NCBI RefSeq assembly: GCF_024346055.1
Contig: NZ_JAGQCH010000008.1
Coordinates: 62,001-126,000 of the forward strand
Direction: 5' to 3'
Length of the DNA stretch: 64,000 nt
DNA from: Cyanobium sp. Cruz CV13-4-11
Lineage (GTDB): Bacteria > Cyanobacteriota > Cyanobacteriia > PCC-6307 > Cyanobiaceae
The position numbers and the translations under genes are program-made. Positions 1-64,000 of the stretch are shown one piece after another. The number at the start of each line of letters is the position of its first letter. Position 1 is the stretch's first letter. Below the pieces are notes generated by a model. The model made no database searches, was not told the DNA's origin, and saw nothing but the letters and a program-made list of their open reading frames with translations.

Positions 1-94
1 GCAAGGCTTCAGTCGCCGTTCCAACCGGCGTGCCCGGCTGGATTCGCGGCCCTTCCACAGCCCCCACCGGAGTCAGCCAACCCCGATAAGCTGT

Positions 95-104
95 TGTACA
101 TGTA
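95..104. promoter_or_regulatory. Probable YefM-YoeB autoregulatory operator
   Basis: A TGTACA hexamer (95-100) overlaps the 8-bp palindrome TACATGTA (97-104), about 14 bases before the antitoxin start. In E. coli the YefM antitoxin binds palindromes built on TGTACA in its own promoter, so the position and motif fit an autoregulatory site. That it works here is inferred. The remaining bases 1-94 show no gene I recognise. Confidence 0.55.
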
Positions 105-117
105 GCTGGACACCTCG

Positions 118-411
118 ATGCAGGTGGTGAGCTTTACGGAGGCACGGGAGGGCTTTCGAGCGCTGCTCGACCGGGTCGAGGCGGATGCGGACGTGACGGT
201 GATCTCGCGGCGCAATGCCCGCAGCGCGGTGGTGATGTCGCTCGACACCTACAACAGCCTGATGGAGACGATCCATCTGCTGCACTCTCCCGCCAATGCC
301 GCCCGTCTGCAGCTCTCCCTGGCGCAGGCTGAACGCGGCGATCTTGTGAGCCAGGAGCTGATCACCGCGGAGTCGGAACAAGAGCGTTCGGTATGTAAGG
401 GAGAAGCGTGA
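118..411 (+). CDS. yefM: YefM/Phd family antitoxin
   Basis: 97-residue antitoxin of the Phd/YefM family. The N-terminal half (residues 1-50) has the typical DNA-binding fold signature: an early SFTEAREGF helix, then a VISRRNARSAVVMS strand-helix and the DTYNSLMET segment. The C-terminal part is the acidic, flexible toxin-neutralising tail. It should dimerise on the operator just upstream and bind the YoeB toxin encoded 26 bases downstream. Length matches the family (80-100 residues). The tail ends in a short repeated stretch of DNA (403-436), so the usual tight overlap with the toxin gene has been opened up. Confidence 0.93.
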   Translation: MQVVSFTEAREGFRALLDRVEADADVTVISRRNARSAVVMSLDTYNSLMETIHLLHSPANAARLQLSLAQAERGDLVSQELITAESEQERSVCKGEA

Positions 412-436
412 TCAAGAGCGAAGCGTGAACAAGACC
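403..436 (+). repeat. 17-bp tandem duplication between antitoxin and toxin genes
   Basis: Bases 403-419 and 420-436 are imperfect tandem copies, both starting GAAGCGTGA and differing at two positions. A shorter related piece (AACAAGAGCG) occurs upstream near 377-386. The duplication spans the antitoxin stop codon and creates the gap before the toxin start codon. Confidence 0.8.
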
Positions 437-437
437 G

Positions 438-701
438 ATGCCTGAGCGCTTGGCCTGGACTGCCACGGCCTGGGAGGACTACCTCGATTGGCAAGGGCAG
501 GACCGCCGGCAATTGCGACGCATCAACCAGCTGGTTCAAGCCTGCCTGCGGGATCCATTCATCGGCATCGGCAAGCCGGAACCCCTACGCGCCAACCTGG
601 CGGGCTGCTGGTCACGCCGGATCGATGACAGTCATCGTCTCGTCTATCGATTGGAGGGTGAGCTGCTGGTGATCATCGCCTGCCGTTATCACGACAGTTG
701 A
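438..701 (+). CDS. yoeB: YoeB family ribosome-dependent mRNA interferase toxin
   Basis: 87-residue Txe/YoeB toxin, which cleaves mRNA in the ribosomal A site. Family motifs are clear: GIGKPEPL around residues 43-50, WSRRI at 58-62, HRLVY at 66-70 and CRYH near the C terminus. Aligned by eye to E. coli YoeB, the catalytic Glu46, Arg65 and His83 correspond to E48, R67 and H85. The terminal Tyr84 of E. coli is replaced by Asp86-Ser87, so one active-site residue is missing. It is probably co-transcribed with the antitoxin 26 bases upstream. Reduced activity is possible but inferred. Confidence 0.92.
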   Translation: MPERLAWTATAWEDYLDWQGQDRRQLRRINQLVQACLRDPFIGIGKPEPLRANLAGCWSRRIDDSHRLVYRLEGELLVIIACRYHDS

Positions 702-841
702 GCTCCTCGCTGAGCCATGCGAGAAGCCGGATCCTCCTCAACAGAGCGCGTCTCGGTCGGGCCCCATCAACGCCCCCATGATCACTTCTTTCATGGACAA
801 GACTGTTAAGGACAAGATCGTCATGGGCAGGATCACCAAAG

Positions 842-1672
842 TCACCCCTGCCCAGCCGCCAGTTCATCCAGCCGGCGGCGCAGCAGCCTGAGATCCTGCA
901 GGGTGTGCCATTTCGGGCTTCCTTCCAGGCCAGAAGGATTGCGCAGCAGATAGGAAGGATGGAGCAGGGGCATCAGGGCGATGGGCTTCAGGTTGCTGGG
1001 CTGAATAGCGATCGTCTGCCGGTTGATCGCCTCAGGATTGTTCGCTGGCTGGTTCGGCAGATGGTTCGGCAGATCCCCGATCTGATGGGGGGACCGGGGC
1101 TGGTCTTGTTGTCGTGGGACCTCGGCGAAATTGTGAGTCTCCGTCGTGGACAGGAACGAACCCTCCAGCGGCTCCAGCCACTGGCCCCGCAGCTTGGTGA
1201 TGCCGCCCTTGAGGCCCAACAGCGCCTCGAGTGCCGTGGCGCCCAGGAGGCCGATCAGCTGGGGCCGCTGCAGGGCGATCTGGCGCTGCAACCAGGGCAG
1301 GCAGGCGGCGATCTCGGCGCGGCTCGGCTTGCGATTGCCCGGCGGCCGGCACTTGATCACGTTGGCGATGGACAGATCCCGTTCGCTGTCGAGGCCGGCT
1401 TCAGCCAGCAGCTGCTCCAGCAGCTTTCCCGCCCGGCCGACGAAGGGCATGCCGCTGGCGTCCTCCTCGGCGCCAGGGGCCTCGCCGATCAGCAGCAGCC
1501 GGGCATGGGGGTTGCCGCGGCCCACCACCACCTGCTGTCTGGAATCGGCCAGCCCGCAGCGGTGGCACTGGCCGCAGGCCGCCGCCAGCTGTGGCAGCGG
1601 CGCAGGGATGCCCTCGGGCAGCTGCGGAGGGGCCCCAGGGCCATCAGCGCCGGTAGTGGGATCTGGGGACAT
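842..1672 (-). CDS. Uracil-DNA glycosylase, family 4 (iron-sulfur type)
   Basis: 276 residues from the ATG at 1672; a longer in-frame extension upstream looks non-coding. Family 4 UDGs remove uracil from DNA. Seen: a Cys-rich N terminus (C33, C36, C39) plus C108 and C124, with the 16-residue spacing of the 4Fe-4S ligands; the active-site motif GEAPGAEED (63-71); and the second motif HPSYLL (238-243). Between the central domain and HPSYLL is an unusual insertion of roughly 50 residues (about 176-228), rich in Asn, Gln and Pro and containing a DNA-level tandem repeat. Divergently transcribed from the aminotransferase gene. Confidence 0.92.
   Translation of the reverse strand: MSPDPTTGADGPGAPPQLPEGIPAPLPQLAAACGQCHRCGLADSRQQVVVGRGNPHARLLLIGEAPGAEEDASGMPFVGRAGKLLEQLLAEAGLDSERDLSIANVIKCRPPGNRKPSRAEIAACLPWLQRQIALQRPQLIGLLGATALEALLGLKGGITKLRGQWLEPLEGSFLSTTETHNFAEVPRQQDQPRSPHQIGDLPNHLPNQPANNPEAINRQTIAIQPSNLKPIALMPLLHPSYLLRNPSGLEGSPKWHTLQDLRLLRRRLDELAAGQG
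1051..1074. repeat. Perfect 12-bp tandem repeat inside the glycosylase gene
   Basis: GGTTCGGCAGAT occurs twice back to back (1051-1062 and 1063-1074). It encodes a Leu-Pro-Asn repeat in the glycosylase insertion and keeps the reading frame. Confidence 0.9.
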
Positions 1673-1904
1673 GGCAGACAGAGAAGGCAAGGCGCGTAGG
1701 CAGGGAGACGGGGCGATCGCCTTGGACAGCCTGGAGGATCTGGATCGGCAGTCGCCGAGGCCATGGGGGCGCCTGGATGGGGCCGGCTGGATGGCCGCAA
1801 CCAATCAAGGCCGGCACCCTGACCGATTTGTTGCGCCTTTGAACCAATGGCGGTTGCACCGTGCGTCAGGATGAAAATGTGATCCACGCGACGAGTCCGC
1901 CACG

Positions 1905-3137
1905 ATGCCGGCCCCGCTGACACCGGTGACGACGGCAGCTCCGTCCTCCCCCAGCACCCCAACCGAACCCCTCAGCCTGGCCGCCAGGGCTCAGCAGTTG
2001 CAGCCATCTCTCACCCTGGCGATCACCGCCAAGGCGCGGCAGCTGCGCTCCGAGGGTCGCAACGTCTGCAGCCTCAGTGCCGGCGAGCCGGATTTCGACA
2101 CCCCCGCCTTCATCCGCGCCGCAGCAGCGCAGGCCCTGGAGGCCGGCCACACCCGCTACGGCCCGGTGGCCGGTGAGCCGGCCCTGCGCGAGGCCATCGC
2201 CGCCAAGCTCTGCGGCGAAAACGGCATTCCCACCCGAGCCGATGCGGTGCTGATCACCAATGGCGGCAAGCAGGCGCTCTACAACCTATTCCAGGTGTTG
2301 CTCAACCCCGGCGATGAGCTGCTGCTGCCTTCGCCCTACTGGCTGAGCTACCCGGAGATGGCGGGCCTGGCCGGCGCCACGGTGCGCCTGTTGCCCAGTG
2401 ATGCCGCCACCGGCTTCCGATTGCGGGCCGAGCAGCTCGAGGCGGCGATCAGCCCGGCCAGCCGCCTTCTGGTGCTCAACACCCCCTCCAATCCCACCGG
2501 CATGGTGCTCAGCCGCGCTGAGCTGGAGGCGATTGCTGCCGTGCTGCGCCGCCATCCCCAGGTGGCGGTGGTCTGCGATGAGATTTACGAATACCTGCTG
2601 GCCCCGGGCCACAGTCATCACAGCCTGGCGGCGGTCGCCCCCGATCTGGCCGATCGGGTGTTCATCGTCAACGGCTTCGCCAAGGGCTGGGCGATGACCG
2701 GCTGGCGCATCGGCTGGCTGGCCGGCCCCCGTCACGTGATTGCCGCCGCCAGCGCCCTGCAGAGCCAGAGCACCAGCAACGTCTGCAGCTTCGCCCAGTT
2801 CGGCGCCCTGGCGGCGATCACCGGCTCCCGCGACTGCGTGCGGGAGATGGCCCAGCACTTCAACCAGCGCCGTGCCCTGCTCAGCGAAGGCCTGATGGCG
2901 ATGGAGGGCATCCGCCTGCTGGCGCCCGAGGGGGCCTTCTATGCCTTCCCGGATGTGGGCGCCTGGGGGCTGGACTCGATGACCCTCTGCAACCGCTTGC
3001 TCGATGAGGTGGGCCTGGCGGTGGTGCCGGGGGTGGCCTTCGGCGACGACCGCTGCATCCGCCTGTCCTGTGCGGCCTCCCCCGCCACGATCGATGATGG
3101 TCTGGAGCGGCTGCGGCGCTTCGGCGAGAGCCTCTGA
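1905..3137 (+). CDS. aspC: Class I/II pyridoxal-phosphate aminotransferase (aspartate aminotransferase-like)
   Basis: 410-residue fold-type I aminotransferase of the aspartate aminotransferase I-gamma type. It transfers amino groups between an amino acid (probably aspartate) and 2-oxo acids in the cytoplasm. Landmarks: SAGEPDFDTP (58-67), the NTPSNPTG loop (192-199), the cofactor-contacting D225/Y228 in CDEIYEY, and the Schiff-base lysine K260 in NGFAKGWAMTGWR. The first 25 or so residues are Pro/Thr-rich and not typical of the family, so an internal start is possible. The SGNH hydrolase gene follows 28 bases later on the same strand. Confidence 0.92.
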   Translation: MPAPLTPVTTAAPSSPSTPTEPLSLAARAQQLQPSLTLAITAKARQLRSEGRNVCSLSAGEPDFDTPAFIRAAAAQALEAGHTRYGPVAGEPALREAIAAKLCGENGIPTRADAVLITNGGKQALYNLFQVLLNPGDELLLPSPYWLSYPEMAGLAGATVRLLPSDAATGFRLRAEQLEAAISPASRLLVLNTPSNPTGMVLSRAELEAIAAVLRRHPQVAVVCDEIYEYLLAPGHSHHSLAAVAPDLADRVFIVNGFAKGWAMTGWRIGWLAGPRHVIAAASALQSQSTSNVCSFAQFGALAAITGSRDCVREMAQHFNQRRALLSEGLMAMEGIRLLAPEGAFYAFPDVGAWGLDSMTLCNRLLDEVGLAVVPGVAFGDDRCIRLSCAASPATIDDGLERLRRFGESL

Positions 3138-3165
3138 GCGGACGGCTGGTGCTGGAGGCTCGCCC

Positions 3166-3852
3166 ATGACGGGCTCACCGATGCAGATCCCCAGGAAACT
3201 GGTGGTCCTGGGGGACAGCGGTGTCTATGGCTGGGGTGATCCGGAGCAGGGCGGTTGGTGCGAGCGCCTTCGCCGCCATTGGATGGACTTGCCCCAGGGG
3301 CCGGTGCTTTATGGACTCGGGGTGCGCGGCGACGGCCTGGAGCGGTTGGCGGCCCGCGCCGAGGTGGAAGTGAGCCACCGGGGCGAGCTGCGCCGCCAGC
3401 GCCCCCAGGGGATCCTGCTCTCGATCGGCCTCAACGACACGGCCCGGGTGGGGCGACCCGACGGCCGCTTCCAGCTGGCGCCGGAGGCCTTCCTGTTCGG
3501 CCTGCAGCAGTTGCTGCCCCGGCTGCAGGCCATTGCGCCGGTGTTCGTGCTGGGCCTCACGCCGGTGGATGAGGCCGTGATGCCCTTCGCCGAGATGCTT
3601 TGGTACGGGCTGGCCAGCGTGCGGCTCTACGAAGGCCTGCTGGAGGAAGCCTGCATGGAGGCTGATGTGCCGTTCCTGCCGCTGCTTGATGCCTTGCTGG
3701 CCGACCCCCTCTGGCTGCAATGGCTGTGCAGCGACGGCCTCCACCTCAACGGCGACGGCCATGGCCAGCTCTACCGCCGCCTGCGTGCCTGGAGCGCCCT
3801 GTTGCAGTGGGCCGAGCTGGACCCGCACAGCAGCGTGACGGCGGCGCACTGA
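3166..3852 (+). CDS. SGNH/GDSL family hydrolase
   Basis: 228 residues from the ATG at 3166, chosen because homology-like sequence begins just after it; ATG 3181 is an alternative. Seen: block I VLGDSGVYGWG with the nucleophile S18, block III GLNDT, and block V SDGLHLNGDGH carrying the Asp-x-x-His pair. This is the complete catalytic set of SGNH esterases and lipases. No signal peptide is visible, so it is probably cytoplasmic. The substrate cannot be told from sequence. Likely co-transcribed with the upstream aminotransferase. Confidence 0.88.
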   Translation: MTGSPMQIPRKLVVLGDSGVYGWGDPEQGGWCERLRRHWMDLPQGPVLYGLGVRGDGLERLAARAEVEVSHRGELRRQRPQGILLSIGLNDTARVGRPDGRFQLAPEAFLFGLQQLLPRLQAIAPVFVLGLTPVDEAVMPFAEMLWYGLASVRLYEGLLEEACMEADVPFLPLLDALLADPLWLQWLCSDGLHLNGDGHGQLYRRLRAWSALLQWAELDPHSSVTAAH

Positions 3853-4005
3853 TCCCTGCGTCCGGCTCCCTGCACCCTGAGTGCTGCAGCCAGCCGGCCA
3901 CGATGGCATCACCCGATCGGAGGAAGGGAACTCCCCCCATCCGGTGAACCTCCGCCGTCTGCCTGCGGCGACTCTGAAGAAACGGACCCCGCTGGATTCA
4001 CCGCC

Positions 4006-4998
4006 ATGGATCGCCCTCCGCCACTCCCTCCACCGGCACCTGCGCTGCTGGCGACCCGCCGGGCGCCGCAGCCGGATCTCTGCCAGGGCTGCCGCGACAT
4101 CCCCGAGGCGATCGTGGATCGCCAAAGCCGCAACCGCCGCCGGCTCAAGGCCTTCGCCGCCGCCACCGACCCACTCAGCCGCCTCCGCTGGCGCAACCTG
4201 CTGGTGGAGGACAACCTGCCGCTGGTGTTTTCCATCGCCGGTCGCCAGGGTGCCGATGCCGGCCTGGCGTTCGAGGATCTGGCCCAGGTGGGCAGCCTCG
4301 GCCTGATCCGGGCGGTCGAGGCCTTCGATCCCGATCGCAATGTCAGCCTCAGCAGCTTTGCCGTCCCGTACATCCAGGGGGCGATCCGAAGGGAGCGGCG
4401 GGATCGCCAGCCCATGGTGCGCCCACCCCGGCCCCTGTGGGATCTGCACCAACAGGTGCTCAGCCTCCAGGAGGCCCGGCGTCGCAAGGGGCTGGAGCCC
4501 TTGCCCCCTGCCGCCCTCGCCGATCGCCTGGCCTGCGATCCGGCCCGGCTCGAGGAGGCCCTGCAGCTGCGAAGCGCCGGCAGGGTGCGCAGCCTGGATG
4601 CCCCCCTCGGCCAGGGCGGCGGTGATACCGACGCGGCCGGTTGCCTGCTGGATCTGCTGGCGTCTCCCACCGGCTTCGGTGGGGACGAGGAGCTGGTAGT
4701 CGCGGGCGAGGCCCGCAGGGCTGAGCGCCAGTGGTTGCGCCAGCAACTGGCGGAGCTCGATCCCCGGGAGCGGGAGCTGCTGGTGGGCCGGATCGATGTG
4801 GGCTGCACCTGGGTCGAGCTGGGCCGGCAGCTCGGCATGCCGGCCCGCCAGGCCCAGCGCCGCTGCGATGCCGTTCTCGATCGTCTGCGGCGCGCCGCCC
4901 TCGCCTGGCGCCAGCAGGCCCTCAGCCCTGCCCAGGCGACAGCCACGGCACCAGCGCCATCGCCAGGAGGGCCGCCAGTAGCGTCTGGAGCCCGTTGA
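4006..4998 (+). CDS. Sigma-70 family RNA polymerase sigma factor
   Basis: 330 residues. Region 2 is recognisable from about residue 60: RNLLVEDNLPLVFSIA, then FEDLAQVGSLGLIRAVEAFD, the core-binding and -10-recognition segment. The DNA-melting region follows (SLSSFAVPYIQGAIRRERR). A region 3-like stretch (ALADRLACDPARLEEAL) and a C-terminal helix-turn-helix of region 4 (WVELGRQLGMPARQAQRRC) complete it. Region 1.1 is absent, so it is an alternative (group 2/3) cyanobacterial sigma factor. The gene stands alone and its last 77 bases overlap the convergent DUF92 gene. The regulon is unknown. Confidence 0.88.
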   Translation: MDRPPPLPPPAPALLATRRAPQPDLCQGCRDIPEAIVDRQSRNRRRLKAFAAATDPLSRLRWRNLLVEDNLPLVFSIAGRQGADAGLAFEDLAQVGSLGLIRAVEAFDPDRNVSLSSFAVPYIQGAIRRERRDRQPMVRPPRPLWDLHQQVLSLQEARRRKGLEPLPPAALADRLACDPARLEEALQLRSAGRVRSLDAPLGQGGGDTDAAGCLLDLLASPTGFGGDEELVVAGEARRAERQWLRQQLAELDPRERELLVGRIDVGCTWVELGRQLGMPARQAQRRCDAVLDRLRRAALAWRQQALSPAQATATAPAPSPGGPPVASGAR

Positions 4999-5683
4999 CC
5001 AGCTCATTGTTGAGCCAGCCCCACCGCTGCTGAAGGCTGGCACCCACCACGCTTTCGGCCAGGGTGGCCACCAGCCCGACGCCGCCGACAAGCAGCGCCA
5101 TGGGCCCGCCACGGATGAGCCCGAGAGCGAGCATCACCAGGGTCATCAGGCCACTGCCCACCAGGCTGGCGGCGGTGCCCTCCAGGCTGATGGCCCCCTC
5201 GGTTCCAGGTGGCACCGGCCGCAGGCTGGTGATCAGCACCGTGTGGCGGCCCCAGCGTTTGCCGATTTCGCTGCCGAAGGTGTCCGCGAGCTTGGCGGCG
5301 AAGCTGGCGGCGAAGCCAGCCAGCAGCACGGGTATGGCGGCCGCCGGTGCCCGGCAGGCCAGCAGGGCCAGCACGGTGCCCACCAGGGCGGAGCCCCAGA
5401 CGTTCTCCGGCCCCCGCCGGCCCTCCCGGCCCTCCGCCAGCCCCAGCTCCCGCTTGCGGCGAAAGCCCAGCTTGGTCACCAGGCTGCCCAGGGCCAGATA
5501 GGCCACCACCGCCAGCCAGCCGCGCCAGCCCAGGCTTCCCCACAGCAGGGTGCCGAGCACCCCGGCGTGCACCCAGCCGGCCCGCGTCAGAAGGGGCAGG
5601 CGCTGGGCGAGGGCGATCAGCAGGCCGTTGATCGCCAGGGCCGTCAGCCACGGTGAGGGGTCCTGGGGCGGCAGCAACACCAT
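4922..5683 (-). CDS. DUF92 integral membrane protein, probable phytyl-phosphate kinase (VTE6-like)
   Basis: 253 residues from the ATG at 5683 (a GTG at 5707 is also in frame). A multi-spanning membrane protein with six or so hydrophobic segments. DUF92 signature residues are present: the central AKLADTFGSEIGKRWGR stretch and the GTEGAISLEGT motif. Members of this family include Arabidopsis VTE6 and its cyanobacterial orthologues, which phosphorylate phytyl phosphate to phytyl diphosphate for tocopherol and phylloquinone synthesis. Assignment to that reaction is by family. The 3' end overlaps the sigma factor gene tail to tail by 77 bases. Confidence 0.85.
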   Translation of the reverse strand: MVLLPPQDPSPWLTALAINGLLIALAQRLPLLTRAGWVHAGVLGTLLWGSLGWRGWLAVVAYLALGSLVTKLGFRRKRELGLAEGREGRRGPENVWGSALVGTVLALLACRAPAAAIPVLLAGFAASFAAKLADTFGSEIGKRWGRHTVLITSLRPVPPGTEGAISLEGTAASLVGSGLMTLVMLALGLIRGGPMALLVGGVGLVATLAESVVGASLQQRWGWLNNELVNGLQTLLAALLAMALVPWLSPGQG

Positions 5684-5775
5684 GACGACGGCCCGACTGT
5701 GTTGCACAGATCTAAGCGAGACCCTCCCGGGTGCCGGTCTCGGCGGATAATCCCTGCATCCGGTGCTGCCCTCCG

Positions 5776-6156
5776 ATGGTCTTCAAACGACCCAAGTTCT
5801 TCCTCGATCTGGGTGGAGGCGAAGGCAACGACGCCCCGGCGCTGGTGGCCCCCCCCAAGGCCGAGCCCAAGGCCGAGCCCAAGCCAGAACCGAAGCTGGC
5901 CCCCCAGTCGGTTGGTGATCAGATCAGCGGGTCAGCGATGACGGAAGCGACACCTCAGCCTGTCTCGGGTCTCACCACCGCCGCGGCCATCGCCGCCGAA
6001 CTGGCCGCCGCCGAGGCGCTCCGCCCCGCCCCGTCCCTGGCCACCTTCGCCCCTGATTGCGTCACAGCGGGTGGCGCCACGCCGATGAAGCGCCGCACCC
6101 CCGGAGCCAATCTGGGCGCGTTCAAGGAGATGGCGGCCGGCATGATGCGTTCCTGA
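5776..6156 (+). CDS. Conserved hypothetical protein, Ala/Pro-rich
   Basis: 126 residues from the ATG at 5776 (MVFKRPKFFLDLGG). A basic N-terminal segment is followed by a run of Lys-Ala-Glu-Pro repeats (about residues 30-47), then an Ala-rich helix and a C-terminal GANLGAFKEMAAGMMRS segment. No domain is recognised and there is no signal peptide or membrane span. The conserved-looking ends flanking a low-complexity middle suggest a real small cyanobacterial protein. The last 35 bases overlap the convergent rsmE gene. Confidence 0.7.
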   Translation: MVFKRPKFFLDLGGGEGNDAPALVAPPKAEPKAEPKPEPKLAPQSVGDQISGSAMTEATPQPVSGLTTAAAIAAELAAAEALRPAPSLATFAPDCVTAGGATPMKRRTPGANLGAFKEMAAGMMRS

Positions 6157-6925
6157 ACGCCCGCCAGTCGGCCAGCAGGGCCACCCCGCCCACCGCGGCG
6201 GTAGCCGTGCGCAGGATCGATGCCCCCAGGCTGACGGGGTGCCAGCCGGCCGCTTCGGCCCGCTCCTCTTCGTCCGGGCTCCAGCCCCCCTCCGGCCCGA
6301 TCGCCAGCCGGATCCCGGCGGCGAGAACGCTGTCGCTGGTCCCCTCGGCCAGGTGCTGCAGCCGCTGGCTGCAGAACGGCAGGGCGTCCCGCCGGGTGGT
6401 GGCGAGCAGGGCGATGCCATGGGCCGGCCGCCCCAGCCAGGAGGCGGCCCCGCAGGGAGATTCCAACGGGGGTTGCCACAGCCGTTCGCACTGCTCGGTG
6501 GCCTCCCGCACGATCCCCCGCCAGCGTTCCAGCGGGCAGCGCTCACCGGGGGCGCCCCGTTCGGCCAGCAGCGGCTGGAGCCGGTCGGCGCCCAGTTCGG
6601 TGGCCATGCGCCAGACCAGATCCGCGTCCCGCTTGGGTATGGCCATGGCCAGCTCCAGGGGTGCCGTGGTAGGTGCCTCCCGCCGCAGGGGGCTCTCCGG
6701 GGCCTGCTCCAGCCGCAGGCGCCGTCCCGGTTCGAGCACCGCCGTCCAGAGCTGGCCGACGCCGTCCACCAACGCCAGCCGATCGCCGGTCCGATAGCGC
6801 AGCACCCGTTCCAGGTAGTGACCTTCCTGGGGCTCCAGCGCCAGCCAGGGCAGCTCCTGGCCCCCGCCCGCCAGGGCGGCGATCCGCTCCGGGGCGATCA
6901 GCAACCGGCGCAGTTCCCGCCCCAT
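6122..6925 (-). CDS. rsmE: 16S rRNA (uracil(1498)-N3)-methyltransferase RsmE
   Basis: 267 residues, a normal RsmE length. RsmE is a SPOUT-class enzyme that methylates N3 of U1498 in 16S rRNA. Seen: an N-terminal PUA-like domain, with HYLERVLRYRTGDRLALVDG near residues 36-55, and the C-terminal knot motifs IGPEGGWSPDEE and LGASILRTATA that bind S-adenosylmethionine. Its start codon overlaps the stop of the upstream DUF3531 gene by one base (TGATG), which suggests translational coupling. Confidence 0.95.
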   Translation of the reverse strand: MGRELRRLLIAPERIAALAGGGQELPWLALEPQEGHYLERVLRYRTGDRLALVDGVGQLWTAVLEPGRRLRLEQAPESPLRREAPTTAPLELAMAIPKRDADLVWRMATELGADRLQPLLAERGAPGERCPLERWRGIVREATEQCERLWQPPLESPCGAASWLGRPAHGIALLATTRRDALPFCSQRLQHLAEGTSDSVLAAGIRLAIGPEGGWSPDEEERAEAAGWHPVSLGASILRTATAAVGGVALLADWRAFRNASCRPPSP

Positions 6926-7371
6926 CAGTCCCCGAAGAACGGGCTTTCGGGCTCTTCCTCGATCGGCCAGTTCTCGTTGAGGCCGCCGATCACCAGCTCG
7001 GTGATTTCCAGCACGTCGTTGTCGAGCTGGCGCAGGGCGTTGATCAGCACATCGAGGGCCAGGGCATCGCTCGTGCCCAGGTCCACCCAGCAGCGCGCCC
7101 AGTCGTCCTGGTATTCCATCGGCCCCATGTTGTGCATCAGGGCCGGCAGGCAGTGCTCCGCCGCCTCGCTGTCGTAGGCGAGCCAGCCGAGATCCACTCC
7201 CCCTTCATGGGTCTGCAGATTCTCGGCGTTGAAGGCGCCCAGCTTGCCGAGGAAGAACCAGCTGTCGAGGGCCGTTTCCACGTAGCCCTGCTCGGCAGCA
7301 CCCGGCTGGTCGGCGAAGTGCAGCCAGATCCAGCAGTTGAACGGATCCACCTCGCGAAATCGGACATCCAT
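6925..7371 (-). CDS. DUF3531 family protein
   Basis: 148 residues from the ATG at 7371 (MDVRFREVDPFNCWIW). Matches the DUF3531 family of cyanobacteria and plants by its N-terminal RFREVDPFNCWIWL motif, the central SWFFLGKLGAFNAENLQ segment and the LDNDVLEITELVIGG segment near the end. Acidic, soluble, no membrane span; function unknown. Coupled to rsmE by a one-base stop/start overlap. Divergent from the ABC ATPase gene. Confidence 0.88.
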   Translation of the reverse strand: MDVRFREVDPFNCWIWLHFADQPGAAEQGYVETALDSWFFLGKLGAFNAENLQTHEGGVDLGWLAYDSEAAEHCLPALMHNMGPMEYQDDWARCWVDLGTSDALALDVLINALRQLDNDVLEITELVIGGLNENWPIEEEPESPFFGD

Positions 7372-7451
7372 GGAGAACGGGGGCGAACGGTGCGCATCTC
7401 CCCCCATCCAACACGCTCCACCGCCGCTGCTCCGGACGGCATGCTGGGGCC

Positions 7452-8105
7452 ATGCTCGATGTCCTCGGACTGCGGTACCACCCCGCCACGGCGCCGGCGC
7501 CGGTGCTGGCCGACGTCTCTCTGCAGTTGACGGCGGGATCCCCGGCCCTGGTGGCCGGCCGCAGCGGCAGTGGCAAGACCACCCTGCTGGAGGTGATCTG
7601 CGGTCTGGCCGAAGCCGATGCCGGTCGCTTCCTCTGGCAGGGCGAAGCTCTCAGCAGCCGTCAGCGCCGCTGGCTGTGCGGCCTGGTGTTCCAGTTCCCG
7701 GAACGCCATTTCCTCGGCCTGACGGTGGGTCAGGAGCTGAAGCTGGGCCAGCGCCGCCTCACCGCAGAGAAGGCCGAGGCCATCCTGGAGCAGGTGGGCC
7801 TCGGCAGCCTCTCCCTGCAGCAGGCGCCGGAGCGGCTCAGCGGCGGCCAGCAGCGCCGCCTGGCCCTGGCGGTCCAGCTGGTGCGCGACGCCCGGGTGCT
7901 GCTGCTGGATGAGCCCACCGCCGGCCTCGACTGGACCGTGCGGGAGGAGGTGCTCCAGCTGATTGCAGACCTCGCCAAGGATCGGGCTCTGTTGGTGGTC
8001 ACCCACGAACCGGAACTGTTTCGGGGGGTGGTCGAGCGGGGCTGGCGGCTGGAGCAGGGAACCCTCAGGCCCCTGGAGGCGCTGCAATCCGGCTCCTTAC
8101 GATGA
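7452..8105 (+). CDS. ABC transporter ATP-binding protein
   Basis: 217 residues, a single nucleotide-binding domain. Walker [10 protein letters not shown] near residues 36-44, a Q-loop in VFQFPERHF, signature LSGGQQRR, Walker [13 protein letters not shown] and switch histidine TH in VVTHEPE are all present. The Q-loop context (FQFPERHFL) resembles ECF-type and plastid ABCI11-like ATPases. No permease lies next to it, so its partner and substrate are unknown. The hslO gene follows 25 bases downstream in the same direction. Confidence 0.9.
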
Positions 8106-8130
8106 CCACCGGTTCGCAGGGGACGGCTTG

Positions 8131-9048
8131 ATGGGGGATCGCATGCTGAGGGCCACCGGAGCTGGCGGCGGCATCCGGATGGTGGCGGTCACCACCACCT
8201 CTGCCATCCGCCAGGCCCGCGACCGCCACGGCCTCTCCTTCCTCACCACCGCCCTGCTGGGCCGGGCCATGACCGCGGGCCTGCTGCTGGCCAGCTCGAT
8301 GAAGGTGGCCCATGGCCGGGTCAACCTCCGCATTCAGTCCGATGGACCCCTGCGGGGCCTGACGGTGGATGCGGGGCGGGATGGCACCGTGCGCGGCTAC
8401 GTGGGTCGGCCGCAGCTCGAGTTGGATCTGCTGACCGATACGGCCGGCGGCCACCAGTTCGACTTTCGCCGCGCCACCGGCACCGGCTACCTGCATGTGG
8501 TGCGGGACCGGGGCCAGGGGGAACCCTTCAGCAGCACCGTCGAGCTGGTGAGTGGCGGCATCGGTGAGGACGTGGCCTCCTACCTGCTCCATTCCGAACA
8601 GACCCCCTCGGCCCTGTTCGTGGGCGAGACGATCGATAGCAGCGGCGTGCGCTGTGCCGGTGGGGTTCTGGTGCAGGTGCTGCCGAAGGCGGCGCGGGAA
8701 CCGGCCCTGGTGGCGCTGCTGGAGGAGCGCTGCCGGGAAATCACCGGCTTCAGCGAGCGGCTCGCCGCCAATGCCCACCAGCTCCACGCCCTGTTCGAGG
8801 ACATCTTTCCGGACCTCGATCCCCAGCCCCTCGAGGCGGGCTCGATCGAGCAGTCCGTGCAGTTCCACTGCCCCTGCAGCCGCCACCGCAGCGTCAGCGC
8901 TCTCAAGCTGCTGGGCCGCGATGAACTCACCGCCATGCTCCATGAGGATGGCCAGGCGGAGTTGACCTGCCATTTCTGCAATGAGGTGTACCGGGTGGAG
9001 GCCCCCGAGCTGCAGGAGCTGATTGACGAGTTGGCCCCCGTGGCCTGA
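8131..9048 (+). CDS. hslO: Hsp33 redox-regulated chaperone
   Basis: 305 residues from the ATG at 8131. Hsp33 is a cytoplasmic holdase activated by oxidation. The N-terminal substrate-binding domain (residues about 5-230) is followed by the C-terminal redox switch: C247-x-C249 and C280-x2-C283, the four zinc-binding cysteines. All four are present, so redox activation should work. The gene follows the ABC ATPase gene on the same strand and is convergent with the CPP1-like gene. Confidence 0.96.
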
Positions 9049-9073
9049 GCCAGGGAGAGGCGAGCTGGGCCGA

Positions 9074-9760
9074 TCAGGCGATCAGCAGGCCGCCGAGCAG
9101 CAGCAGCAGAATGGCTGGGAGGCTCTGCAGCTGCAGGGTGGTCACCGGCAGGGACTGGCTGAGGACGGGGCCCAGACCGCCCGCCAGCAGCCCGCCCAGC
9201 ACCAGCCCCAGGCAGAGAAGCGCGAACGACCAGCCCACCGCCGCCAGGAACCGCCCATGGCGCCGCTGCAGGTTGAGCAGGGTGACCCCGGTGGCCAGGG
9301 CCGTCAGCAGCTCGGGGGCGGCTCCGGGCATCAGCACGAGCAGCAGCAGCAGCACGCCATCGGCCGTCAGGGGGAACCAGAGATCCCGGCCCGTGGCCAG
9401 CTGCAGCTGGGGCAGGGAGAAGCTGGGACGGGGAAGGCGGGAGGGGGGCAACTGGGGCAGGCTGGGCAGGGCGGAGAGGGCCGGCCGGCTCGGCGGTGGT
9501 GAGGCCTGTTCCCGCTGGGAGGCGGAGCGTGCAGCGCTGCTGACCCGGCCCTGCTGGCGTTCCTTCAGGCGATCCATCAGCACCGCGTCGTAGGCGGCTT
9601 CGATGCGGGATCTGACCAAGGGGTCGTCGCCGGCCTCGTCCAGCCGCGCCAGCTTCGCCTCCTGGACGGTGTCGAAGGAGGCATCGGCAGCGACGCCGAG
9701 TCGCTCGTAGGGATCGGAGGCGTCAGGGGCCTGCTGCGGCTGGTCGGATCCTTGGTTCAT
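9074..9760 (-). CDS. CPP1-like membrane protein (DUF3353 family)
   Basis: 228 residues. Residues 17-65 form a J-like helical domain (DPYERLGVAADASFDTVQEA), then a Pro/Ser-rich linker (about 80-118), then three or four hydrophobic segments to the C terminus. This is the layout of the CPP1 (chaperone-like protein of POR1) family of cyanobacteria and chloroplasts. In plants it stabilises protochlorophyllide oxidoreductase, and the cyanobacterial role is less clear. The HPD motif of true J proteins is absent. Confidence 0.88.
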   Translation of the reverse strand: MNQGSDQPQQAPDASDPYERLGVAADASFDTVQEAKLARLDEAGDDPLVRSRIEAAYDAVLMDRLKERQQGRVSSAARSASQREQASPPPSRPALSALPSLPQLPPSRLPRPSFSLPQLQLATGRDLWFPLTADGVLLLLLVLMPGAAPELLTALATGVTLLNLQRRHGRFLAAVGWSFALLCLGLVLGGLLAGGLGPVLSQSLPVTTLQLQSLPAILLLLLGGLLIA

Positions 9761-9784
9761 ACAACCGAGCGTATCGAGACGAGG

Positions 9785-10066
9785 CTAAAAAAGCGGTTCG
9801 CTGCGGTGATATCCCGCTTCCTGTTGCAGTCGGCGTCGGCAGGCCTCCGCTTCCTCGATCGCCAGCGACCGGCGCCGTTTGAGCAGGGGCATCTGTGGGG
9901 GGAGGTGGCTGCCTTCTCGCATCTCCACGACCCCTTGCGAGGGCTGGAAACTGACGTAATCACTGCCCCCGTCGCTGCGGGGACGCACCAGCCAGAGCGG
10001 GAGTGGCGTCACGGATCGAGGCATCGCTGTGACCGTCCGTTGCGGCGTGACGAATTGTTGCTTCAT
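9785..10066 (-). CDS. Small conserved hypothetical protein, DUF1651-like
   Basis: 93 residues from the ATG at 10066 (MKQQFVTPQ). Basic and soluble. The C-terminal PLLKRRRSLAIEEAEACRRR pattern, a Leu-Lys-Arg motif followed by an amphipathic helix, resembles the DUF1651 family of picocyanobacteria; this is a weak recognition by eye. It lies between the CPP1-like and prfC genes on the same strand, 68 bases downstream of prfC. Function unknown. Confidence 0.55.
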   Translation of the reverse strand: MKQQFVTPQRTVTAMPRSVTPLPLWLVRPRSDGGSDYVSFQPSQGVVEMREGSHLPPQMPLLKRRRSLAIEEAEACRRRLQQEAGYHRSEPLF

Positions 10067-10134
10067 TCTGCCCCCTCTGATCGTTCGGCGCGAGGGAGGG
10101 TTCCCTCCCATGGCCGGCGGCGGTGGCCCCCCGC

Positions 10135-11787
10135 TCAGAGGGCGATCGGCTCCACGCCGCTCACCACCGGTGCCACCCCATGCAGCTCCAGCTCGGGATG
10201 GTCCTCCTGCAGTTGATGCAGGTTCCAGTCGTTGCGGAACAGCAGCACCGGCCGGTCCCAGGCGTCGCGGACCGTCTTGCAGTTGAACAGGCGGCCGACG
10301 CTCTCCAGGGCCGGCCAGCCGCCGCTCACCCAGCGGGCGACGCTGAACTCGAGTGGTTCCAGCCGGCTGGTCACGCCGTATTCGTTCTCCAGCCGGTACT
10401 GCACCACTTCGAGCTGCAACTGGCCCACCGCTGCCAGGATCGGATCCCGCTTGCTGGGGTCCGTGTCGTAGAGCACCTGAACGGCTCCCTCTTCACGCAG
10501 CTCATTCACCCCCTTGCGGAAACTCTTGAACGCCGAGGGATTGGGGTTGCGCAGCCAGGCGAAGATTTCCGGGCTGAAGCAGGGAATGCCCTCGTATTCC
10601 ACCCGGGTACCGGTGTAGAGGGTGTCGCCAATGGCGAACATGCCGGGATTGTTGAGGCCGATCACATCGCCGGGGTAGGCGTCTTCCACCACCTCCCGGT
10701 CCTGGCCGAACAGCTTCTGGGGGCGTGACAGGCGGAGGGTGCGCCCGCTGCGGGCATGGCGCACGTTCATATCCTTCTCGAAGCGGCCGCTGCAGACCCT
10801 CACGAAGGCCACCCGGTCCCGGTGGCGAGGGTCCATGTTGGCCTGCAGTTTGAAGACGAAGCCGCTGAACTCCGGCCGCAGTGGATCCACCGGTCCCTGG
10901 TCGCTCTCCCGGGCCACCGGGGGCTGGGCCAGCTCCAGAAAGGCATCGAGGAAGGGGCGGACACCGAAATTGGTCATCGCCGAACCGAAGAACACCGGGC
11001 TCAGCTCCCCGGCGTGCACCCGCTCCAGATCCAGTTCCGCTCCGGCACCCTCCACCAGCTCCAGTTCCTCCACGGCCAGCTCCAGCAACTCCGCCTCCAC
11101 CAGCTTCTGACGGTCCGGATCGCCTGGGGCCAGGCGCCGCTCCAGGCTCTGACGGCCCCGTTCAGCCCGCTCAAACAGCAGCAGATCCTGCGAGCGCCGG
11201 TCGATCACGCCGCGGAACCGGTCGCCGCTGCCGATCGGCCAGTTCACCGGCCAGCAGGCCAACCCCAGCTCCTGTTCGATCTCATCGATCAGTTCCAGGG
11301 GCTCACGCCCCGGCCGGTCCATCTTGTTGATGAAGGTGAAGATCGGGATCCGCCGCATCCGGCAGACCTCGAACAGCTTGCGGGTCTGGGGCTCAAGGCC
11401 CTTGGCCGCGTCCACCAGCATCACGGCGTTGTCGGCGGCGGCCAGGGTCCGGTAAGTGTCCTCCGAGAAGTCCTGGTGGCCGGGGGTGTCGAGCAGGTTG
11501 ATCGTGCTGCCGGCGTAGTCGAACTGGAGCACGGTGGAGGTGATTGAGATGCCGCGCTGCTTCTCCAGCTCCATCCAGTCGGAGGTCACCTTGCGCTGCT
11601 CCCCCTTGGCCTTCACCGCCCCGGCCTGCTGGATGGCGCCCCCGTAGAGCAGCAGTTTCTCGGTGAGGGTTGTCTTGCCGGCGTCGGGGTGGGAAATGAT
11701 CGCAAAGTTGCGGCGCCGGCTCACCGCCGCCGCCAGTGCCGCGGCGTCGAAATCAGGAGCAGGGGCAGGGGAGGAGCTGGTGACCAT
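10135..11787 (-). CDS. prfC: Peptide chain release factor 3
   Basis: 550-residue translational GTPase that recycles RF1/RF2 from the ribosome. G1 [15 protein letters not shown], switch region [17 protein letters not shown]3 [14 protein letters not shown] and G4 NKMDRPGR are all present, followed by domain II and the RF3-specific C-terminal domain ending in the [13 protein letters not shown] segment. Full length. Its start overlaps the upstream methyltransferase stop by one base (TGATG), so the two are probably translated together. Confidence 0.96.
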
Positions 11788-12479
11788 CAGGCCAGCCTGC
11801 CAGGCTGGCTGGGGCCCTGGATCTCCAGGTACCGGTCGTCCACCTCCAGCACCTGCAGCCCGTCGAAACCGGCGGCCTCGAGTTGGGTCAGCACCTCGGA
11901 GCGGGTGAAGGCCGCCCGCAACGAATGGGCATAGTCCCTCCGCAGCACTTCCGGCGCCGAGTCGGTATGGCGGCGCACCAGGTCCTGCAGTTCCCCTTGG
12001 CTGGCCGGCCGCCTCAGATCCCTCACATAAACGTGGGTGGCCGGTCCTGAGAGCTGCCGCACGCTCCGCCAGAACACCCTCGGATCATGCAGATGGTGCA
12101 GCAGGCTGTTGCTGATCACGGCACTGCAGGGACCCTCCAGCTGCGGGCTCGGCAGCCGCCGCTGCAGGAAACGAAGGTGCCGGCTGGCGGCGGGATCGGC
12201 GCGCCGTCGCCGCTCGGCGATCCTCAGCATCGCGTCGGAGCCATCAAGGCCCAGCACGCTGGCTTCGGGCCATCGCCTGGCCAGCAGAAAGGTGATGTTG
12301 CCGGGCCCGCAGCCCAGATCCACAAAGCTGAGGCCCCCGCCATCCCCCTGCCCCCGGTCGCCCAGGAGGGCCTCGACCCTGCCAAGCACCGCCCGGTCGC
12401 TGCTGGAGAAATCCGCCGCGGCGTAGGCCTCGGTCTGCAGGACGTCCTGCATCAGCTCCGGTTCGCAGATCCGCTCCAC
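11787..12479 (-). CDS. Class I SAM-dependent methyltransferase
   Basis: 230 residues. Motif [17 protein letters not shown] near residues 52-67, an acidic motif II ([11 protein letters not shown]), and a post-motif [15 protein letters not shown] identify a class I Rossmann methyltransferase of the methyltransf_25/11 type. The HHLHDP segment is typical of small-molecule methyltransferases. Substrate unknown. One-base overlap with prfC downstream hints at co-expression, but modification of RF3 or the ribosome is only a guess. Confidence 0.85.
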
Positions 12480-12623
12480 CGGCCCGGCCTCCCTGTCCGA
12501 CTTGGCGCTGTTCTACCCAGCCGAGGCCCCTCAACGGCCCAGGCACCGTGGCTGGTGGCGAGGCACCGTTGCAGACCCTACAGGTGGCGTTATGGTTTCC
12601 AGCACGCACCGGCTGTACCCACC

Positions 12624-14981
12624 GTGACCCTGTCTGCCGCCCGTCCAGTCACACCCGCCGAGGCGGCGACGTCATCCGCAAGCGACGACACCCTCACACC
12701 GGCGGCTGATTTCCCGGTGACCGCCCCAGCGGCCTATCCGGTCTTCTATCGCACTTACAGCCGCAAGACCCCAGCCGGCGGTCGGGAGAGCTGGCATGAG
12801 GTCGCCGAGCGCAACCTGGAAGGCCTGCGGGTCCTCGGCTCCCTCGAGGCGGACGAAGTGGAGCTGATCCGGCGCATGCAGCGCCACCAGATGGCACTCC
12901 CCTCCGGCCGCTGGCTGTGGATCGGTGGTACGGGCTGGATCGAACAACCCGAGAACTTCTCCGGGGCCTACAACTGCACCTCCACCAACCTGGTGGACTG
13001 GGAAGCCTTCGCCCTGATGATGGACCTGGCGATGATGGGCTGCGGCACTGGCGCCATCATTGAGCCCCATCTGATCAACCGACTGCCGAAGGTGCGAAAC
13101 ACCCTCGTCATTGATGGGGTCTCCGATATCGGTGTCACGCCGATCGGCTCTCGCCAGCAGCAGACCACCCACCGGATCGACGGCCAGCAGGTCAATGTGC
13201 GGGTGGGTGACACCCGAGCCGGCTGGGTGGAGAGCTACCGGCTGCTGCTCAACCTCTGCAGCGATGAGCGTTTCGACGGTCCGGTCCACGTGTCTGTCGA
13301 CCTGTCCGATGTGCGGCCCGTGGGCGAAACCCTCAAGGGCTTCGGCGGCATGGCCAACCCCGTGAAGTTGAGAGATCTCTACGGCCGTGTCGCCCAGCTC
13401 CTCAACAGGGCCCAGGGCCGCCAGCTCACCTCGGTGGAGTGCTGCCTGCTGATCGATGAGGCAGCGGTAACGATTGTGGCCGGCAACATCCGCCGCAGCG
13501 CTGGCATGCGCCAGTTCTGCGCCGACGATGATTCCGCCCTCGGTGCCAAGGAGAACCTCTGGCAGCAGGACGCCCAAGGCAACTGGCGCATTGATCCCGA
13601 GCGTGATGCCCTGCGCATGGCCAACCACACCCGTGTGTTTCACGTTCGCCCCAGCCACGAGGTGGTGCTGGAAGCGGTCAACAAGCAGTTCCAGTCAGGC
13701 GAGGGCGCCATCCAGTTCGCTCCTGAAGCGATCGCCCGCTCCAATGCCGACCTCCTCACCACCCCCGAGCTGCGCACCGAGTTCATCGGCATCTACTGCG
13801 ACCAGGGACGGGAGGAGGCCGGCCGCTGGCTGCAGCTGCACCACCCGCAGATCAGCGACGCCGAACTTGAGCACCGGCTTGGCCGCTACGGACTCAACCC
13901 CTGTGGTGAGATTCTTGGCGCCGATTTCCACTGCAACCTGGCCGAGATCCACCTCAACCGGATCGACCCGGCCGATCACCAGGCCCAGGCCGACGCCTTC
14001 AAGGCCGGTGGCCTGGCGGTGGCCTGCCTGCTGAATCATCGCTTTGAGGTTGAGCGTTACCGCCAGAGCCGGGCCTGGGATCCGATCGTGGGTGTCAGTT
14101 TCACCGGCCTGTTTGATTTCTTCGTGCATGCCTTCGGCACCCCCTGGTTGCAGTGGTGGGAGGCCGGTCGCCCGGACTCCGAAGAGGGTCGGGCGTTCCG
14201 GGCCGAAGAGGCGGCCTACCTGTCGCGCTGGAAGCAATGCGTCCATGACGCAGTGTGGGACTACTGCGATCGGCACGGCATGCGCCGTCCTAACCGTTGC
14301 ACCACCGTCCAGCCGGCGGGCACCAAGAGCCTGCTCACCGGCGCCAGCCCCGGCTGGCATCCCCCCAAGGCCCAGCGCTTCATTCGACGCATCACCTTCC
14401 GCAAGAACGATCCGGTGGCGCTGGCCTGCATGGACTATGGCTATGCGATCGTTCCCTCCCAGTCGGACAAGGACGAACAGGGACGCCTGCTGAATGATCC
14501 CTTCGATCCACGCTGCACCGAGTGGCTGGTGGAGATCCCCACCGAGGTGAGCTGGGCCAATCTGCCTGGCGCCGATCAGGTGGAGATCAACAACTTCTCC
14601 GCCCTGGCCCAGTTCGACTTTTATATGCAGGTGCAACGTCACTTCACCACCCACAACACCTCGGCCACGGTGGAGTTCCGCGAGCATGAGATCGAGCCTT
14701 TGGCCGCCGCCATCCATCAGGCGATTGAGACTAGCGAAGGTTATATCTCTGCGGCCCTGCTGGCTCGCTTCGATGCCAATGCCACCTTCCCCAGATTGCC
14801 CTTCGAACCCATCGATCAAGCCACCTATCACCGAATGGTTGTTGAGGTGGAGCAACGCCGCCAGTGCGGGGATTTCTTTCTGGCTTTGCAGAAGTACGAC
14901 CGAGGTGAATCGATCGAAGCCGGCCCAGCCGGCTGTGACTCCGACAAGTGCCTGCTGCCGCTGGCCATACCCGAAAACTGA
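12624..14981 (+). CDS. nrdJ: Adenosylcobalamin-dependent ribonucleoside-triphosphate reductase (class II)
   Basis: 785 residues from the GTG at 12624, chosen because upstream sequence overlaps the divergent methyltransferase and looks non-coding. Monomeric class II RNR reduces ribonucleoside triphosphates using adenosylcobalamin. Seen: an N-terminal redox cysteine in YNCTSTN (C118), GCGTGAIIEPHL, the RSAGMRQF segment, the active-site NPCGEILG motif, and the CTTVQPAGTKSLLTGASPGW loop. The C terminus carries CDSDKCLLP, the paired cysteines that re-reduce the active site. This enzyme is the usual RNR of picocyanobacteria. The 144 bases upstream show no riboswitch or clear NrdR box. Confidence 0.95.
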   Translation: MTLSAARPVTPAEAATSSASDDTLTPAADFPVTAPAAYPVFYRTYSRKTPAGGRESWHEVAERNLEGLRVLGSLEADEVELIRRMQRHQMALPSGRWLWIGGTGWIEQPENFSGAYNCTSTNLVDWEAFALMMDLAMMGCGTGAIIEPHLINRLPKVRNTLVIDGVSDIGVTPIGSRQQQTTHRIDGQQVNVRVGDTRAGWVESYRLLLNLCSDERFDGPVHVSVDLSDVRPVGETLKGFGGMANPVKLRDLYGRVAQLLNRAQGRQLTSVECCLLIDEAAVTIVAGNIRRSAGMRQFCADDDSALGAKENLWQQDAQGNWRIDPERDALRMANHTRVFHVRPSHEVVLEAVNKQFQSGEGAIQFAPEAIARSNADLLTTPELRTEFIGIYCDQGREEAGRWLQLHHPQISDAELEHRLGRYGLNPCGEILGADFHCNLAEIHLNRIDPADHQAQADAFKAGGLAVACLLNHRFEVERYRQSRAWDPIVGVSFTGLFDFFVHAFGTPWLQWWEAGRPDSEEGRAFRAEEAAYLSRWKQCVHDAVWDYCDRHGMRRPNRCTTVQPAGTKSLLTGASPGWHPPKAQRFIRRITFRKNDPVALACMDYGYAIVPSQSDKDEQGRLLNDPFDPRCTEWLVEIPTEVSWANLPGADQVEINNFSALAQFDFYMQVQRHFTTHNTSATVEFREHEIEPLAAAIHQAIETSEGYISAALLARFDANATFPRLPFEPIDQATYHRMVVEVEQRRQCGDFFLALQKYDRGESIEAGPAGCDSDKCLLPLAIPEN

Positions 14982-15001
14982 GCGTCAGGAGAGGCGGAGG
15001 T

Positions 15002-15021
15002 GGCCGAGCCTTGCCTCGGTC
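15002..15021. terminator. Possible terminator hairpin between convergent genes
   Basis: GGCCGAG (15002-15008) can pair with CTCGGTC (15015-15021) with one G-U pair and a 6-base loop. It lies between nrdJ and the convergent siaD. No long T run follows, so it is a weak candidate. Confidence 0.3.
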
Positions 15022-15057
15022 GCCTGAATCTGGCCTCGGGGACTCTCGGCGCTTGGC

Positions 15058-15915
15058 CTATTCGACGCTCGAAACGAGCGTTCTGATCTCGCGATGACTG
15101 AGAGGATCGGTAGGATCAATAATCACCAGACGGTCGCGACCGCCACTCTTGGCCATGAGCAGGGCCTTGTCGGCACGGCGGAATGTAGCGTCATAATTCT
15201 CATCTGACCTGTGCTCAGTGAGGCCCATGCTGGCCGTCAGATTTAGTTCCCTGTCATCAATGGAAACCCGCATGTCACGGATGTTGGCCAACATTCGTTT
15301 GGCAACGATTTCAGCCGTGGAAAGATCGGCATCGATCAGAAGGGCCATGAATTCTTCCCCTCCCCAGCGGCCAATGATGTCGTAGTGACGTAAGCTGCTT
15401 AACAGGGCCTTGACGAAATCCACCAGCATCAGATCGCCGGTGGCGTGGCCATACTCGTCGTTGATCAACTTGAAGTGATCCACATCAAGGATGATCATTG
15501 AATAGGTGGAGCCATGTCGTGCGGCTCGTTGGTCTTCCTCTAGGCAGCGTTCGGCCATGAAGCGACGGTTAGAAATTCCCGTCAGCGAATCATGGGTTGA
15601 GGCCTCAAAAAGCGAAAGATTTAGTTCTTTGAGTGAGGCCTGGTAGAGGTCGGAAATCCGTACCACCCGCTTAATTTGGCGCAGTTGCTTTTCGTAGCGA
15701 TTCGTCAGACTTCGATTGTTTTCTAGAACGTGCGACTGGTAGAGATCTGAGATGTCAGCCACCCTCTCCAGTCGGTCAACCTGCTCTTCAATCCGATTCC
15801 ACAGGCGAGCCAATAGGTCACGCACAGGATCGTTGTCGTAGCGTTTATCGGCAAGAATTGCCATCACCTCCAGCTCCAACTGAACGTCAGCCTTTTGGAT
15901 GGAGCGGTCGAACAT
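15058..15915 (-). CDS. siaD: SiaD-type diguanylate cyclase (GGDEF)
   Basis: 285 residues. An N-terminal helical signalling region contains two related repeats (RVADISDLYQ at 51-60 and RVVRISDLYQ at 84-93, 33 residues apart). A GGDEF domain follows (about 105-275). The active loop is RWGGEEF (GGEEF at 185-189) and the product-inhibition I-site RxxD is intact at R176-D179. It should make cyclic di-GMP in the cytoplasm. Last gene of the siaABCD order, one base after siaC. In Pseudomonas aeruginosa SiaD is activated by binding unphosphorylated SiaC; the same is inferred here. AT-richer than neighbouring genes. Confidence 0.93.
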   Translation of the reverse strand: MFDRSIQKADVQLELEVMAILADKRYDNDPVRDLLARLWNRIEEQVDRLERVADISDLYQSHVLENNRSLTNRYEKQLRQIKRVVRISDLYQASLKELNLSLFEASTHDSLTGISNRRFMAERCLEEDQRAARHGSTYSMIILDVDHFKLINDEYGHATGDLMLVDFVKALLSSLRHYDIIGRWGGEEFMALLIDADLSTAEIVAKRMLANIRDMRVSIDDRELNLTASMGLTEHRSDENYDATFRRADKALLMAKSGGRDRLVIIDPTDPLSHREIRTLVSSVE

Positions 15916-15916
15916 G

Positions 15917-16312
15917 TTAGGCGTTAATAGAGAGAATCAAGAAGGGAAAGGTATAATCTTCTTTGAATTCAGAACCCAGCTCAGCGGAGCGTGGATTTCT
16001 ATCGTCAAACATCCACTGCACCAATACTTCTTTCCCATTCTCGAAGGCTGTCTGTAGTAAATCAAAAATATCGATCATGAAACGAATGCTGCTGGTGTTG
16101 AGATAATTCAAGTGCAACTCCAGGGTCAGCGAGTGCTGGGCACTTGAAAGATAGGAGTCAATCCATTGAATCAGTTGGTCGTACAGTTCAAACGAATTCT
16201 CCGGATAGGATTCGCCGCTCATGACCACGACTCCAGCGTTCCAGTCCGCCCTGATCGAAGGGCTGGACTGCGAACCAGGCACGGAGAGATTGAGTTCTTC
16301 GGTACTGCTCAT
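15917..16312 (-). CDS. siaC: SiaC family regulatory protein (DUF1987)
   Basis: 131 residues from the ATG at 16312. Matches SiaC/DUF1987 by the early VPGSQSSPSI segment, SGESYPENSFELY, and the core LNYLNTSSIRFMIDIFDLLQ. T73 in NTSS aligns by eye with Thr68 of P. aeruginosa SiaC, the residue phosphorylated by SiaB and dephosphorylated by SiaA. The C-terminal EFKEDYTFPFLI segment is also conserved. Starts four bases after siaB and ends one base before siaD. A 60-base stretch inside it (16021-16080) has only 22 G+C, against roughly two thirds in surrounding genes. Confidence 0.93.
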   Translation of the reverse strand: MSSTEELNLSVPGSQSSPSIRADWNAGVVVMSGESYPENSFELYDQLIQWIDSYLSSAQHSLTLELHLNYLNTSSIRFMIDIFDLLQTAFENGKEVLVQWMFDDRNPRSAELGSEFKEDYTFPFLILSINA

Positions 16313-16316
16313 GGGA

Positions 16317-16865
16317 TCAGATGATGGCCCGAAGGCTGAAGAAGGCACGGCCGGGCTCAAGGGGATCAAGGGAGGCCTCCATGGGTTGGCTTGAACGCCT
16401 GGCAATCTCGATCAGACCCAGACCGGCTCCCTGCCCGGGGGTCTGGCTGTGGGGTTGGCGTAACTGCTGTTTGTAGAGCCGCTTCAGTTGGGCCTTGTCG
16501 CAGTCTGCGAGTTCGTGGATCCGCTGGATCAAGGCCTGTCCGTCCTCAATCTGTACGAGGTTACCTGCGCATACGGCATAATGGCCAGCTTCCGCAGCGG
16601 CGATCACAACCGTCGCGGAGGATTCGGCGTCGCTGAAGCCGCAACAAGTTGCATAATTCCTGATATTCTGGCTCATCTCGATATAAACGCTGAACACATC
16701 CATGACCTCCAGTTCGGAGGCGTGATTGGATTCTATATGTTCTTTTAGGGCGGATCCGATCTCCCCGATCAAGGTGGTGGAGATGGGACCGTTGAAGCAG
16801 ATGAGGATCTGCTGATTGCTGAAGAACTCTCGTAGCGAGATTAAGTTGGTCGTGCTGATTGTCAT
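16317..16865 (-). CDS. siaB: SiaB family protein kinase (DUF6272)
   Basis: 182 residues. A GHKL-like ATP-binding protein: the helix with SVYIEMSQNIRNYA (Glu and Asn of the N-box, near residues 59-72) and the glycine box GAGLGLIEIARR (about 146-157) are visible. By family it phosphorylates SiaC on a threonine, countering the SiaA phosphatase. Soluble, no membrane segment. Sits between siaA (90-base gap) and siaC (4-base gap) in one transcription unit. Confidence 0.92.
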   Translation of the reverse strand: MTISTTNLISLREFFSNQQILICFNGPISTTLIGEIGSALKEHIESNHASELEVMDVFSVYIEMSQNIRNYATCCGFSDAESSATVVIAAAEAGHYAVCAGNLVQIEDGQALIQRIHELADCDKAQLKRLYKQQLRQPHSQTPGQGAGLGLIEIARRSSQPMEASLDPLEPGRAFFSLRAII

Positions 16866-16955
16866 CGCATTGCCTCCGCTTCGGACAGCGAAATGGTTCC
16901 CGTCAGTGGAGAAAGGGGCATGATGGTAATGGAATGGAGCATCAGGCAGCTCTCC

Positions 16956-18239
16956 CTAGGAGAAACGGAAGGAAAGGATGGTGATGTCATCCCGCTGGGG
17001 ATGACGGCCCCGAAACTGGTCAAGGGCATCGGCGAGTGCCTGGCGCTGGCGATCCAGAGGTTGACGGGCTAACTGGATCAGCCATTCCTTGAACTGCTGG
17101 GTGCCCAGGGAAAAACCGTCCTCGCCACCCGATTGGTCGAGCAGGCCGTCGGTGGTCAGGTAGTAGGTGCAGTCTGGCAATAGTGGGATGTCGTGGTCGG
17201 TATAGGCACCGATGCGCTGACTGCAGATGGCGCGAGGATCTCCTCCGAGCATGTGCATGGTTTGCCCATCACTCCAATAGAGATTGATCTTCGCTCCCGA
17301 AAATCTAAGTGTCCTGGCTTCAAAGTCAAGGCGGACCAGGCCAATATCCATGCTGGTCGCGATGGACTTGCTCATTTTAGCCCCGAGCAAAAGGGTGCGC
17401 ATTGCCCTATCGGTGCAGCTTAGAATTGCGGCAGGGGAAGTGATCCCAACTTCCATGATTGAGCGATCAATCCCTGCCCGGGCCAGCATCGTCATCATGG
17501 CGCCAGAGACCCCATGGCCGGCACAGTCGGCCACCCCGGCAAGGCAGTGGCCGCCTTCGGAGTGGAAGATGTAGTAGTCACCTCCAACCGTGTCCCGAGG
17601 CAGCCAGAGGATGAAATGGTCTTCGCCGAAAGTGTCCTGGAGTTGCCGATCCGGCAGGATCGAGCGCTGCAGCAGTCCGGCGTAGTTGATAGAGGACTCG
17701 ATTTGTTGATTGGCTTCCATTAACTGCTGATTGCTGGTCTCTCCCGCCACCAGAGCATCACGCATCTTGACGAGCACCATGTTGAAGGCCTGGGCCAGCT
17801 TGGCGATTTCGTCGTTTCTCCGGATTTTCAGCAGGCTGGTCATGTCATTGCCTTCGATTTCACTGGCTTCTCGCACCAATCGTGCGATCGGCAGAATGAT
17901 TCGCCGAGTGATGATCTGATAGGAGATGATCGCCAGTATGGCCAGCAACAACGTGAGAATCAACGAGACATAGCTCTCCGCAGAACGGGCTCCCGGAACC
18001 ATCAGCAACTGGATGGCGGCAATCACCAAATACAACAGAACCAGCCCATTGACAATGGCAATGAGTGTGAACACCTGTTGAATCGAGGCCACTTTTCTTG
18101 GCGATGGCAACGGGTGAGCTTGTCGCGAGCTCCTGTTGTCGCTGCTGGCCTCGCCCCCCCCGTCTTCCGGAGGACGGACCGGGATCTTCATCGCCTGAGG
18201 ATTCTTTAGGCCCGTGGTGGCCTTCAGGGTGTCGGGCAA
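16956..18239 (-). CDS. siaA: SiaA-type membrane PP2C/SpoIIE phosphatase with HAMP domain
   Basis: 427 residues. A Ser/Pro-rich cytoplasmic N terminus, two membrane segments (about 52-80 and 88-112) joined by a loop of under 10 residues, a HAMP-like linker (about 112-165), then a PP2C/SpoIIE phosphatase domain. Metal ligands are intact: GGDYY at 219-223, ADCAGHG at 237-243, a TTDGLLDQ motif and RDDITI near the end. By family it dephosphorylates SiaC and so turns on SiaD. The P. aeruginosa protein has a large periplasmic sensor between the two helices; here it is missing. First gene of the operon, divergent from the Ca2+/H+ exchanger gene. Confidence 0.92.
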   Translation of the reverse strand: MPDTLKATTGLKNPQAMKIPVRPPEDGGGEASSDNRSSRQAHPLPSPRKVASIQQVFTLIAIVNGLVLLYLVIAAIQLLMVPGARSAESYVSLILTLLLAILAIISYQIITRRIILPIARLVREASEIEGNDMTSLLKIRRNDEIAKLAQAFNMVLVKMRDALVAGETSNQQLMEANQQIESSINYAGLLQRSILPDRQLQDTFGEDHFILWLPRDTVGGDYYIFHSEGGHCLAGVADCAGHGVSGAMMTMLARAGIDRSIMEVGITSPAAILSCTDRAMRTLLLGAKMSKSIATSMDIGLVRLDFEARTLRFSGAKINLYWSDGQTMHMLGGDPRAICSQRIGAYTDHDIPLLPDCTYYLTTDGLLDQSGGEDGFSLGTQQFKEWLIQLARQPLDRQRQALADALDQFRGRHPQRDDITILSFRFS

Positions 18240-18372
18240 TCAGGAGAATGCTGCTGAATCCATTCTGCGCTGAAAGTCCCTGGTGCGCCGTCAACACCGC
18301 GACCCTGAAGGTCGTCGTAGGCCCACGATCCTGCAGCGTCCACGTTGATGGAGTGCCTGGCGATGGCCCCGT

Positions 18373-18399
18373 TGGTCAACAATCGGTCACAATGGGTCA
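18373..18399. promoter_or_regulatory. Triple GGTCA direct repeat in the siaA/cax intergenic region
   Basis: GGTCA occurs at 18373, 18385 and 18395, each followed by A or C and an AAT-type spacer, at 12- and 10-base spacing (about one helical turn). It lies between the divergent siaA and Ca2+/H+ exchanger genes and just before the preferred exchanger start, so it could be an operator. This is inferred from spacing only. Confidence 0.3.
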
Positions 18400-18416
18400 C
18401 CGAATCGGCCCCCTCC

Positions 18417-19529
18417 ATGCCCGCTCGCCTGCGCATCGCCATCGGCCTGCTGGTGATGCTGCCGGTGGCAGCGGCCGCCGACCGGCTCCACTGGGGCGAT
18501 GGGATCGTCTTCGTCACCTCGATCCTTTCGATCATCCCCCTGGCGATCCTGCTCAGCACCGCCACAGAGGAGCTGTCCATCACCCTTGGCCCCTCGATCG
18601 GGGCCCTGCTCAATGCCCTGTTCGGCAACGCAACCGAACTGATCATTGCCCTGGCAGCCCTGAAGGCCGGTCTGGTGGACATCGTCAAGGCCAGCATCAC
18701 CGGGACGGTGATGGCCAACCTGCTGCTGGCCCTGGGCCTGTCGATGCTGGTGGGGGGCATCGGCCGCACTGAGCAACGCTTCCAGCCGGTGGTGGCCCGG
18801 GTCAACGGTTCGGCCATGACCCTGGCCGTTCTGGCGATCCTGATCCCGAGCCTGCGGGGGATGGTGGCTGGCGATGGGGGGCTGGATGCCGGCGCCGCCG
18901 AATCCTTTTCGCTGTTCGTGGCCTGGGTGCTGCTGGCCGTCTATGCCCTCACGCTGCTGTTCTCCTTGAAAACCCACCGCACTCTTTATGCGGTGGCGGA
19001 GGCCGACCTGCTCGAGGACGGAGCGGATCCAGACCACCCCGGCGCCAGTAGTCACCGCCCCCCCCTGCTGCCCTGGGTCGCCGTGCTGTTGGCGGCCACC
19101 GTTGGCCTGGCCTATGCCTCCGAGCTGTTTGTGGGCGTCGTCGAGACCGTCACCGAATCCCTCGGACTCTCGGCCCTGTTCACCGGTGTGATTCTGCTCC
19201 CCCTGCTGGGTGGTGCCGCCGAGTACCTCACCGCCGTGAGCATGGCGCGTAAGGACAAGATGGACCTGGCGGTGTCGGTGGCCCTGGGCTCCACCCTGCT
19301 GGTGGGGCTGCTGGTGGTGCCGGTGCTGCTGCTGGTGGCCCCCCTGCTCGGGCATCCGCTCGACCTCAGCTTCAACGTCTATGAGGTGGTGGCGGTGGCC
19401 ACGGCCGTTCTGGTGAGCAACCTGGTCAGCCTCGACGGTCGCTCCGACTGGCTCGAGGGTGTGCTGCTGCTGGCCGCCTATGCCATCCTCGCCGCCGGGT
19501 TCTTCTTCCAGAGCAGCCCCCTGACATGA
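18417..19529 (+). CDS. Calcium/proton exchanger (CaCA family, Cax type)
   Basis: 370 residues from the ATG at 18417; an in-frame ATG at 18345 would add 24 residues. About 11 hydrophobic helices in two halves, each with the alpha-repeat motif of the family: GNATELIIALAALKAG in the first half and GGAAEYLTAVSMARKDKMDLA in the second. The acidic linker (about residues 200-225: EADLLEDGADPDHPG) separates the halves. It exports Ca2+ in exchange for protons. The stop codon overlaps the pentapeptide gene start by four bases (ATGA), so the two are likely co-translated. Confidence 0.92.
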   Translation: MPARLRIAIGLLVMLPVAAAADRLHWGDGIVFVTSILSIIPLAILLSTATEELSITLGPSIGALLNALFGNATELIIALAALKAGLVDIVKASITGTVMANLLLALGLSMLVGGIGRTEQRFQPVVARVNGSAMTLAVLAILIPSLRGMVAGDGGLDAGAAESFSLFVAWVLLAVYALTLLFSLKTHRTLYAVAEADLLEDGADPDHPGASSHRPPLLPWVAVLLAATVGLAYASELFVGVVETVTESLGLSALFTGVILLPLLGGAAEYLTAVSMARKDKMDLAVSVALGSTLLVGLLVVPVLLLVAPLLGHPLDLSFNVYEVVAVATAVLVSNLVSLDGRSDWLEGVLLLAAYAILAAGFFFQSSPLT

Positions 19530-20707
19530 GCACAAAACCGGACGATTGCTCCCTGGCCGCCGCCGCTGGTCCGCCCCTGGCCCTGCGCGCCGGCGGCCCC
19601 TGGACGCGCCTGCTTCATGGGGCGGGGATGCAGTTGCTTCTGACCCTTCTGGTCCTGCTGGCGGCCCTGCTGCTGGGCCTGGCCTGGCTGGCCCTGGCGG
19701 CGGCCCTGCTGACGCTGGCCCTGGCCCTGCGCCAGCTTCTGCCGCCGCTCTGGCAGCTTCTGGTCCGCCACCTTGAAGACCCCCCCACGGTCCGGCTGGT
19801 GGCGACCCTCGCCCTGGTCCTGGCCCTGCTCTCGATTCCGCTGGCCCTCGGCTGGCTCGACCCGCTGCTGGCGATCTACCGCAACGGTGACTGGGAGGCG
19901 ATCGGTGCCTTCGGCGAGGGGGTGATCGGGGCCGTCGGCTCGATCCTGGTGGCCTTGGTGGCCCTGATGATCGCCTGGCGCCAGGTGATGGTGGATCAGC
20001 GGCTTACCACCCAGCAGAACCGCATCACCCAGGCCCAGACGATTGACAGCTTCATCCATGGCATCTCGGAGCTGATCAGCGACGAGGAGGGGCTGCTGGA
20101 GGACTGGCCCCTGGAGCGCATGCTGGCGGAGGGACGTCTGGCGGCGGTTCTGAGCAGCATCGATGGCGACGGCAAGGCAAGGATCCTTCGCTTCCTCTCC
20201 CACGCCAGGCTTCTCACCCCCCTGCGCCGCGACCAGCGGCTGGGACGCGCCATCCTCGACGGCGAGGGCAGCTACGAAGAAGACCGGCCGAAGGGGGTTC
20301 CCGTCATCCGCTTGCAGAGCATGCTGCGGGGAGCTGATCTCGCCGGCACCGACCTGCGGGCCATCGACTTCAACGGTGCCGATCTCTCCGGCGCCGACCT
20401 CTCCGGCGCTGACCTGGCCGAGGCCAACCTGGCGGCCGTCAACCTCGTCGGGGCCAATCTCCAGGGCTCCTGCCTGCAGGCCACCCGGTTCTTTTACGGG
20501 GATGCCCTGGTGGCCACCCCGCACCAGGCCCAGATCGAGCCGGATCACACCGAGGGCATTGGCACCGGTGCCCGGGTGGAGAACGTCAATCTCAGTGGGG
20601 TTCGGCAGCTGGATCCGGGCAACCGCGCCTACCTGGCGGCCTGGTGCGGGGTTCGCTCCCGCCAGACTCTGCCTGGTGGCGTCAAGGGTCTCCCCAACCG
20701 GCTGTAA
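19526..20707 (+). CDS. Membrane-anchored pentapeptide repeat protein
   Basis: 393 residues. Three hydrophobic regions (about 35-75, 88-112, 128-152) are followed by a helical cytoplasmic linker, then a short pentapeptide repeat block of A(D/N)LxG units (about 270-318: ADLSGADLSGADLAEANL) that should form a right-handed beta helix. The tail is non-repetitive. Function unknown; such proteins are common in cyanobacteria. Overlap of its start with the Ca2+/H+ exchanger stop suggests a linked role in ion or membrane stress, which is inference. Confidence 0.88.
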   Translation: MSTKPDDCSLAAAAGPPLALRAGGPWTRLLHGAGMQLLLTLLVLLAALLLGLAWLALAAALLTLALALRQLLPPLWQLLVRHLEDPPTVRLVATLALVLALLSIPLALGWLDPLLAIYRNGDWEAIGAFGEGVIGAVGSILVALVALMIAWRQVMVDQRLTTQQNRITQAQTIDSFIHGISELISDEEGLLEDWPLERMLAEGRLAAVLSSIDGDGKARILRFLSHARLLTPLRRDQRLGRAILDGEGSYEEDRPKGVPVIRLQSMLRGADLAGTDLRAIDFNGADLSGADLSGADLAEANLAAVNLVGANLQGSCLQATRFFYGDALVATPHQAQIEPDHTEGIGTGARVENVNLSGVRQLDPGNRAYLAAWCGVRSRQTLPGGVKGLPNRL

Positions 20708-20725
20708 GGTCGGGCGATCCATCCT

Positions 20726-20810
20726 GGAGGGGTGGTCGAGTGGTTGATGGCTCCGGTCTTGAAAACCGGCGAGGTGAAAGCCTCCGCGGGTTCGAATCCC
20801 GCCCCCTCCG
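20726..20810 (+). tRNA. tRNA-Ser (anticodon UGA)
   Basis: 85-nt class II tRNA. Acceptor arms GGAGGGG and CCCCTCC pair perfectly and the discriminator is G. The anticodon loop CTTGAAA between CCGGT and ACCGG carries TGA, reading UCN serine codons. A long variable arm (GAGGTGAAAGCCTC) is typical of tRNA-Ser, and the T arm contains GGTTCGAATCC. The 3' CCA is not encoded. It sits 18 bases after the pentapeptide gene. Confidence 0.97.
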
Positions 20811-20845
20811 TCTTTCTCCCCAGGCCCGTCCCTGCGTCCGGCGGC

Positions 20846-23356
20846 TCAGGTCCCCTCGGCCCGTTCCGCCTGCTGCCGCAGCTTCTGGAGCCGCTCCAGC
20901 AGCGATTCGTTGCTCATCCGGTTGTTGAGCCGCTCCGCCAGCAGGGGGAAGGCCATTGGGCCGGGACGGAGCAGGCGCCGCTGCAGCCATTCACTCCCGC
21001 GCAGGCGCTGCAGGGTGCTGAGCAGGCGTTCGAGGTCGAGCTGTTCCTCCAGCACTTCACCGCGGGCCTGGGCCAGCAGCAGGTTGCCGGGTTCGTGGCG
21101 CTCGAACACATCAAAGAGCAGGGCGGCACTGATCTGCAACTGGCCGCCGGAGCGGGCCTGGCCGGGGTAGCCGTTGACCACCAGTCCACTCACCTGGGCG
21201 ATGGAACGGAACCGACGGCGGCACAACTCCGAGAGGTTCACGGCCCCCTCCAGATCCTGAAGCAGACCTTCCGGATCCAGCAGGGTCTGGCCATGCCGCT
21301 CGAGCAGCTCCTCGAAGGGGTAGTCCCGGGCCGCGAGCAGCTCGAAGCCGTAGTCGTTCACCGACACCGTGAAGGTGCCGGGTTGATGGCGGGCCAGCCG
21401 CCATGACCAGAGGAAGCCCAGGCCCTCATGCACGAAGCGTCCTTCGAAGGGGTAGGCGTAGAGATGGCTGCCCTCCCGGGTGTGACACACCTCCACCAGA
21501 AACTGCTGGCTCCGGGGCAGGGCGGAGAGCTGCACCTGGCGCTCCAGCAGCGGCCGCAGGGCCTGCAGTTCGGGTGTGTCCAGCATGAATCCCTTCTCCC
21601 CATCGAGGGCGCGGGCGCAGCGGTCGACCTCTGCGCGCAGATGGGCGCTGAGCAGATCGGAGAGGGCCATCTGGCCCCCGCCCCAGGCCGGCACCGTGGC
21701 GCTGCGGCGCGTCGTGGCCTTGACCATCGCCGTCATCTCCCGCAACCTGACGAACTCCAGCTGGCGCCCGGCGAAGAAGAAGACATCCCCGGGTTTGAGC
21801 CGGCCGATGAACACTTCCTCCACATGCCCCAGCACGGCCCCGCGCACGAAGCGCACGGTCACGGCCCGATCGGCGCTGATCGTGCCGATGTTGAGCCGGT
21901 GCAGGCGGGCCACGGCCGTCTCCCGCACCACGAAGCGCTGGGGGACGCCCGCGCCTGCCTCCGGCGGCTCCCGCTCCAGCTTGCGGTAGCGCGGATAGGC
22001 CCCCAGGCAGTCCCCCCCGTGCTCGAGAAAGCGCAGGCACCACTCCCAGCGGCTCCGCTCCAGCTGGCGGTAGCTCCAGGTGCGGCGCACGGCCTCAAAC
22101 GTCGCCTCGGGCTCGAAGCCCGGACCGCAGGCCAGGGTCACCAGATGCTGCAGCAGCACATCGAGCGGCTCCTCTGGCGGGCGGCGGTGTTCCACCAGCC
22201 CCACCCCCAGCCCCCGGCGCATCGCGGAGACCTCCAGCAGTTCCAGGGCGTTGGTGGGCATGAACAGCACCTGGGCCGTGCCGCCCGGGGCATGGGCAGA
22301 ACGTCCAGCCCGCTGCAGCAGGCGGGCCAGGTTCTTGGCACTGCCGATCTGCACCACCCGCTCCACCGGCTGGAAGTCGACCCCCAGATCGAGGGAGCTG
22401 GTGCAGACCACCCAGCGGATCGTGGCGGCCTTTACCCCCGCCTCGATGGCCTCGCGCTCGGACCGGTCGATGGCGCTGTGGTGCAGGGCCAGGGACCCTT
22501 CCATCTCGGGGCAGGCGAAGCGCAGGCACTGGTGCCAGCGCTCGGCCTGGTTGCGGGTGTTGGTGAACAGCAGCGTGGAGACCGTGGGCTCCATGGCCGC
22601 CACCAGCTCCTCATACATGCGCAGGCCCAGATGGCCGGCCCAGGGGAAGCCGTCGATCGTGTCGGGCAGCAGGCTGCGGATTTCGGTGTCCCGCCGGATC
22701 CGCGCCGTGATGATCAGCGGCTCGACGCCGGCACCCACCGCGGCCCGGGCCGCCTCCTCCAGGTTGCCGATGGTGGCGCTGATCGCCCAGGTGCGCAGGG
22801 CCGGCCGCCGGCTCCGCAGCCAGCTCAGGCACAGCTCGCTCTGGGAGCCCCGCTTGCTGCCCATCAGCTCGTGCCATTCGTCGATCACCACCGCCTCGAG
22901 GTCGGCGAACAGGGCCTCGGCCCGGGGGCTGGCCAGCAGCAGCGACAGGGACTCCGGGGTGGTGATCAGGATCTGCGGCGGCGTCTTCAGCTGCTTGCCG
23001 CGTTCGTGGCTGCTGGTGTCACCGTTGCGCAGTCCCACCCGCAGCGGCCAGCCCATGGTGTCGATCGGTTCCCGGATCGCCAGCAGCAGGTCGCGGCTCA
23101 GGGCCCGCAGGGGTGTCAGCACCACCAGGCGCAGACCACCCGCAGGCCCGGCGCCATCGTTCTCCGCCAGCATGGCCGCAATCGGCCCCATCACGGCGGC
23201 GTAGGTCTTGCCGGAGCCGGTGGGCACCTGGATCAGGCCGCTGGCCCCCTCCAGGTAGGCCCGCCAGCTCTGCCGCTGGAAGGGCATCGGCCGCCAGCCG
23301 CGGCGGTCGAACCAGGCCTCGATCGGCCGCAGCGCCGCCGCGGTGGAAGGGGTCAA
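20846..23356 (-). CDS. Ligase-associated DEXH-box DNA helicase (Lhr-like)
   Basis: 836 residues. Superfamily 2 helicase of the Lhr type: Q-motif region RPMPFQRQSW, Walker A PTGSGKT at 45-51, TPLRALSRD (Ia), TTPESLSLLL, Walker B DEWHELMGSKRG, SATIGN (III) and QRAGRSAH (VI). A long C-terminal Lhr-specific region follows (about 400-836). Proteins of this subfamily are encoded with an ATP-dependent DNA ligase, a beta-lactamase-fold exonuclease and a phosphoesterase; the ligase and exonuclease genes lie 4-10 kb away on the same strand. Probably a 3'-5' DNA helicase in repair. Confidence 0.93.
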   Translation of the reverse strand: MTPSTAAALRPIEAWFDRRGWRPMPFQRQSWRAYLEGASGLIQVPTGSGKTYAAVMGPIAAMLAENDGAGPAGGLRLVVLTPLRALSRDLLLAIREPIDTMGWPLRVGLRNGDTSSHERGKQLKTPPQILITTPESLSLLLASPRAEALFADLEAVVIDEWHELMGSKRGSQSELCLSWLRSRRPALRTWAISATIGNLEEAARAAVGAGVEPLIITARIRRDTEIRSLLPDTIDGFPWAGHLGLRMYEELVAAMEPTVSTLLFTNTRNQAERWHQCLRFACPEMEGSLALHHSAIDRSEREAIEAGVKAATIRWVVCTSSLDLGVDFQPVERVVQIGSAKNLARLLQRAGRSAHAPGGTAQVLFMPTNALELLEVSAMRRGLGVGLVEHRRPPEEPLDVLLQHLVTLACGPGFEPEATFEAVRRTWSYRQLERSRWEWCLRFLEHGGDCLGAYPRYRKLEREPPEAGAGVPQRFVVRETAVARLHRLNIGTISADRAVTVRFVRGAVLGHVEEVFIGRLKPGDVFFFAGRQLEFVRLREMTAMVKATTRRSATVPAWGGGQMALSDLLSAHLRAEVDRCARALDGEKGFMLDTPELQALRPLLERQVQLSALPRSQQFLVEVCHTREGSHLYAYPFEGRFVHEGLGFLWSWRLARHQPGTFTVSVNDYGFELLAARDYPFEELLERHGQTLLDPEGLLQDLEGAVNLSELCRRRFRSIAQVSGLVVNGYPGQARSGGQLQISAALLFDVFERHEPGNLLLAQARGEVLEEQLDLERLLSTLQRLRGSEWLQRRLLRPGPMAFPLLAERLNNRMSNESLLERLQKLRQQAERAEGT

Positions 23357-23368
23357 GGGGGCGGCGGA

Positions 23369-23578
23369 TCAGGTGGAAAGCACCGCCACCACCACGGCGG
23401 CGATGGCCAGGATCACGGCCCCCAGCACCACCCCGGCGGCGATGTTGCCCCGGCGGATCTCGGCGCGGTAGTCGATCGGCGAGAGGCGATCGAAGAGCAG
23501 CAGCCCGAGGTAGATGAGGATGATGCCCAGAAAGGTCCAGCCGACCATCAGCAGCATCTGGAGCAGTGGTTTGACCAT
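23369..23578 (-). CDS. DUF350 (YjfL-type) small membrane protein
   Basis: 69 residues with two hydrophobic helices (about 9-29 and 46-67). The linking segment DRLSPIDYRAEIRRGN, followed by a Gly-rich second helix starting AAGVVLGA, is typical of DUF350 proteins. These are often encoded beside DUF4178, PspA-like and polyamine genes. Here it precedes the helicase gene on the minus strand and is divergent from the operon that ends in DUF4178. Full-length DUF350 proteins often have four helices, so this is a one-unit form. Confidence 0.82.
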   Translation of the reverse strand: MVKPLLQMLLMVGWTFLGIILIYLGLLLFDRLSPIDYRAEIRRGNIAAGVVLGAVILAIAAVVVAVLST

Positions 23579-23632
23579 CCCCTCGTTTCAACGCCGTCAC
23601 CACCGTAGGGATGGACAGGGGGTCAGCTCCTG

Positions 23633-24667
23633 ATGGCGCCGGCTTCCCTGGGCGGGCGTCGCGATCCGGCCCTGCTGCTCTGGCCCCTGGCCAGCCTGGT
23701 GCTGCCGCTGCTTCCCCTGCTGGTGCTGCTGCTGTCAGCCCTGGAAGGGCAACGCCGGCTGCTGATGGTGGTGCCGGAGGGTCAGCGGGTGCTCAGTGTC
23801 CCCTTCGTGTTGGAGGACGGTTGGTTGGGCAGCCCCCGGCTGGAACTGACGGCCGAGATCCCGCCCAACAGCTTGATCGCGCTGGAGGTGGCCCTCCTCG
23901 ACGCCAGCGGCCGCACCGTGCTGGACCTCACCAAGGATGGCTGGCGTGCCAGTGGTACCTGGGCGGAGGAGGGGGAGACCGGCACCTGGCAGGAAGACGA
24001 CGCGGGCCTGGCGCTGGCGCTGCGTCCCGGCCGCAGCGGCCGCTTCCAGTTGGCGGTGCAGGTGCAGGATCTGCTCGATGAGGCGGGCCAGCCGCTGCCC
24101 AGCCCGGTTGTCGTGCGCGGCAGCGTGCGCAACCACAGCGTTGAGGCCCCGCTGCTGTTGTTCACCGCCGTGCTGTCGCTGGCGGTGGTGCAGGTGCTGC
24201 TGCTGGCCTGCTACGGCATCAGCCGGGGCCGCTGGGTCCAGCGCAGCCAGGAGGCAAGCGCCGCGATCCGCTGCGAGGCCGGTGGCCCGGGGCTGGTGCG
24301 ACTGGGCGTGGTGGCACGCTGGGAGCTGCCCCATGACGATCCGCCGCTGGGGGCGCCCCCGGACCCAGCGCCCCTGGAGCTACGGGTGAGCGATGCCCAG
24401 GGGCGCCCCCTCCTGCAGCATTGGGAGAGGGTCGCCGTCGCCCACCGCTCCAATGATGGCGACCACTGGTTGTCCGTGCGCCTCACCCTGCACCTGCGGC
24501 TTCCGGAACACGCCAGCTACCGCTTTCGGGTGGCGCTGCCGGAGGCGTTCCGTGTTGCTGGCGACGCCTGGGAGATCGAATGGCTGCAGCTCACGGTCGA
24601 GGACGGTCGGATGACCGCCTGGCCGGTGTCCGTTCTGCCCCTGGGAGGGGCGGTGGAGGGCCGCTGA
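23633..24667 (+). CDS. Conserved hypothetical bitopic membrane protein
   Basis: 344 residues. Helix 1 at about 13-36 acts as a signal anchor. The region from 37 to 170 is beta-rich and should be outside the membrane (segments such as GRSGRFQLAVQVQDLLDE). Helix 2 at 172-194 returns the chain to the cytoplasm, where residues 200-344 form a second beta-rich domain. No known family recognised. It is the first gene of a four-gene plus-strand unit leading to a spermidine-synthase-like gene and DUF4178; the next gene begins one base after its stop. Confidence 0.75.
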   Translation: MAPASLGGRRDPALLLWPLASLVLPLLPLLVLLLSALEGQRRLLMVVPEGQRVLSVPFVLEDGWLGSPRLELTAEIPPNSLIALEVALLDASGRTVLDLTKDGWRASGTWAEEGETGTWQEDDAGLALALRPGRSGRFQLAVQVQDLLDEAGQPLPSPVVVRGSVRNHSVEAPLLLFTAVLSLAVVQVLLLACYGISRGRWVQRSQEASAAIRCEAGGPGLVRLGVVARWELPHDDPPLGAPPDPAPLELRVSDAQGRPLLQHWERVAVAHRSNDGDHWLSVRLTLHLRLPEHASYRFRVALPEAFRVAGDAWEIEWLQLTVEDGRMTAWPVSVLPLGGAVEGR

Positions 24668-24668
24668 G

Positions 24669-24902
24669 ATGGCCGACGAACGGGGACTGCTGCTGCTGCT
24701 GGCCGTTGCGGCGGTTGCCATCGGCACCGTCACGGCCGTGACCCGCCCCGGCCTCTGGCGCCTCGGCCAGGACGGCACCCCCACCGCCGGCAGCGGTGTG
24801 CGCTACGGCGGCAGCTACCGGGCCGGGCGATGGGTGGCGGCCCCGTCCCGTCGCCAGGACTGGTCCGGCTTCCAGGGGCGCGGTCCCGGCGCGGCCAAGT
24901 GA
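24669..24902 (+). CDS. Small conserved hypothetical protein with N-terminal membrane helix
   Basis: 77 residues. Residues 6-24 are hydrophobic, consistent with a signal anchor or signal peptide. The rest is Gly/Ser/Arg-rich and low in order-promoting residues. Its stop overlaps the next start (GTGA), which ties it to the aminopropyltransferase-like gene. Function unknown. Support for it being real is mainly the compact operon spacing on both sides. Confidence 0.6.
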   Translation: MADERGLLLLLAVAAVAIGTVTAVTRPGLWRLGQDGTPTAGSGVRYGGSYRAGRWVAAPSRRQDWSGFQGRGPGAAK

Positions 24903-26446
24903 CGTCGCGGCGCTTTGCGGCCCTCACACCCCTGCAGGTGCGGGTGCTGCTGGCGGCGGCGGCCCTGTCCTCCAGCGTCAGCCTCGTGCTGGAGCTGATG
25001 CTGGCCACCCAGGCCAGTTACCTGCTGGGCAACCATGCCCTGGCCACCGGCGTGGTGATTGGCACGTTCCTCGCCGCCATGGGCCTGGGGGCCTGGCTGA
25101 GCCAGTTCCTGGCCGTTGGCCCCGAGCCCGGCTTCGCCTTGCTGCAGTGGTTTCTGGCCGTGGAACTGGCCCTGGCTCCCCTGTGCCTGCTGGCGCCCCT
25201 GGCCCTGTTCGCCCTCTTCCGGGTGGGCGGGCCGGTGTGGCTGGGCCTGGTGGTCTGCACCGTGCTGGTGGGGGTGCTCGGTGGGATGGAGGTGCCGCTG
25301 CTGACCCGGTTGCTGGAGTGCGGTCAGCAGCTCCGGGTGGCCCTGGCCCGGGTGCTGGCCCTCGATTACCTGGGGGCTCTGGTGGGGGCCCTGCTGTTCC
25401 CCCTGGTGTTGCTGCCCTGGCTGGGCCTCCTGCCCACCGCCGGCCTGCTGGCTTTGGTGCCGTTGGCCAGTTGCGTGGCCATCGCTGTTGTTTTCCCGGT
25501 GGGGGGCCGCTGGCGCCGCGCGATCGCCGTGGCTTTCCCTGTGATCGCCCTGGCCGGCTGGGGACTCGTTCCCCTCGGCGACCGGATCGAGGATGGCCTC
25601 TACGACGATCCGGTGGTGAGCCGTCTCCAGAGCCGCCACCAGCGCATCGTGCTCACCCGCCGCCGCGACGACCTGCGGCTGTTCCTTGACGGCCAGCTGC
25701 AGTTCTCGAGCCTCGACGAGTACCGCTACCACGAGGCCCTGGTGCATCCGGCGATGGCGCTGCAGGGCCGGCCGCAGCGGGTGTTGCTGCTGGGGGCCGG
25801 CGATGGCCTGGCCCTGCGGGAGGTGCTGCGCTGGCCCGCGGTGCGGCAGGTGGATGTGGTGGAGCTCGACCCGGAGATGGTGCGCCTGGCGAAGGAGCAG
25901 CCGTTTCTGCGGCGCCTCAACGGCGCCAGCCTGGAGGACGGGCGGGTGCAGCTCGTCATCGGCGATGCCTTCGAGAGGGTGCGGCAGCTGCGGGGCCGCT
26001 ACGACGTGATCATTGCCGACTTCCCCGACCCGGCCACGCCGCCGCTGGCCCGCCTGTACAGCGTCACCTTCTATGGGCGCCTGCTGCGGCGTCTGGCCCC
26101 CGACGGGATGCTGGTCACCCAGGCCTCGACGCCGTTCTTCAGCCCCAAGGTGCTGGCCTCGATCCAGGCCACCCTGGGCGAGTTGAACCTGACCACCCGG
26201 CCCTACGGCGTGGACGTGCCCAGCTTCGGCCCGTGGGGATTCGTGCTGGCCCACCGGGACCGGAAGCCACCGGCACAGGCTGAGCTGCCCTTCCAGGGCC
26301 GCTGGATCGACCAGGGACAGCTGGACCGGCTCTTTCCCCTGAGCCGGGATCTGGCCCTGCCGCCGGGGGAGCGGGTGTTGCCTAACCGCCTTCACCGGCC
26401 GGTGCTGGCCGACTACCAGCGCCAGGGCCGCTGGCGGGAGAATTGA
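24899..26446 (+). CDS. Membrane-fused spermidine synthase-like protein
   Basis: 515 residues from the GTG at 24899, which overlaps the previous stop. Residues about 10-225 form six or seven membrane helices (the transporter-like half). Residues about 235-460 form a Rossmann aminopropyltransferase domain: DEYRYHEALVHPAM, the SAM-binding motif LLLGAGDGLALRE, acidic motif VELDPEMV and catalytic-loop Asp in IIADFPDP. Related fused proteins are annotated polyamine aminopropyltransferase; whether this one makes polyamines is unknown. Its operon partners are two unknown membrane proteins and DUF4178. Confidence 0.87.
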   Translation: MTSRRFAALTPLQVRVLLAAAALSSSVSLVLELMLATQASYLLGNHALATGVVIGTFLAAMGLGAWLSQFLAVGPEPGFALLQWFLAVELALAPLCLLAPLALFALFRVGGPVWLGLVVCTVLVGVLGGMEVPLLTRLLECGQQLRVALARVLALDYLGALVGALLFPLVLLPWLGLLPTAGLLALVPLASCVAIAVVFPVGGRWRRAIAVAFPVIALAGWGLVPLGDRIEDGLYDDPVVSRLQSRHQRIVLTRRRDDLRLFLDGQLQFSSLDEYRYHEALVHPAMALQGRPQRVLLLGAGDGLALREVLRWPAVRQVDVVELDPEMVRLAKEQPFLRRLNGASLEDGRVQLVIGDAFERVRQLRGRYDVIIADFPDPATPPLARLYSVTFYGRLLRRLAPDGMLVTQASTPFFSPKVLASIQATLGELNLTTRPYGVDVPSFGPWGFVLAHRDRKPPAQAELPFQGRWIDQGQLDRLFPLSRDLALPPGERVLPNRLHRPVLADYQRQGRWREN

Positions 26447-26526
26447 TCAGCGCCTTTCGCCGAGTCGGTCCACCAGCCTCCATAAGCTGAGCCAGCCGGC
26501 CGTGATGGTCCGGCCCCTGCGCACCG

Positions 26527-27120
26527 ATGGCTGTCTGGCTTCTTCTGCCCCTGCTGCTGCTGGCAGCCGTTGCCCTGCTGCTGCTGCGGCGCTCACGGCT
26601 GCGGCGTCAGGCACCCAAACTGCTGGGCCGCACCCTGTTCACCCTGACCACCGGCGACATCGTCCAGTACGACGGCCGTGACTGGGTGGTGGAGGACCGG
26701 CTCCTCTACGACGACGGCGGCTTCCAGTGGCTGGAATACCTGCTGCGCGACGGCGGCGATGGCCGCTGGCTCAGCGTCTGCGAGGACGATTGGCTGGAGG
26801 TGAGCTGGCTGGAGGACGCCCCGGCCTCGGAGCTGGAGGGTCTGACCGCCGACTTCCCCGATCACCTGCGCTGTCGCGGCCAGCTCTATCACCTGAAGGA
26901 AACGGGCCGGGCCTCGGTAAGCGCCGCCGCCCGGGTGATGAACCGACGCATGCAGGGCTGTCGCTTCGGGGATTACGAGGGGGAGGAGGGCCGCGTGCTC
27001 TCCCTGGAGCGCTGGGAGCAGGGAGACGATCCCGGCCCACCGGAGCTCAGCCTCGGCCGGCGCATTGACCCGGCCACCCCGGTGCTGCTGCCCGGTGATG
27101 GCCGCACGGTTTATCGCTGA
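26527..27120 (+). CDS. DUF4178 family membrane-anchored protein
   Basis: 197 residues. An N-terminal membrane helix (2-21) is followed by a DUF4178-type beta-rich cytoplasmic domain: a start LTTGDIVQYDGRDWVVEDRL, then YLLRDGGDGRWLSVCEDDWLEVSW and later LYHLKETGRASV. This family is often encoded with DUF350 and spermidine-synthase-like proteins, as here. Function unknown. It is the last gene of the plus-strand unit and convergent with the DNA ligase gene. The 80 bases upstream may hold a separate promoter. Confidence 0.83.
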   Translation: MAVWLLLPLLLLAAVALLLLRRSRLRRQAPKLLGRTLFTLTTGDIVQYDGRDWVVEDRLLYDDGGFQWLEYLLRDGGDGRWLSVCEDDWLEVSWLEDAPASELEGLTADFPDHLRCRGQLYHLKETGRASVSAAARVMNRRMQGCRFGDYEGEEGRVLSLERWEQGDDPGPPELSLGRRIDPATPVLLPGDGRTVYR

Positions 27121-27143
27121 TCAGCCGATCGCTGAGAAGCCGA

Positions 27144-28808
27144 TCACTGAGAAGCCAATCGCGGAGCAGCGGCTGGATCCTCCAGCAGGGCCTGGGCGCT
27201 GCTGAGACTGTCGGCCGATTCGGGGGTGCGATCACGACGCCAGCGCAGGATGCGGGGGAAGCGCACGGCCAGGCCACTGCGGTGACGGCTGGAGCGTTGC
27301 AGGCCCTCGAAGCCCAGGGTGAAGACCTGCAAGGGCTCGACGGCCCGTACCGGACCGAAGCGCTCGGTGGTGTGGCGGCGGATCCAGCGGTCCAGCTCCG
27401 TGATCTCGCTGTCGTCAAGCCCCGAATAGGCCTTGGCGAAGGTCACCAGACGGCCCTCGCCATCCCAGAGGCCGAAGGTGTAATCGGTGTACAGGTTGGC
27501 GCGGCGGCCGCTGCCGGCCTGGGCGTAGAGCAGCACCGCATCGAGCTCCATCGGCTCCAGCTTGTGCTTCCACCACAGCCCGCGGCGCCGGCCGACGCCA
27601 TAGGACGAATCGAGCGCCTTCAGCATCAGCCCTTCGGCGCCCACAAAGCGGGCCTGCTGCCGCAGGGTTTCGAGCTCCTCCCAGCTCCCCAGCGGCAGCA
27701 CCGGGGAGAGGCGCAGGAGCCCGGCGGCGGGGGTGGGAACCGCCTCAGGCAGCCCCCGCAGCAGATCCTCCAGGGCGGCGCGGCGCTGGAACAGGGGGGC
27801 GGGGCGCAGGTCCTGGCCTCCCCTTTCCAGCAGGTCGTAGGCGACGAAGGCCGCCGGGCACTCCCGCAGCAGGGCGGCGCCGGGCTTCTGCCGACCCAGC
27901 CGCCGCTGCAGGGGTCCGAAGCCGGCGGGCTGGCTCGCTTCTGCCGGCCAGACGGTGAGCTCCCCATCCAGCACCGTGCCCTGGGGCAGCCCCTCGGCCA
28001 TCCCATCCAGATCGGGGAAGCTGGCATTGATCAGTTCCTCGCCGCGGCTCCAGAGAAAGGTCTGGCCGTTGCGCCGGATCAGCTGGGCCCGGATTCCGTC
28101 CCATTTCCACTCCACCTGCCAGCCGGCGGGGTCGGTGGCCTCCAGGCGTTCCGTCTCCAGGGGGGAGGCCAGGCAGAAGGGGTAGGGACGGCTGATCGGG
28201 GCGGCCACCCCGGCCGCCAGGGGCGCCAGCAGGGCTTCCATCGCCTCTGGGGAGGGCTCGAAACCGCCCATCAGCCGGTGGGCCAGCTCCGCCTCCTCCA
28301 GGCCGGACACCTGGGCCAGCGCCCGGATGACCAGGCCCGCGGCCACCCCCACCCGGAAGCCGCCGGTGAGCAGTTTGTTGAACAGGAAGCACTGGCCGTC
28401 GGGCAGGGCGGCCCAGATCGTCAGCACCGCCTGCGCCTGCGCCTCCCCCTCCAGAGCGGCCAGGGCCGGCAGCCGCGAATCCATCCATTCGGCCAGGGGC
28501 AGCTCCAGGGGCGTTGCCGGCGGCAGGGCCAGCTGGGGGAGCAACAGGGCGATGGTCTCCGCCGAATCCCCCACCTGGGCGTGGCAGGAATCGAACAACC
28601 ACTCGGGTAGCCCCGAACGTTCCAGGCAGATCTGCCGCAGCCTTCGGCCGGTGATCAACCGCCGCCGCCGCTTGCCCAGCAGCAGGGCCAGGGCCCAGGC
28701 AGCATCGGCCGGCTCCACCGCCCCAAGATGGTCCGCCAGCGCGGCCACCCGCCCCCGGGTGCCGGCGGCGCGCTCCAGCTGCTGAATCAGGTCGGCAAAG
28801 GCCTGCAT
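27144..28808 (-). CDS. ATP-dependent DNA ligase (ligase-associated repair type)
   Basis: 554 residues. An N-terminal helical DNA-binding domain (1-200), then the nucleotidyltransferase domain with motif I EWKWDGIR, whose lysine K235 should form the AMP adduct. Motif III region (LDGELTVW), motif IV (EGLMLKALDSSYGVGRR) and motif V (WWKHKLEPMELDAVLLYAQ) follow, then an OB-fold domain. It seals nicks in DNA using ATP, in addition to the NAD-dependent ligase expected elsewhere. Forms a dispersed set with the helicase and exonuclease genes on the same strand. Confidence 0.94.
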   Translation of the reverse strand: MQAFADLIQQLERAAGTRGRVAALADHLGAVEPADAAWALALLLGKRRRRLITGRRLRQICLERSGLPEWLFDSCHAQVGDSAETIALLLPQLALPPATPLELPLAEWMDSRLPALAALEGEAQAQAVLTIWAALPDGQCFLFNKLLTGGFRVGVAAGLVIRALAQVSGLEEAELAHRLMGGFEPSPEAMEALLAPLAAGVAAPISRPYPFCLASPLETERLEATDPAGWQVEWKWDGIRAQLIRRNGQTFLWSRGEELINASFPDLDGMAEGLPQGTVLDGELTVWPAEASQPAGFGPLQRRLGRQKPGAALLRECPAAFVAYDLLERGGQDLRPAPLFQRRAALEDLLRGLPEAVPTPAAGLLRLSPVLPLGSWEELETLRQQARFVGAEGLMLKALDSSYGVGRRRGLWWKHKLEPMELDAVLLYAQAGSGRRANLYTDYTFGLWDGEGRLVTFAKAYSGLDDSEITELDRWIRRHTTERFGPVRAVEPLQVFTLGFEGLQRSSRHRSGLAVRFPRILRWRRDRTPESADSLSSAQALLEDPAAAPRLASQ

Positions 28809-28812
28809 AGGC

Positions 28813-29420
28813 TCAGACCAGCGGCGCCTCCGGCAGTCCCAGCTCCCGTCGCCAGTCGGCCACGGGGCGCTCCCAGCCTTCCTCGAGCTTGACGCTGATC
28901 AGGCAGCGGGCCGCCAGCCCCATCTCGAAGCCGCGGGCCAGGGCGCGCAGCAGCGGTTCGAGGGGTTCGTCGTCCTGAAGGGTGCTGAGCAGGCCGCCGA
29001 AGATCAGCAGCACCGCCAGGGGGGAACGCACCTGGGCCAGGTTGAAGGCCTGCAGCCCCAGCTCCCCGGGGCCGTCGATGCCGAAGCCGGTGAGCACGTG
29101 GACGATGTCGTGGGTTTCCCGCAGCCGGTGGGTGATGGACTCCGCCGGCGTGGTGATCGGACTGGGATCGATCAGGCTCTCAGGTGTCAGATTCAGACGC
29201 TGCAGTTGTTCGGCGTAGCTGTGGCCCAGCCCTCCGCCACCAGGGCGGCCATGGCTGGGATCTCCAGCAGATGCCGCTGCATCTGGTTCGCCAGGGGGCT
29301 GCCCTGGAGGCTGCGCGCCAGACCGAAGACACTGTCGAGTTCCGTGGGGTTCTTCAGGAAGGCGGCGAGGCTGGCGACCATCCGCAGCGACTGCAGGCGT
29401 TCTTTGACGTTGAACAGCAT
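28813..29420 (-). pseudogene. Broken coq4-like gene (internal deletion and frameshift)
   Basis: Two reading frames together resemble a cyanobacterial Coq4-family protein. The N-terminal part (ATG at 29420, MLFNVKERLQSLRMVASL to MAALVAEG) stops matching near 29231. The C-terminal part resumes in another frame with LGHSYAEQLQ and includes RLRETHDIVHVLTGFG, GELGLQAFNLAQVRSPLAV and WERPVADWRRELG. The expected 20 or so residues between the two halves, including the DxxxL...PPDSLG segment, are missing. A real deletion of non-triplet length fits better than a single-base sequencing error. Lies four bases from the ligase start. Family role: Coq4 acts in quinone biosynthesis. Confidence 0.75.
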
Positions 29421-29486
29421 CGAGGCAGTCCCAGCTGAACGGCCAGTCTCGGTCCTTGGCCTGCACCTGGACACAGGTCGACCGCC

Positions 29487-30515
29487 TCAGGACGCAGCCT
29501 CCCCCTCGTCGCTGCGTTGCCCCTCGAAGGCCCGCCCCAGGGGTTCCGCCGCCAGGCCCTGCTCCTCCCGCAGGAAGCGGGCCAGGCCGTCGCTGTTGCC
29601 GTGGGTCACGTACACCTGCCGGGCGCCAGAGTCCACCACGGTGCGCAGCAGGCCATCCCAATCGGCGTGGTCGCTGAGGGCGAAGCCGCGCTCGAAGCCC
29701 CGCCGCCGCCTCGCCCCGCGCACCGCCATCCAGCCGCTGACGAAGGCCGTCTGGGGAGTGACGAACCGCTTCATCCAGGGGGAGCGGTGGGCCGAGGGCG
29801 GTGCGATCACCAGGCGCCCCGCCAGCGATTCGCTGCGGGGGAGCTCACTCAGCGGCCGCGTCGGAGGCAGCACCACCCCTACGCTCGTGTAAGGAGCCAT
29901 CAGGGCCTGCACCGCCCCGTGCAACAGCACCTCCTCCTCCACCCCCAGCGCGGCCAGTTCCGCCAGCAGCCGCTGGGCCTTGCCGAAGGCATAGGCGAAC
30001 AGCAGTGAGGGGCGTTGGGGGGCCTGCCGCCACCAGGCCAGGATCTCGGCGGCCACCTGCCGGCCGGGGCGCCAGCGGTAGATCGGCAGCCCGAAGGTGG
30101 CCTCGGTGATCAGCACGTCGGCGGCCACCGCTTCGAAGGGGGCGCAGCTGGGGTCGGCATCCCGCTTGTAGTCGCCACTGATCAGCCAGGTTTCGTCGCC
30201 GGCGGTGATCCGGATCTGGGCCGAGCCCAGCACGTGTCCGGCGGAATGGAACGACACCCGCGCCCCGCCGAGGCTCCGCTCCTCCCCGTAGCCCACCGCT
30301 GTCAGGGCAATGCTGGCTCCAAGCCGCTGCCGCAGCACGCCCTCGCCCGTGGCCACCGCCCAGTATTCGCCACATCCCGGCCGGGCATGGTCGGCGTGGC
30401 CATGGGTGATCAGGGCCCGGCTCACCGGCCGCCAGGGATCGATCCAGGCATCCGCGGCTGGACAGTACAGCCCCTCAGGGGTGAGCTGGATCAGGCCGTC
30501 GCCCGGCAGGACCAT
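29487..30515 (-). CDS. Ligase-associated beta-lactamase-fold exonuclease
   Basis: 342 residues from the ATG at 30515 (MVLPGDGLIQL). Metallo-beta-lactamase fold of the beta-CASP type: THGHADHA motif near residues 37-44, SAGHVLGSAQI, SGDYKRD, later a beta-CASP region with SGWMAVRG, and the ALSDHADWDGL and YVTHGNSD motifs toward the end. This is the nuclease of the ligase-associated DNA repair set. It probably trims DNA ends in cooperation with the ATP-dependent ligase. Divergent from the aldolase gene. Confidence 0.92.
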   Translation of the reverse strand: MVLPGDGLIQLTPEGLYCPAADAWIDPWRPVSRALITHGHADHARPGCGEYWAVATGEGVLRQRLGASIALTAVGYGEERSLGGARVSFHSAGHVLGSAQIRITAGDETWLISGDYKRDADPSCAPFEAVAADVLITEATFGLPIYRWRPGRQVAAEILAWWRQAPQRPSLLFAYAFGKAQRLLAELAALGVEEEVLLHGAVQALMAPYTSVGVVLPPTRPLSELPRSESLAGRLVIAPPSAHRSPWMKRFVTPQTAFVSGWMAVRGARRRRGFERGFALSDHADWDGLLRTVVDSGARQVYVTHGNSDGLARFLREEQGLAAEPLGRAFEGQRSDEGEAAS

Positions 30516-30633
30516 GGTGTGCGCAGGCCCAGACGGCGCCGACGGCGAAAGCTGCCGGCATCCTGGCGAACCTGCCCCGTTGACGGCGAGGGCGCTTCCC
30601 CCTAGCCATGGGGCAGTGATGGTCTGCGGCTCC

Positions 30634-31719
30634 ATGGCACTCGACACCTATCGCGAGGAACTGGAGGCCACCGCGATGGCCCTGGCCCGGCCGGGCACCG
30701 GTCTGCTGGCGGCGGATGAGTCCACCGGCACCATCGGCAAGCGCTTCGAGGCGATCGGCCTGGAGAACAGCGAGGACAACCGCCGTGCTTACCGCACCCT
30801 GCTGGCCACCGCCCCCGGCCTCGGCGAAGCCATCAGCGGCGTGATCCTCTACGAGGAGACCCTGTTTCAGGACGCCGCCGCCCTGCCGGGCCAGCCGGCC
30901 GGATCGATCCTCGATCTCTTCCAGGCCCAGGGGGTGGTGGCGGGGATCAAGCTGGATCTGGGAGTGGAACCCCTGGCGGGCGGCCTGGCCGGCGAGACCT
31001 GGTGCACCGGATTGCGGGGGCTGCGGGAGCGGGCGGCCCGCGCCTACGCCCGGGGCGCCCGCTTTGCCAAATGGCGGGCGGTGCTGCGCATCAGTGCCGA
31101 AGGCTGTCCCTCGGAGTTGTGCGTGCGCGAGAACGCCTGGGGGCTGGCCCGCTATGCCCGCACGGCCCAGGAGGAGGGGCTGGTGCCGATCGTGGAGCCG
31201 GAGATCCTGATGGACGGCGACCACGACATCCTCACCACGGCAGCGGTGCAGGAGTGGGTGCTGCGCAGCGTCTACGAGGCCCTGGGCCAGAACGGGGTGT
31301 TTCTGGAGGGCACCCTGCTCAAACCGTCGATGACCCTTCCCGGTGCCGACGGCGACGAGCGTCCCAGCCCCGAACAGGTGGCTGCCTTCACCGTTCGCAC
31401 CCTGCGGCGCAGCGTGCCCCCGGCGGTGCCGGCGATCCTCTTTCTCTCGGGCGGCCTGGGGGAGGAGGACGCCAGCGTGTATCTCTCGGCCATTCACCAT
31501 GCCGCCCCGGACGCGCCCTGGCACCTGGGGTTCTCCTACGGCCGGGCCCTGCAGCACTCCTGCCTCAGCCACTGGCGAGGAACCGATACCGCGGCTGGCC
31601 AGGCGGCCCTGCTGGCCCGTGCCCGTGCCAACGGCGCGGCCGCCCGCGGGGCCTATGTGGCCGGCTCCGAACCCTCGGACGATGCCGCCTCGCTGTTCGT
31701 GGCCAATTACAGCTATTGA
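30634..31719 (+). CDS. fba: Fructose-bisphosphate aldolase class I
   Basis: 361 residues from the ATG at 30634 (MALDTYREEL); an ATG at 30619 is also in frame. Class I aldolase works without metal through a lysine Schiff base. Seen: LLAADESTGTIGKRF (24-38), GIKLDLG (104-110), FAKWRAVLRI with K146, the acidic EPE (188-190) and the Schiff-base K230 in EGTLLKPSMT. The full 361-residue length and C-terminal NYSY are normal. Functions in glycolysis, gluconeogenesis and the Calvin cycle. Convergent with nadA. Confidence 0.96.
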   Translation: MALDTYREELEATAMALARPGTGLLAADESTGTIGKRFEAIGLENSEDNRRAYRTLLATAPGLGEAISGVILYEETLFQDAAALPGQPAGSILDLFQAQGVVAGIKLDLGVEPLAGGLAGETWCTGLRGLRERAARAYARGARFAKWRAVLRISAEGCPSELCVRENAWGLARYARTAQEEGLVPIVEPEILMDGDHDILTTAAVQEWVLRSVYEALGQNGVFLEGTLLKPSMTLPGADGDERPSPEQVAAFTVRTLRRSVPPAVPAILFLSGGLGEEDASVYLSAIHHAAPDAPWHLGFSYGRALQHSCLSHWRGTDTAAGQAALLARARANGAAARGAYVAGSEPSDDAASLFVANYSY

Positions 31720-31752
31720 GCCAGGGGAGTCCCCAGCGCCAGCGCTCTTGCC

Positions 31753-32799
31753 TCAGGCACTCATCGCCAGCATGCGCTCGATCGGCACCAGGGCCCGCCC
31801 GCGGATCTCCTCGTCGAGTTCGAGGGCCGGGGCCATGGTGTGCAGGCACTGCCACAGCTTTTCGAGCGTGTTCAGCCGCATGTAGGGGCAGGCGTTGCAG
31901 CTGCAGCCATCGGCACCCGGAACCTCATAGAGGGTCTTGCCGGGGGAGCGGCGGCGCATCTGATGCAGGATGCCCGGCTCCGTGAGCACGATGAAGGCGG
32001 GGGCCGCACTGGTCTCGGTGCGCTGCAGGAGCTTGCTGGTGGAACCGATGAAGTCGGCCAGATCCAGCAGATGCTGCTGACACTCCGGATGGGCGATCAC
32101 CTCGGCTTCGGGGTGCTCCAGGCGGAGCTGCAGCAGGGCCTGCTCGCTGAAGGTTTCATGGACGATGCAGCTACCCGGCCAGAGGGTCAGCTCCCGCCCG
32201 CTTTCGCGGGCGACCCAGCGGCCCAGGTTCTGGTCGGGGGCGAACAGGATCGGTCGATCGGCCGGCAGCTGCTGGACCAGATGCACGGCATTGCTGCTGG
32301 TGCAGATCAGGTCACTCTGGGCCTTCACCGCCGCTGAACAGTTGATATAGCTCACCACGAAGTGGCCCGGGTGCCGGCGGCGGAAGTCGGCGAAGGCGTC
32401 GGCCGGACAGGCATCGGCGAGGCTGCATCCCGCCTCCAGGTCGGGCAGCAGCACGGTCTTGCCGGGGTTGAGGATCTTGGCGGTCTCGGCCATGAAGTGA
32501 ACGCCGCAGAAAACGATCACCTCGGCCTCGGTGCTGGCCGCCTTGCGGGAGAGCTCGAGGGAATCACCGATGAAATCGGCGCAATCCTGGATGCTGTCGT
32601 CCTGGTAGTAGTGGGCCAGAACGATGGCGTTACGCTCCTTTTTCAGCGTCTCGATGCCGGCGATCAGCTGATGGCGGGGTGGGACCGCTCCGGGATCTGC
32701 GGGGGACCGTTCTGCAGCGTCGCCCGCTAGCCACCCATTGTGGAGCGGTGCCTGGGTCAGCGTCTGCGTGAAGACCAACCGTTGCCCCTTCCCATGCAC
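31753..32799 (-). CDS. nadA: Quinolinate synthase NadA
   Basis: 348 residues. NadA condenses iminoaspartate with dihydroxyacetone phosphate to quinolinate for NAD synthesis and needs a 4Fe-4S cluster. Seen: [38 protein letters not shown] with C98, the [18 protein letters not shown] and WPGSCIVHE segments, and the C-terminal [11 protein letters not shown] with the last cluster cysteine. Complete. The first 40 residues are poorly conserved, so translation may start internally. Confidence 0.96.
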
Positions 32800-32822
32800 G
32801 ATGATCCGAGTCTAGGAAGCGG

Positions 32823-33704
32823 TTGGTATTGGCTGAGCTGAACATCGCCATCGCCGGGGATCTGCACGATCAGTGGGATCGCAGTGACCACGACGTCCTG
32901 GAACGGATCCGTCCGGACGCCCTGCTGCTGGTGGGAGATTTCAGCGACGGCAAGTCCCGCATCCCTGAGCGGCTGGCCACGTTGGAGCTGCCTGTGGCCT
33001 GCGTGCTCGGCAACCATGATGCGGGCAAGGACGGCAGTGGCCGCACCCTGCGCCATCAGCTCGAGCTGCTGGGTGACCGGCACTGCGGCTGGGGCCTCAG
33101 GGAACTGCGTCCCCCTGGGCTGGCCGTGGTGGGGGCCCGTCCCGGGACCGCCGGCGGCGGCTACCACCTCTCCAAGGCCGTCAGGGCCGTCTATGGGCCT
33201 GTGGGCCTGCAGGAGTCTGCCGAACGCATCAGCCGGGCGGCCCTGGCGGCCGATCCCCAGCTGCCCCTGGTGCTGCTGGCCCATTCCGGCCCCAGTGGCC
33301 TGGGCACCCAGGTGGACGACCTCTGCGGCCGGGACTGGAAGGCCCCCGCCTGCGACTGGGGCGACCAGGATCTGGCCCTGGCGGTGGATCAGATCCGCCG
33401 CCGCCGCCCCCTGCCCCTGGTCATCTTCGGCCACATGCACCACGCCCTTTGCCACCACCAGGGCGAGCGGCTCAGCTTCCGTCGCGACGCCCACGGCACC
33501 GCTTTCCTTAATACCGCCTCCGTTCCCCGTCACGGGGTGGATCAGCAGGGGCGGGCCCTGCGCCACTTCAGCTGGGTCGTGTTCGCCGACGGCGACCTGC
33601 GCCACATCAGCCACCGCTGGTACGGCATCGATGGCGCTCTCCACTACGAGCAGACGCTCTGGAGAGCGGCACTGCCGGCAGCGGGCGTGCTGAGCCCTTG
33701 CTGA
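32823..33704 (+). CDS. Cyanobacterial calcineurin-like metallophosphoesterase (TIGR04168-like)
   Basis: About 293 residues; no ATG fits, and TTG at 32823 or 32829 is the likely start. Metal-binding motifs in order: AGDLHDQW, VGDFSDGK, GNHDAG, LAHSGP and FGHMHHAL, the standard set for the calcineurin-like fold. It resembles the TIGR04168 family restricted to cyanobacteria and plants. Substrate unknown. It is not the phosphoesterase (PdeM) of the ligase-associated set. Its stop is overlapped by 7 bases by the glycosyltransferase gene start. Confidence 0.87.
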   Translation: MVLAELNIAIAGDLHDQWDRSDHDVLERIRPDALLLVGDFSDGKSRIPERLATLELPVACVLGNHDAGKDGSGRTLRHQLELLGDRHCGWGLRELRPPGLAVVGARPGTAGGGYHLSKAVRAVYGPVGLQESAERISRAALAADPQLPLVLLAHSGPSGLGTQVDDLCGRDWKAPACDWGDQDLALAVDQIRRRRPLPLVIFGHMHHALCHHQGERLSFRRDAHGTAFLNTASVPRHGVDQQGRALRHFSWVVFADGDLRHISHRWYGIDGALHYEQTLWRAALPAAGVLSPC

Positions 33705-34798
33705 TTTACGCCTGCATCAGCAGCCATGGCTTCGGCCACGGCTCCCGCACGGCGTCGGTGCTCTGCGAACTGGCTGCCCTGAAGCCCGACTGGCGTCTGG
33801 TGCTCTCCACCGGACTGCCCGAAGCGTTCCTGACGCTCTCCCTGGGTGAGGTTCCCTTTGAGCATCGCCCCTGTCGCTGGGATGTGGGGGTGATCCAGGC
33901 GGATGCCCTGGGGGCCGACCCCGCCGCCACCCTGGCGGCGCTCCAGGCCCTGGAGGTTGACCTGCCCGAGCTGGTCGAGCGCGAAGCCCGCTGGCTGGAG
34001 GCCCAGCATCAGCCGGTGTTGGTGCTGGCGGATGTGCCCCCTTCGGCGGCCCTGCTGGCCCGACGGCTGCAGGTGCCGCTGGTGTGGCTGGCCAGCTTCG
34101 GCTGGGACACGATCCACGCCCCCATGGGCCCCCCCTTCCAGGCCTGGGCAGAACGCCACCGGCAGCTGTATGCCCAGGGGGACCTGCTGCTCCATTGCCC
34201 CCTCTCCCTGCCGATGGACTGGGGTCTGCCAGAAGTGAAGCTGGGCCTGACGAGTTCCAGGCCCCGCCAGGACGTGGAGCGGCTGGCCCGCGAACTGGCC
34301 CTGCCGCCGGATCGGGAGCGGGTGGTGCTGGTGAGCTTCGGGGGCCTTGGCATGGCCATCGACCCGGACCTGCTGGCCCGCTGGCCCGAGCATGTGTTCA
34401 TCGGTCCGGAGCCGCTGCTGGCCACGGTGCCCAATGGCCGTTGTCTACCGGCGGGCGTGCGTCCCCTCGATCTGATGCCCCTGACAGGACGGCTGATCAC
34501 GAAGCCCGGCTACAGCAGCTTCTGTGAGGCCTTCAGCCAGGGGGTGGGGATTCACCTGGTGCACCGCACCGGATTTGCCGAAGCGCCGGTGCTGGAGGAG
34601 GACCTGCGCAACCACGGCTGGCACCGGCTGCTGAGCCAGGAGGCCTTCCGCCGGGGCGACTGGCAGCTGGATCAGGCCCTGGAGCCCCCCAGACACGGCC
34701 CCCTGCCCGTGGATGGGGCACCCACTGCCGCGCGGGCGATTGTTTCGCTGCTGGATGGACGATCAGCACTGCCTATGGGGTCTGCCTTCAGGATTTGA
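33698..34798 (+). CDS. Predicted glycosyltransferase (GT28/MurG-like fold)
   Basis: 366 residues starting at TTG 33698. A GT-B fold is suggested by the N-terminal ISSHGFGHGSRTASVLCEL segment, as in L-arabinokinase N-terminal domains and MurG-like proteins. The central VVLVSFGGLGMAID strand-loop and the C-terminal ITKPGYSSFCEAF nucleotide-sugar site support this. No membrane helix. Sugar donor and acceptor are unknown. Coupled to the phosphoesterase gene by a 7-base overlap, so both may act in one modification pathway. Confidence 0.83.
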   Translation: MLIYACISSHGFGHGSRTASVLCELAALKPDWRLVLSTGLPEAFLTLSLGEVPFEHRPCRWDVGVIQADALGADPAATLAALQALEVDLPELVEREARWLEAQHQPVLVLADVPPSAALLARRLQVPLVWLASFGWDTIHAPMGPPFQAWAERHRQLYAQGDLLLHCPLSLPMDWGLPEVKLGLTSSRPRQDVERLARELALPPDRERVVLVSFGGLGMAIDPDLLARWPEHVFIGPEPLLATVPNGRCLPAGVRPLDLMPLTGRLITKPGYSSFCEAFSQGVGIHLVHRTGFAEAPVLEEDLRNHGWHRLLSQEAFRRGDWQLDQALEPPRHGPLPVDGAPTAARAIVSLLDGRSALPMGSAFRI

Positions 34799-35098
34799 TC
34801 ATCTGTTCATCGGAGCCGAAAAACTTCAGTGCCTGGCTGTAACTCGAATGCAAAGCGTCATTCTTGATAACAGTAGACAGTTGTTCGACCGTCACTAACA
34901 CCGAATCGTTTCGAGGCATTCATCGGCAAATTACCGCCAAGTCTCGGTGCAGGATTTTTCTACCCTTGCCACGGGATCACTGGTTCTTCCTGATGTTGTT
35001 CTCCTGAAGACCCGGTCACACCAAGCACATCACGTCGGATTTGTTCCGTTATCCCTTTAACGGATTCTTCCCCCACTTGTCCTTCACGACCGTTTCTC
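34799..35098. other. AT-richer 300-base intergenic region with an inverted repeat
   Basis: The only gap of about 300 bases in the window. It is visibly AT-richer than its neighbours. It contains the perfect inverted repeat CCGTTA...TAACGG (35046-35063, 6-base loop), about 35 bases before the muramidase start. No open reading frame or RNA gene is convincing here. It probably holds the muramidase promoter and 5' leader. Confidence 0.6.
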
Positions 35099-35854
35099 TT
35101 GCCGAACCTTCAGCGCCGTCACCTGGTCCTCGCCTTCGCCGGCCTCAGCCTTGGCTTGGCCGGGCCCGTCAGTGCCGCCGACACTTCCAGAGCCTGGCAG
35201 CTGGGTCCCGAGGCCCGTGTGGCCCCCGCCCGGGTGGCGATGTTGACTCCCCTGCCGGCCGCTCCCCGCGTCTTCGCCATCACGCCGGAGCGCCGGGCCC
35301 TGCTCAACACCATCCGCTACGCCGAAGGCACCTGGGCCAACGGCCATGAGGTCGGTTACCGCATCCTCTTCGGGGGCAGCCTGTTCGATTCGCTTGATCG
35401 CCACCCCAACCGGGTGATGCGCACGGCCCGCTACGCCAGTGCGGCGGCTGGTGCCTACCAGTTCATGCCCTTCACCTGGGACATGGTGACCCGGGCCCTG
35501 GGCATGCCTGATTTCGGCCCCGAGTCCCAGGACCAGGCGGCCCTGTTACTGGTCCAGCGCCGGGGCGCCCTGCACCTGGCCGATCGCGGTGAGCTGACCC
35601 CCGATCTGGCGGCCCGTCTGGCCCCTGAATGGGCCTCCTTCCCCACCCTGGCCGGTCGCAGCTTCTACGGGCAGCCCGTCAAGCGTCTCAACGATCTGCG
35701 CCGCTTCTACGAGCAGAACCTGGCCCTGCTGCGCAACGAATCCGCCGCCGTCTGGGAAGACGTGGCGATTCGCCAGGTGCCTCCTGCCTGCAGCGATGCC
35801 AGCCTCTCTTGCCAGCTGGAGCGGGTGGGCGGCGGAGCCTCCAAGGCCCCCTAG
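35099..35854 (+). CDS. Secreted lambda-endolysin-type muramidase (GH104-like)
   Basis: 251 residues from TTG 35099. A Sec signal peptide is visible (RRHLVLAFAGLSLGLAGPVSA, cleavage near residue 26). The catalytic domain (about 60-190) resembles phage lambda R endolysin: TIRYAEGTWANG with the probable catalytic E76, YRILFGGSLF, a conserved HP pair, AAGAYQFMPFTWD and QDQAALLL. It should cut peptidoglycan in the periplasm. Not part of a prophage: no holin, spanin or phage genes are nearby. The C-terminal 60 residues are specific to this protein and contain two cysteines. Confidence 0.86.
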   Translation: MPNLQRRHLVLAFAGLSLGLAGPVSAADTSRAWQLGPEARVAPARVAMLTPLPAAPRVFAITPERRALLNTIRYAEGTWANGHEVGYRILFGGSLFDSLDRHPNRVMRTARYASAAAGAYQFMPFTWDMVTRALGMPDFGPESQDQAALLLVQRRGALHLADRGELTPDLAARLAPEWASFPTLAGRSFYGQPVKRLNDLRRFYEQNLALLRNESAAVWEDVAIRQVPPACSDASLSCQLERVGGGASKAP

Positions 35855-35857
35855 CCT

Positions 35858-36763
35858 TCAGGCATCGCCCTCGCCCTTGCCCTGAAGGCGCACGCCTCCC
35901 AGGGTTTTCTGGGCAATCAGATAGGCCAGCACCGACGCCCCCAGGAACCCCAGCACGTTGCGCAGCAACGGCAGCACGTCGTTGGTGCGGGTGATGATCG
36001 GGCCCATGCCCAGAGCCACGAACAGGATCACCCAGAGGGGCGACAGCAGCAGCACCCAGGTCCATTCCACCCGGCGGCCCTCCTGACGTGGGAAGGCGGC
36101 GAATCCCACGATCAGGCCCCCGAGGATCGACGTGCAGAGGGTGAGAATCCACTGCTCCTGGGGCAAGCCCGGCACCACCTGGCAACCACCGATGGCCAGG
36201 CACCCCTTCACGGCATGGATGGCCGACAGGATCGAGCCGTCCTCGCCGTGGTCACGGACGTAGAACTGGTTGCCATAGCGGGTCTGGAGTTCCACCCAGA
36301 AGGTGCGAGGCATCAGGGCGAACAGGGCCTCGCCCACGTTGAAGTTGAGCAGGTTGCCGCCACGGGGATCGGCGACCAGCAGCAGGCTGCGCTCGTCCAG
36401 GTCCCAGAACCCTTTGACGGCCAGGCCGGGGGTGCGTTCGTACTGGGTCAGGACCCGCAGCTTCCAGCCACTGGTGGCCTCGAAGCTCTCCAGCTCGGCC
36501 TCCAGCTGCCCCCGTTCGCCATCGGTGAGGGCTTTGGCCAGGTCGATCACCGGGGTGGGGTGATCGGGCAGCAGCTGGGGGTTGTCTGCGGCGTAGGCGG
36601 CTGCCCCCAGGCCCGGCAACAGCCAGGTGGCCAACACCAGGGTGAGGGTGGCCAGTAAGGCCCCCAGCCGCCTTGCCAACCCACCGCGCGAGCCGCTTTC
36701 AGGGCAATCCCGCCTCGTTCCCGTGTCTGCTGCTGTCGCCAACGCCATCGCTCTTGCTCCCAT
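35858..36763 (-). CDS. TPM domain protein, Psb32-like
   Basis: 301 residues. A signal-like hydrophobic segment (about 31-58) precedes a TPM domain (about 60-200), marked by LLPDHPTPVIDLAKALT, GWKLRVLTQYERTPG and DERSLLLVADPRGGNLLNFNVG. Three membrane helices fill the C-terminal third (about 205-285). Psb32-type TPM proteins are thylakoid proteins linked to photosystem II protection and repair in cyanobacteria and plants. The role here is by family. Convergent with the muramidase gene, whose stop lies 3 bases away. Confidence 0.87.
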   Translation of the reverse strand: MGARAMALATAADTGTRRDCPESGSRGGLARRLGALLATLTLVLATWLLPGLGAAAYAADNPQLLPDHPTPVIDLAKALTDGERGQLEAELESFEATSGWKLRVLTQYERTPGLAVKGFWDLDERSLLLVADPRGGNLLNFNVGEALFALMPRTFWVELQTRYGNQFYVRDHGEDGSILSAIHAVKGCLAIGGCQVVPGLPQEQWILTLCTSILGGLIVGFAAFPRQEGRRVEWTWVLLLSPLWVILFVALGMGPIITRTNDVLPLLRNVLGFLGASVLAYLIAQKTLGGVRLQGKGEGDA

Positions 36764-36798
36764 CGGTCAGCATTCTCACCGAGTCACCCTGACGCCGC

Positions 36799-37989
36799 GT
36801 GCAGACCCCCCATTCCGGCTCCCCGGCTGTTCCTGAGTGGCTCAGCCAGCGACTGCAGGCCTCCGGTGGGTCGGTGCCGTTCCTCGACTACATGCAGTGG
36901 GTCTTGCATGATCCGGATCATGGTGCCTACGGGAGTGGCCGGCTGGCGATCGGCCCTCGGGGGGACTTCGCCACCGCCCCCTCCCTGGGGCCGGAGTTCG
37001 CCGAGTTACTTGCCCCCCAGCTGGCCCAGTGGCTGGCCCGGCTTCCGGCTGACGCCCCCCTGGCCCTGGTGGAGACCGGTCCAGGGGAGGGCCAGCTGGC
37101 CCAGCAGCTGGCCGAGGCGCTCTATGCCGGCTGGCCCGGGCTGGCCGGGCGCACCGAACTGGTGCTGGTGGAGCCGAATGCCGGCATGGCCCAGCGGCAA
37201 CGGCAGCGCCTCCGTGCCTGCCCGTTGCCGGTGCGATGGATCGATTTTGAAACCTTTGCCAGGGCCCCACGGCAAGGCGTGGTGCTGGCCCACGAAGTGC
37301 TCGATGCCCTGGCCATCGAGCGCATCGAGCGCCGGGACGACCAGTGGTGTCGCCAGCGGGTCGTTCTGAGGGGAGACAGCCTGAGCCTGGAGGCCGCGGA
37401 GCCACTGCATGGGCCCGTGCTCAGCCAACTGGAGGGCCTCGGCCTCCTGCCCCTGGATGGGAGCCGCCCGCCGGGCTGGTGCACCGAGCTCCATCCCGGC
37501 CTGGAACCCTGGCTGGCCGTCTGCGGCGAAGCGCTGAGCGAAGGGTGGTTGCTGGTGATCGATTACGCCCATGAGGCCCGTCGCTATTACGCGCCCCAGC
37601 GCTCCGCCGGCACCCTGATGGCCTACCGGCACCAGCGGGCCAGCGGCGACCCGCTGCGGGAGCCGGGTTTGTGGGACCTGACGGCCCATCTCTGTCTCGA
37701 GACCCTGGAGGCGGCGGCCCGGGCCGCCGCCTGGCAGCCCCTGGGCGGCTGCCGGCAGGGAGAGGCCCTGCTGGCGCTTGGTCTGGCCCAACGCCTGCAT
37801 GGGCTGCAGCAGCAACCCATGTCCCGGTTGGGGGAGCTCCTGCAACGGCGTGAAAACCTGCTTCGGCTGGTGGATCCCGCCGGTTTGGGTGACTTCCGCT
37901 GGTTGGCCTTCCACCGGGGCCCAGCGGAATCGGGACCGTCTTCGAGGCCTCAGCCAGCGCCCCTGTTTCTCAGCCAGCCATCGGTCTGA
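36799..37989 (+). CDS. MidA/NDUFAF7 family SAM-dependent methyltransferase
   Basis: 396 residues from GTG 36799. Member of the Methyltransf_28 (MidA/NDUFAF7) family: FLDYMQWVLHDPDHGAYGSG at the N terminus, FATAPSLGPEFAELLAPQ, the SAM-binding ETGPGEGQLAQQL and the HEVLDALAIERI segment are all present. The mitochondrial relative methylates a complex I subunit arginine. Whether the cyanobacterial protein acts on the NDH-1 subunit is unknown. Divergent from the Psb32-like gene. Confidence 0.88.
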   Translation: MQTPHSGSPAVPEWLSQRLQASGGSVPFLDYMQWVLHDPDHGAYGSGRLAIGPRGDFATAPSLGPEFAELLAPQLAQWLARLPADAPLALVETGPGEGQLAQQLAEALYAGWPGLAGRTELVLVEPNAGMAQRQRQRLRACPLPVRWIDFETFARAPRQGVVLAHEVLDALAIERIERRDDQWCRQRVVLRGDSLSLEAAEPLHGPVLSQLEGLGLLPLDGSRPPGWCTELHPGLEPWLAVCGEALSEGWLLVIDYAHEARRYYAPQRSAGTLMAYRHQRASGDPLREPGLWDLTAHLCLETLEAAARAAAWQPLGGCRQGEALLALGLAQRLHGLQQQPMSRLGELLQRRENLLRLVDPAGLGDFRWLAFHRGPAESGPSSRPQPAPLFLSQPSV

Positions 37990-38045
37990 TCGGCGGCCTT
38001 CCGCTTACATCTCCAGATCAAGTGCGGCAGAGCCATTGACGAGGC

Positions 38046-39137
38046 TCAGAACCATTCCGACTGGGCGTCCTCCTGGGGGTTGACATTGGCGTGGGGGGTC
38101 GTGCGGCGGAACTCCATGGTGATGCCGCGCTTCTGCTCCCCATCGGCGGCCAGGGCCTCGATCGGATAGAGCTGCTGACCATCCCGGAAGGGAACCTGGA
38201 GCCGGAAGGTTCCATCCGAAGACAGGGGAATCTCCTCACCGCCGATGGTCAGGCGGGCGGAGGGATCGGTGGCCCCGTAGACAATCAATTCCGCGTCGGC
38301 CACCAGCCAGAAAGAGCGTTGGCGAGCGGCCACACCGCCGATGCCGGAGCCGCTGCGGCCGGAGGCCCAGGGGCCCGCACCCGAGGCCGAGTAGTCGCCG
38401 CCGCCCTGCAGGCCGGCGCCGGAATCGATCTCATGGAAGGCCTCGGAACCGCGGCCAAGGCGGCGCCAGGGGCTGGTGGCGCTCTGGTAGAGCCGCTCGT
38501 GCAGGTCGTTGATGATCTCCCTGGTCGGCGGGGCGGACGTGCCTTCGACCGCCGGAGGCATCGAGAAGGCGACGAAGGGGTCGGGCACGCTGATGGCCGG
38601 GCTGTCCAGAACCGGAACGTGGGCCGTGGCGGAGAACGCCAAGGAAATCCAGCCCCCGCTGCCGCCCTTGCGGAAGCCCAGCTCCACCCTGTAGTCGCGG
38701 CCAGACAGGGGCACCGGCAGGTACCACTCGGTGGCCTGGCTTTCGACCACCACTTCCTGGAGGGTGTGGGGATGGCTGGAGCCACCATCGAGTCCGGTCA
38801 CGTCGGCGACACGCAAGCACAGCTGGGTGGCGCCATCGGCCTGGGCCCGGCTTCTGTCGGCCGGGTTGATCGACCAGCGCACCTGGGACCACTGGGGATC
38901 ACGGGGCAGGAAAGCCACCCAGGAGGACTCTCCACCGTCGCCGCTCGGCGGCGCCAAGGCGGGGCTGGCGGCGGGGGGGGCCGGCGAAGATGGCGATGGG
39001 GAGGGAGCCTGGGAGGGAGATGGCTGGGGCTCGGCCGTCTCCTGGCGGCCCCCGAGCCCGATGGTCCTGGCCAGGGCGCCGAGTCGTCGCAGGGGCTGGC
39101 TCAGAAAGGTGGTGAACCGGCTGCGACGACTGCTCAT
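38046..39137 (-). CDS. DUF4912 family protein
   Basis: 363 residues. A basic N terminus (1-30) and a Pro/Ser/Ala-rich linker (35-66) precede the DUF4912 core: WVAFLPRDPQWSQVRWSI, LCLRVADVTGLDGG, and WYLPVPLSGRDYRVELGF. A second beta-rich block near residues 275-335 (FWLVADAELIVYGATDPSA, then LSSDGTFRLQVPFRDG) completes it. Typical of a cyanobacterial protein family of unknown function with carbohydrate-binding-like folds. No signal peptide. Same strand as aroB, 64 bases downstream. Confidence 0.88.
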   Translation of the reverse strand: MSSRRSRFTTFLSQPLRRLGALARTIGLGGRQETAEPQPSPSQAPSPSPSSPAPPAASPALAPPSGDGGESSWVAFLPRDPQWSQVRWSINPADRSRAQADGATQLCLRVADVTGLDGGSSHPHTLQEVVVESQATEWYLPVPLSGRDYRVELGFRKGGSGGWISLAFSATAHVPVLDSPAISVPDPFVAFSMPPAVEGTSAPPTREIINDLHERLYQSATSPWRRLGRGSEAFHEIDSGAGLQGGGDYSASGAGPWASGRSGSGIGGVAARQRSFWLVADAELIVYGATDPSARLTIGGEEIPLSSDGTFRLQVPFRDGQQLYPIEALAADGEQKRGITMEFRRTTPHANVNPQEDAQSEWF

Positions 39138-39201
39138 GGGCCGTGGGAAATAAAAACCTTCCGGTGATGGTCACCGATCTGGGGAGTCTGCGCCTTTCCT
39201 G

Positions 39202-40344
39202 TCAGCGAACAACCACGTTCGAAGCGGCGACCGCGAGGGCGGCCCTGATCGTGGCGGGATCGACATCGTCGCGGATCGTGACCGATCCCACGCCGGTGGG
39301 CAGCACGAAGCGCACCTTGCCCTGGCGCACCTTCTTGTCGGCCTGCAGGGAGGTCAGCACGGCCTCGGGATCGAGGGCCGGCCAGCCCATGGGCAGTCCG
39401 GCGGCCGCCACCAGCCGGCGCTGCCGGTCCTGATCCGCCTGGCTCCAGAGCCCCATCGCCACGGCGATAGCACCGGCGGCCACCATGCCCAGGCCCACCG
39501 CTTCCCCGTGCAGCCAGGTGCCGTAGCCGCTGAGGTTCTCCACCGCATGGCCCAGGGTGTGGCCGTAGTTGAGGATGGCCCGCAGACCCCCTTCCCGTTC
39601 GTCGGCGGCCACCACCCGGGCCTTGGCGGCGGCGGAGCGCTCGAGCAAACGTTGCAGCAGCTCGGGCCCGATGGCTTCGCGGCTGGCCAGGGCGCCCTGG
39701 GGATCCCGCACGGCGGCCTGCTCCAGGTCGTTGAAGAGTTGGTCATCACCGATGACGGCGTACTTGATCACCTCGGCCATGCCGGCGCGGAACTCCCGCT
39801 CCGGCAGGGTGGCCAGTACCTGAGGGTCGATCAGAACCAGTTTCGGTTGGTGGAAGGCGCCGATCAGGTTCTTCCCCCCCGGATGGTTCACCCCCGTCTT
39901 GCCTCCGATGGCGGCATCCACCATCGCCAGCAGGGTGGTGGGCACCTGCACCACAGCGATGCCCCGCAGCCAGGTGGCGGCGGCGAAGCCAGCCATGTCC
40001 CCCACCACGCCGCCCCCCAGGGCGACGATCAGGGAGCCCCGCTCCAGGCGATGCGCGAAGGCGGCGTCATGGATGGCGGCCACGGTGGCCGGTGTCTTGC
40101 GCTCTTCCCCGGCCTCCAGTACCAGGGTCCGCACGGCGAAGCCGCTTGACTCAAGACCTGTCAGCGCTTCAGCACCATGAAATCCCCGCACCTCCGGGTT
40201 GGTCACCACCAGCACCCGGGTGCCGCTCTGGAAGCCGCGCTCGACCAGGAAGGAACCCAGGCGGCCGAGCAGGCCCTCACCGATCAGGATCTGATAGGGA
40301 TCGGCGGCCAGGGACACCGTGATGGTGCGGTGGTCCTGTGGCAC
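39202..40344 (-). CDS. aroB: 3-dehydroquinate synthase
   Basis: 380 residues. AroB converts DAHP to 3-dehydroquinate, step two of the shikimate pathway, using NAD and a metal ion. Seen: the NAD-binding [41 protein letters not shown], the metal-ligand region with [12 protein letters not shown] and HGEAVGLGM. All are intact and the length is normal. Same direction as recQ upstream, with a 27-base gap. Confidence 0.97.
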
Positions 40345-40371
40345 GGACGGGGCGTCAAGGGTGGGCTGAGG

Positions 40372-42201
40372 CTAGGCCGGTGCGGTCTGGCTCCCGACCA
40401 CGGCCAGCACCGCCTCGCCATAGCTGGCGAGCTTGGCCTTGCCGATGCCGGTGATGCCGGCCAGGTCTTCAAGGGCGGTGGGACGGCGCTCGGCGATGGC
40501 GATCAGGGTGCGGTCATGGAAGACCACGTAGGGCGGTAGGCCCTGCTGGCGGGCCTGCTCCAGCCGCCAGGCCTTCAGGGCCGCCACCAGTCCCGCATCG
40601 ACGTTGTCCGCACCGCCAGTCGGCGCCCCTCCGGCCCCAGCCCCGGCCGCCGCACCGCGACGCTCCTTCGCCGCCGGCGGCAGTCGGATCTCCAGTCGCG
40701 TCTCGCCGCGCAGCAGGGGTCTCACCAGGGCGTCATCACCGAACTGCAGGCCCCCATGGCCATCGGCGGCGGGCACAAGGAACCCCCTGGCGCTGAGCTG
40801 GCGGAACAGGCTGCGCCACTGGCCCCGGTCCAGTTCCTTGCCGATGCCATGCACCCCCAGCTGGTCGTGGCCAAGGCTCTGGATCCGGGCCGTCTCGCCT
40901 CCCAGCAGAACGTCCACCAGGTGGGCGGCGCCGAAACGCCCCCCGGTCCGGTACACAGCCGACAGGGCCTTGCGGGCCGGCTCGGTCACGTCCACGCCCT
41001 GGTTCGGCTCCAGGCAGACGTCGCAGTTGCCGCAGTCGCTGCTGTCCGCTTCGCCCAGGTAGCTGAGCAGGATCCGGCGGCGGCAGCTGGAGGCCTCGGC
41101 AAAGCCGATCAGGGCGTCGAGGCGGCCGTGCTCGATCCGCTTCTGGGCCGGATCGGCATCGGACTCGTCGATGAAGCGACGCAACGGCGGCACATCCCCG
41201 GAGCCATGCACCATCCAGGCGATGGCCGGCAGGCCATCCCGGCCCGCCCGGCCCGTTTCCTGGTAATAGGCCTCCAGGCTCTTGGGCAGGTCCACATGGG
41301 CGACGAAGCGCACGTCCGGCTTGTCAATGCCCATGCCGAAGGCGATGGTGGCCACCACGACCACGCCGCTGCCGAGGCGAAACCGTTCCAGGGCGGCGCT
41401 GCGCCGCTCCGGCGAGAGTCCAGCGTGGTACGGGAGGGCGTCGTGGCCAGCGGCCTTGAGGGCGGCGGCGTGCTCCTCCACCCGCTTGCGGGAGCGGGCG
41501 TAGACGATGCCGGAGTGCCCCCGCTGGCTGTCGAGGAACGCGAGCAGCTGCTGCCGGGGTTCGCTTTTGTCGCGCAGCAGATAGCGGATGTTGGGCCGAT
41601 CGAAGCTGGCGAGAAACACCGCCGCCTGCTCCAGGCCCAGGCGCGCCACGATCTCGGAGCGGGTGCGGGGATCGGCGGTGGCCGTCAGGGCGATGCGGGG
41701 AATGGCGGAGAAGCGCTCGGCGAGCACCGCCAGCTGCAGGTACTCGGGCCGAAAATCGTGCCCCCACTGGGAGACGCAGTGGGCTTCGTCAATGGCGAAC
41801 AGGGCGAGGGGCAGATCGGCGAGCCGCTCGATCAGATCACCACCCAGGAGCCGCTCCGGCGACACGTAGAGCAGATCCAGCCGGCCGGCCTGGAGCTCCC
41901 GCCAGGTGGTCGCCGCCGCGTCGGCGCTTTCGGCCGAATGCAGGGCGGCCGCCCGCACGCCGGCCTGGCGCAGGGCGCCCACCTGGTCCTGCATCAGGGC
42001 GATCAGCGGCGAGACCACCACCGCCGTTCCCGGCCGGCAGAGGGCCGGGATCTGGTAGCAGAGCGATTTCCCGCCTCCGGTGGGCATCAGCACCAGGGCC
42101 GAGCCCCCCGCGCAGACGTGCGAGACGATGGCCGCCTGGGGGCCGCGGAAGGCGTCATAGCCGAAGACGTCCCGCAGCACCTGCTTCGGTTTCGCCGTCA
42201 T
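40372..42201 (-). CDS. recQ: ATP-dependent DNA helicase RecQ
   Basis: 609 residues from the ATG at 42201. RecQ unwinds DNA 3'-5' in recombination and fork repair. Seen: FRGPQAAIV Q-motif region, Walker A MPTGGGKSLCYQIPAL, DEAH in AIDEAHCVSQWGHDFRPEY, QETGRAGRDG (motif VI), a zinc-binding domain (SSCRRRILL, CGNCDVC) and a C-terminal HRDC-type helical domain (DLAGITGIGKAKLASYGE). Complete. A middle linker before HRDC is Gly/Ala-rich. Divergent from the sugar permease gene. Confidence 0.95.
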   Translation of the reverse strand: MTAKPKQVLRDVFGYDAFRGPQAAIVSHVCAGGSALVLMPTGGGKSLCYQIPALCRPGTAVVVSPLIALMQDQVGALRQAGVRAAALHSAESADAAATTWRELQAGRLDLLYVSPERLLGGDLIERLADLPLALFAIDEAHCVSQWGHDFRPEYLQLAVLAERFSAIPRIALTATADPRTRSEIVARLGLEQAAVFLASFDRPNIRYLLRDKSEPRQQLLAFLDSQRGHSGIVYARSRKRVEEHAAALKAAGHDALPYHAGLSPERRSAALERFRLGSGVVVVATIAFGMGIDKPDVRFVAHVDLPKSLEAYYQETGRAGRDGLPAIAWMVHGSGDVPPLRRFIDESDADPAQKRIEHGRLDALIGFAEASSCRRRILLSYLGEADSSDCGNCDVCLEPNQGVDVTEPARKALSAVYRTGGRFGAAHLVDVLLGGETARIQSLGHDQLGVHGIGKELDRGQWRSLFRQLSARGFLVPAADGHGGLQFGDDALVRPLLRGETRLEIRLPPAAKERRGAAAGAGAGGAPTGGADNVDAGLVAALKAWRLEQARQQGLPPYVVFHDRTLIAIAERRPTALEDLAGITGIGKAKLASYGEAVLAVVGSQTAPA

Positions 42202-42283
42202 CGGGATGGGGGATTGATCGGCATCGGTGGTCTCCAGCCTCCCTGCCGATTGTGCAACGCCCCACGTCCGGCAGGATGCACCG

Positions 42284-43180
42284 ATGTCCCCACCCACCCC
42301 TACTGCGCCGGCACCCAGCCGCTCTGCCTGGGCGTTTCTGGCCCCCGCCCTGCTGCTGCTGGCGGTGTCGGTCCTGATCCCGGCGGCCATGGCCCTGGTG
42401 ATCAGCTTCACCCGCACGGGGCTGGATGTGAGCGAACCGCTCACCTTCGTGGGCCTGGCCAACTTCCGCCGGCTGCTGGCCGATCCGATGCTGCTGCGGG
42501 TGACCGGCACCACCTTCCTGTATCTGGTGGGGGTGGTCCCACCGATCGTCCTCGGGGCCCTCGCCCTGGCGGTGCTGGTCAACCGCCAGATGCCGGGTAT
42601 CCACTGGTTCCGCGGCGCCTTTTACACCCCGGTGCTGGTGTCCCTGGTGGTGGCGGCGATCGCCTTCCGCTGGCTCTACGCCGAGAACGGTCTGGTCAAC
42701 GGCTGGCTTGGGGCCCTGCTGGCCGAACGCTTCACGCCGATCGGCTTTCTCACCTCCACCGCCCTGGCCCTGCCCTCGGTGATGCTGGTCACCCTTTGGA
42801 AAGGTCTCGGGTACTACATGGTCATCTTCGTGGCCGGCCTGCAGGGGATCTCCGCCGATCTCTACGAGGCGGCGGCCCTGGATGGCAGCGAGGGCTGGCG
42901 CCGCCACCTGGATATCACCCTGCCCCTACTGAGGCCCTACATCACCCTGGTGGCGGTGATTTCGGCCATTGGGGCCACCAAGGTGTTCGAGGAGGTGTAC
43001 CTGATGACCCAGGGGGGGCCGGCCGACAGCACCCGCACGATCGTCTACTACGTCTACGACCAGGCTTTTTCGGAGCTGGAGATCAGCTACGCCTGCACCG
43101 TCGGCCTGGCCCTGTTTCTGATCGTGCTGCTGCTCAGCCTGGTCCGCTATGCCTTCGCCGCCGAGAACCCTCTGCAGTGA
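42284..43180 (+). CDS. ABC sugar transporter permease (MalF-type)
   Basis: 298 residues from the ATG at 42284. Six membrane helices, a MalF-like FVGLANFRRLL segment and the EAA loop (YEAAALDGSEGWRRHLDITLP) that contacts the ATPase are all present. In cyanobacteria this type serves glucosylglycerol or other sugar uptake (GgtC-like). No binding protein, second permease or ATPase gene is adjacent, so it is an orphan component whose partners must be elsewhere. purK follows 63 bases downstream. Confidence 0.88.
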   Translation: MSPPTPTAPAPSRSAWAFLAPALLLLAVSVLIPAAMALVISFTRTGLDVSEPLTFVGLANFRRLLADPMLLRVTGTTFLYLVGVVPPIVLGALALAVLVNRQMPGIHWFRGAFYTPVLVSLVVAAIAFRWLYAENGLVNGWLGALLAERFTPIGFLTSTALALPSVMLVTLWKGLGYYMVIFVAGLQGISADLYEAAALDGSEGWRRHLDITLPLLRPYITLVAVISAIGATKVFEEVYLMTQGGPADSTRTIVYYVYDQAFSELEISYACTVGLALFLIVLLLSLVRYAFAAENPLQ

Positions 43181-43243
43181 GGACCCGCCCGGGCCTTGAC
43201 GCCCTGGTGGCAGGCTGGTCCCCGGTTCGAACGACCTTGCAGG

Positions 43244-44524
43244 GTGCAGACCATCCCTGACACCGATCCCCAGACGGAACCCGCTGCGATCGAGGCCATC
43301 GGCATCGTGGGGGGCGGCCAGCTGGCCTGGATGCTGGCCCAGGCCGCCCGGGACCTCGGCGTCGCCCTGCATGTGCAGACCCCCGGCGCCGACGATCCGG
43401 CCAGCCGCGAGGCGGCCAGTGTGGTTCTGGCTGCCGTCGATGACGTGGCCGCCACCCGGGAGCTGGCCAGCCGCTGCAGCGCCATCAGTTTTGAAAACGA
43501 GTGGATTCCCCTGGAGGCCCTGCAGCCGCTTGAGGGTCCTGCTCTCCAGTTCCTGCCGGGACTCGAGGCGCTGCGTCCCCTGGTGAGCAAGGCGGGGCAG
43601 CGGCGACTGCTGGGCGACCTGCACCTGCCGGCCCCGCGCTGGTTTCCCCTGGCCGATGTGTTCCAGCCCGCTGCCCCCGGTCCAGCGCACGGGGGGCAGG
43701 CCACCGTGCCAGTGAGCCAGCCACGCCCCACTCTGTCCCCAGCGGCTCCCCGCCTTCCCGAGGGCTTCGATTTTCCGATGATGGCCAAGGCCAGCCGCGG
43801 GGGCTACGACGGCCGGGGCACGGTGCCCCTGGCCGACCTGGCCGCGCTCGAGGAGCTGCTTGCCAGGGTCGACGCCGACGACTGGATTCTCGAGGAGCTG
43901 GTGCGTTTCGAGCAGGAGCTGGCGTTGGTGGCCTGCCGCGACCGGCACGGCACGGTGGCTTGCTACCCCCTGGTGCAGACGCACCAGCACCGACGCGTCT
44001 GCGACTGGGTGCTCTTCCCCGCGCCGGTGGATCACCGGGTCGAGGTGTTCGCCCGCAACGTGGCCGTCTCCCTGCTTACTGCCCTCGATTACGTGGGCGT
44101 GTTGTCGATCGAGTTCTTCTACGGGCCCTCGGGTCTGCAGGTCAACGAGCTGGCCCCCCGCACCCACAACTCCGGCCACCTGACGATCGAGGCCTGCCGC
44201 ACCAGCCAGTTCTCCCAGCAGGTGCGCATCGTCGCCGGACTGCCGATGGGCGCCACCGACGCCGTGGTGCCCGGTGCCTTGATGGTCAACCTGCTCGCTC
44301 CCGAGGGTGGCGATGCCGACCAGCTGGAGCGGCGCCAGGCCCTGGAGGCGCTCCCAGGCGCCCACCTGCACTGGTACGGCAAGCAGGGGGGCGGGGCCGG
44401 CCGCAAGCTGGGCCACCTCACCCTGCTGCTCGAGGGCCGCACGGACGCCGAGCGTGAGCTGGACAAACAACGCAGGCTGGCGCAGGTGCGCGCCATCTGG
44501 CCGCTGCCCGGTTCTGCCACTTAG
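43244..44524 (+). CDS. purK: 5-(carboxyamino)imidazole ribonucleotide synthase
   Basis: 426 residues from the GTG at 43244. PurK makes N5-CAIR from AIR, bicarbonate and ATP. ATP-grasp features: AIGIVGGGQLAWML, TFENEW-type segment (ISFENEWIPLEAL), the MMAKASRGGYDGRG loop, EELVRFEQELALV and NELAPRTHNSGH. An unusual Pro-rich insertion (about residues 140-172) interrupts the ATP-grasp domain before the MAKAS loop. Complete. The 6S RNA lies immediately downstream, a gene order known in cyanobacteria. Confidence 0.94.
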   Translation: MQTIPDTDPQTEPAAIEAIGIVGGGQLAWMLAQAARDLGVALHVQTPGADDPASREAASVVLAAVDDVAATRELASRCSAISFENEWIPLEALQPLEGPALQFLPGLEALRPLVSKAGQRRLLGDLHLPAPRWFPLADVFQPAAPGPAHGGQATVPVSQPRPTLSPAAPRLPEGFDFPMMAKASRGGYDGRGTVPLADLAALEELLARVDADDWILEELVRFEQELALVACRDRHGTVACYPLVQTHQHRRVCDWVLFPAPVDHRVEVFARNVAVSLLTALDYVGVLSIEFFYGPSGLQVNELAPRTHNSGHLTIEACRTSQFSQQVRIVAGLPMGATDAVVPGALMVNLLAPEGGDADQLERRQALEALPGAHLHWYGKQGGGAGRKLGHLTLLLEGRTDAERELDKQRRLAQVRAIWPLPGSAT

Positions 44525-44525
44525 A

Positions 44526-44716
44526 GTTCTTGCGGACTGCTGTGTTGGTGACTGCCTTTCACAGTTTTCTGATCTGACTCCCTTTCGACGCGGGGAGTCT
44601 TCAGCGACGGCAACGTATACCGGCCTCACGGCCGGAAACGAAGCCCCGCCCCTGACTCCCCACCTGGTTCATCCAGGTCGAACACTGGGGCAAGACGGCA
44701 CGGCGGTCCACCCCTT
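44526..44716 (+). ncRNA. ssaA: 6S RNA
   Basis: The 222-base gap after purK folds like 6S RNA, which binds RNA polymerase holoenzyme. A closing stem pairs 44534-44544 (GGACTGCTGTG) with 44699-44709 (CACGGCGGTCC), 11 pairs with two G-U. An apical stem pairs GCGGGG/CTTC near 44590-44602 with GAAG/CCCCGC at 44639-44650, topped by hairpin CCGGCC-TCAC-GGCCGG (44620-44635). A side hairpin ACCTGG-TTCAT-CCAGGT (44662-44678) sits on the 3' side of the central bubble. Location directly after purK matches other cyanobacteria. The ends are approximate. Confidence 0.8.
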
Positions 44717-44746
44717 TCTTCACCTTCCGATGGCGCCCGGCCCGGC

Positions 44747-45223
44747 ATGCTGGTGGAACGTCCATCCGCCGCCGTGATCAGCGAGCTTCCGAGCTTCCAG
44801 TCGTCGTTCGAGCGCCTGCTGGCCCGCGCCCCGGGCCCCGTCTTCCCCCGTGCCCGGGCGCTGTATCTGCAGAAGTACCCCCTGGAAGGGGAGAGCCACG
44901 GCGACTTCCGCACCTTTCTGCTGGAGGAGGACATCCAGGAGAGTCCGGCCGGTGCAGTGCGGGTTCGGGCCCTGGCCCTGGCGGTTGTGGCCTGGGGCCA
45001 ACCCCGCTTCGATGCGGATGCTGCGGCCGCCTACCTCGAGCGACGCTGGGGGTTGCGTCCCAACGATCTGAAAGAGGTGGAAGGGGTGAGTTGGTTCCGG
45101 GAGGCCGGCGCCTATGGCCGCTTCTGCACCCCGGCGGTCTACGAGCGGGTCGCTCCCACCAGCTTGCTCAGTTCGTCAGCTGATCCAGCGCCTCCTGCAG
45201 CTGGTCCCGGCTCAGGCGCGTGA
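44747..45223 (+). CDS. Conserved hypothetical protein
   Basis: 158 residues. Soluble, mixed alpha/beta, no signal or membrane segment. Conserved-looking segments are ALYLQKYPLEGESHGDFRTF near residue 39 and AAYLERRWGLRPNDLKEVEG near residue 98. The last 20 residues are Ser/Pro/Ala-rich and lie in the 56 bases that overlap the convergent DUF2103 gene. No family recognised. Reading frame and position after the 6S RNA support it being real. Confidence 0.7.
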   Translation: MLVERPSAAVISELPSFQSSFERLLARAPGPVFPRARALYLQKYPLEGESHGDFRTFLLEEDIQESPAGAVRVRALALAVVAWGQPRFDADAAAAYLERRWGLRPNDLKEVEGVSWFREAGAYGRFCTPAVYERVAPTSLLSSSADPAPPAAGPGSGA

Positions 45224-45443
45224 CCACAAAGACCTCCTGAGCCGTGCTGCCCCTGCGGGCCAGCAGCTTGTGGCCTCCGGTGATCGGGCTCGACACCCGC
45301 AGCCGCAAACCGATGCTGCGGCCCCTCACCCGTGAGATCACCGCCGGCGTGATCGTGTCGATGCCCGGCAGGGTGGCCAGCCGGCGCAACAGCGGGATGA
45401 GCCCCTCCACGTAGGTGCTGTGGGTGATCACGAGCCGAGCCAT
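45168..45443 (-). CDS. DUF2103 family protein
   Basis: 91 residues. Starts MARLVITHSTYVEGLIPLL and continues with VISRVRGRSIGLRLRVS, ITGGHKLLARRG and TAQEVFVVT, the pattern of DUF2103, a small family described as predicted metal-binding. The function is unknown. Nine bases downstream of clpS on the same strand, probably one transcript. Tail-to-tail overlap of 56 bases with the neighbouring hypothetical gene. Confidence 0.85.
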   Translation of the reverse strand: MARLVITHSTYVEGLIPLLRRLATLPGIDTITPAVISRVRGRSIGLRLRVSSPITGGHKLLARRGSTAQEVFVVTRLSRDQLQEALDQLTN

Positions 45444-45452
45444 GGCCGTTCC

Positions 45453-45746
45453 TCAGCCCTGGCCCAGCGGTGCCATGGTCAGACCCTCGGCGGTGAGCAA
45501 CTGGTGGTAAAGCTCCCCCTGCTCCAGCGGACCGCTCCAGACCACCGCCGAGCCCTCCCCATCGATCCGGTGGGCCAGGGTCCAGGCCTGATCGGGCTGC
45601 ATGCCGGGGAGGTGCCGCACCAGGGCCTCCACAACGTGCTGGAACGTGTTGACGTCATCGTCGAGAACGATGACGTTCACGTTGGGATAGCGCTCCTGGA
45701 GGCGCTGCCCTGCCTGGGCGGGACTTCTCGATGGAGCAACGACCAT
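45453..45746 (-). CDS. clpS: ClpS-family protease adaptor
   Basis: 97 residues. The core VNVIVLDDDVNTFQHVVEAL and the AWTLAHRIDGEGSAVVW segment match ClpS, which delivers N-degron substrates to the ClpCP protease. The usual VVLLNDDYTP is VIVLDDDVNT, a form seen in divergent cyanobacterial copies. The N-terminal extension (residues 1-22) is short. Followed by the DUF2103 gene; divergent from petN. clpP lies 2.5 kb away. Confidence 0.9.
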   Translation of the reverse strand: MVVAPSRSPAQAGQRLQERYPNVNVIVLDDDVNTFQHVVEALVRHLPGMQPDQAWTLAHRIDGEGSAVVWSGPLEQGELYHQLLTAEGLTMAPLGQG

Positions 45747-45810
45747 GGGGCCTTCAGCGCCTGCCGGTCACCAGCGTAGGTAACATGCGATCATCCTTGA
45801 ATCGGGCTCG

Positions 45811-45912
45811 ATGCTGATCACCCTTGGTTGGTCCGCCCTGGCGGCCATCTTCACCTTCTCGATCGCCATGGTGGTGTGGGGCCGCAACGGTGACAACAGC
45901 ATCGGTTTCTGA
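45811..45912 (+). CDS. petN: Cytochrome b6-f complex subunit 8 (PetN)
   Basis: 33 residues, the full length for Pet[20 protein letters not shown] then [15 protein letters not shown] single membrane helix, with the strongly conserved VVWGRNG end on the stromal side. It is a small subunit needed for assembly and stability of the cytochrome b6-f complex in the thylakoid. It has its own start with an upstream gap of 64 bases from the divergent clpS. The last 23 bases overlap the start of the next small gene in another frame. Confidence 0.96.
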
Positions 45913-46057
45913 TCTGGCCTTCCCCACCACCACCCTGCTGGCGGGTCTGGCCTCCGCCCTGCTCCTGTTCGTGAGCGCGGGCGTCATCTACTTGTCCACC
46001 GTCGAATGGCGTGACCGCCGCCGCCGTCGCTCCACCGAAGGACGCTCCCGCTCCTGA
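45890..46057 (+). CDS. Small conserved membrane protein overlapping petN
   Basis: 55 residues from the GTG at 45890, inside the 3' end of petN and in a different frame. One hydrophobic helix (about 13-33: [21 protein letters not shown]) is followed by [14 protein letters not shown], a strongly basic tail. Small proteins of this type occur beside petN in picocyanobacteria by my recollection; no function is known. Translational coupling with petN is probable given the overlap. Confidence 0.7.
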
Positions 46058-46153
46058 GGCCCATGGCTGGTCCCGGTTCAGCCATGGCGGTTTGACCCGG
46101 CGATCACCGGGGCAGCCCATGACCCACCGAGGCCGAACCCTGTCGGCGTTTGC

Positions 46154-47533
46154 ATGAGCCGTCCGTTCGATCGTCTGCGACGTTCTCTGGTGGCACCGGC
46201 CCTACCACGGCTGCCGCTGCCACGGCTGCCGCTGCCGGCCACCGCGGCCACGCTCCTGGTGCTGCTGCTGCTGCCCGGCCTGGCCCTGTGGCGCTGGCCC
46301 AGGCCCAGGGCCCAGGGGCTCGAGCAGCTCATGGCGGCGAGCAGCCTGCTGCAGAGCTTTGCCGCCAGTCCGGATCGGCCCGTGCCGGCCCTCTGGCGTG
46401 AGCGCTTCGGCGTCGCCCCGGCCAACCGGCTGTGGCGGGAGCAGCGCCGCACCTGGTGGCAGTTCTGGGGCCCCCATGCCGAAGCAGGGGCCTACCTGGC
46501 CGTCCAGGACAACACCGGCTCCCAGCGCCCCCTGCCCGCCAATGGCCTGCGGGTGGGGAATCTGCTGGTGGTGGCGCCGGATCCCCTCTCACGGCGCCTG
46601 CTCCAGGATCAGTTGCGGCCCGATCAGCGGGCCGGGCGCGGGCTGTACAGCGCCTGCCTCCCCAGGCTGGAGAGCGGTCAGGGGGTGTTCTGGAACGCTT
46701 CCGGTCTTGGCGCCCTGGTGGGGCCGCTGGCCCCGCTGCTGGAGGCCTACCAGGAGGGATGCCTCTCCCTCTCCCTCTCGCTGGAGTCCTCCGAGCTGCG
46801 CTGGCGGGGCGAAGCCACCGACCGTGCCGCGGCGGCGGGTACGGCCCGATCCGTCCGTGCCACCGACGGTGCGGCCTCCAGCCTGCCGCCCCTTCCGAGC
46901 GACCTGCTGCTGGAACTCCAGGGATCCTCCCTGGAGCAGCTGTTCCGCGGGTTGCTGTCGCGGCAGCTGATCCGGGATCCCCTTGCCGCGCGCTACGGCA
47001 TCGACACCAAGGGCCTGGCCCTGCTGCGCCGTTCCCCGTTCCGTCTGCGGCTCCAGCCCCAGGCCAGTGGCCCCTTCCAGGCTTCGCTCGAGCTCCAGGT
47101 GGCGGTCGGGCCCGACCACCAGGCCTGGCGAGAGCTGTTGCTCGGCCTGGCCCGTTCCCTGCAGGCCCAGGCCCTGCAGGACGTGCCTGGCGCCAGTCCG
47201 CCGTCCCAGGCACTGGCGGCCACCTGGCGCCGGGAGGATGGGGTGGTTCTGGGGGGGTGGCGCTGGATCGGGGAGAGCGGGCCCCAAGCCCAGCTTCTGT
47301 TGTTTCTCGGTCCGGTGCCGTCCCGTTGGCAGACCATGACCACCACTGGTGTACAGGCGCCCGGCTCAGGCTCGCTGTGGCTGCGGGTGCGCCCCCAGGG
47401 CCTGGATCAGCTGGGCCTGCTGCCCGAACCGCTGCCCGATCTGGTGCGTCGCGCCGACCAGCTGGCGATGGAGGCCGCCCCTGGCGCCGGTGGGGTCAGC
47501 TGGCTGAGGGGACGCCTTCGGGTGATCCCGTAA
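46154..47533 (+). CDS. Conserved hypothetical membrane-anchored protein
   Basis: 459 residues. A basic N terminus with a repeated LPRLPLP segment precedes one membrane helix (about 28-47). The rest is presumably outside the membrane: repeated beta-strand-like segments with Leu/Gln-rich spacing, such as RLRLQPQASGPFQASLELQV. No domain recognised. Such large single-anchor proteins of unknown function are frequent in picocyanobacteria. The last 38 bases overlap the convergent thf1 gene. Confidence 0.72.
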   Translation: MSRPFDRLRRSLVAPALPRLPLPRLPLPATAATLLVLLLLPGLALWRWPRPRAQGLEQLMAASSLLQSFAASPDRPVPALWRERFGVAPANRLWREQRRTWWQFWGPHAEAGAYLAVQDNTGSQRPLPANGLRVGNLLVVAPDPLSRRLLQDQLRPDQRAGRGLYSACLPRLESGQGVFWNASGLGALVGPLAPLLEAYQEGCLSLSLSLESSELRWRGEATDRAAAAGTARSVRATDGAASSLPPLPSDLLLELQGSSLEQLFRGLLSRQLIRDPLAARYGIDTKGLALLRRSPFRLRLQPQASGPFQASLELQVAVGPDHQAWRELLLGLARSLQAQALQDVPGASPPSQALAATWRREDGVVLGGWRWIGESGPQAQLLLFLGPVPSRWQTMTTTGVQAPGSGSLWLRVRPQGLDQLGLLPEPLPDLVRRADQLAMEAAPGAGGVSWLRGRLRVIP

Positions 47534-48191
47534 TCTCCTGCCGCTCGCGCCGGCGCCGCTCGGCGGCCACCGTTTCCTCCATCAGCTCGACGGCCATGGA
47601 CATCTTCTCGAGGTTGCTGGCGTAGAGAGAGAGGTCCTTGTCGAGACGGTCCCGCAGCAGGCCGATCGAGAAGCCGATGTCGTGGGCGAGCTGGCGCAGG
47701 GCCTGGGGTTCCATGGCGTCGTCGGCGAGGGCTTGCTCCAGCAAAGCGAGCAGGCCGACGGCCATCAGGCGTGAGTAGTGGAAATCCGGCCGGCGGATGC
47801 TGGCCATGGCCGTGGCCACCGGCGCCGGTGCCCCTTCCCCCTGGGCTTCGATCCACTGACGCACCTCCTGCTGGCTGTGGCGCCCCATGGCGGCCAGGGC
47901 CTCGACGCATTGGCGGCGCAGATCAGGGCCGTCATACCCGGAGGAGGCGCACAGGGCCTCAAACAGGGGGGCCTTCTGGTCCTCGGGCCGGTAGCCGCGG
48001 GCGAAGCCGTCGAACACCTGAACGAGACCAACGGCGAAGAGGGGATCACTCTGGAAGCCTTTCTGGCGGCTCAGCAGGTGGAGCTCCACCAGTAATTCGT
48101 CGACCATGCGCCGGTAGAGGGGACCGATGACGTGGGGGAAGGCGCCATGGAAGGCCCGCTTGCTGTCGGCGACGGTGAGAGCAGCGCTCAC
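47496..48191 (-). CDS. thf1: Thylakoid formation protein Thf1 (Psb29)
   Basis: 231 residues from the GTG at 48191, chosen because the family begins near [20 protein letters not shown]; a TTG at 48269 is in frame but its extension looks unrelated. Seen: [34 protein letters not shown] and [21 protein letters not shown]. The C terminus is a coiled coil of Glu/Arg. Thf1 helps photosystem II assembly and FtsH stability in thylakoids. clpP is divergent and ftsH lies nearby. Confidence 0.94.
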
Positions 48192-48286
48192 GCTGTTGGA
48201 TTCTTCGGTGCTGCGACCATAGCGCTGCAGGCACTCGACCCGATCGGCGGCTGGGTAGGATTGTTTCAATCGTCTGTCTGGAGCCC

Positions 48287-48877
48287 ATGATCCCGATCGT
48301 CATCGAGGAGTCGGGTCGCGGTGAAAGAGCCTTTGACATCTATTCCCGCCTGCTGCGGGAGAGGATCATCTTCCTCGGGGAACCGGTGACTGCGGAATCC
48401 GCCAACCGTGTGGTGGCCCAGCTGCTGTTTCTGGAGGCGGAAGATCCTGAGAAGGATATTTTCCTCTACGTCAATTCTCCGGGCGGTTCGGTCTACGACG
48501 GCCTCGGCATCTTCGACACCATGCAGCACATCAAACCCGATGTGCAGACCGTCTGTGTGGGCCTCGCGGCCAGCATGGGGGCCTTTCTTCTCTGCGCCGG
48601 AGCCAAGGGCAAGCGCAGCAGCCTGGCCCATTCCCGGATCATGATCCACCAGCCCCTGGGTGGGGCCCGTGGCCAGGCCAGCGACATCCGCATCCAGGCC
48701 GATGAGATCCTCTACCTCAAGAACAAGCTCAACCGGGAGCTGGCCAGCCGCACCGGACGGGATCTCGAGCAGATCCAGATCGACACCGATCGCGACTTCT
48801 TCATGTCTCCGGCCGAAGCGATGGCCTACGGCCTCATCGACAAGGTGATCGAAAAGCGTCCCATCCGCCCGGTCTGA
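48287..48877 (+). CDS. clpP: ATP-dependent Clp protease proteolytic subunit
   Basis: 196 residues. Catalytic triad S96 (GLAASMGAF), H121 (RIMIHQPLG) and D170 (DTDRDFFMS) all present; oligomer and chamber motifs ([15 protein letters not shown]) are normal. Serine protease of the ClpCP/ClpXP type. Cyanobacteria have several clpP genes; which paralogue this is cannot be told from this window alone. Divergent from thf1; a rho-independent terminator lies downstream. Confidence 0.96.
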
Positions 48878-48893
48878 AGCTGAGAGGCTGGCG

Positions 48894-48916
48894 AGGCCTG
48901 CATTGGCAGGCCTTTT
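48894..48916 (+). terminator. Rho-independent terminator after clpP
   Basis: A perfect 8-bp stem AGGCCTGC (48894-48901) and GCAGGCCT (48906-48913) with an ATTG loop, ending in TTTT. It lies 17 bases after the clpP stop codon and upstream of the convergent ftsH end. A good terminator. Confidence 0.85.
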
Positions 48917-48946
48917 CCATGACTGAGCTGAGGATGCCTCCCGGCT

Positions 48947-50923
48947 TCAGGTGGCCTCTGCTGGATCAGCGACGACCACGTCCTGGTGGTTGGCGGAGGC
49001 CAGATCCGCAGCCGTGAGCAGGGGGGAGAAACGGTCCTTGTCAGGGATCGTGGCGAATTCCGAGACGATCAGGCGGAATTCATCGCCATCGAGGCTTTCC
49101 TTCTCGATCAGCAATTCCACAAGACGATCCATGCAGGCGCGATGCTCGGCCACCAACTTGACGGTGTCGGTGTAGCAACTCTGAACGATGTGACGCACAG
49201 CCCCATCAATCTTGTGGGCGATGGCATCGGACACATCGCTGCGTGTCATCAGGTCGCGGCCGAGGAACACCTCCTGGTTGCCCGCCTCCAGTGACATCGG
49301 GCCCAGATCACTCATGCCGAAGCGGGTGACCATCTGCCGGGCCATTGAGGCCACCTGCTGGATGTCACCGCCGGCGCCGGTGGTGACCTCCGAATGGCCG
49401 AACACCACATCCTCGGCCGCGCGGCCGCCCAGGGCCCCCATGATGCGAGCCCGCAGCTGGGCCCGGCTCACCAGCATCTGCTCCTCGTCGGGGGCAAACC
49501 AGGTGAGGCCCTGGGCCTGGCCCCTGGGAATCAGGGTGACCTTCTGGACGGGATCGTGCTGCCTCACCAGGGTGCCCACCAGGGCATGGCCCACCTCGTG
49601 ATAGGCGATCAAACGTTTGCTGCGGCCATCGGTGAGGGGCTTGCCCTCCATGCCGGCGATGATCCGGTCGACGGCGTCGTCGATCTCCGCCAGGCCGGTG
49701 GCCTCCTTGCGACGCCGGGCCGTGAGGATCGCCGCCTCATTGAGCAGGTTGGCCAGGTCGGCGCCGGTGAAGCCCGGTGTGCGGCGGGCAATCATCTCCA
49801 GGGAGACATCCTCGGCCAGCTTCTTGTTGCGGCTGTGCACCTTCAGGATCGACAGGCGACCCTTGATGTCGGGGGCATCCACCTGGACCTGGCGATCGAA
49901 ACGGCCGGGACGCATCAGGGCCGAATCCAGAACATCAGGACGGTTGGTGGCCGCAATGATGATGATGCCGCTGTTGCCCTCGAACCCATCCATCTCGGTG
50001 AGCAGCTGGTTGAGGGTCTGCTCCCGCTCGTCGTTGCCGCCACCGATTCCGGCGCCGCGCTGCCGTCCGACGGCGTCGATCTCATCGATGAAGATCAGGC
50101 AGGGGCTGTTCTCCTTGGCTCGCTTGAACAGATCCCGGACGCGGCTGGCGCCAACACCCACGAACATCTCGACGAACTCGGAACCCGACAGGGAGAAAAA
50201 GGGCACCCCGGCCTCACCGGCGATGGCCTTGGCCAGCAGGGTCTTGCCGGTGCCTGGGGGACCGACCAGCAGCACGCCGCGGGGAATCTTGGCCCCCACG
50301 GAGGTAAAGCGCTCCGGGGTTTTAAGGAAGGTGACCACTTCCTGCAGGTCCTGCTTGGCTTCCTCGACGCCGGCCACGTCATCGAACTTGACACCGGTTT
50401 CGGCTTCCATGGCGAAGCGGGCCTTGGACTTACCGAACTGCATCGCCTGGCCAGGCCCGCCGGGCATGCCCGAGGAACGCCGGGCCAGGAAAATGAGCGA
50501 ACCGATCAGCAGCAGCGGGAACAGGAGGTTGCCCAGCAGGCCCAGGGCCGGCGGCGTGGCCTTGGGGGGGTGGACATCGAAGCTGATGCCCTGGTCCTTG
50601 AGCTTGTTGATCAGTTCGGGGGCGATGCCGGGCAGATCCACCCGCAGGCGCTGCACCCGGTTGTCGAGGTCGGGATCCACCGCCTCGATCACCGCGGTGC
50701 GGCCGCCGTCGTAGATGTCGACCGCCGTGACCCTGCCTGCTTCGACGTAATCAAGGAAGCGGCCATAACTCATGCGGGCCACGGCGGCATTGCGGGGCGC
50801 GGTGGTGTCTCCCGATGGCCCGGGCGCCAGCCGCCCCCCTGAACTCAGCAACTGCCAGCCCAGGAACAGGGCCACGGCGATCGGCAACAGCCACAGGGCA
50901 AGGACACGCCAGCGCTGATTCAT
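48947..50923 (-). CDS. ftsH: ATP-dependent zinc metalloprotease FtsH
   Basis: 658 residues from the ATG at 50923. Two membrane helices (about 6-26 and 127-147) flank a small periplasmic or lumenal domain. The AAA module has Walker A GPPGTGKT, Walker [13 protein letters not shown] and SRH with [17 protein letters not shown]. The zinc site HEVGH and the downstream Asp segment are intact. FtsH degrades damaged photosystem II D1 and other membrane proteins in cyanobacteria; which of the paralogues this is is unknown. thf1 lies 0.8 kb away. Confidence 0.96.
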
Positions 50924-51022
50924 GGTTGTGAAGCTTTTGAACAACCTTAAGAGCGGGCGGCCCGGCTGCGGGAGGGTTCCGGCCTCAAGCTTGACGTCTT
51001 CGGCGGTTGGCTTCCCCTCGGC

Positions 51023-51346
51023 TCAGCCCGCCTGGAGCCAGGGGTTGGCTTCGATGCCGCCCACGGCAAGCTCCGCGCCGCCCGCGACGGCCTCGGGGAC
51101 GGGGGCTGATTCCATGACCAGCTCACAGGCCTCGATCGATTCGAGCAGTTCGGGGCCGCCGAGACCATGGGTCCAGATCTCCACTTCGCTACGGGCTGGA
51201 CACTGAAAGGTCAGGAGTTCAAAGGGAAAGACCACCCGTTCCAGAAAGAACTGATCTGGCCCGATGCAGCGCAGGATGATCATGCGATCGGAGCCATTCC
51301 GGTAACCGCAATCCACCTGTTCAGACCTGGCCAGCTGATCCAACAC
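51023..51346 (-). CDS. DUF1830 family protein
   Basis: 107 residues. Recognised as DUF1830 by the core CGYRNGSDRMIILRCIG, FFLERVVFPFELLTFQCPA and VEIWTHGL. The C-terminal 20 residues are Ala/Gly-rich and less conserved. Soluble, function unknown, found only in cyanobacteria. It lies 99 bases upstream of ftsH on the same strand. Confidence 0.85.
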   Translation of the reverse strand: MLDQLARSEQVDCGYRNGSDRMIILRCIGPDQFFLERVVFPFELLTFQCPARSEVEIWTHGLGGPELLESIEACELVMESAPVPEAVAGGAELAVGGIEANPWLQAG

Positions 51347-51508
51347 CGTCTTGCGGCAACGTCCCCACCATCAAGACATTGCGGCTGTGGGGATTCGGTG
51401 ACGAAGACGACGGATTGCGACTCTTAAGGTTTTCTTCTCTTCCCGTCGGCGCCACGGCTGGCTAGGGCCGCTGGCAACCGCGCTGCATCCTTGCTGAGAG
51501 GGTGGGGA

Positions 51509-52738
51509 TCAGAGGCTTCGCAGGGCCGCAATCGGATCGAGCCGTGCCGCCCGCCGCGCCGGCACCACGCCGAAGAACAGGCCGATCGAGCCGGACAGAC
51601 CCACCGTCAGCAGCACGGTGCCGGCCTCGATCGTGGCCGGCAGCGGGGTGAGGGCCCCAACCAGGGCCACCGTTCCCAGCCCCAGGGCACTGCCGATGAC
51701 GCCACCGAGGCTGGCGAGCACCAGCGACTCCACCAGGAACTGCAGCAGTACGTCACTGCTGCGGGCGCCGAGGGCCTTGCGCAGGCCGATCTCCTCGGTG
51801 CGTTCACTCACCGACACCAGCATGATGTTCATGATTCCGATCCCTCCCACCAGCAGCGACACCGCACCGATGGCCCCCAGCATCAGGGTGAGGCCGCCGG
51901 TGATCGTGCCGACGATGGTGAGGGCATCCTTCTGGGAGCGCACGGCGAAGTCGTCCTCCCGAAGCAGCCGGTGGCGCTGGCGCAGCAGGTTGGTGATCTG
52001 GAACGCCGCCGCTCCGGTGCTGGCTTCGTCGCGGGCCTCCACACTGATGAACGTGAGGCTGATGCCGAAGGTGGGATCACGCCCACTCAGCTGGCTCACC
52101 ATGGTGGTGAGGGGGATGTAGGCGTTCTCGTCCTGGTTGGAGCCGAACACGGCCCCCTTCGGTGCCAGCACACCGATCACCTCGAAGGACTTGTCGCGAA
52201 TGCGCAGCTGGCGGCCCAGGGCTTCGCCGGTGGGCATCAGCTTCTCCTGCAGATCAGGGCCGATCACCACCACGTTGCGGGCCCCCTGCACATCACGCTT
52301 GTCGATGAAGCGCCCCCTGGCCACCTCAAAGCTGCGCACCGGCAGGAACTCGGGCGTCACCCCCGACACCGAGACCGAGGAGCTGAAGCCGCCGGCCTGG
52401 GCCACGGCATTCAGGGTGATCTGGGGGGCGACCCGGCGCACGCTGGGCACTTGCTCGGCGATGGCCTTGGCGTCCTCCAGCACCAGGGTGCGGGGCATCT
52501 CGATCCCCTGGCGCCGCGTGTCGTTGTTGCCGGGCACCACGAACAGCACGTTGGCTCCCAGGGTGCTGAGCTGGCTCTCGGCCAGGTTCTGGGCGCCCCG
52601 TCCCACCCCTACCAGGGTGATCACCGAGGCGTTGCCGATGACGATGCCCAGCATGGTGAGCAGGCTGCGCAGGCGATTCGAGCGCAGCGTCAGCAACGCC
52701 ATGGCCACCGTTTCGCTCAGGGGCAGCTTGGAGGCCAT
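51509..52738 (-). CDS. MacB/FtsX-type ABC transporter permease
   Basis: 409 residues. One N-terminal membrane helix (about 20-42), a periplasmic MacB-PCD-like domain (45-270), then three C-terminal helices with the FtsX core: SLLVGGIGIMNIMLVSVSERTEEIGLRKALGA. This is the membrane half of a mechanotransmission ABC exporter; its ATPase is not adjacent. Substrate unknown. Stop of the pyruvate kinase gene lies 27 bases upstream on the same strand. Confidence 0.92.
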   Translation of the reverse strand: MASKLPLSETVAMALLTLRSNRLRSLLTMLGIVIGNASVITLVGVGRGAQNLAESQLSTLGANVLFVVPGNNDTRRQGIEMPRTLVLEDAKAIAEQVPSVRRVAPQITLNAVAQAGGFSSSVSVSGVTPEFLPVRSFEVARGRFIDKRDVQGARNVVVIGPDLQEKLMPTGEALGRQLRIRDKSFEVIGVLAPKGAVFGSNQDENAYIPLTTMVSQLSGRDPTFGISLTFISVEARDEASTGAAAFQITNLLRQRHRLLREDDFAVRSQKDALTIVGTITGGLTLMLGAIGAVSLLVGGIGIMNIMLVSVSERTEEIGLRKALGARSSDVLLQFLVESLVLASLGGVIGSALGLGTVALVGALTPLPATIEAGTVLLTVGLSGSIGLFFGVVPARRAARLDPIAALRSL

Positions 52739-52765
52739 GGCGGCGCAGCCGGAGGGATTTCGGTT

Positions 52766-54550
52766 CTAGAGGAACGACGGCACCGCCGAGGGGTGGGTGC
52801 TCTGGGCACCCCGATGCACAACCCCATCCTGAACGTCAAGGGTGACCACTTCCCCCATCCGCAGTTCAAACGTGGCATTGGCCACGCCCACGATCACGGG
52901 CACGCCCAGCCGCTCGCCGATCACGGCCGCATGGCTCTGGCGACCTTCCTCCTCGGCGATCACCCCCCGGGCCTTGCGGATCGCCTCCAGGTAGGCGGCG
53001 CTCGTTTCGCGCACCACCAGGATTTCACCGGGCTCAAGGCGAGCCGCCTCCTCCGGGGTGCTGGCCAGGCGCACCTTGCCGCTGATCGTGCCGCTGCCGA
53101 TGCCCACGCCGCGCCCCATCACGGCCGAGACGATGCCCACCTTGACCAGATCGGTGGAGCCACTCACCCCCTCCAGGGTGCCGGCGGTCTGAACCACCAG
53201 ATCGCCGGCGCTCAGCAGACCCAGCTCCTTGGCAGCGGCCATGGCCACGCTGAAGGTGCGGCTGCTGCTGGGCTCATCGTGGATCAGCAGCGGGTTGACC
53301 CCCCAGACCAGCTGCAGTTGGCGGGCCACGCTGACGTCGGAGGTGATCGCCAGGATGGGCGTGCTGGGGCGGAACTTGCTGACACTGCGCGCCGTGGATC
53401 CGGTCTTGGTGAGGGGCAGGATCGCGGCGGCGTTGAGCTGGCGGGCGATGCTGCTGACCGCCTGACAGATGGCGTTGGGGATGGTGGTGGCCATGTGGCT
53501 GTCTAGCACCCGCTGGGGGTAGTCGCGCTCGATGCGGCGGGCGATCTGATCCATGGTGGCCACGGCCTCCACGGGGTAGTCGCCCACGGCGGTTTCGTTG
53601 GAGAGCATCACCGCATCGGTGCCGTCGAGGATGGCGTTGGCCACATCGCTCACCTCGGCCCGGGTGGGCCGCGGGCAGGAGGCCATCGAATCCAGCATCT
53701 GGGTGGCCGTGATGATCGGAATGCCGAGGCTGTTGGCCTTGCGGATCAGCTCCTTCTGCAGCAGGGGCACCTCCTCGGCGGGCATCTCCACCCCGAGGTC
53801 CCCGCGGGCCACCATCACCCCGTCACAGAGGGGAAGGATGGCGTCGATGGCATCGATCGCCTCGAACTTCTCGATCTTGGCCACCACCGGGGTGTTGTGG
53901 CCCTGGCTGCGGATCAGCTCGCGGATCTCCAGCATGTCGGAGGGATTGCGCACGAAGCTGAGCGCGACCCAGTCGACGCCCTGCTGCAGTCCGAAGGTCA
54001 GATCGCGGCGGTCCTTGGGGGTCAGGGCCCGGATCGACAGCTGCACGTCAGGGAAGTTGACCCCCTTGTTATTGGAGAGCACCCCGCCCACGGTGACCCT
54101 GCACTTCAGGGTCTGCCCGGGGCCGTCGACCTCCACCACCACCATTTCGACCCGGCCGTCGTCGAGCAGGATCCGACTGCCGTTGGTCACCTCATCCGCC
54201 AGCCGGTCGTAGGTGACGGTGGCGATCGTGTTGTCGCAGTTGACGGCGCAGGAGGTGAGCGCGAAGGGGTCCCCCTTGGCCAGGGTGATCGGACCGGCCT
54301 GGAAGCGTCCCAGGCGGATCTTGGGGCCCTGGAGATCCTGAAGAATGCCGATGTGCACCCCCAGCTCGTGGGCCACCTGGCGGATGGTGGCGATCCGATC
54401 GGCGTGGTCGCTGTGGTCGCCGTGGGAGAAGTTGAGACGGAAGGTGGTGGCTCCGGCGGCGATCAGTTGCCGCAGCACCTCAGGCGACTCGGTGGCCGGG
54501 CCGATCGTGGCCACGATCTTTGTGCGACGCATGAGATCGTGAGGGGCCAT
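52766..54550 (-). CDS. pyk: Pyruvate kinase
   Basis: 594 residues from the ATG at 54550; ATG 54532 is an alternative. Converts PEP and ADP to pyruvate and ATP. TKIVATIGPATES start, LNFSHGDHSDHA, the catalytic VAKIEKFEAIDAID, MVARGDLGVEMPAEEVP and MLDSMASCPRPTRAEVSDVANAI all present. Residues about 470-594 add a PEP-utilising phosphohistidine-like domain (GRQSHAAVIGERLGVPVIVG), found in one of the two cyanobacterial isoforms. Full length. Confidence 0.95.
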   Translation of the reverse strand: MAPHDLMRRTKIVATIGPATESPEVLRQLIAAGATTFRLNFSHGDHSDHADRIATIRQVAHELGVHIGILQDLQGPKIRLGRFQAGPITLAKGDPFALTSCAVNCDNTIATVTYDRLADEVTNGSRILLDDGRVEMVVVEVDGPGQTLKCRVTVGGVLSNNKGVNFPDVQLSIRALTPKDRRDLTFGLQQGVDWVALSFVRNPSDMLEIRELIRSQGHNTPVVAKIEKFEAIDAIDAILPLCDGVMVARGDLGVEMPAEEVPLLQKELIRKANSLGIPIITATQMLDSMASCPRPTRAEVSDVANAILDGTDAVMLSNETAVGDYPVEAVATMDQIARRIERDYPQRVLDSHMATTIPNAICQAVSSIARQLNAAAILPLTKTGSTARSVSKFRPSTPILAITSDVSVARQLQLVWGVNPLLIHDEPSSSRTFSVAMAAAKELGLLSAGDLVVQTAGTLEGVSGSTDLVKVGIVSAVMGRGVGIGSGTISGKVRLASTPEEAARLEPGEILVVRETSAAYLEAIRKARGVIAEEEGRQSHAAVIGERLGVPVIVGVANATFELRMGEVVTLDVQDGVVHRGAQSTHPSAVPSFL

Positions 54551-54609
54551 TGGACGACCTTGTACAAGGGCGGAAACTACCATCCGGACTTGCCCAGAGC
54601 GCGCTTGAA

Positions 54610-54939
54610 ATGGACTTTCAGGACTACCAGCAACGCTCCCGTGAGACGGCGCGCTACCCGGACGTGGGCGCCAACATCCTCTATCCCACGCTGGGGCTGT
54701 GCGGCGAGGCCGGCGAGGTGGCCGACAAGGTGAAGAAGGTGTTGCGGGACCGGGGCGGCGTGTTCGGCCCCGAGGTCCGCGACGACCTGCGGCTGGAGCT
54801 GGGCGATGTGCTCTGGTATGTAGCCCAGCTGGCCACGGAGCTGGGACTGGATCTTGAAGACGTGGCCGGCGCCAATCTGGCCAAGCTGGTCAGCCGCGCG
54901 GACCGTAACGTGATCGGAGGCAGCGGCGATCGGCGGTGA
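54610..54939 (+). CDS. MazG-like nucleotide pyrophosphohydrolase
   Basis: 109 residues from the ATG at 54610. An all-alpha MazG-type core with the metal-binding motifs LCGEAGEVADKVKK and ELGDVLWYVAQLA. It hydrolyses nucleoside triphosphates to monophosphates and pyrophosphate; a house-cleaning role is inferred. A single MazG domain, unlike two-domain MazG. Divergent from pyk; its stop is overlapped by the next start (GTGA). Confidence 0.9.
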   Translation: MDFQDYQQRSRETARYPDVGANILYPTLGLCGEAGEVADKVKKVLRDRGGVFGPEVRDDLRLELGDVLWYVAQLATELGLDLEDVAGANLAKLVSRADRNVIGGSGDRR

Positions 54940-55454
54940 AGCAGCGAGGAATCGCCTGGGCCACCCTGGCCCGACGGGTGGCAGGTCTGCTCCTGGGACT
55001 GCTGATGCTGCTCAGCGTGCCAGCCCTGGCGGCCGCCACCGATCTGAAGGTGTCTGAAGTGGTGGTCGAGCCCTGTCCCGCCGACGACCCCGGCACCCAG
55101 CCTGAGCTGGCCCGCCCCAGTGGGGCCAGCTGCTGGGCCCTGCGGGGTGTGGTGGTCAACCCCGGTGGCAAGCCCGTCATGGACACCGATGTCTTCGGCC
55201 TGATCCTCGATGCCAGCGGTGAGCCGGTGCTGCCGAACCGCACCCGGGTGGGTTCGATCGGCGATGTGCCGCCCGGCCGCTCCAGCTTCGCCCTGCGCCT
55301 GGCCGTGCCGGCCGGCACCCCGGGCCCCCTCGGCACCCGCAGCGTCAAGGCGAGGGGCTTCAGCGCCCCGGTGCGCACCCGGGCCGGGGCGGACGATGAA
55401 CTCCTGCCCCTGGAAGAGGCCCTGGGGACCTCCGACGATCCGTCCGCTCAGTAG
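54936..55454 (+). CDS. Conserved hypothetical secreted protein
   Basis: 172 residues from GTG 54936. An N-terminal signal peptide is visible (LARRVAGLLLGLLMLLS, with Ala-rich cleavage region near residue 33). The mature protein is beta-rich (VVVEPCPADDPG, CWALRGVVVNPGGKPVMD, DVFGLILDASGEPVLP), perhaps a FxLYD-like fold, with two cysteines. Function unknown. Overlaps the MazG-like gene by four bases and the YggT gene tail by seven. Confidence 0.78.
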   Translation: MKQRGIAWATLARRVAGLLLGLLMLLSVPALAAATDLKVSEVVVEPCPADDPGTQPELARPSGASCWALRGVVVNPGGKPVMDTDVFGLILDASGEPVLPNRTRVGSIGDVPPGRSSFALRLAVPAGTPGPLGTRSVKARGFSAPVRTRAGADDELLPLEEALGTSDDPSAQ

Positions 55455-55738
55455 GGCAGGCCGCCGGAAAGGGTGGCGATCGAAGCCCCCAGGAGGCTCT
55501 GGGCCAGCTGCAGGGCGATGAAGGCCACCAGCGCCGAAAGGTCGATGCCGCCCAGCGGGGGAATCAGGCCGCGAAAGGCGTTGAGGTAGGGGTCGGTGAT
55601 GGCGCTGACGCTGGAGAGCACCGGGTTGCTCCAGTCGAGGTTGGGGAACCAGCTCAGCAGCACCCGGACCAGCAGCACCAGGAGGTAGATGCTGAGGGTC
55701 TGGGCCAGCACCTGGAGCAGGAAGACGAGGATGTTCAT
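55448..55738 (-). CDS. YggT family membrane protein
   Basis: 96 residues. Two membrane helices (about 5-30 and 66-90) flanking the YggT signature segment LLSWFPNLDWSNPVLSSV and the ITDPYLNAFRGLIPPLGGID loop. Similar to chloroplast CCB3-type proteins, which act in cytochrome b6 heme attachment, but small cyanobacterial YggT proteins have various roles. Precedes the scpB gene on the same strand by 39 bases. Confidence 0.9.
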   Translation of the reverse strand: MNILVFLLQVLAQTLSIYLLVLLVRVLLSWFPNLDWSNPVLSSVSAITDPYLNAFRGLIPPLGGIDLSALVAFIALQLAQSLLGASIATLSGGLPY

Positions 55739-55777
55739 GGAAAGGGTCGAGGGGTGGGCTGCAACCGCCAGCCAACT

Positions 55778-56344
55778 CTATGGATCCGCCTCTTCGTCGG
55801 GTGACGGCGGGCTCGCGTCTGTCTCGGCGGCCGCCAGGCGCGAGCCCAGGGCCGCCAGGTCGTCGGCCTTCAGGGAGAAGGTGCGATGGAACTTCTCACT
55901 CAGGCTGAGCCAGTAGGAGCGTCCGTCGCTCTGGCGGCGGCGCTCGATGAAGTCCTGGGCCAGCAGTTCCTTGATGTGCTCGTAGGCCCCCGAGCCGCGC
56001 AGCTCCACCAGCTCCGACTGCAGCAGCCGTTTCTTGAGGGCGATCGTGGCCAGGGTGCGCAGGGCGGCGATGGAGAGATCCACCGGCAGCAGGTTCTGCA
56101 CCAGATCCCCCAGGCCCGCCCGCAGCTGCAACGCGTAGCGCTGCCCGTCCTGATGAATCTCCAGGGCCGTGTCCCGGTGGGCGTAGTCGGCCATCAGGGT
56201 GATCAGGGCCAGCTCGGCCGCGTCCCGCTCGATGCCGGCGATGGTGGCCAGCTCCCCCAGCTCCAGCGGCCGCCCCTTGAGGTAAAGGATGGCCTCCAGC
56301 CGAGCCGGCAGGGACAGGCCGCAGAAGGGTTCGGGTTCAGCCAT
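55778..56344 (-). CDS. scpB: Segregation and condensation protein B
   Basis: 188 residues from the ATG at 56344. ScpB forms the SMC-ScpAB complex for chromosome segregation. Two winged-helix domains are visible: ARLEAILYLKGRPLELGELA in the first, IALKKRLLQSELVELRGSGAYEHIKELLAQDFI in the second, with an acidic C-terminal tail. Start overlaps the ilvA stop by 8 bases, which suggests coupling. Confidence 0.93.
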   Translation of the reverse strand: MAEPEPFCGLSLPARLEAILYLKGRPLELGELATIAGIERDAAELALITLMADYAHRDTALEIHQDGQRYALQLRAGLGDLVQNLLPVDLSIAALRTLATIALKKRLLQSELVELRGSGAYEHIKELLAQDFIERRRQSDGRSYWLSLSEKFHRTFSLKADDLAALGSRLAAAETDASPPSPDEEADP

Positions 56345-57950
56345 GGGGAAGGGCGGCAGGGCGTGGCGGCAGGCTGTGGCCCACTTCCCCCAGGAACAGG
56401 CGGTAGGCCGGGTTGTGGGTCTCCTCCCAGTGCTGGTAGGGGAGATCGGCGAGGAAGGCCTGCCAGGCCTCCAGCTCCCCAGGCGGCACCTGCACCCCCA
56501 CCACGATGCGGCCAACGTCGGCGCCGTGGTTGCGGTAGTGAAAGATGCTGATGTTCCAGTTGGGATGCAGGGCGTTCACGAACGCCATCAGGGCCCCGGG
56601 CCGTTCTGGGAACATGAAGCGGTAGAGCCGCTCCTCTCCCTGGTTCAGGGCCGCCCCGGCGCTCGCCGGCAGCCGTCCCCCCACCATGTGGCAGAGATGG
56701 AGCTTGGCCAGCTCGTCGCCGCTGAGGTCGAGGCAGGGAAACCCGTGCTCCTCCAGGGCCTCCATGAGCTGGCGGGTGTCCTGGTGGCCGCTGATCTGCA
56801 CCCCCACGAAGATGTGGGCCAGCCGGGGGTCGGCCAGGCGGTAGCTGAACTCGGTGAGGCTGCGCTGGCCGAGGACGGCGCAGAACCGCGCCAGGCTGCC
56901 GGGTTGCTCGGGGATCTCCACCGCCAGCAGGGCTTCCCGCTCCTCGCCGAGCTCGGCCCGTTCCGCCACGAAGGCCAGCCGGTCGAAGTTCATGTTGGCG
57001 CCGCAGGCCACCGCCACCAGGGTCCGGTCCCGCAGCTGACGCTGCGCCACGTCCTTCTTCATGCCAGCCACCGAGAGGGCGCCCGCCGGCTCCAGGATCG
57101 AGCGGGTGTCCTCGAAGACATCTTTGATAGCGGCGCAGATCTCATCGGTGTCCACCGTGACCATGCGATCGACACAACGCTGGGCCAGGGCGAAGGTGTG
57201 GACGCCCACCTGGCGCACGGCCACGCCGTCAGCGAACAGGCCCACTTGGTCGAGCCGCACCCGCTCCCCCGCCGCCAGGGAACGGGTCATGGCGTCGGCA
57301 TCGCTCGGCTCGACCCCGATCACCTCCACCTGGGGCCAGAGGCTCTTGACGTAGGCGCCGATGCCGGCGATCAGCCCGCCACCGCCCACCGCCACGTAGA
57401 TGGCGTCGGGGGGATCGGAGCACTGGCGCAGGATCTCCAGGCCGATCGTGCCCTGGCCGGCGATCACATCCGGGTCGTCGAAGGGATGGATGAAGGTGAG
57501 TCCCCGCTGCCGCTGCAGCCGGTGGGCCTCCTCGCAGGCCTCGTCGTAGGTGTCGCCATGCAGCACCACTTCGGCTCCCCTGGCCGCCACCGAGCGCACC
57601 TTCATGTCCGGTGTGGTGATTGGCATCACGATCACGGCCGTGCAGCCCAGCCGCTGGGCGGCCAGGGCCACCCCCTGGGCATGGTTGCCGGCGCTGGCGG
57701 CGATCACTCCCCGGTCGAGTTCGGCCCGATCAAGGCCCGCCATCTTGTTGTAAGCGCCGCGCAGCTTGAAGCTGAACACGGGCTGGAGATCCTCCCGCTT
57801 GAGCAGCACCTGGTTGAGGAGCCGGCGGGACAGGTTGGGGGCGGGGTCGAGGGGGGATTCGATCGCCACGTCATAGACCCGGGCCCGCAGGATCCGCTGC
57901 AGGTAGGCGGTGGTCTCGAGAAAGGCGTCGTCGTGGGCGGCCAAAGTCAT
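56337..57950 (-). CDS. ilvA: Threonine ammonia-lyase (biosynthetic)
   Basis: 537 residues from the ATG at 57950. First step of isoleucine synthesis: threonine to 2-oxobutanoate and ammonia, PLP-dependent. The Schiff-base lysine is K62 in VFSFKLRGAYNKM; the GGGGLIAGIGAYVK cofactor loop and ASAGNHAQGVALAA are present. Two C-terminal regulatory ACT-like domains (about 345-520, HIFVGVQISG and VGRIVVGVQVPP) mark it as the isoleucine-inhibited type. Divergent from dxs, coupled to scpB. Confidence 0.96.
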   Translation of the reverse strand: MTLAAHDDAFLETTAYLQRILRARVYDVAIESPLDPAPNLSRRLLNQVLLKREDLQPVFSFKLRGAYNKMAGLDRAELDRGVIAASAGNHAQGVALAAQRLGCTAVIVMPITTPDMKVRSVAARGAEVVLHGDTYDEACEEAHRLQRQRGLTFIHPFDDPDVIAGQGTIGLEILRQCSDPPDAIYVAVGGGGLIAGIGAYVKSLWPQVEVIGVEPSDADAMTRSLAAGERVRLDQVGLFADGVAVRQVGVHTFALAQRCVDRMVTVDTDEICAAIKDVFEDTRSILEPAGALSVAGMKKDVAQRQLRDRTLVAVACGANMNFDRLAFVAERAELGEEREALLAVEIPEQPGSLARFCAVLGQRSLTEFSYRLADPRLAHIFVGVQISGHQDTRQLMEALEEHGFPCLDLSGDELAKLHLCHMVGGRLPASAGAALNQGEERLYRFMFPERPGALMAFVNALHPNWNISIFHYRNHGADVGRIVVGVQVPPGELEAWQAFLADLPYQHWEETHNPAYRLFLGEVGHSLPPRPAALPHG

Positions 57951-58046
57951 GGCCCCAGTGTCGCAACCCGACCCTGCAACGGTGGCGTTCGCCGCCGTGG
58001 GTCGGAGCGAACCCCGTAGATTGGCCACCTGGAAGCAAGGAAGGGC

Positions 58047-59966
58047 ATGCATCTGAGCGAGCTGAGCCATCCGAATCAGCTGCACGGCCTGAGCACCGCA
58101 GAACTCGAGGCCATGGCTCGCCAGATCCGCGAGAAGCATCTGGAGGTGGTCTCCACCAGTGGTGGGCACCTGGGTCCGGGGCTGGGGGTCGTGGAACTCA
58201 CCCTGGCCTTGTACCAAACCCTCGACCTCGATCACGACCGGGTGGTGTGGGATGTGGGCCACCAGGCCTATCCCCACAAGCTGGTCACGGGGCGCTACAA
58301 GGATTTCCACACCCTTCGCCAGAAGGGCGGTGTGGCTGGTTATCTCAAACGCAGCGAGAGCCGCTTCGATCACTTCGGTGCCGGCCACGCCTCCACCAGC
58401 ATCTCGGCGGCCCTGGGCATGGCCCTGGCCCGCGACCGCCGTGGCGACGATTTCAAATGTGTCGCCGTGATCGGCGATGGGGCCCTCACCGGCGGCATGG
58501 CCCTGGAGGCCATCAACCATGCGGGCCACCTGCCGCGCACGAAGCTGCTCGTGGTGCTGAACGACAACGACATGTCGATCTCAGCGCCGGTGGGGGCCCT
58601 CTCCACCCACCTCAACCGCATGCGGCTCAGCAAGCCGGTCCAGTTCCTCTCCGGCAGCGCCGAGGAGGCGGTGAAGCACCTCCCCTTCCTGCACGGCGAA
58701 CTGCCCACCGAGCTCAAGACGCTCAAGGAGAGCATGAAACGGCTGGCGGTGCCCAAGGTGGGGGCCGTGTTCGAGGAGCTGGGCTTCACCTACGTGGGCC
58801 CGATCGACGGCCACGACATCCCCGAGATGGTGCGGACCTTTCAGGCGGCGCACCGCTGCGAGGGTCCGGTGCTGGTGCACGTGGCCACCACCAAGGGCAA
58901 GGGCTACCCCTACGCCGAGGCCGACCAGGTGGGTTACCACGCCCAGTCGGCCTTCGATCTGGCCACCGGTAAGGCCTACCCCTCCAGCAAGCCCAAGCCC
59001 CCCAGCTGGAGCAAGGTCTTCGGCCAGACGCTGGTCAAGATCTGCGAGCAGGATCCCAGGGTGGTGGGCATCACCGCCGCCATGGCCACCGGCACCGGGC
59101 TGGATCTGCTGGAGAAGGCGTTGCCCCAGCAGTATTTCGATGTGGGCATCGCCGAGCAGCACGCCGTGACGATGGCGGCGGGCATGGCCTGCGAAGGTCT
59201 GCGGCCGGTGGTGGCCATCTACAGCACCTTTCTGCAGCGCGCCTACGACCAGCTCATCCATGACGTCGGCATCCAGAAGCTGCCGGTCACCTTCGTGCTG
59301 GATCGGGCCGGCATCGTCGGCGCCGACGGCCCCACCCACCAGGGCCAGTACGACATCAGCTACCTGCGGGCCGTGCCGAACTTCACGGTGATGGCCCCGA
59401 AGGACGAGGCCGAACTGCAACGCATGCTGGTCACCGCGATCGCCCACGACGGCCCCTGTGCCATCCGCATCCCCCGGGGGGAAGGGGAAGGGGTGCCCCT
59501 GATGGACGAGGGCTGGCAGCCCCTGGAGATCGGCCGCGGTGAGCTGCTCACCGACGGCGATGACGTGCTGATCGTGGCCTACGGCGCCATGGTGGCGCCG
59601 GCCATGGCCACCGCCGGCCTCCTGCAGGAGAAGGGTCTGCGGGCGGCGGTGGTCAATGCCCGCTTCCTGCGCCCCCTCGATGAGGCCCTGATCCTGCCGT
59701 TGGCGCGGCGGATCGGCCGGGTCGTGACGATGGAGGAAGGCGCCCTGGCCGGTGGCTTCGGTGCGGCGGTTGTGGAAACCCTCAACGACCACGAGTTGAC
59801 CGTCCCGGTGCTGCGCATCGGCATCCCGGACGTCCTTGTCGATCACGCCAGTCCCGACCAGAGCAAGGAAAGCCTCGGCCTCACCCCCGCCCAGATGGCC
59901 GATCGCATCCACGAGCGTTTCGGTCCTGTGTTCCGCGCCTCCGTCCCCACCGCCCTTGCCGTCTGA
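58047..59966 (+). CDS. dxs: 1-deoxy-D-xylulose-5-phosphate synthase
   Basis: 639 residues with a clear ribosome binding site (AAGGAAGGG) before the ATG at 58047. Entry step of the MEP isoprenoid pathway. Thiamine diphosphate motif [18 protein letters not shown], the N-terminal [20 protein letters not shown], and [17 protein letters not shown] are intact. Length is typical. The downstream oxidoreductase starts 11 bases inside its 3' end, so the two genes are translationally linked. Confidence 0.97.
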
Positions 59967-61197
59967 GTCGTCCCTCTGCTGCCAGGTGCTGGTGGTGGGG
60001 GCCGGTCCGGCCGGTGGAGACCTGGCTCGGCGTCTTGCTCTTCAAGGCGTGGATGTCGTCCTGGTGGATCGCCTGTCCGACCTGAGCCGTTCCGCCTTCA
60101 GCAGCGCCGCCCTGCCGGTCGCGTCCATGGAGGACTTCGGCCTGCCGGCGGAGGTGGTGGGCAGCCGCTGGCGGCAGTGGCAGCTGATCGGTCCCGCCAG
60201 GGCCACCCGCACCTGGGCCTCGCCCCATCCCCTTGGTGTGGTGCTCGATTTCGGTGCTCTGCGCCGCTGGCAGGCCGACCAGTGCCTGCGTTGGGGCGGC
60301 CGGGTGCAGCTGGGGCTCCAGGCCTGCTCCAGCCACCAGCAGGGCGAGCGGATGGTCACCGTGCTGCGCCGCCCCGATGGCACCATGCTGCGCGTCAGCA
60401 GCGACTGGACCGTGGATGCCACTGGCCAGGCCAGGGCCCTGCTGGGGGATCCGCCGCCGGCCCGGCGCCCGCGTGAAGGGCTGGTGCGGGCCGCCGGCCT
60501 GGAGTGGCTGCTGCGGGTGTCTCCCTCCGGCTGGGAGCGCTGGGGTGATCGGCTCAGTTTCTGCCTCGGCAGCGACTGGGTGCCCCAGGGCTACGGCTGG
60601 ATCTTTCCGATGCAGCCGGGGGTGCTGAAGCTCGGGGTATGCCGGCTGGTGGATGCCCAGCGCCAGCAGCCGCCCCTGGGGGGATTGATCACGGAGGTGG
60701 GCCGGCGCTTGCTGGCTGACGAAATGGCTGGCGAGGCCTTCAAGGTCCTGGACCGCCACGGCGGGCTGGTGCGCAGCACGATCCGCCGCCGGGAACCCCA
60801 TCAGCGGGGACGGCTGGTGGGCCTGGGCGATGCGGTCAGCACCGCCAACCTGCTGGGCGGCGAAGGCATTCGCCACGCCCTGACCAGCAGCGCGGTGCTG
60901 GCTCCCCTGCTGCAGGACGCTCTGGGAGCCTCAGGCGGTTCAGCTTCGGCGCAGCAGGCCATGCGGGACTATGCGCCCCAACTGAGGCGAGCCCTGGGCT
61001 GGCGCTGGTCGCTGAGCGGCCGGCTGGCGCGACGCACTTGGCTGAGCCTGCACGAACCGAAGGCCGATGGCCGTCTCGACCAGGTGCTGCGGGGCCTGGA
61101 AGGTTGCAGGGCCGAGGATCTATCGGCCCTGCTGTTCGGCTATCGCTTCGAGCGCTACGGCCTCAGGGCCATGCCGTACCTGCTGGGCTGGCGCTGA
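59956..61197 (+). CDS. FAD-dependent oxidoreductase (geranylgeranyl reductase-like)
   Basis: 413 residues from TTG 59956, which lies inside dxs. FAD-binding Rossmann motif [16 protein letters not shown] near residues 11-26 and the second flavin motif [25 protein letters not shown] near residue 280 mark the geranylgeranyl reductase/lycopene cyclase-like flavoprotein superfamily. Substrate is not certain; coupling to dxs suggests an isoprenoid. Not the standard ChlP by eye (shorter and divergent). Convergent with psaK. Confidence 0.85.
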
Positions 61198-61218
61198 AGT
61201 CCAGCCGGCGCCGGAACC

Positions 61219-61476
61219 TCAGAGAACGCCGCGGGACGCCAGGCCCAGGATCGCGCCCATGCCGAGGATGTGGCCCAGGCTGGTGGTGCCGAGCATGGCG
61301 CCGTGGCTGAAACCGCCGAAGAAGGAATTGTTGGGCAGCTGCAGACCCACGTTCTGCTGCTGGATGGTGGCCTTGCCGATGGCGATGGCGATGACGTTGC
61401 ACACGATCATGACCAGGGCCACCTTGGGAGACCAGCTGATCGACGCGGGAGCCATGGCCAGGAGGGGAGCGATCAT
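61219..61476 (-). CDS. psaK: Photosystem I subunit PsaK
   Basis: 85 residues. Two membrane helices; the WSPKVALVMIVCNVIAIAIG segment and the FFGGFSHGAMLGTTSLGHIL segment match PsaK, a peripheral photosystem I antenna subunit at the edge of the trimer. Full length. Separated from the upstream DUF3593 gene by 55 bases, with no clear terminator in between. Confidence 0.95.
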   Translation of the reverse strand: MIAPLLAMAPASISWSPKVALVMIVCNVIAIAIGKATIQQQNVGLQLPNNSFFGGFSHGAMLGTTSLGHILGMGAILGLASRGVL

Positions 61477-61531
61477 GATGCACTTGCTGACGCCCCATCT
61501 TCCGGGTCAGGGGGAGCTGCGCCCCGCGCCC

Positions 61532-61891
61532 TTAAGACTTGTTGACCTGGGTTCCGGCTGAACCCGCCGCCGGTGGTTCCGAGGGGAGCAGCCGGAACCC
61601 CAGCAGCACCACCAGGTTGCTGAGGGTCAGGAAGGCCTCGGCGCCGCCGTGCAGGGGATCGACGTCCGCCAGCTGCCGCCCGTAGACCTGCTGGGCCACC
61701 ACGGCGGCGGCGATGGTGACCGCCACGAACAGCAACGTCAGCTGGAAGCCCCGTATCGCCAGGCGCGGAAAGGCCCGCACCTTCTGCGCCCACCACAGGA
61801 AGGCCAGGTAGGGCAGGAGCGAGAGCACGAAGAACGGTGCCGGATCCACCCCACCCAGGTGCTGAAACCAGTTGGCCAGGGGCAGGCTCAC
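61532..61891 (-). CDS. DUF3593 family membrane protein
   Basis: 119 residues from GTG 61891, chosen because it overlaps the Ycf49 stop by four bases. Three membrane helices; the start VSLPLANWFQHLGGVDPAPFF and the RLAIRGFQLTLLFVAVTI segment fit DUF3593. Small cyanobacterial membrane family of unknown function, always seen with Ycf49-like genes as far as I recall. Coupled translation with Ycf49 is likely. Confidence 0.85.
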   Translation of the reverse strand: MSLPLANWFQHLGGVDPAPFFVLSLLPYLAFLWWAQKVRAFPRLAIRGFQLTLLFVAVTIAAAVVAQQVYGRQLADVDPLHGGAEAFLTLSNLVVLLGFRLLPSEPPAAGSAGTQVNKS

Positions 61892-62205
61892 GGGGTTCCG
61901 TCCTCCGGGGCGAGCCGCTGCTGCCGCAGCAGGTTCAAGGCGGCCAGGGCCAGGGCCCCGTTGCCCAGGGCCGTGAGGCCGGCCTGCAGCACCACCAACC
62001 CCTTGAGGGCCTCGCTGTTGTCGAACAGATGCCAGGTGCAGGCCGCCATGGCGCTCACCAGGGCCGGCACCATGGCCAGGGCCAGCCAGCGCCAGCCCCC
62101 TTCCCGCCGCAGCCGCCCATAGGCCTGCACGGCGAGGATCGCCAGCATCCACTCGAGCACCGACGTGATGTGGATCCACCAGGTGGGCAGCGACAGCGCG
62201 TGCAT
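61888..62205 (-). CDS. ycf49: Ycf49-like protein (DUF2499)
   Basis: 105 residues. Starts MHALSLPTWWIHITSVLEW and continues with the WHLFDNSEALKGLVVLQAGLT stretch, both typical of Ycf49/DUF2499, which is encoded in some algal plastids. Three membrane helices. Function unknown. First gene of a minus-strand unit with DUF3593, perhaps including psaK. Divergent from csaB. Confidence 0.88.
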   Translation of the reverse strand: MHALSLPTWWIHITSVLEWMLAILAVQAYGRLRREGGWRWLALAMVPALVSAMAACTWHLFDNSEALKGLVVLQAGLTALGNGALALAALNLLRQQRLAPEDGTP

Positions 62206-62260
62206 GGGCGGGGCCTGGTGGGATCCGTAATGTACGGAGCCGGAACCACCGCTGCGTCGG

Positions 62261-63319
62261 ATGCGTGCTCTGATCTGCGGCTACTACGGCGAGCACAACC
62301 TCGGCGACGACGCCCTGCTGGAGGTGCTGCTCGGCCAGCTCCCAGCTGGTTGCCAGCCGTTGGTGACCGCCCACGATCAGGAGCAGGTGCGCGCCCGGTT
62401 CGGCGTGGAGACCACCGACCGCCGCCGGCTGGGGGCGGTGCTCGTCGCCCTCGGCCGCTGCCAGGCCCTGGTGCTTGGCGGCGGCAGCCTGCTCCAGGAC
62501 AGCACCAGCTTCAAGAGTCTTCTCTATTACGGTGCCCTGATGCTGGCGGCCCGGGCCCAGGGCAAGCCCGTGATCCTCTGGGGCCAGGGGTTGGGGCCCC
62601 TGCACCGCCAGCGCAGCCGTCTGTTGGCGCGCCTGCTGCTGAGCCAGGCCAGCGGCATCACCTGGCGCGACCAGGCCTCCGCCCGGCTTGCCGCCAGTTG
62701 GGGGATCAACGCCGGCCAGGGCAGTGATCCTGTCTGGGCACTGCCGCCGCAGGAGTGGCAAGGCCAGGGCGGCCCGATCATCCTCTGCTGGCGGCCCGTA
62801 GCCAGTCTCGATGGTCGCGGCTGGCGCCTGCTGCTGGAGGCCTTAGGCACCGTGGCCGAGCGCTGCGACCGACCGCTGCACTGGTTGCCTTTCCACCAGG
62901 ACCAGGACAGCGATCTGCTTTCAGAACTCGACCGGCGCGGCCTGCTCAGCGCTTCCCTGCGGCGCCGCAGCGTGGTGGTGCAGGCCAGCACCCCGGAGCA
63001 GGCGATGCAGCAGTTCCGGGCTGCCTCGCTGGTGTTGGCGATGCGCCTGCACGGCCTTATCCTCGCTGCCCTGGCCGGCAGCCCCTGCGCTGCCCTCAGC
63101 TACGACCCGAAGGTCACCGCCGCCGCAGAGTCCCTCGGCTGCCCCTGTCTCGATCTGGGTCGTCTGCCGCACGGCGAGCCCGGCGCGGATGCTGTGGCGC
63201 TGACGGCCACCTGGCAGGCGCTGGTCGATCAGCCTCCCGATCAGAATCGGCGCGAGCAGCTCCGCGCCGAGACCCGCATCCACGCCGAACTGCTGCAGAG
63301 GCTTCAGGCGATCGCCTGA
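62261..63319 (+). CDS. csaB: Polysaccharide pyruvyl transferase CsaB
   Basis: 352 residues. Matches CsaB-type pyruvyl transferases: GYYGEHNLGDDALLEVL at the N terminus, ALVLGGGSLLQDSTS, WGQGLGPL, and the C-terminal LVLAMRLHGLILAALAGSP. By family it adds a pyruvyl ketal to a cell-wall polysaccharide so that S-layer homology domain proteins can bind. The target glycan here is inferred. Ends 12 bases before the convergent phosphoesterase gene. Confidence 0.93.
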   Translation: MRALICGYYGEHNLGDDALLEVLLGQLPAGCQPLVTAHDQEQVRARFGVETTDRRRLGAVLVALGRCQALVLGGGSLLQDSTSFKSLLYYGALMLAARAQGKPVILWGQGLGPLHRQRSRLLARLLLSQASGITWRDQASARLAASWGINAGQGSDPVWALPPQEWQGQGGPIILCWRPVASLDGRGWRLLLEALGTVAERCDRPLHWLPFHQDQDSDLLSELDRRGLLSASLRRRSVVVQASTPEQAMQQFRAASLVLAMRLHGLILAALAGSPCAALSYDPKVTAAAESLGCPCLDLGRLPHGEPGADAVALTATWQALVDQPPDQNRREQLRAETRIHAELLQRLQAIA

Positions 63320-63331
63320 GCAGCGCCGTGG

Positions 63332-64000
63332 CTAGATCAGGGCACCGCTGCGGTTGAGCCTGGCCTTGTCGAGTCGCTTGCTGCTGCTGCTCCACGCCTC
63401 AATCGTCAGGCTGTCAGGGTCGGCCTGCAGCGAGGCGAACCCATAGGTGCTCACCGCCTTGGCGCTGTTGGGGCCGGGCACGACCGGTCTGAGCGCGGCC
63501 CCTCCATTGCCGACGGTGAGGTATGTGGTGCCGCCGATCGGGACGCTGCGCTCATAGTTGTGATCGTGGCCGTTGATGTAGAGCTGCACGCCATGGCGGC
63601 GCAGCAGCGGGGTGAGCCGGCCGATCGCTTCCCGGTCGTCGCCATAGAGCCCTGATGAATAGATCGGATGGTGCCCCACCAGCACCTTCCAGGGTGCACG
63701 GCTGGCAGCAAGGGCGGACCTCAGCCAGCTCATCTGCTGAGGCCAGTCGACATTGCTGTCGTGCATGAAGAATTCAACCGGGCCCTTCCGCAGGGTGTAC
63801 CAACGCCCCTTCATGCCGAAGCCCGGGTAGGCGATCTGCCCGGCACCGTTGTTGGAGCGGATGTCGTGATTGCCGAGCACGGCGTGAAACGGGACACCGG
63901 CCTTGAGCAGCTCTCTGTAGGGCCTCTCGAACTTGGCGCCCACTTCGCGCATATCGCCATTGTCATAGATGTTGTCCCCAGCCATGACCACCAGATCCAC
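63332..64000 (-). CDS. Purple-acid-phosphatase-like metallophosphoesterase (partial)
   Basis: The C-terminal 222 residues of a gene whose 5' end lies beyond the window. Metal-ligand motifs: GDNIYD, GNHDI, GHHPIYSS and GHDHNYERS, the pattern of purple acid phosphatases and related calcineurin-like enzymes. No signal peptide can be checked because the N terminus is missing. It may be a secreted phosphatase, which is inference. Convergent with csaB. Confidence 0.85.
   Translation of the reverse strand: MDLVVMAGDNIYDNGDMREVGAKFERPYRELLKAGVPFHAVLGNHDIRSNNGAGQIAYPGFGMKGRWYTLRKGPVEFFMHDSNVDWPQQMSWLRSALAASRAPWKVLVGHHPIYSSGLYGDDREAIGRLTPLLRRHGVQLYINGHDHNYERSVPIGGTTYLTVGNGGAALRPVVPGPNSAKAVSTYGFASLQADPDSLTIEAWSSSSKRLDKARLNRSGALI

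Follow-up and report, generated by a model that had tools for sequence, protein, structure and literature searches.

The window, that is the whole 64,000-nucleotide stretch of DNA analysed here from Cyanobium sp. Cruz CV13-4-11, a small cyanobacterium of freshwater type, carries a siaABCD operon that is a clade-wide variant of the known SiaABCD system of Pseudomonas aeruginosa. The four-gene Sia switch is used by Pseudomonas to turn on the clumping signal cyclic di-GMP. The cyanobacterial operon resembles its P. aeruginosa counterpart in gene order, phosphosite, catalytic residues, double SiaC-binding motif and I-site, and differs from it in that its SiaA is without the external domain of about 290 residues. 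We consider it likely that SiaD is controlled by partner switching of the Pseudomonas type, with the input entering through a membrane hairpin and no external sensor. As far as sequence can show, picocyanobacteria would place a cyclase under threonine-phosphorylation control, a subject on which no paper was found in the literature searched.

The sia operon and its genomic neighbours

The four genes form a single run on the minus strand (18239-15058) in the order known from P. aeruginosa, and lie where the earlier note had placed them. The siaA variant (16956..18239, minus strand) encodes 427 residues from a TTG start, a codon that aligns with ATG in three relatives; its product matches PF00672, PF07228 and, in part, NF038263. 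It is followed by siaB (16317..16865, minus strand; 182 residues; NF038264, structure 6kko_A), the gene of a GHKL-type SiaC kinase, siaC (15917..16312, minus strand; 131 residues; PF09345, NF038265, structures 6kko/6k4f), that of the switch phosphoprotein, and siaD (15058..15915, minus strand; 285 residues; NF038266, full-length alignment with 7e6g), that of a diguanylate cyclase with a stalk. The gaps between siaA and siaB, siaB and siaC, and siaC and siaD are 90, 4 and 1 bp, respectively, and the order, adjacency and shared strand of the genes are the same in all cyanobacterial loci.

Divergent from siaA lies cax (18345..19529, plus strand), rightly recognized in the earlier note as the gene of a Ca2+/H+ exchanger (TIGR00378, 370 bits), and convergent with siaD lies nrdJ (12801..14981, plus strand; PF21995), encoding a class II ribonucleotide reductase. 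A functional link between exchanger and switch, which had also been proposed, finds no support: at two empty sites (G250 and G268), which are occupied by sia in other members of the genus, about 60 bp separate nrdJ from the cax that directly follows it, and in the other five genera no cax adjoins sia. We therefore judge cax to be an incidental neighbour, outside the Sia system. nrdJ adjoins siaD in most cyanobacterial loci (at least 26 genomes); being convergent, it is disfavoured as a functional partner and best read as marking the ancestral sia site, in our judgement likewise outside the Sia system.

SiaB, SiaC and SiaD retain the features of the P. aeruginosa switch

Family membership was assessed with NF038263-NF038266, the curated equivalog models of NCBI for SiaA-SiaD. 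SiaB (NF038264, 253.3 bits against a cut-off of 225), SiaC (NF038265, 185.7 against 150) and SiaD (NF038266, 301.1 against 290) all pass at equivalog level, and SiaC also matches PF09345 (E=3.5e-36). Among solved structures, the best matches of all four proteins are the P. aeruginosa Sia proteins themselves, namely 6kko_A for SiaB (E=3e-59), 6kko/6k4f for SiaC (E=2e-39), 7e6g for SiaD (E=2e-71) and 6k4e for the PP2C domain of SiaA (E=3e-87). To the slr1658/slr1659 superfamily regulators of other cyanobacteria, SiaB and SiaC are weakly similar (18 bits against cut-offs of 100).

Residue conservation was scored over 32 cyanobacterial and 57 other operons, across which the YLNTSSI loop of SiaC, the PP2C metal-site residues, the N-box and G-box of SiaB, and the GGEEF and RxxD I-site of SiaD are near-invariant. 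T73 of SiaC, which sits in the YLNTSSI loop and had been singled out as the phospho-threonine, aligns exactly with T68 of P. aeruginosa, an experimentally proven phosphosite (PMC7647112). The surrounding N72-T73-S74-S75 is intact in 31 of the 32 cyanobacterial copies, the sole exception being a decaying copy, and T73 is present in all 57 non-cyanobacterial ones. SiaB has the N-box residues E63 and N67 and the G-box GAGLGL, and E63 corresponds in the alignment to E61 of P. aeruginosa, the predicted catalytic residue. SiaD has GGEEF at residues 185-189 and the I-site RHYD at 176-179, in agreement with its earlier description as a GGEEF cyclase with an intact I-site. A point against the switch reading comes from one sia-bearing genome (G195, locus L038), whose SiaB has K in place of the N-box E63 in an otherwise intact operon.

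Conservation extends to the surface on which SiaC and SiaD meet. In the SiaC-SiaD crystal structure, the stalk of SiaD bears two copies of a SiaC-binding motif, the proximal of which contacts SiaC through S82, D83, R84 and Q86 (PMC8457831). The stalk encoded in the window likewise contains two motifs, RVADISDLYQ (51-60) and RVVRISDLYQ (83-92), and its S88, D89 and Q92, which correspond to S82, D83 and Q86, are kept in 31, 32 and 31 of the 32 cyanobacterial copies. On the SiaC side, R108 and E115, the equivalents of R103 and E110, are kept in every copy with sequence there. That the interface is conserved besides the enzymes is the strongest sequence evidence for the same switch operating.

Within these motifs, residues 58 and 90 of SiaD are both L in 14 of the 15 copies of the close group to which the window belongs. 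Most other cyanobacterial SiaD proteins have R in the proximal motif and often in the distal one too. L or R occupies the distal position in most cyanobacterial copies, in contrast to G, A or V in proteobacteria, where G or A prevails in the distal motif and R in the proximal one.

SiaA keeps the phosphatase and lacks the external sensor

SiaA scores 405 bits against NF038263, well below the cut-off of 700, and covers only positions 307-657 of the 658 in the model, because the N-terminal half, an extracytoplasmic sensor of about 290 residues, is missing. The operon, which had been called complete, is so at equivalog level for SiaB, SiaC and SiaD and not for the sensing half of SiaA. The same half of the model is matched by four divergent cyanobacterial SiaA proteins (397-422 bits), whereas three proteobacterial ones score 940-1150 bits across its full length; since the cut-off demands the sensor, curated annotation misses the cyanobacterial SiaA. 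The HAMP and PP2C domains are both present (PF00672, PF07228), and D221, D238, G241, D364, G365 and D417/D418 of the QRDD motif are the equivalents of the P. aeruginosa residues D457, D474, G477, D600, G601 and D653.

The protein consists of an N-terminal tail, TM1 (about 53-80), a turn of about four residues, TM2 leading into HAMP, a coiled coil and a PP2C/SpoIIE phosphatase. An AlphaFold2 model (mean pLDDT 77) has a helix at 53-80, a turn at 81-84, a single helix from 85 to 130 running into HAMP and no further folded domain, residues 1-49 being of very low confidence; its phosphatase domain matches 6k4e with a target TM-score of 0.93-0.94. The input region of SiaA consists solely of a pair of transmembrane helices with a very short external linker, as shown by the modelled turn and the fixed spacing of the helices.

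This short-hairpin SiaA is a fixed trait of the cyanobacterial clade, found in 30 of 30 complete cyanobacterial copies (leaving out L050, at a contig end, and L057, frameshifted with the hairpin still visible) and in 0 of 55 complete non-cyanobacterial, proteobacterial ones (leaving out L114 and L122, apparently truncated at contig ends). About 280-310 residues separate the helices of proteobacterial SiaA, against the short turn of the cyanobacterial protein. The distance from N64 in TM1 to S106 in TM2, both invariant, was determined in 21 non-redundant cyanobacterial sequences; it is 41 residues in all but one, which has 40. Conservation in TM1 equals that in HAMP (mean 0.64 for each), and I53, Q54, F57, N64, L68 and L71 are invariant.

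A mis-called siaA start does not hide the sensor, which would sit between TM1 and TM2, where the spacing is fixed; the cax start about 105 bp upstream also excludes it. No conserved upstream gene was found that could supply the missing sensor, the clusters common to several genera being only other genes of the divergent flank. Beyond cyanobacteria, no sensor-less SiaA occurs among the 55 complete named copies, nor do any of the equivalog-like loci sampled from Pseudomonadota encode one, TM1 and TM2 not being close together in them; the comparison covered top-scoring relatives only, so that rare cases may escape. Because the TM1 of Pseudomonas SiaA (GLRGKSVVALLLAC) is unlike the cyanobacterial one (SIQxxFxLIxxxNG), the input region is just as likely to have been exchanged as to have simply lost an internal segment.

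Possible input to the switch

The analysis establishes directly which genes and domains are present, which residues are conserved, the architecture of the hairpin, and the co-inheritance and vertical descent of the operon. At the level of sequence, family membership, residue conservation, gene order and an all-or-none pattern of inheritance give good support to the partner switch on a diguanylate cyclase that the earlier note envisaged. Phosphotransfer, dephosphorylation and SiaC-SiaD activation are carried over from P. aeruginosa. By this analogy, SiaB would phosphorylate SiaC on T73; SiaA, a HAMP-coupled PP2C phosphatase, would take the phosphate off; and unphosphorylated SiaC would bind both stalk motifs of SiaD and switch on cyclic di-GMP synthesis, which may be limited by product binding at the I-site. 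SiaA would most likely take its input from the membrane state, or from a membrane partner in contact with the hairpin.

In Pseudomonas, the stimulus and sensing part of SiaA are still debated, and carbon source, SDS and a cold-induced membrane change have been proposed (PMC7647112, PMC12834913). A lineage that has the switch without the external sensor offers a natural comparison for how SiaA senses. P. aeruginosa SiaA has been reported to respond to cold-induced membrane perturbation, replacement of its first 336 residues by those of CusS abolished the response, and polar residues of TM1 have been put forward as a candidate motif for sensing (PMC12834913). Because the swapped segment includes the external domain, that result does not demonstrate sensing by the transmembrane helices alone.

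The cyanobacterial protein lacks an external domain but retains a HAMP relay and a conserved pair of transmembrane helices, in which one Asn is invariant; this favours intramembrane sensing. We tentatively suggest, as a possibility that falls somewhat short of probable, that SiaA is an intramembrane-sensing Ser/Thr phosphatase whose hairpin, with its mid-helix Asn, may read the membrane state (e.g. cold or fluidity) and set cyclic di-GMP through HAMP and partner switching. If true, it would be a reduced input form that separates membrane sensing from sensing by an external domain. The conservation of TM1 and N64 could instead reflect dimer packing.

A serious but less likely alternative is that the sensor-less SiaA is simply unregulated, dephosphorylating SiaC constantly while the switch is set by SiaB (e.g. 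through the ATP level) or by expression of the operon. Such a phosphatase would fit the absence of any folded input domain and the intact catalytic core, and P. aeruginosa SiaB does consume ATP when SiaC is present (PMC7647112). However, HAMP and the coiled coil are retained, and the hairpin is fixed in length with a TM1 conserved like HAMP, where a plain anchor should drift more.

Some intramembrane-sensing histidine kinases use accessory membrane proteins. The hairpin might similarly be signalled by a separate membrane or periplasmic partner encoded elsewhere, as in small sensor kinases that depend on accessory proteins, and compact transmembrane hairpins without external domains do define the intramembrane-sensing histidine kinases, e.g. 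SaeS (PMC4388633). We regard such a partner as a serious alternative too, though an unlikely one in view of the lack of a linked candidate: only nrdJ and its far-side neighbours stay by sia across genera, and the genes upstream of sia vary between groups of genera.

Read as an intramembrane sensor, SiaA resembles histidine kinases of the SaeS and DesK type in taking its input through transmembrane helices with very short external linkers. It differs from them in its output, that of a Ser/Thr phosphatase acting on a STAS-like protein, and the likeness is one of architecture and not of homology. The input part of SiaB-SiaC-GGDEF modules varies widely. In Pseudomonadota, SiaB-SiaC-cyclase modules (NF038262; L168, L177, L183, L187, and L213 of Azospirillum) cluster a PP2C phosphatase, a SiaB-like kinase, SiaC and a GGDEF protein, as here, although SiaB of the NF038262-type modules is only 23-42% identical to that of the window. 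The SiaA-like PP2C phosphatases of L168, L177, L183 and L187 have no transmembrane helices, and L213, on a plasmid of Azospirillum oryzae, has genes for a HAMP histidine kinase and a diguanylate cyclase after those of a SpoIIE phosphatase, SiaB and SiaC.

Distribution, descent and loss

A survey of picocyanobacterial genomes, which the earlier note had called for, found SiaC in 32 of 400 Cyanobiaceae genomes, belonging to six of 59 genera, and SiaB in exactly the same 32, an all-or-nothing pattern. The named relatives are strains of Cyanobium, Synechococcus, Aphanothece and Vulcanococcus. Across the phylum, 386 genomes yielded only five strong SiaC matches, all in the genus of the window, and two other marginal partial ones at or below the cut-off.

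In a tree of concatenated SiaB, SiaC and SiaD, left unrooted and with its non-cyanobacterial set drawn from the best 80 matches, the cyanobacterial proteins form one clade, separated from 42 non-cyanobacterial operons (mostly Pseudomonadota) by a branch with an SH-aLRT of 100. The sia and nrdJ trees have 14 of 23 splits in common, compared to a random mean of 0.3. The location beside nrdJ and the agreement of the two trees point to an operon that entered here once and was passed on vertically thereafter. A recent transfer from Pseudomonas, where close relatives of the Sia proteins exist, or an assembly contamination is therefore highly improbable and refuted by the single clade, the nrdJ locus common to at least 26 genomes, the splits in common with nrdJ and the absence of the hairpin SiaA from the sampled proteobacteria.

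Within Cyanobiaceae, the operon has been inherited and repeatedly lost. Besides the two empty sites, G200 has a decaying copy, with a frameshifted siaA and a siaC that carries T73A and an in-frame stop, and G286 has a fused relic, in which a piece of the TM1-loop region of siaA is joined directly to the siaD stalk, beyond which lie a frameshift and a damaged GGEEF. The decay of siaD in G286, where siaB and siaC are missing, fits a dependence of SiaD on SiaC, weakly so as a single case. CRISPR-like repeats (CCCCGCACACGCGGGG) abut the siaA'-siaD relic at about 8350-8480 of locus L156 in this genome, which suggests that the deletion took place near a CRISPR array.

The cyclic di-GMP network of the cell

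The genome of the window has 17 GGDEF, 9 EAL and 5 PilZ matches. SiaD is thus not the only cyclase of the cell, and the EAL and PilZ matches imply degraders and receptors for its product. All three domains are matched in each of 13 sia-bearing genomes tested, and none of them in 6 of 13 tested family members without sia. Taken together, these counts make SiaD one cyclase in a real network. Aggregation or sheath formation, put forward earlier as a possible output, would be plausible by analogy with Pseudomonas. In five genomes (G062, G090, G198, G054 and G243) the PilZ matches lie in open frames of about 750 residues, as long as a PilZ-bearing cellulose synthase; the frames with PilZ matches in the genome of the window have only 134-183 residues.
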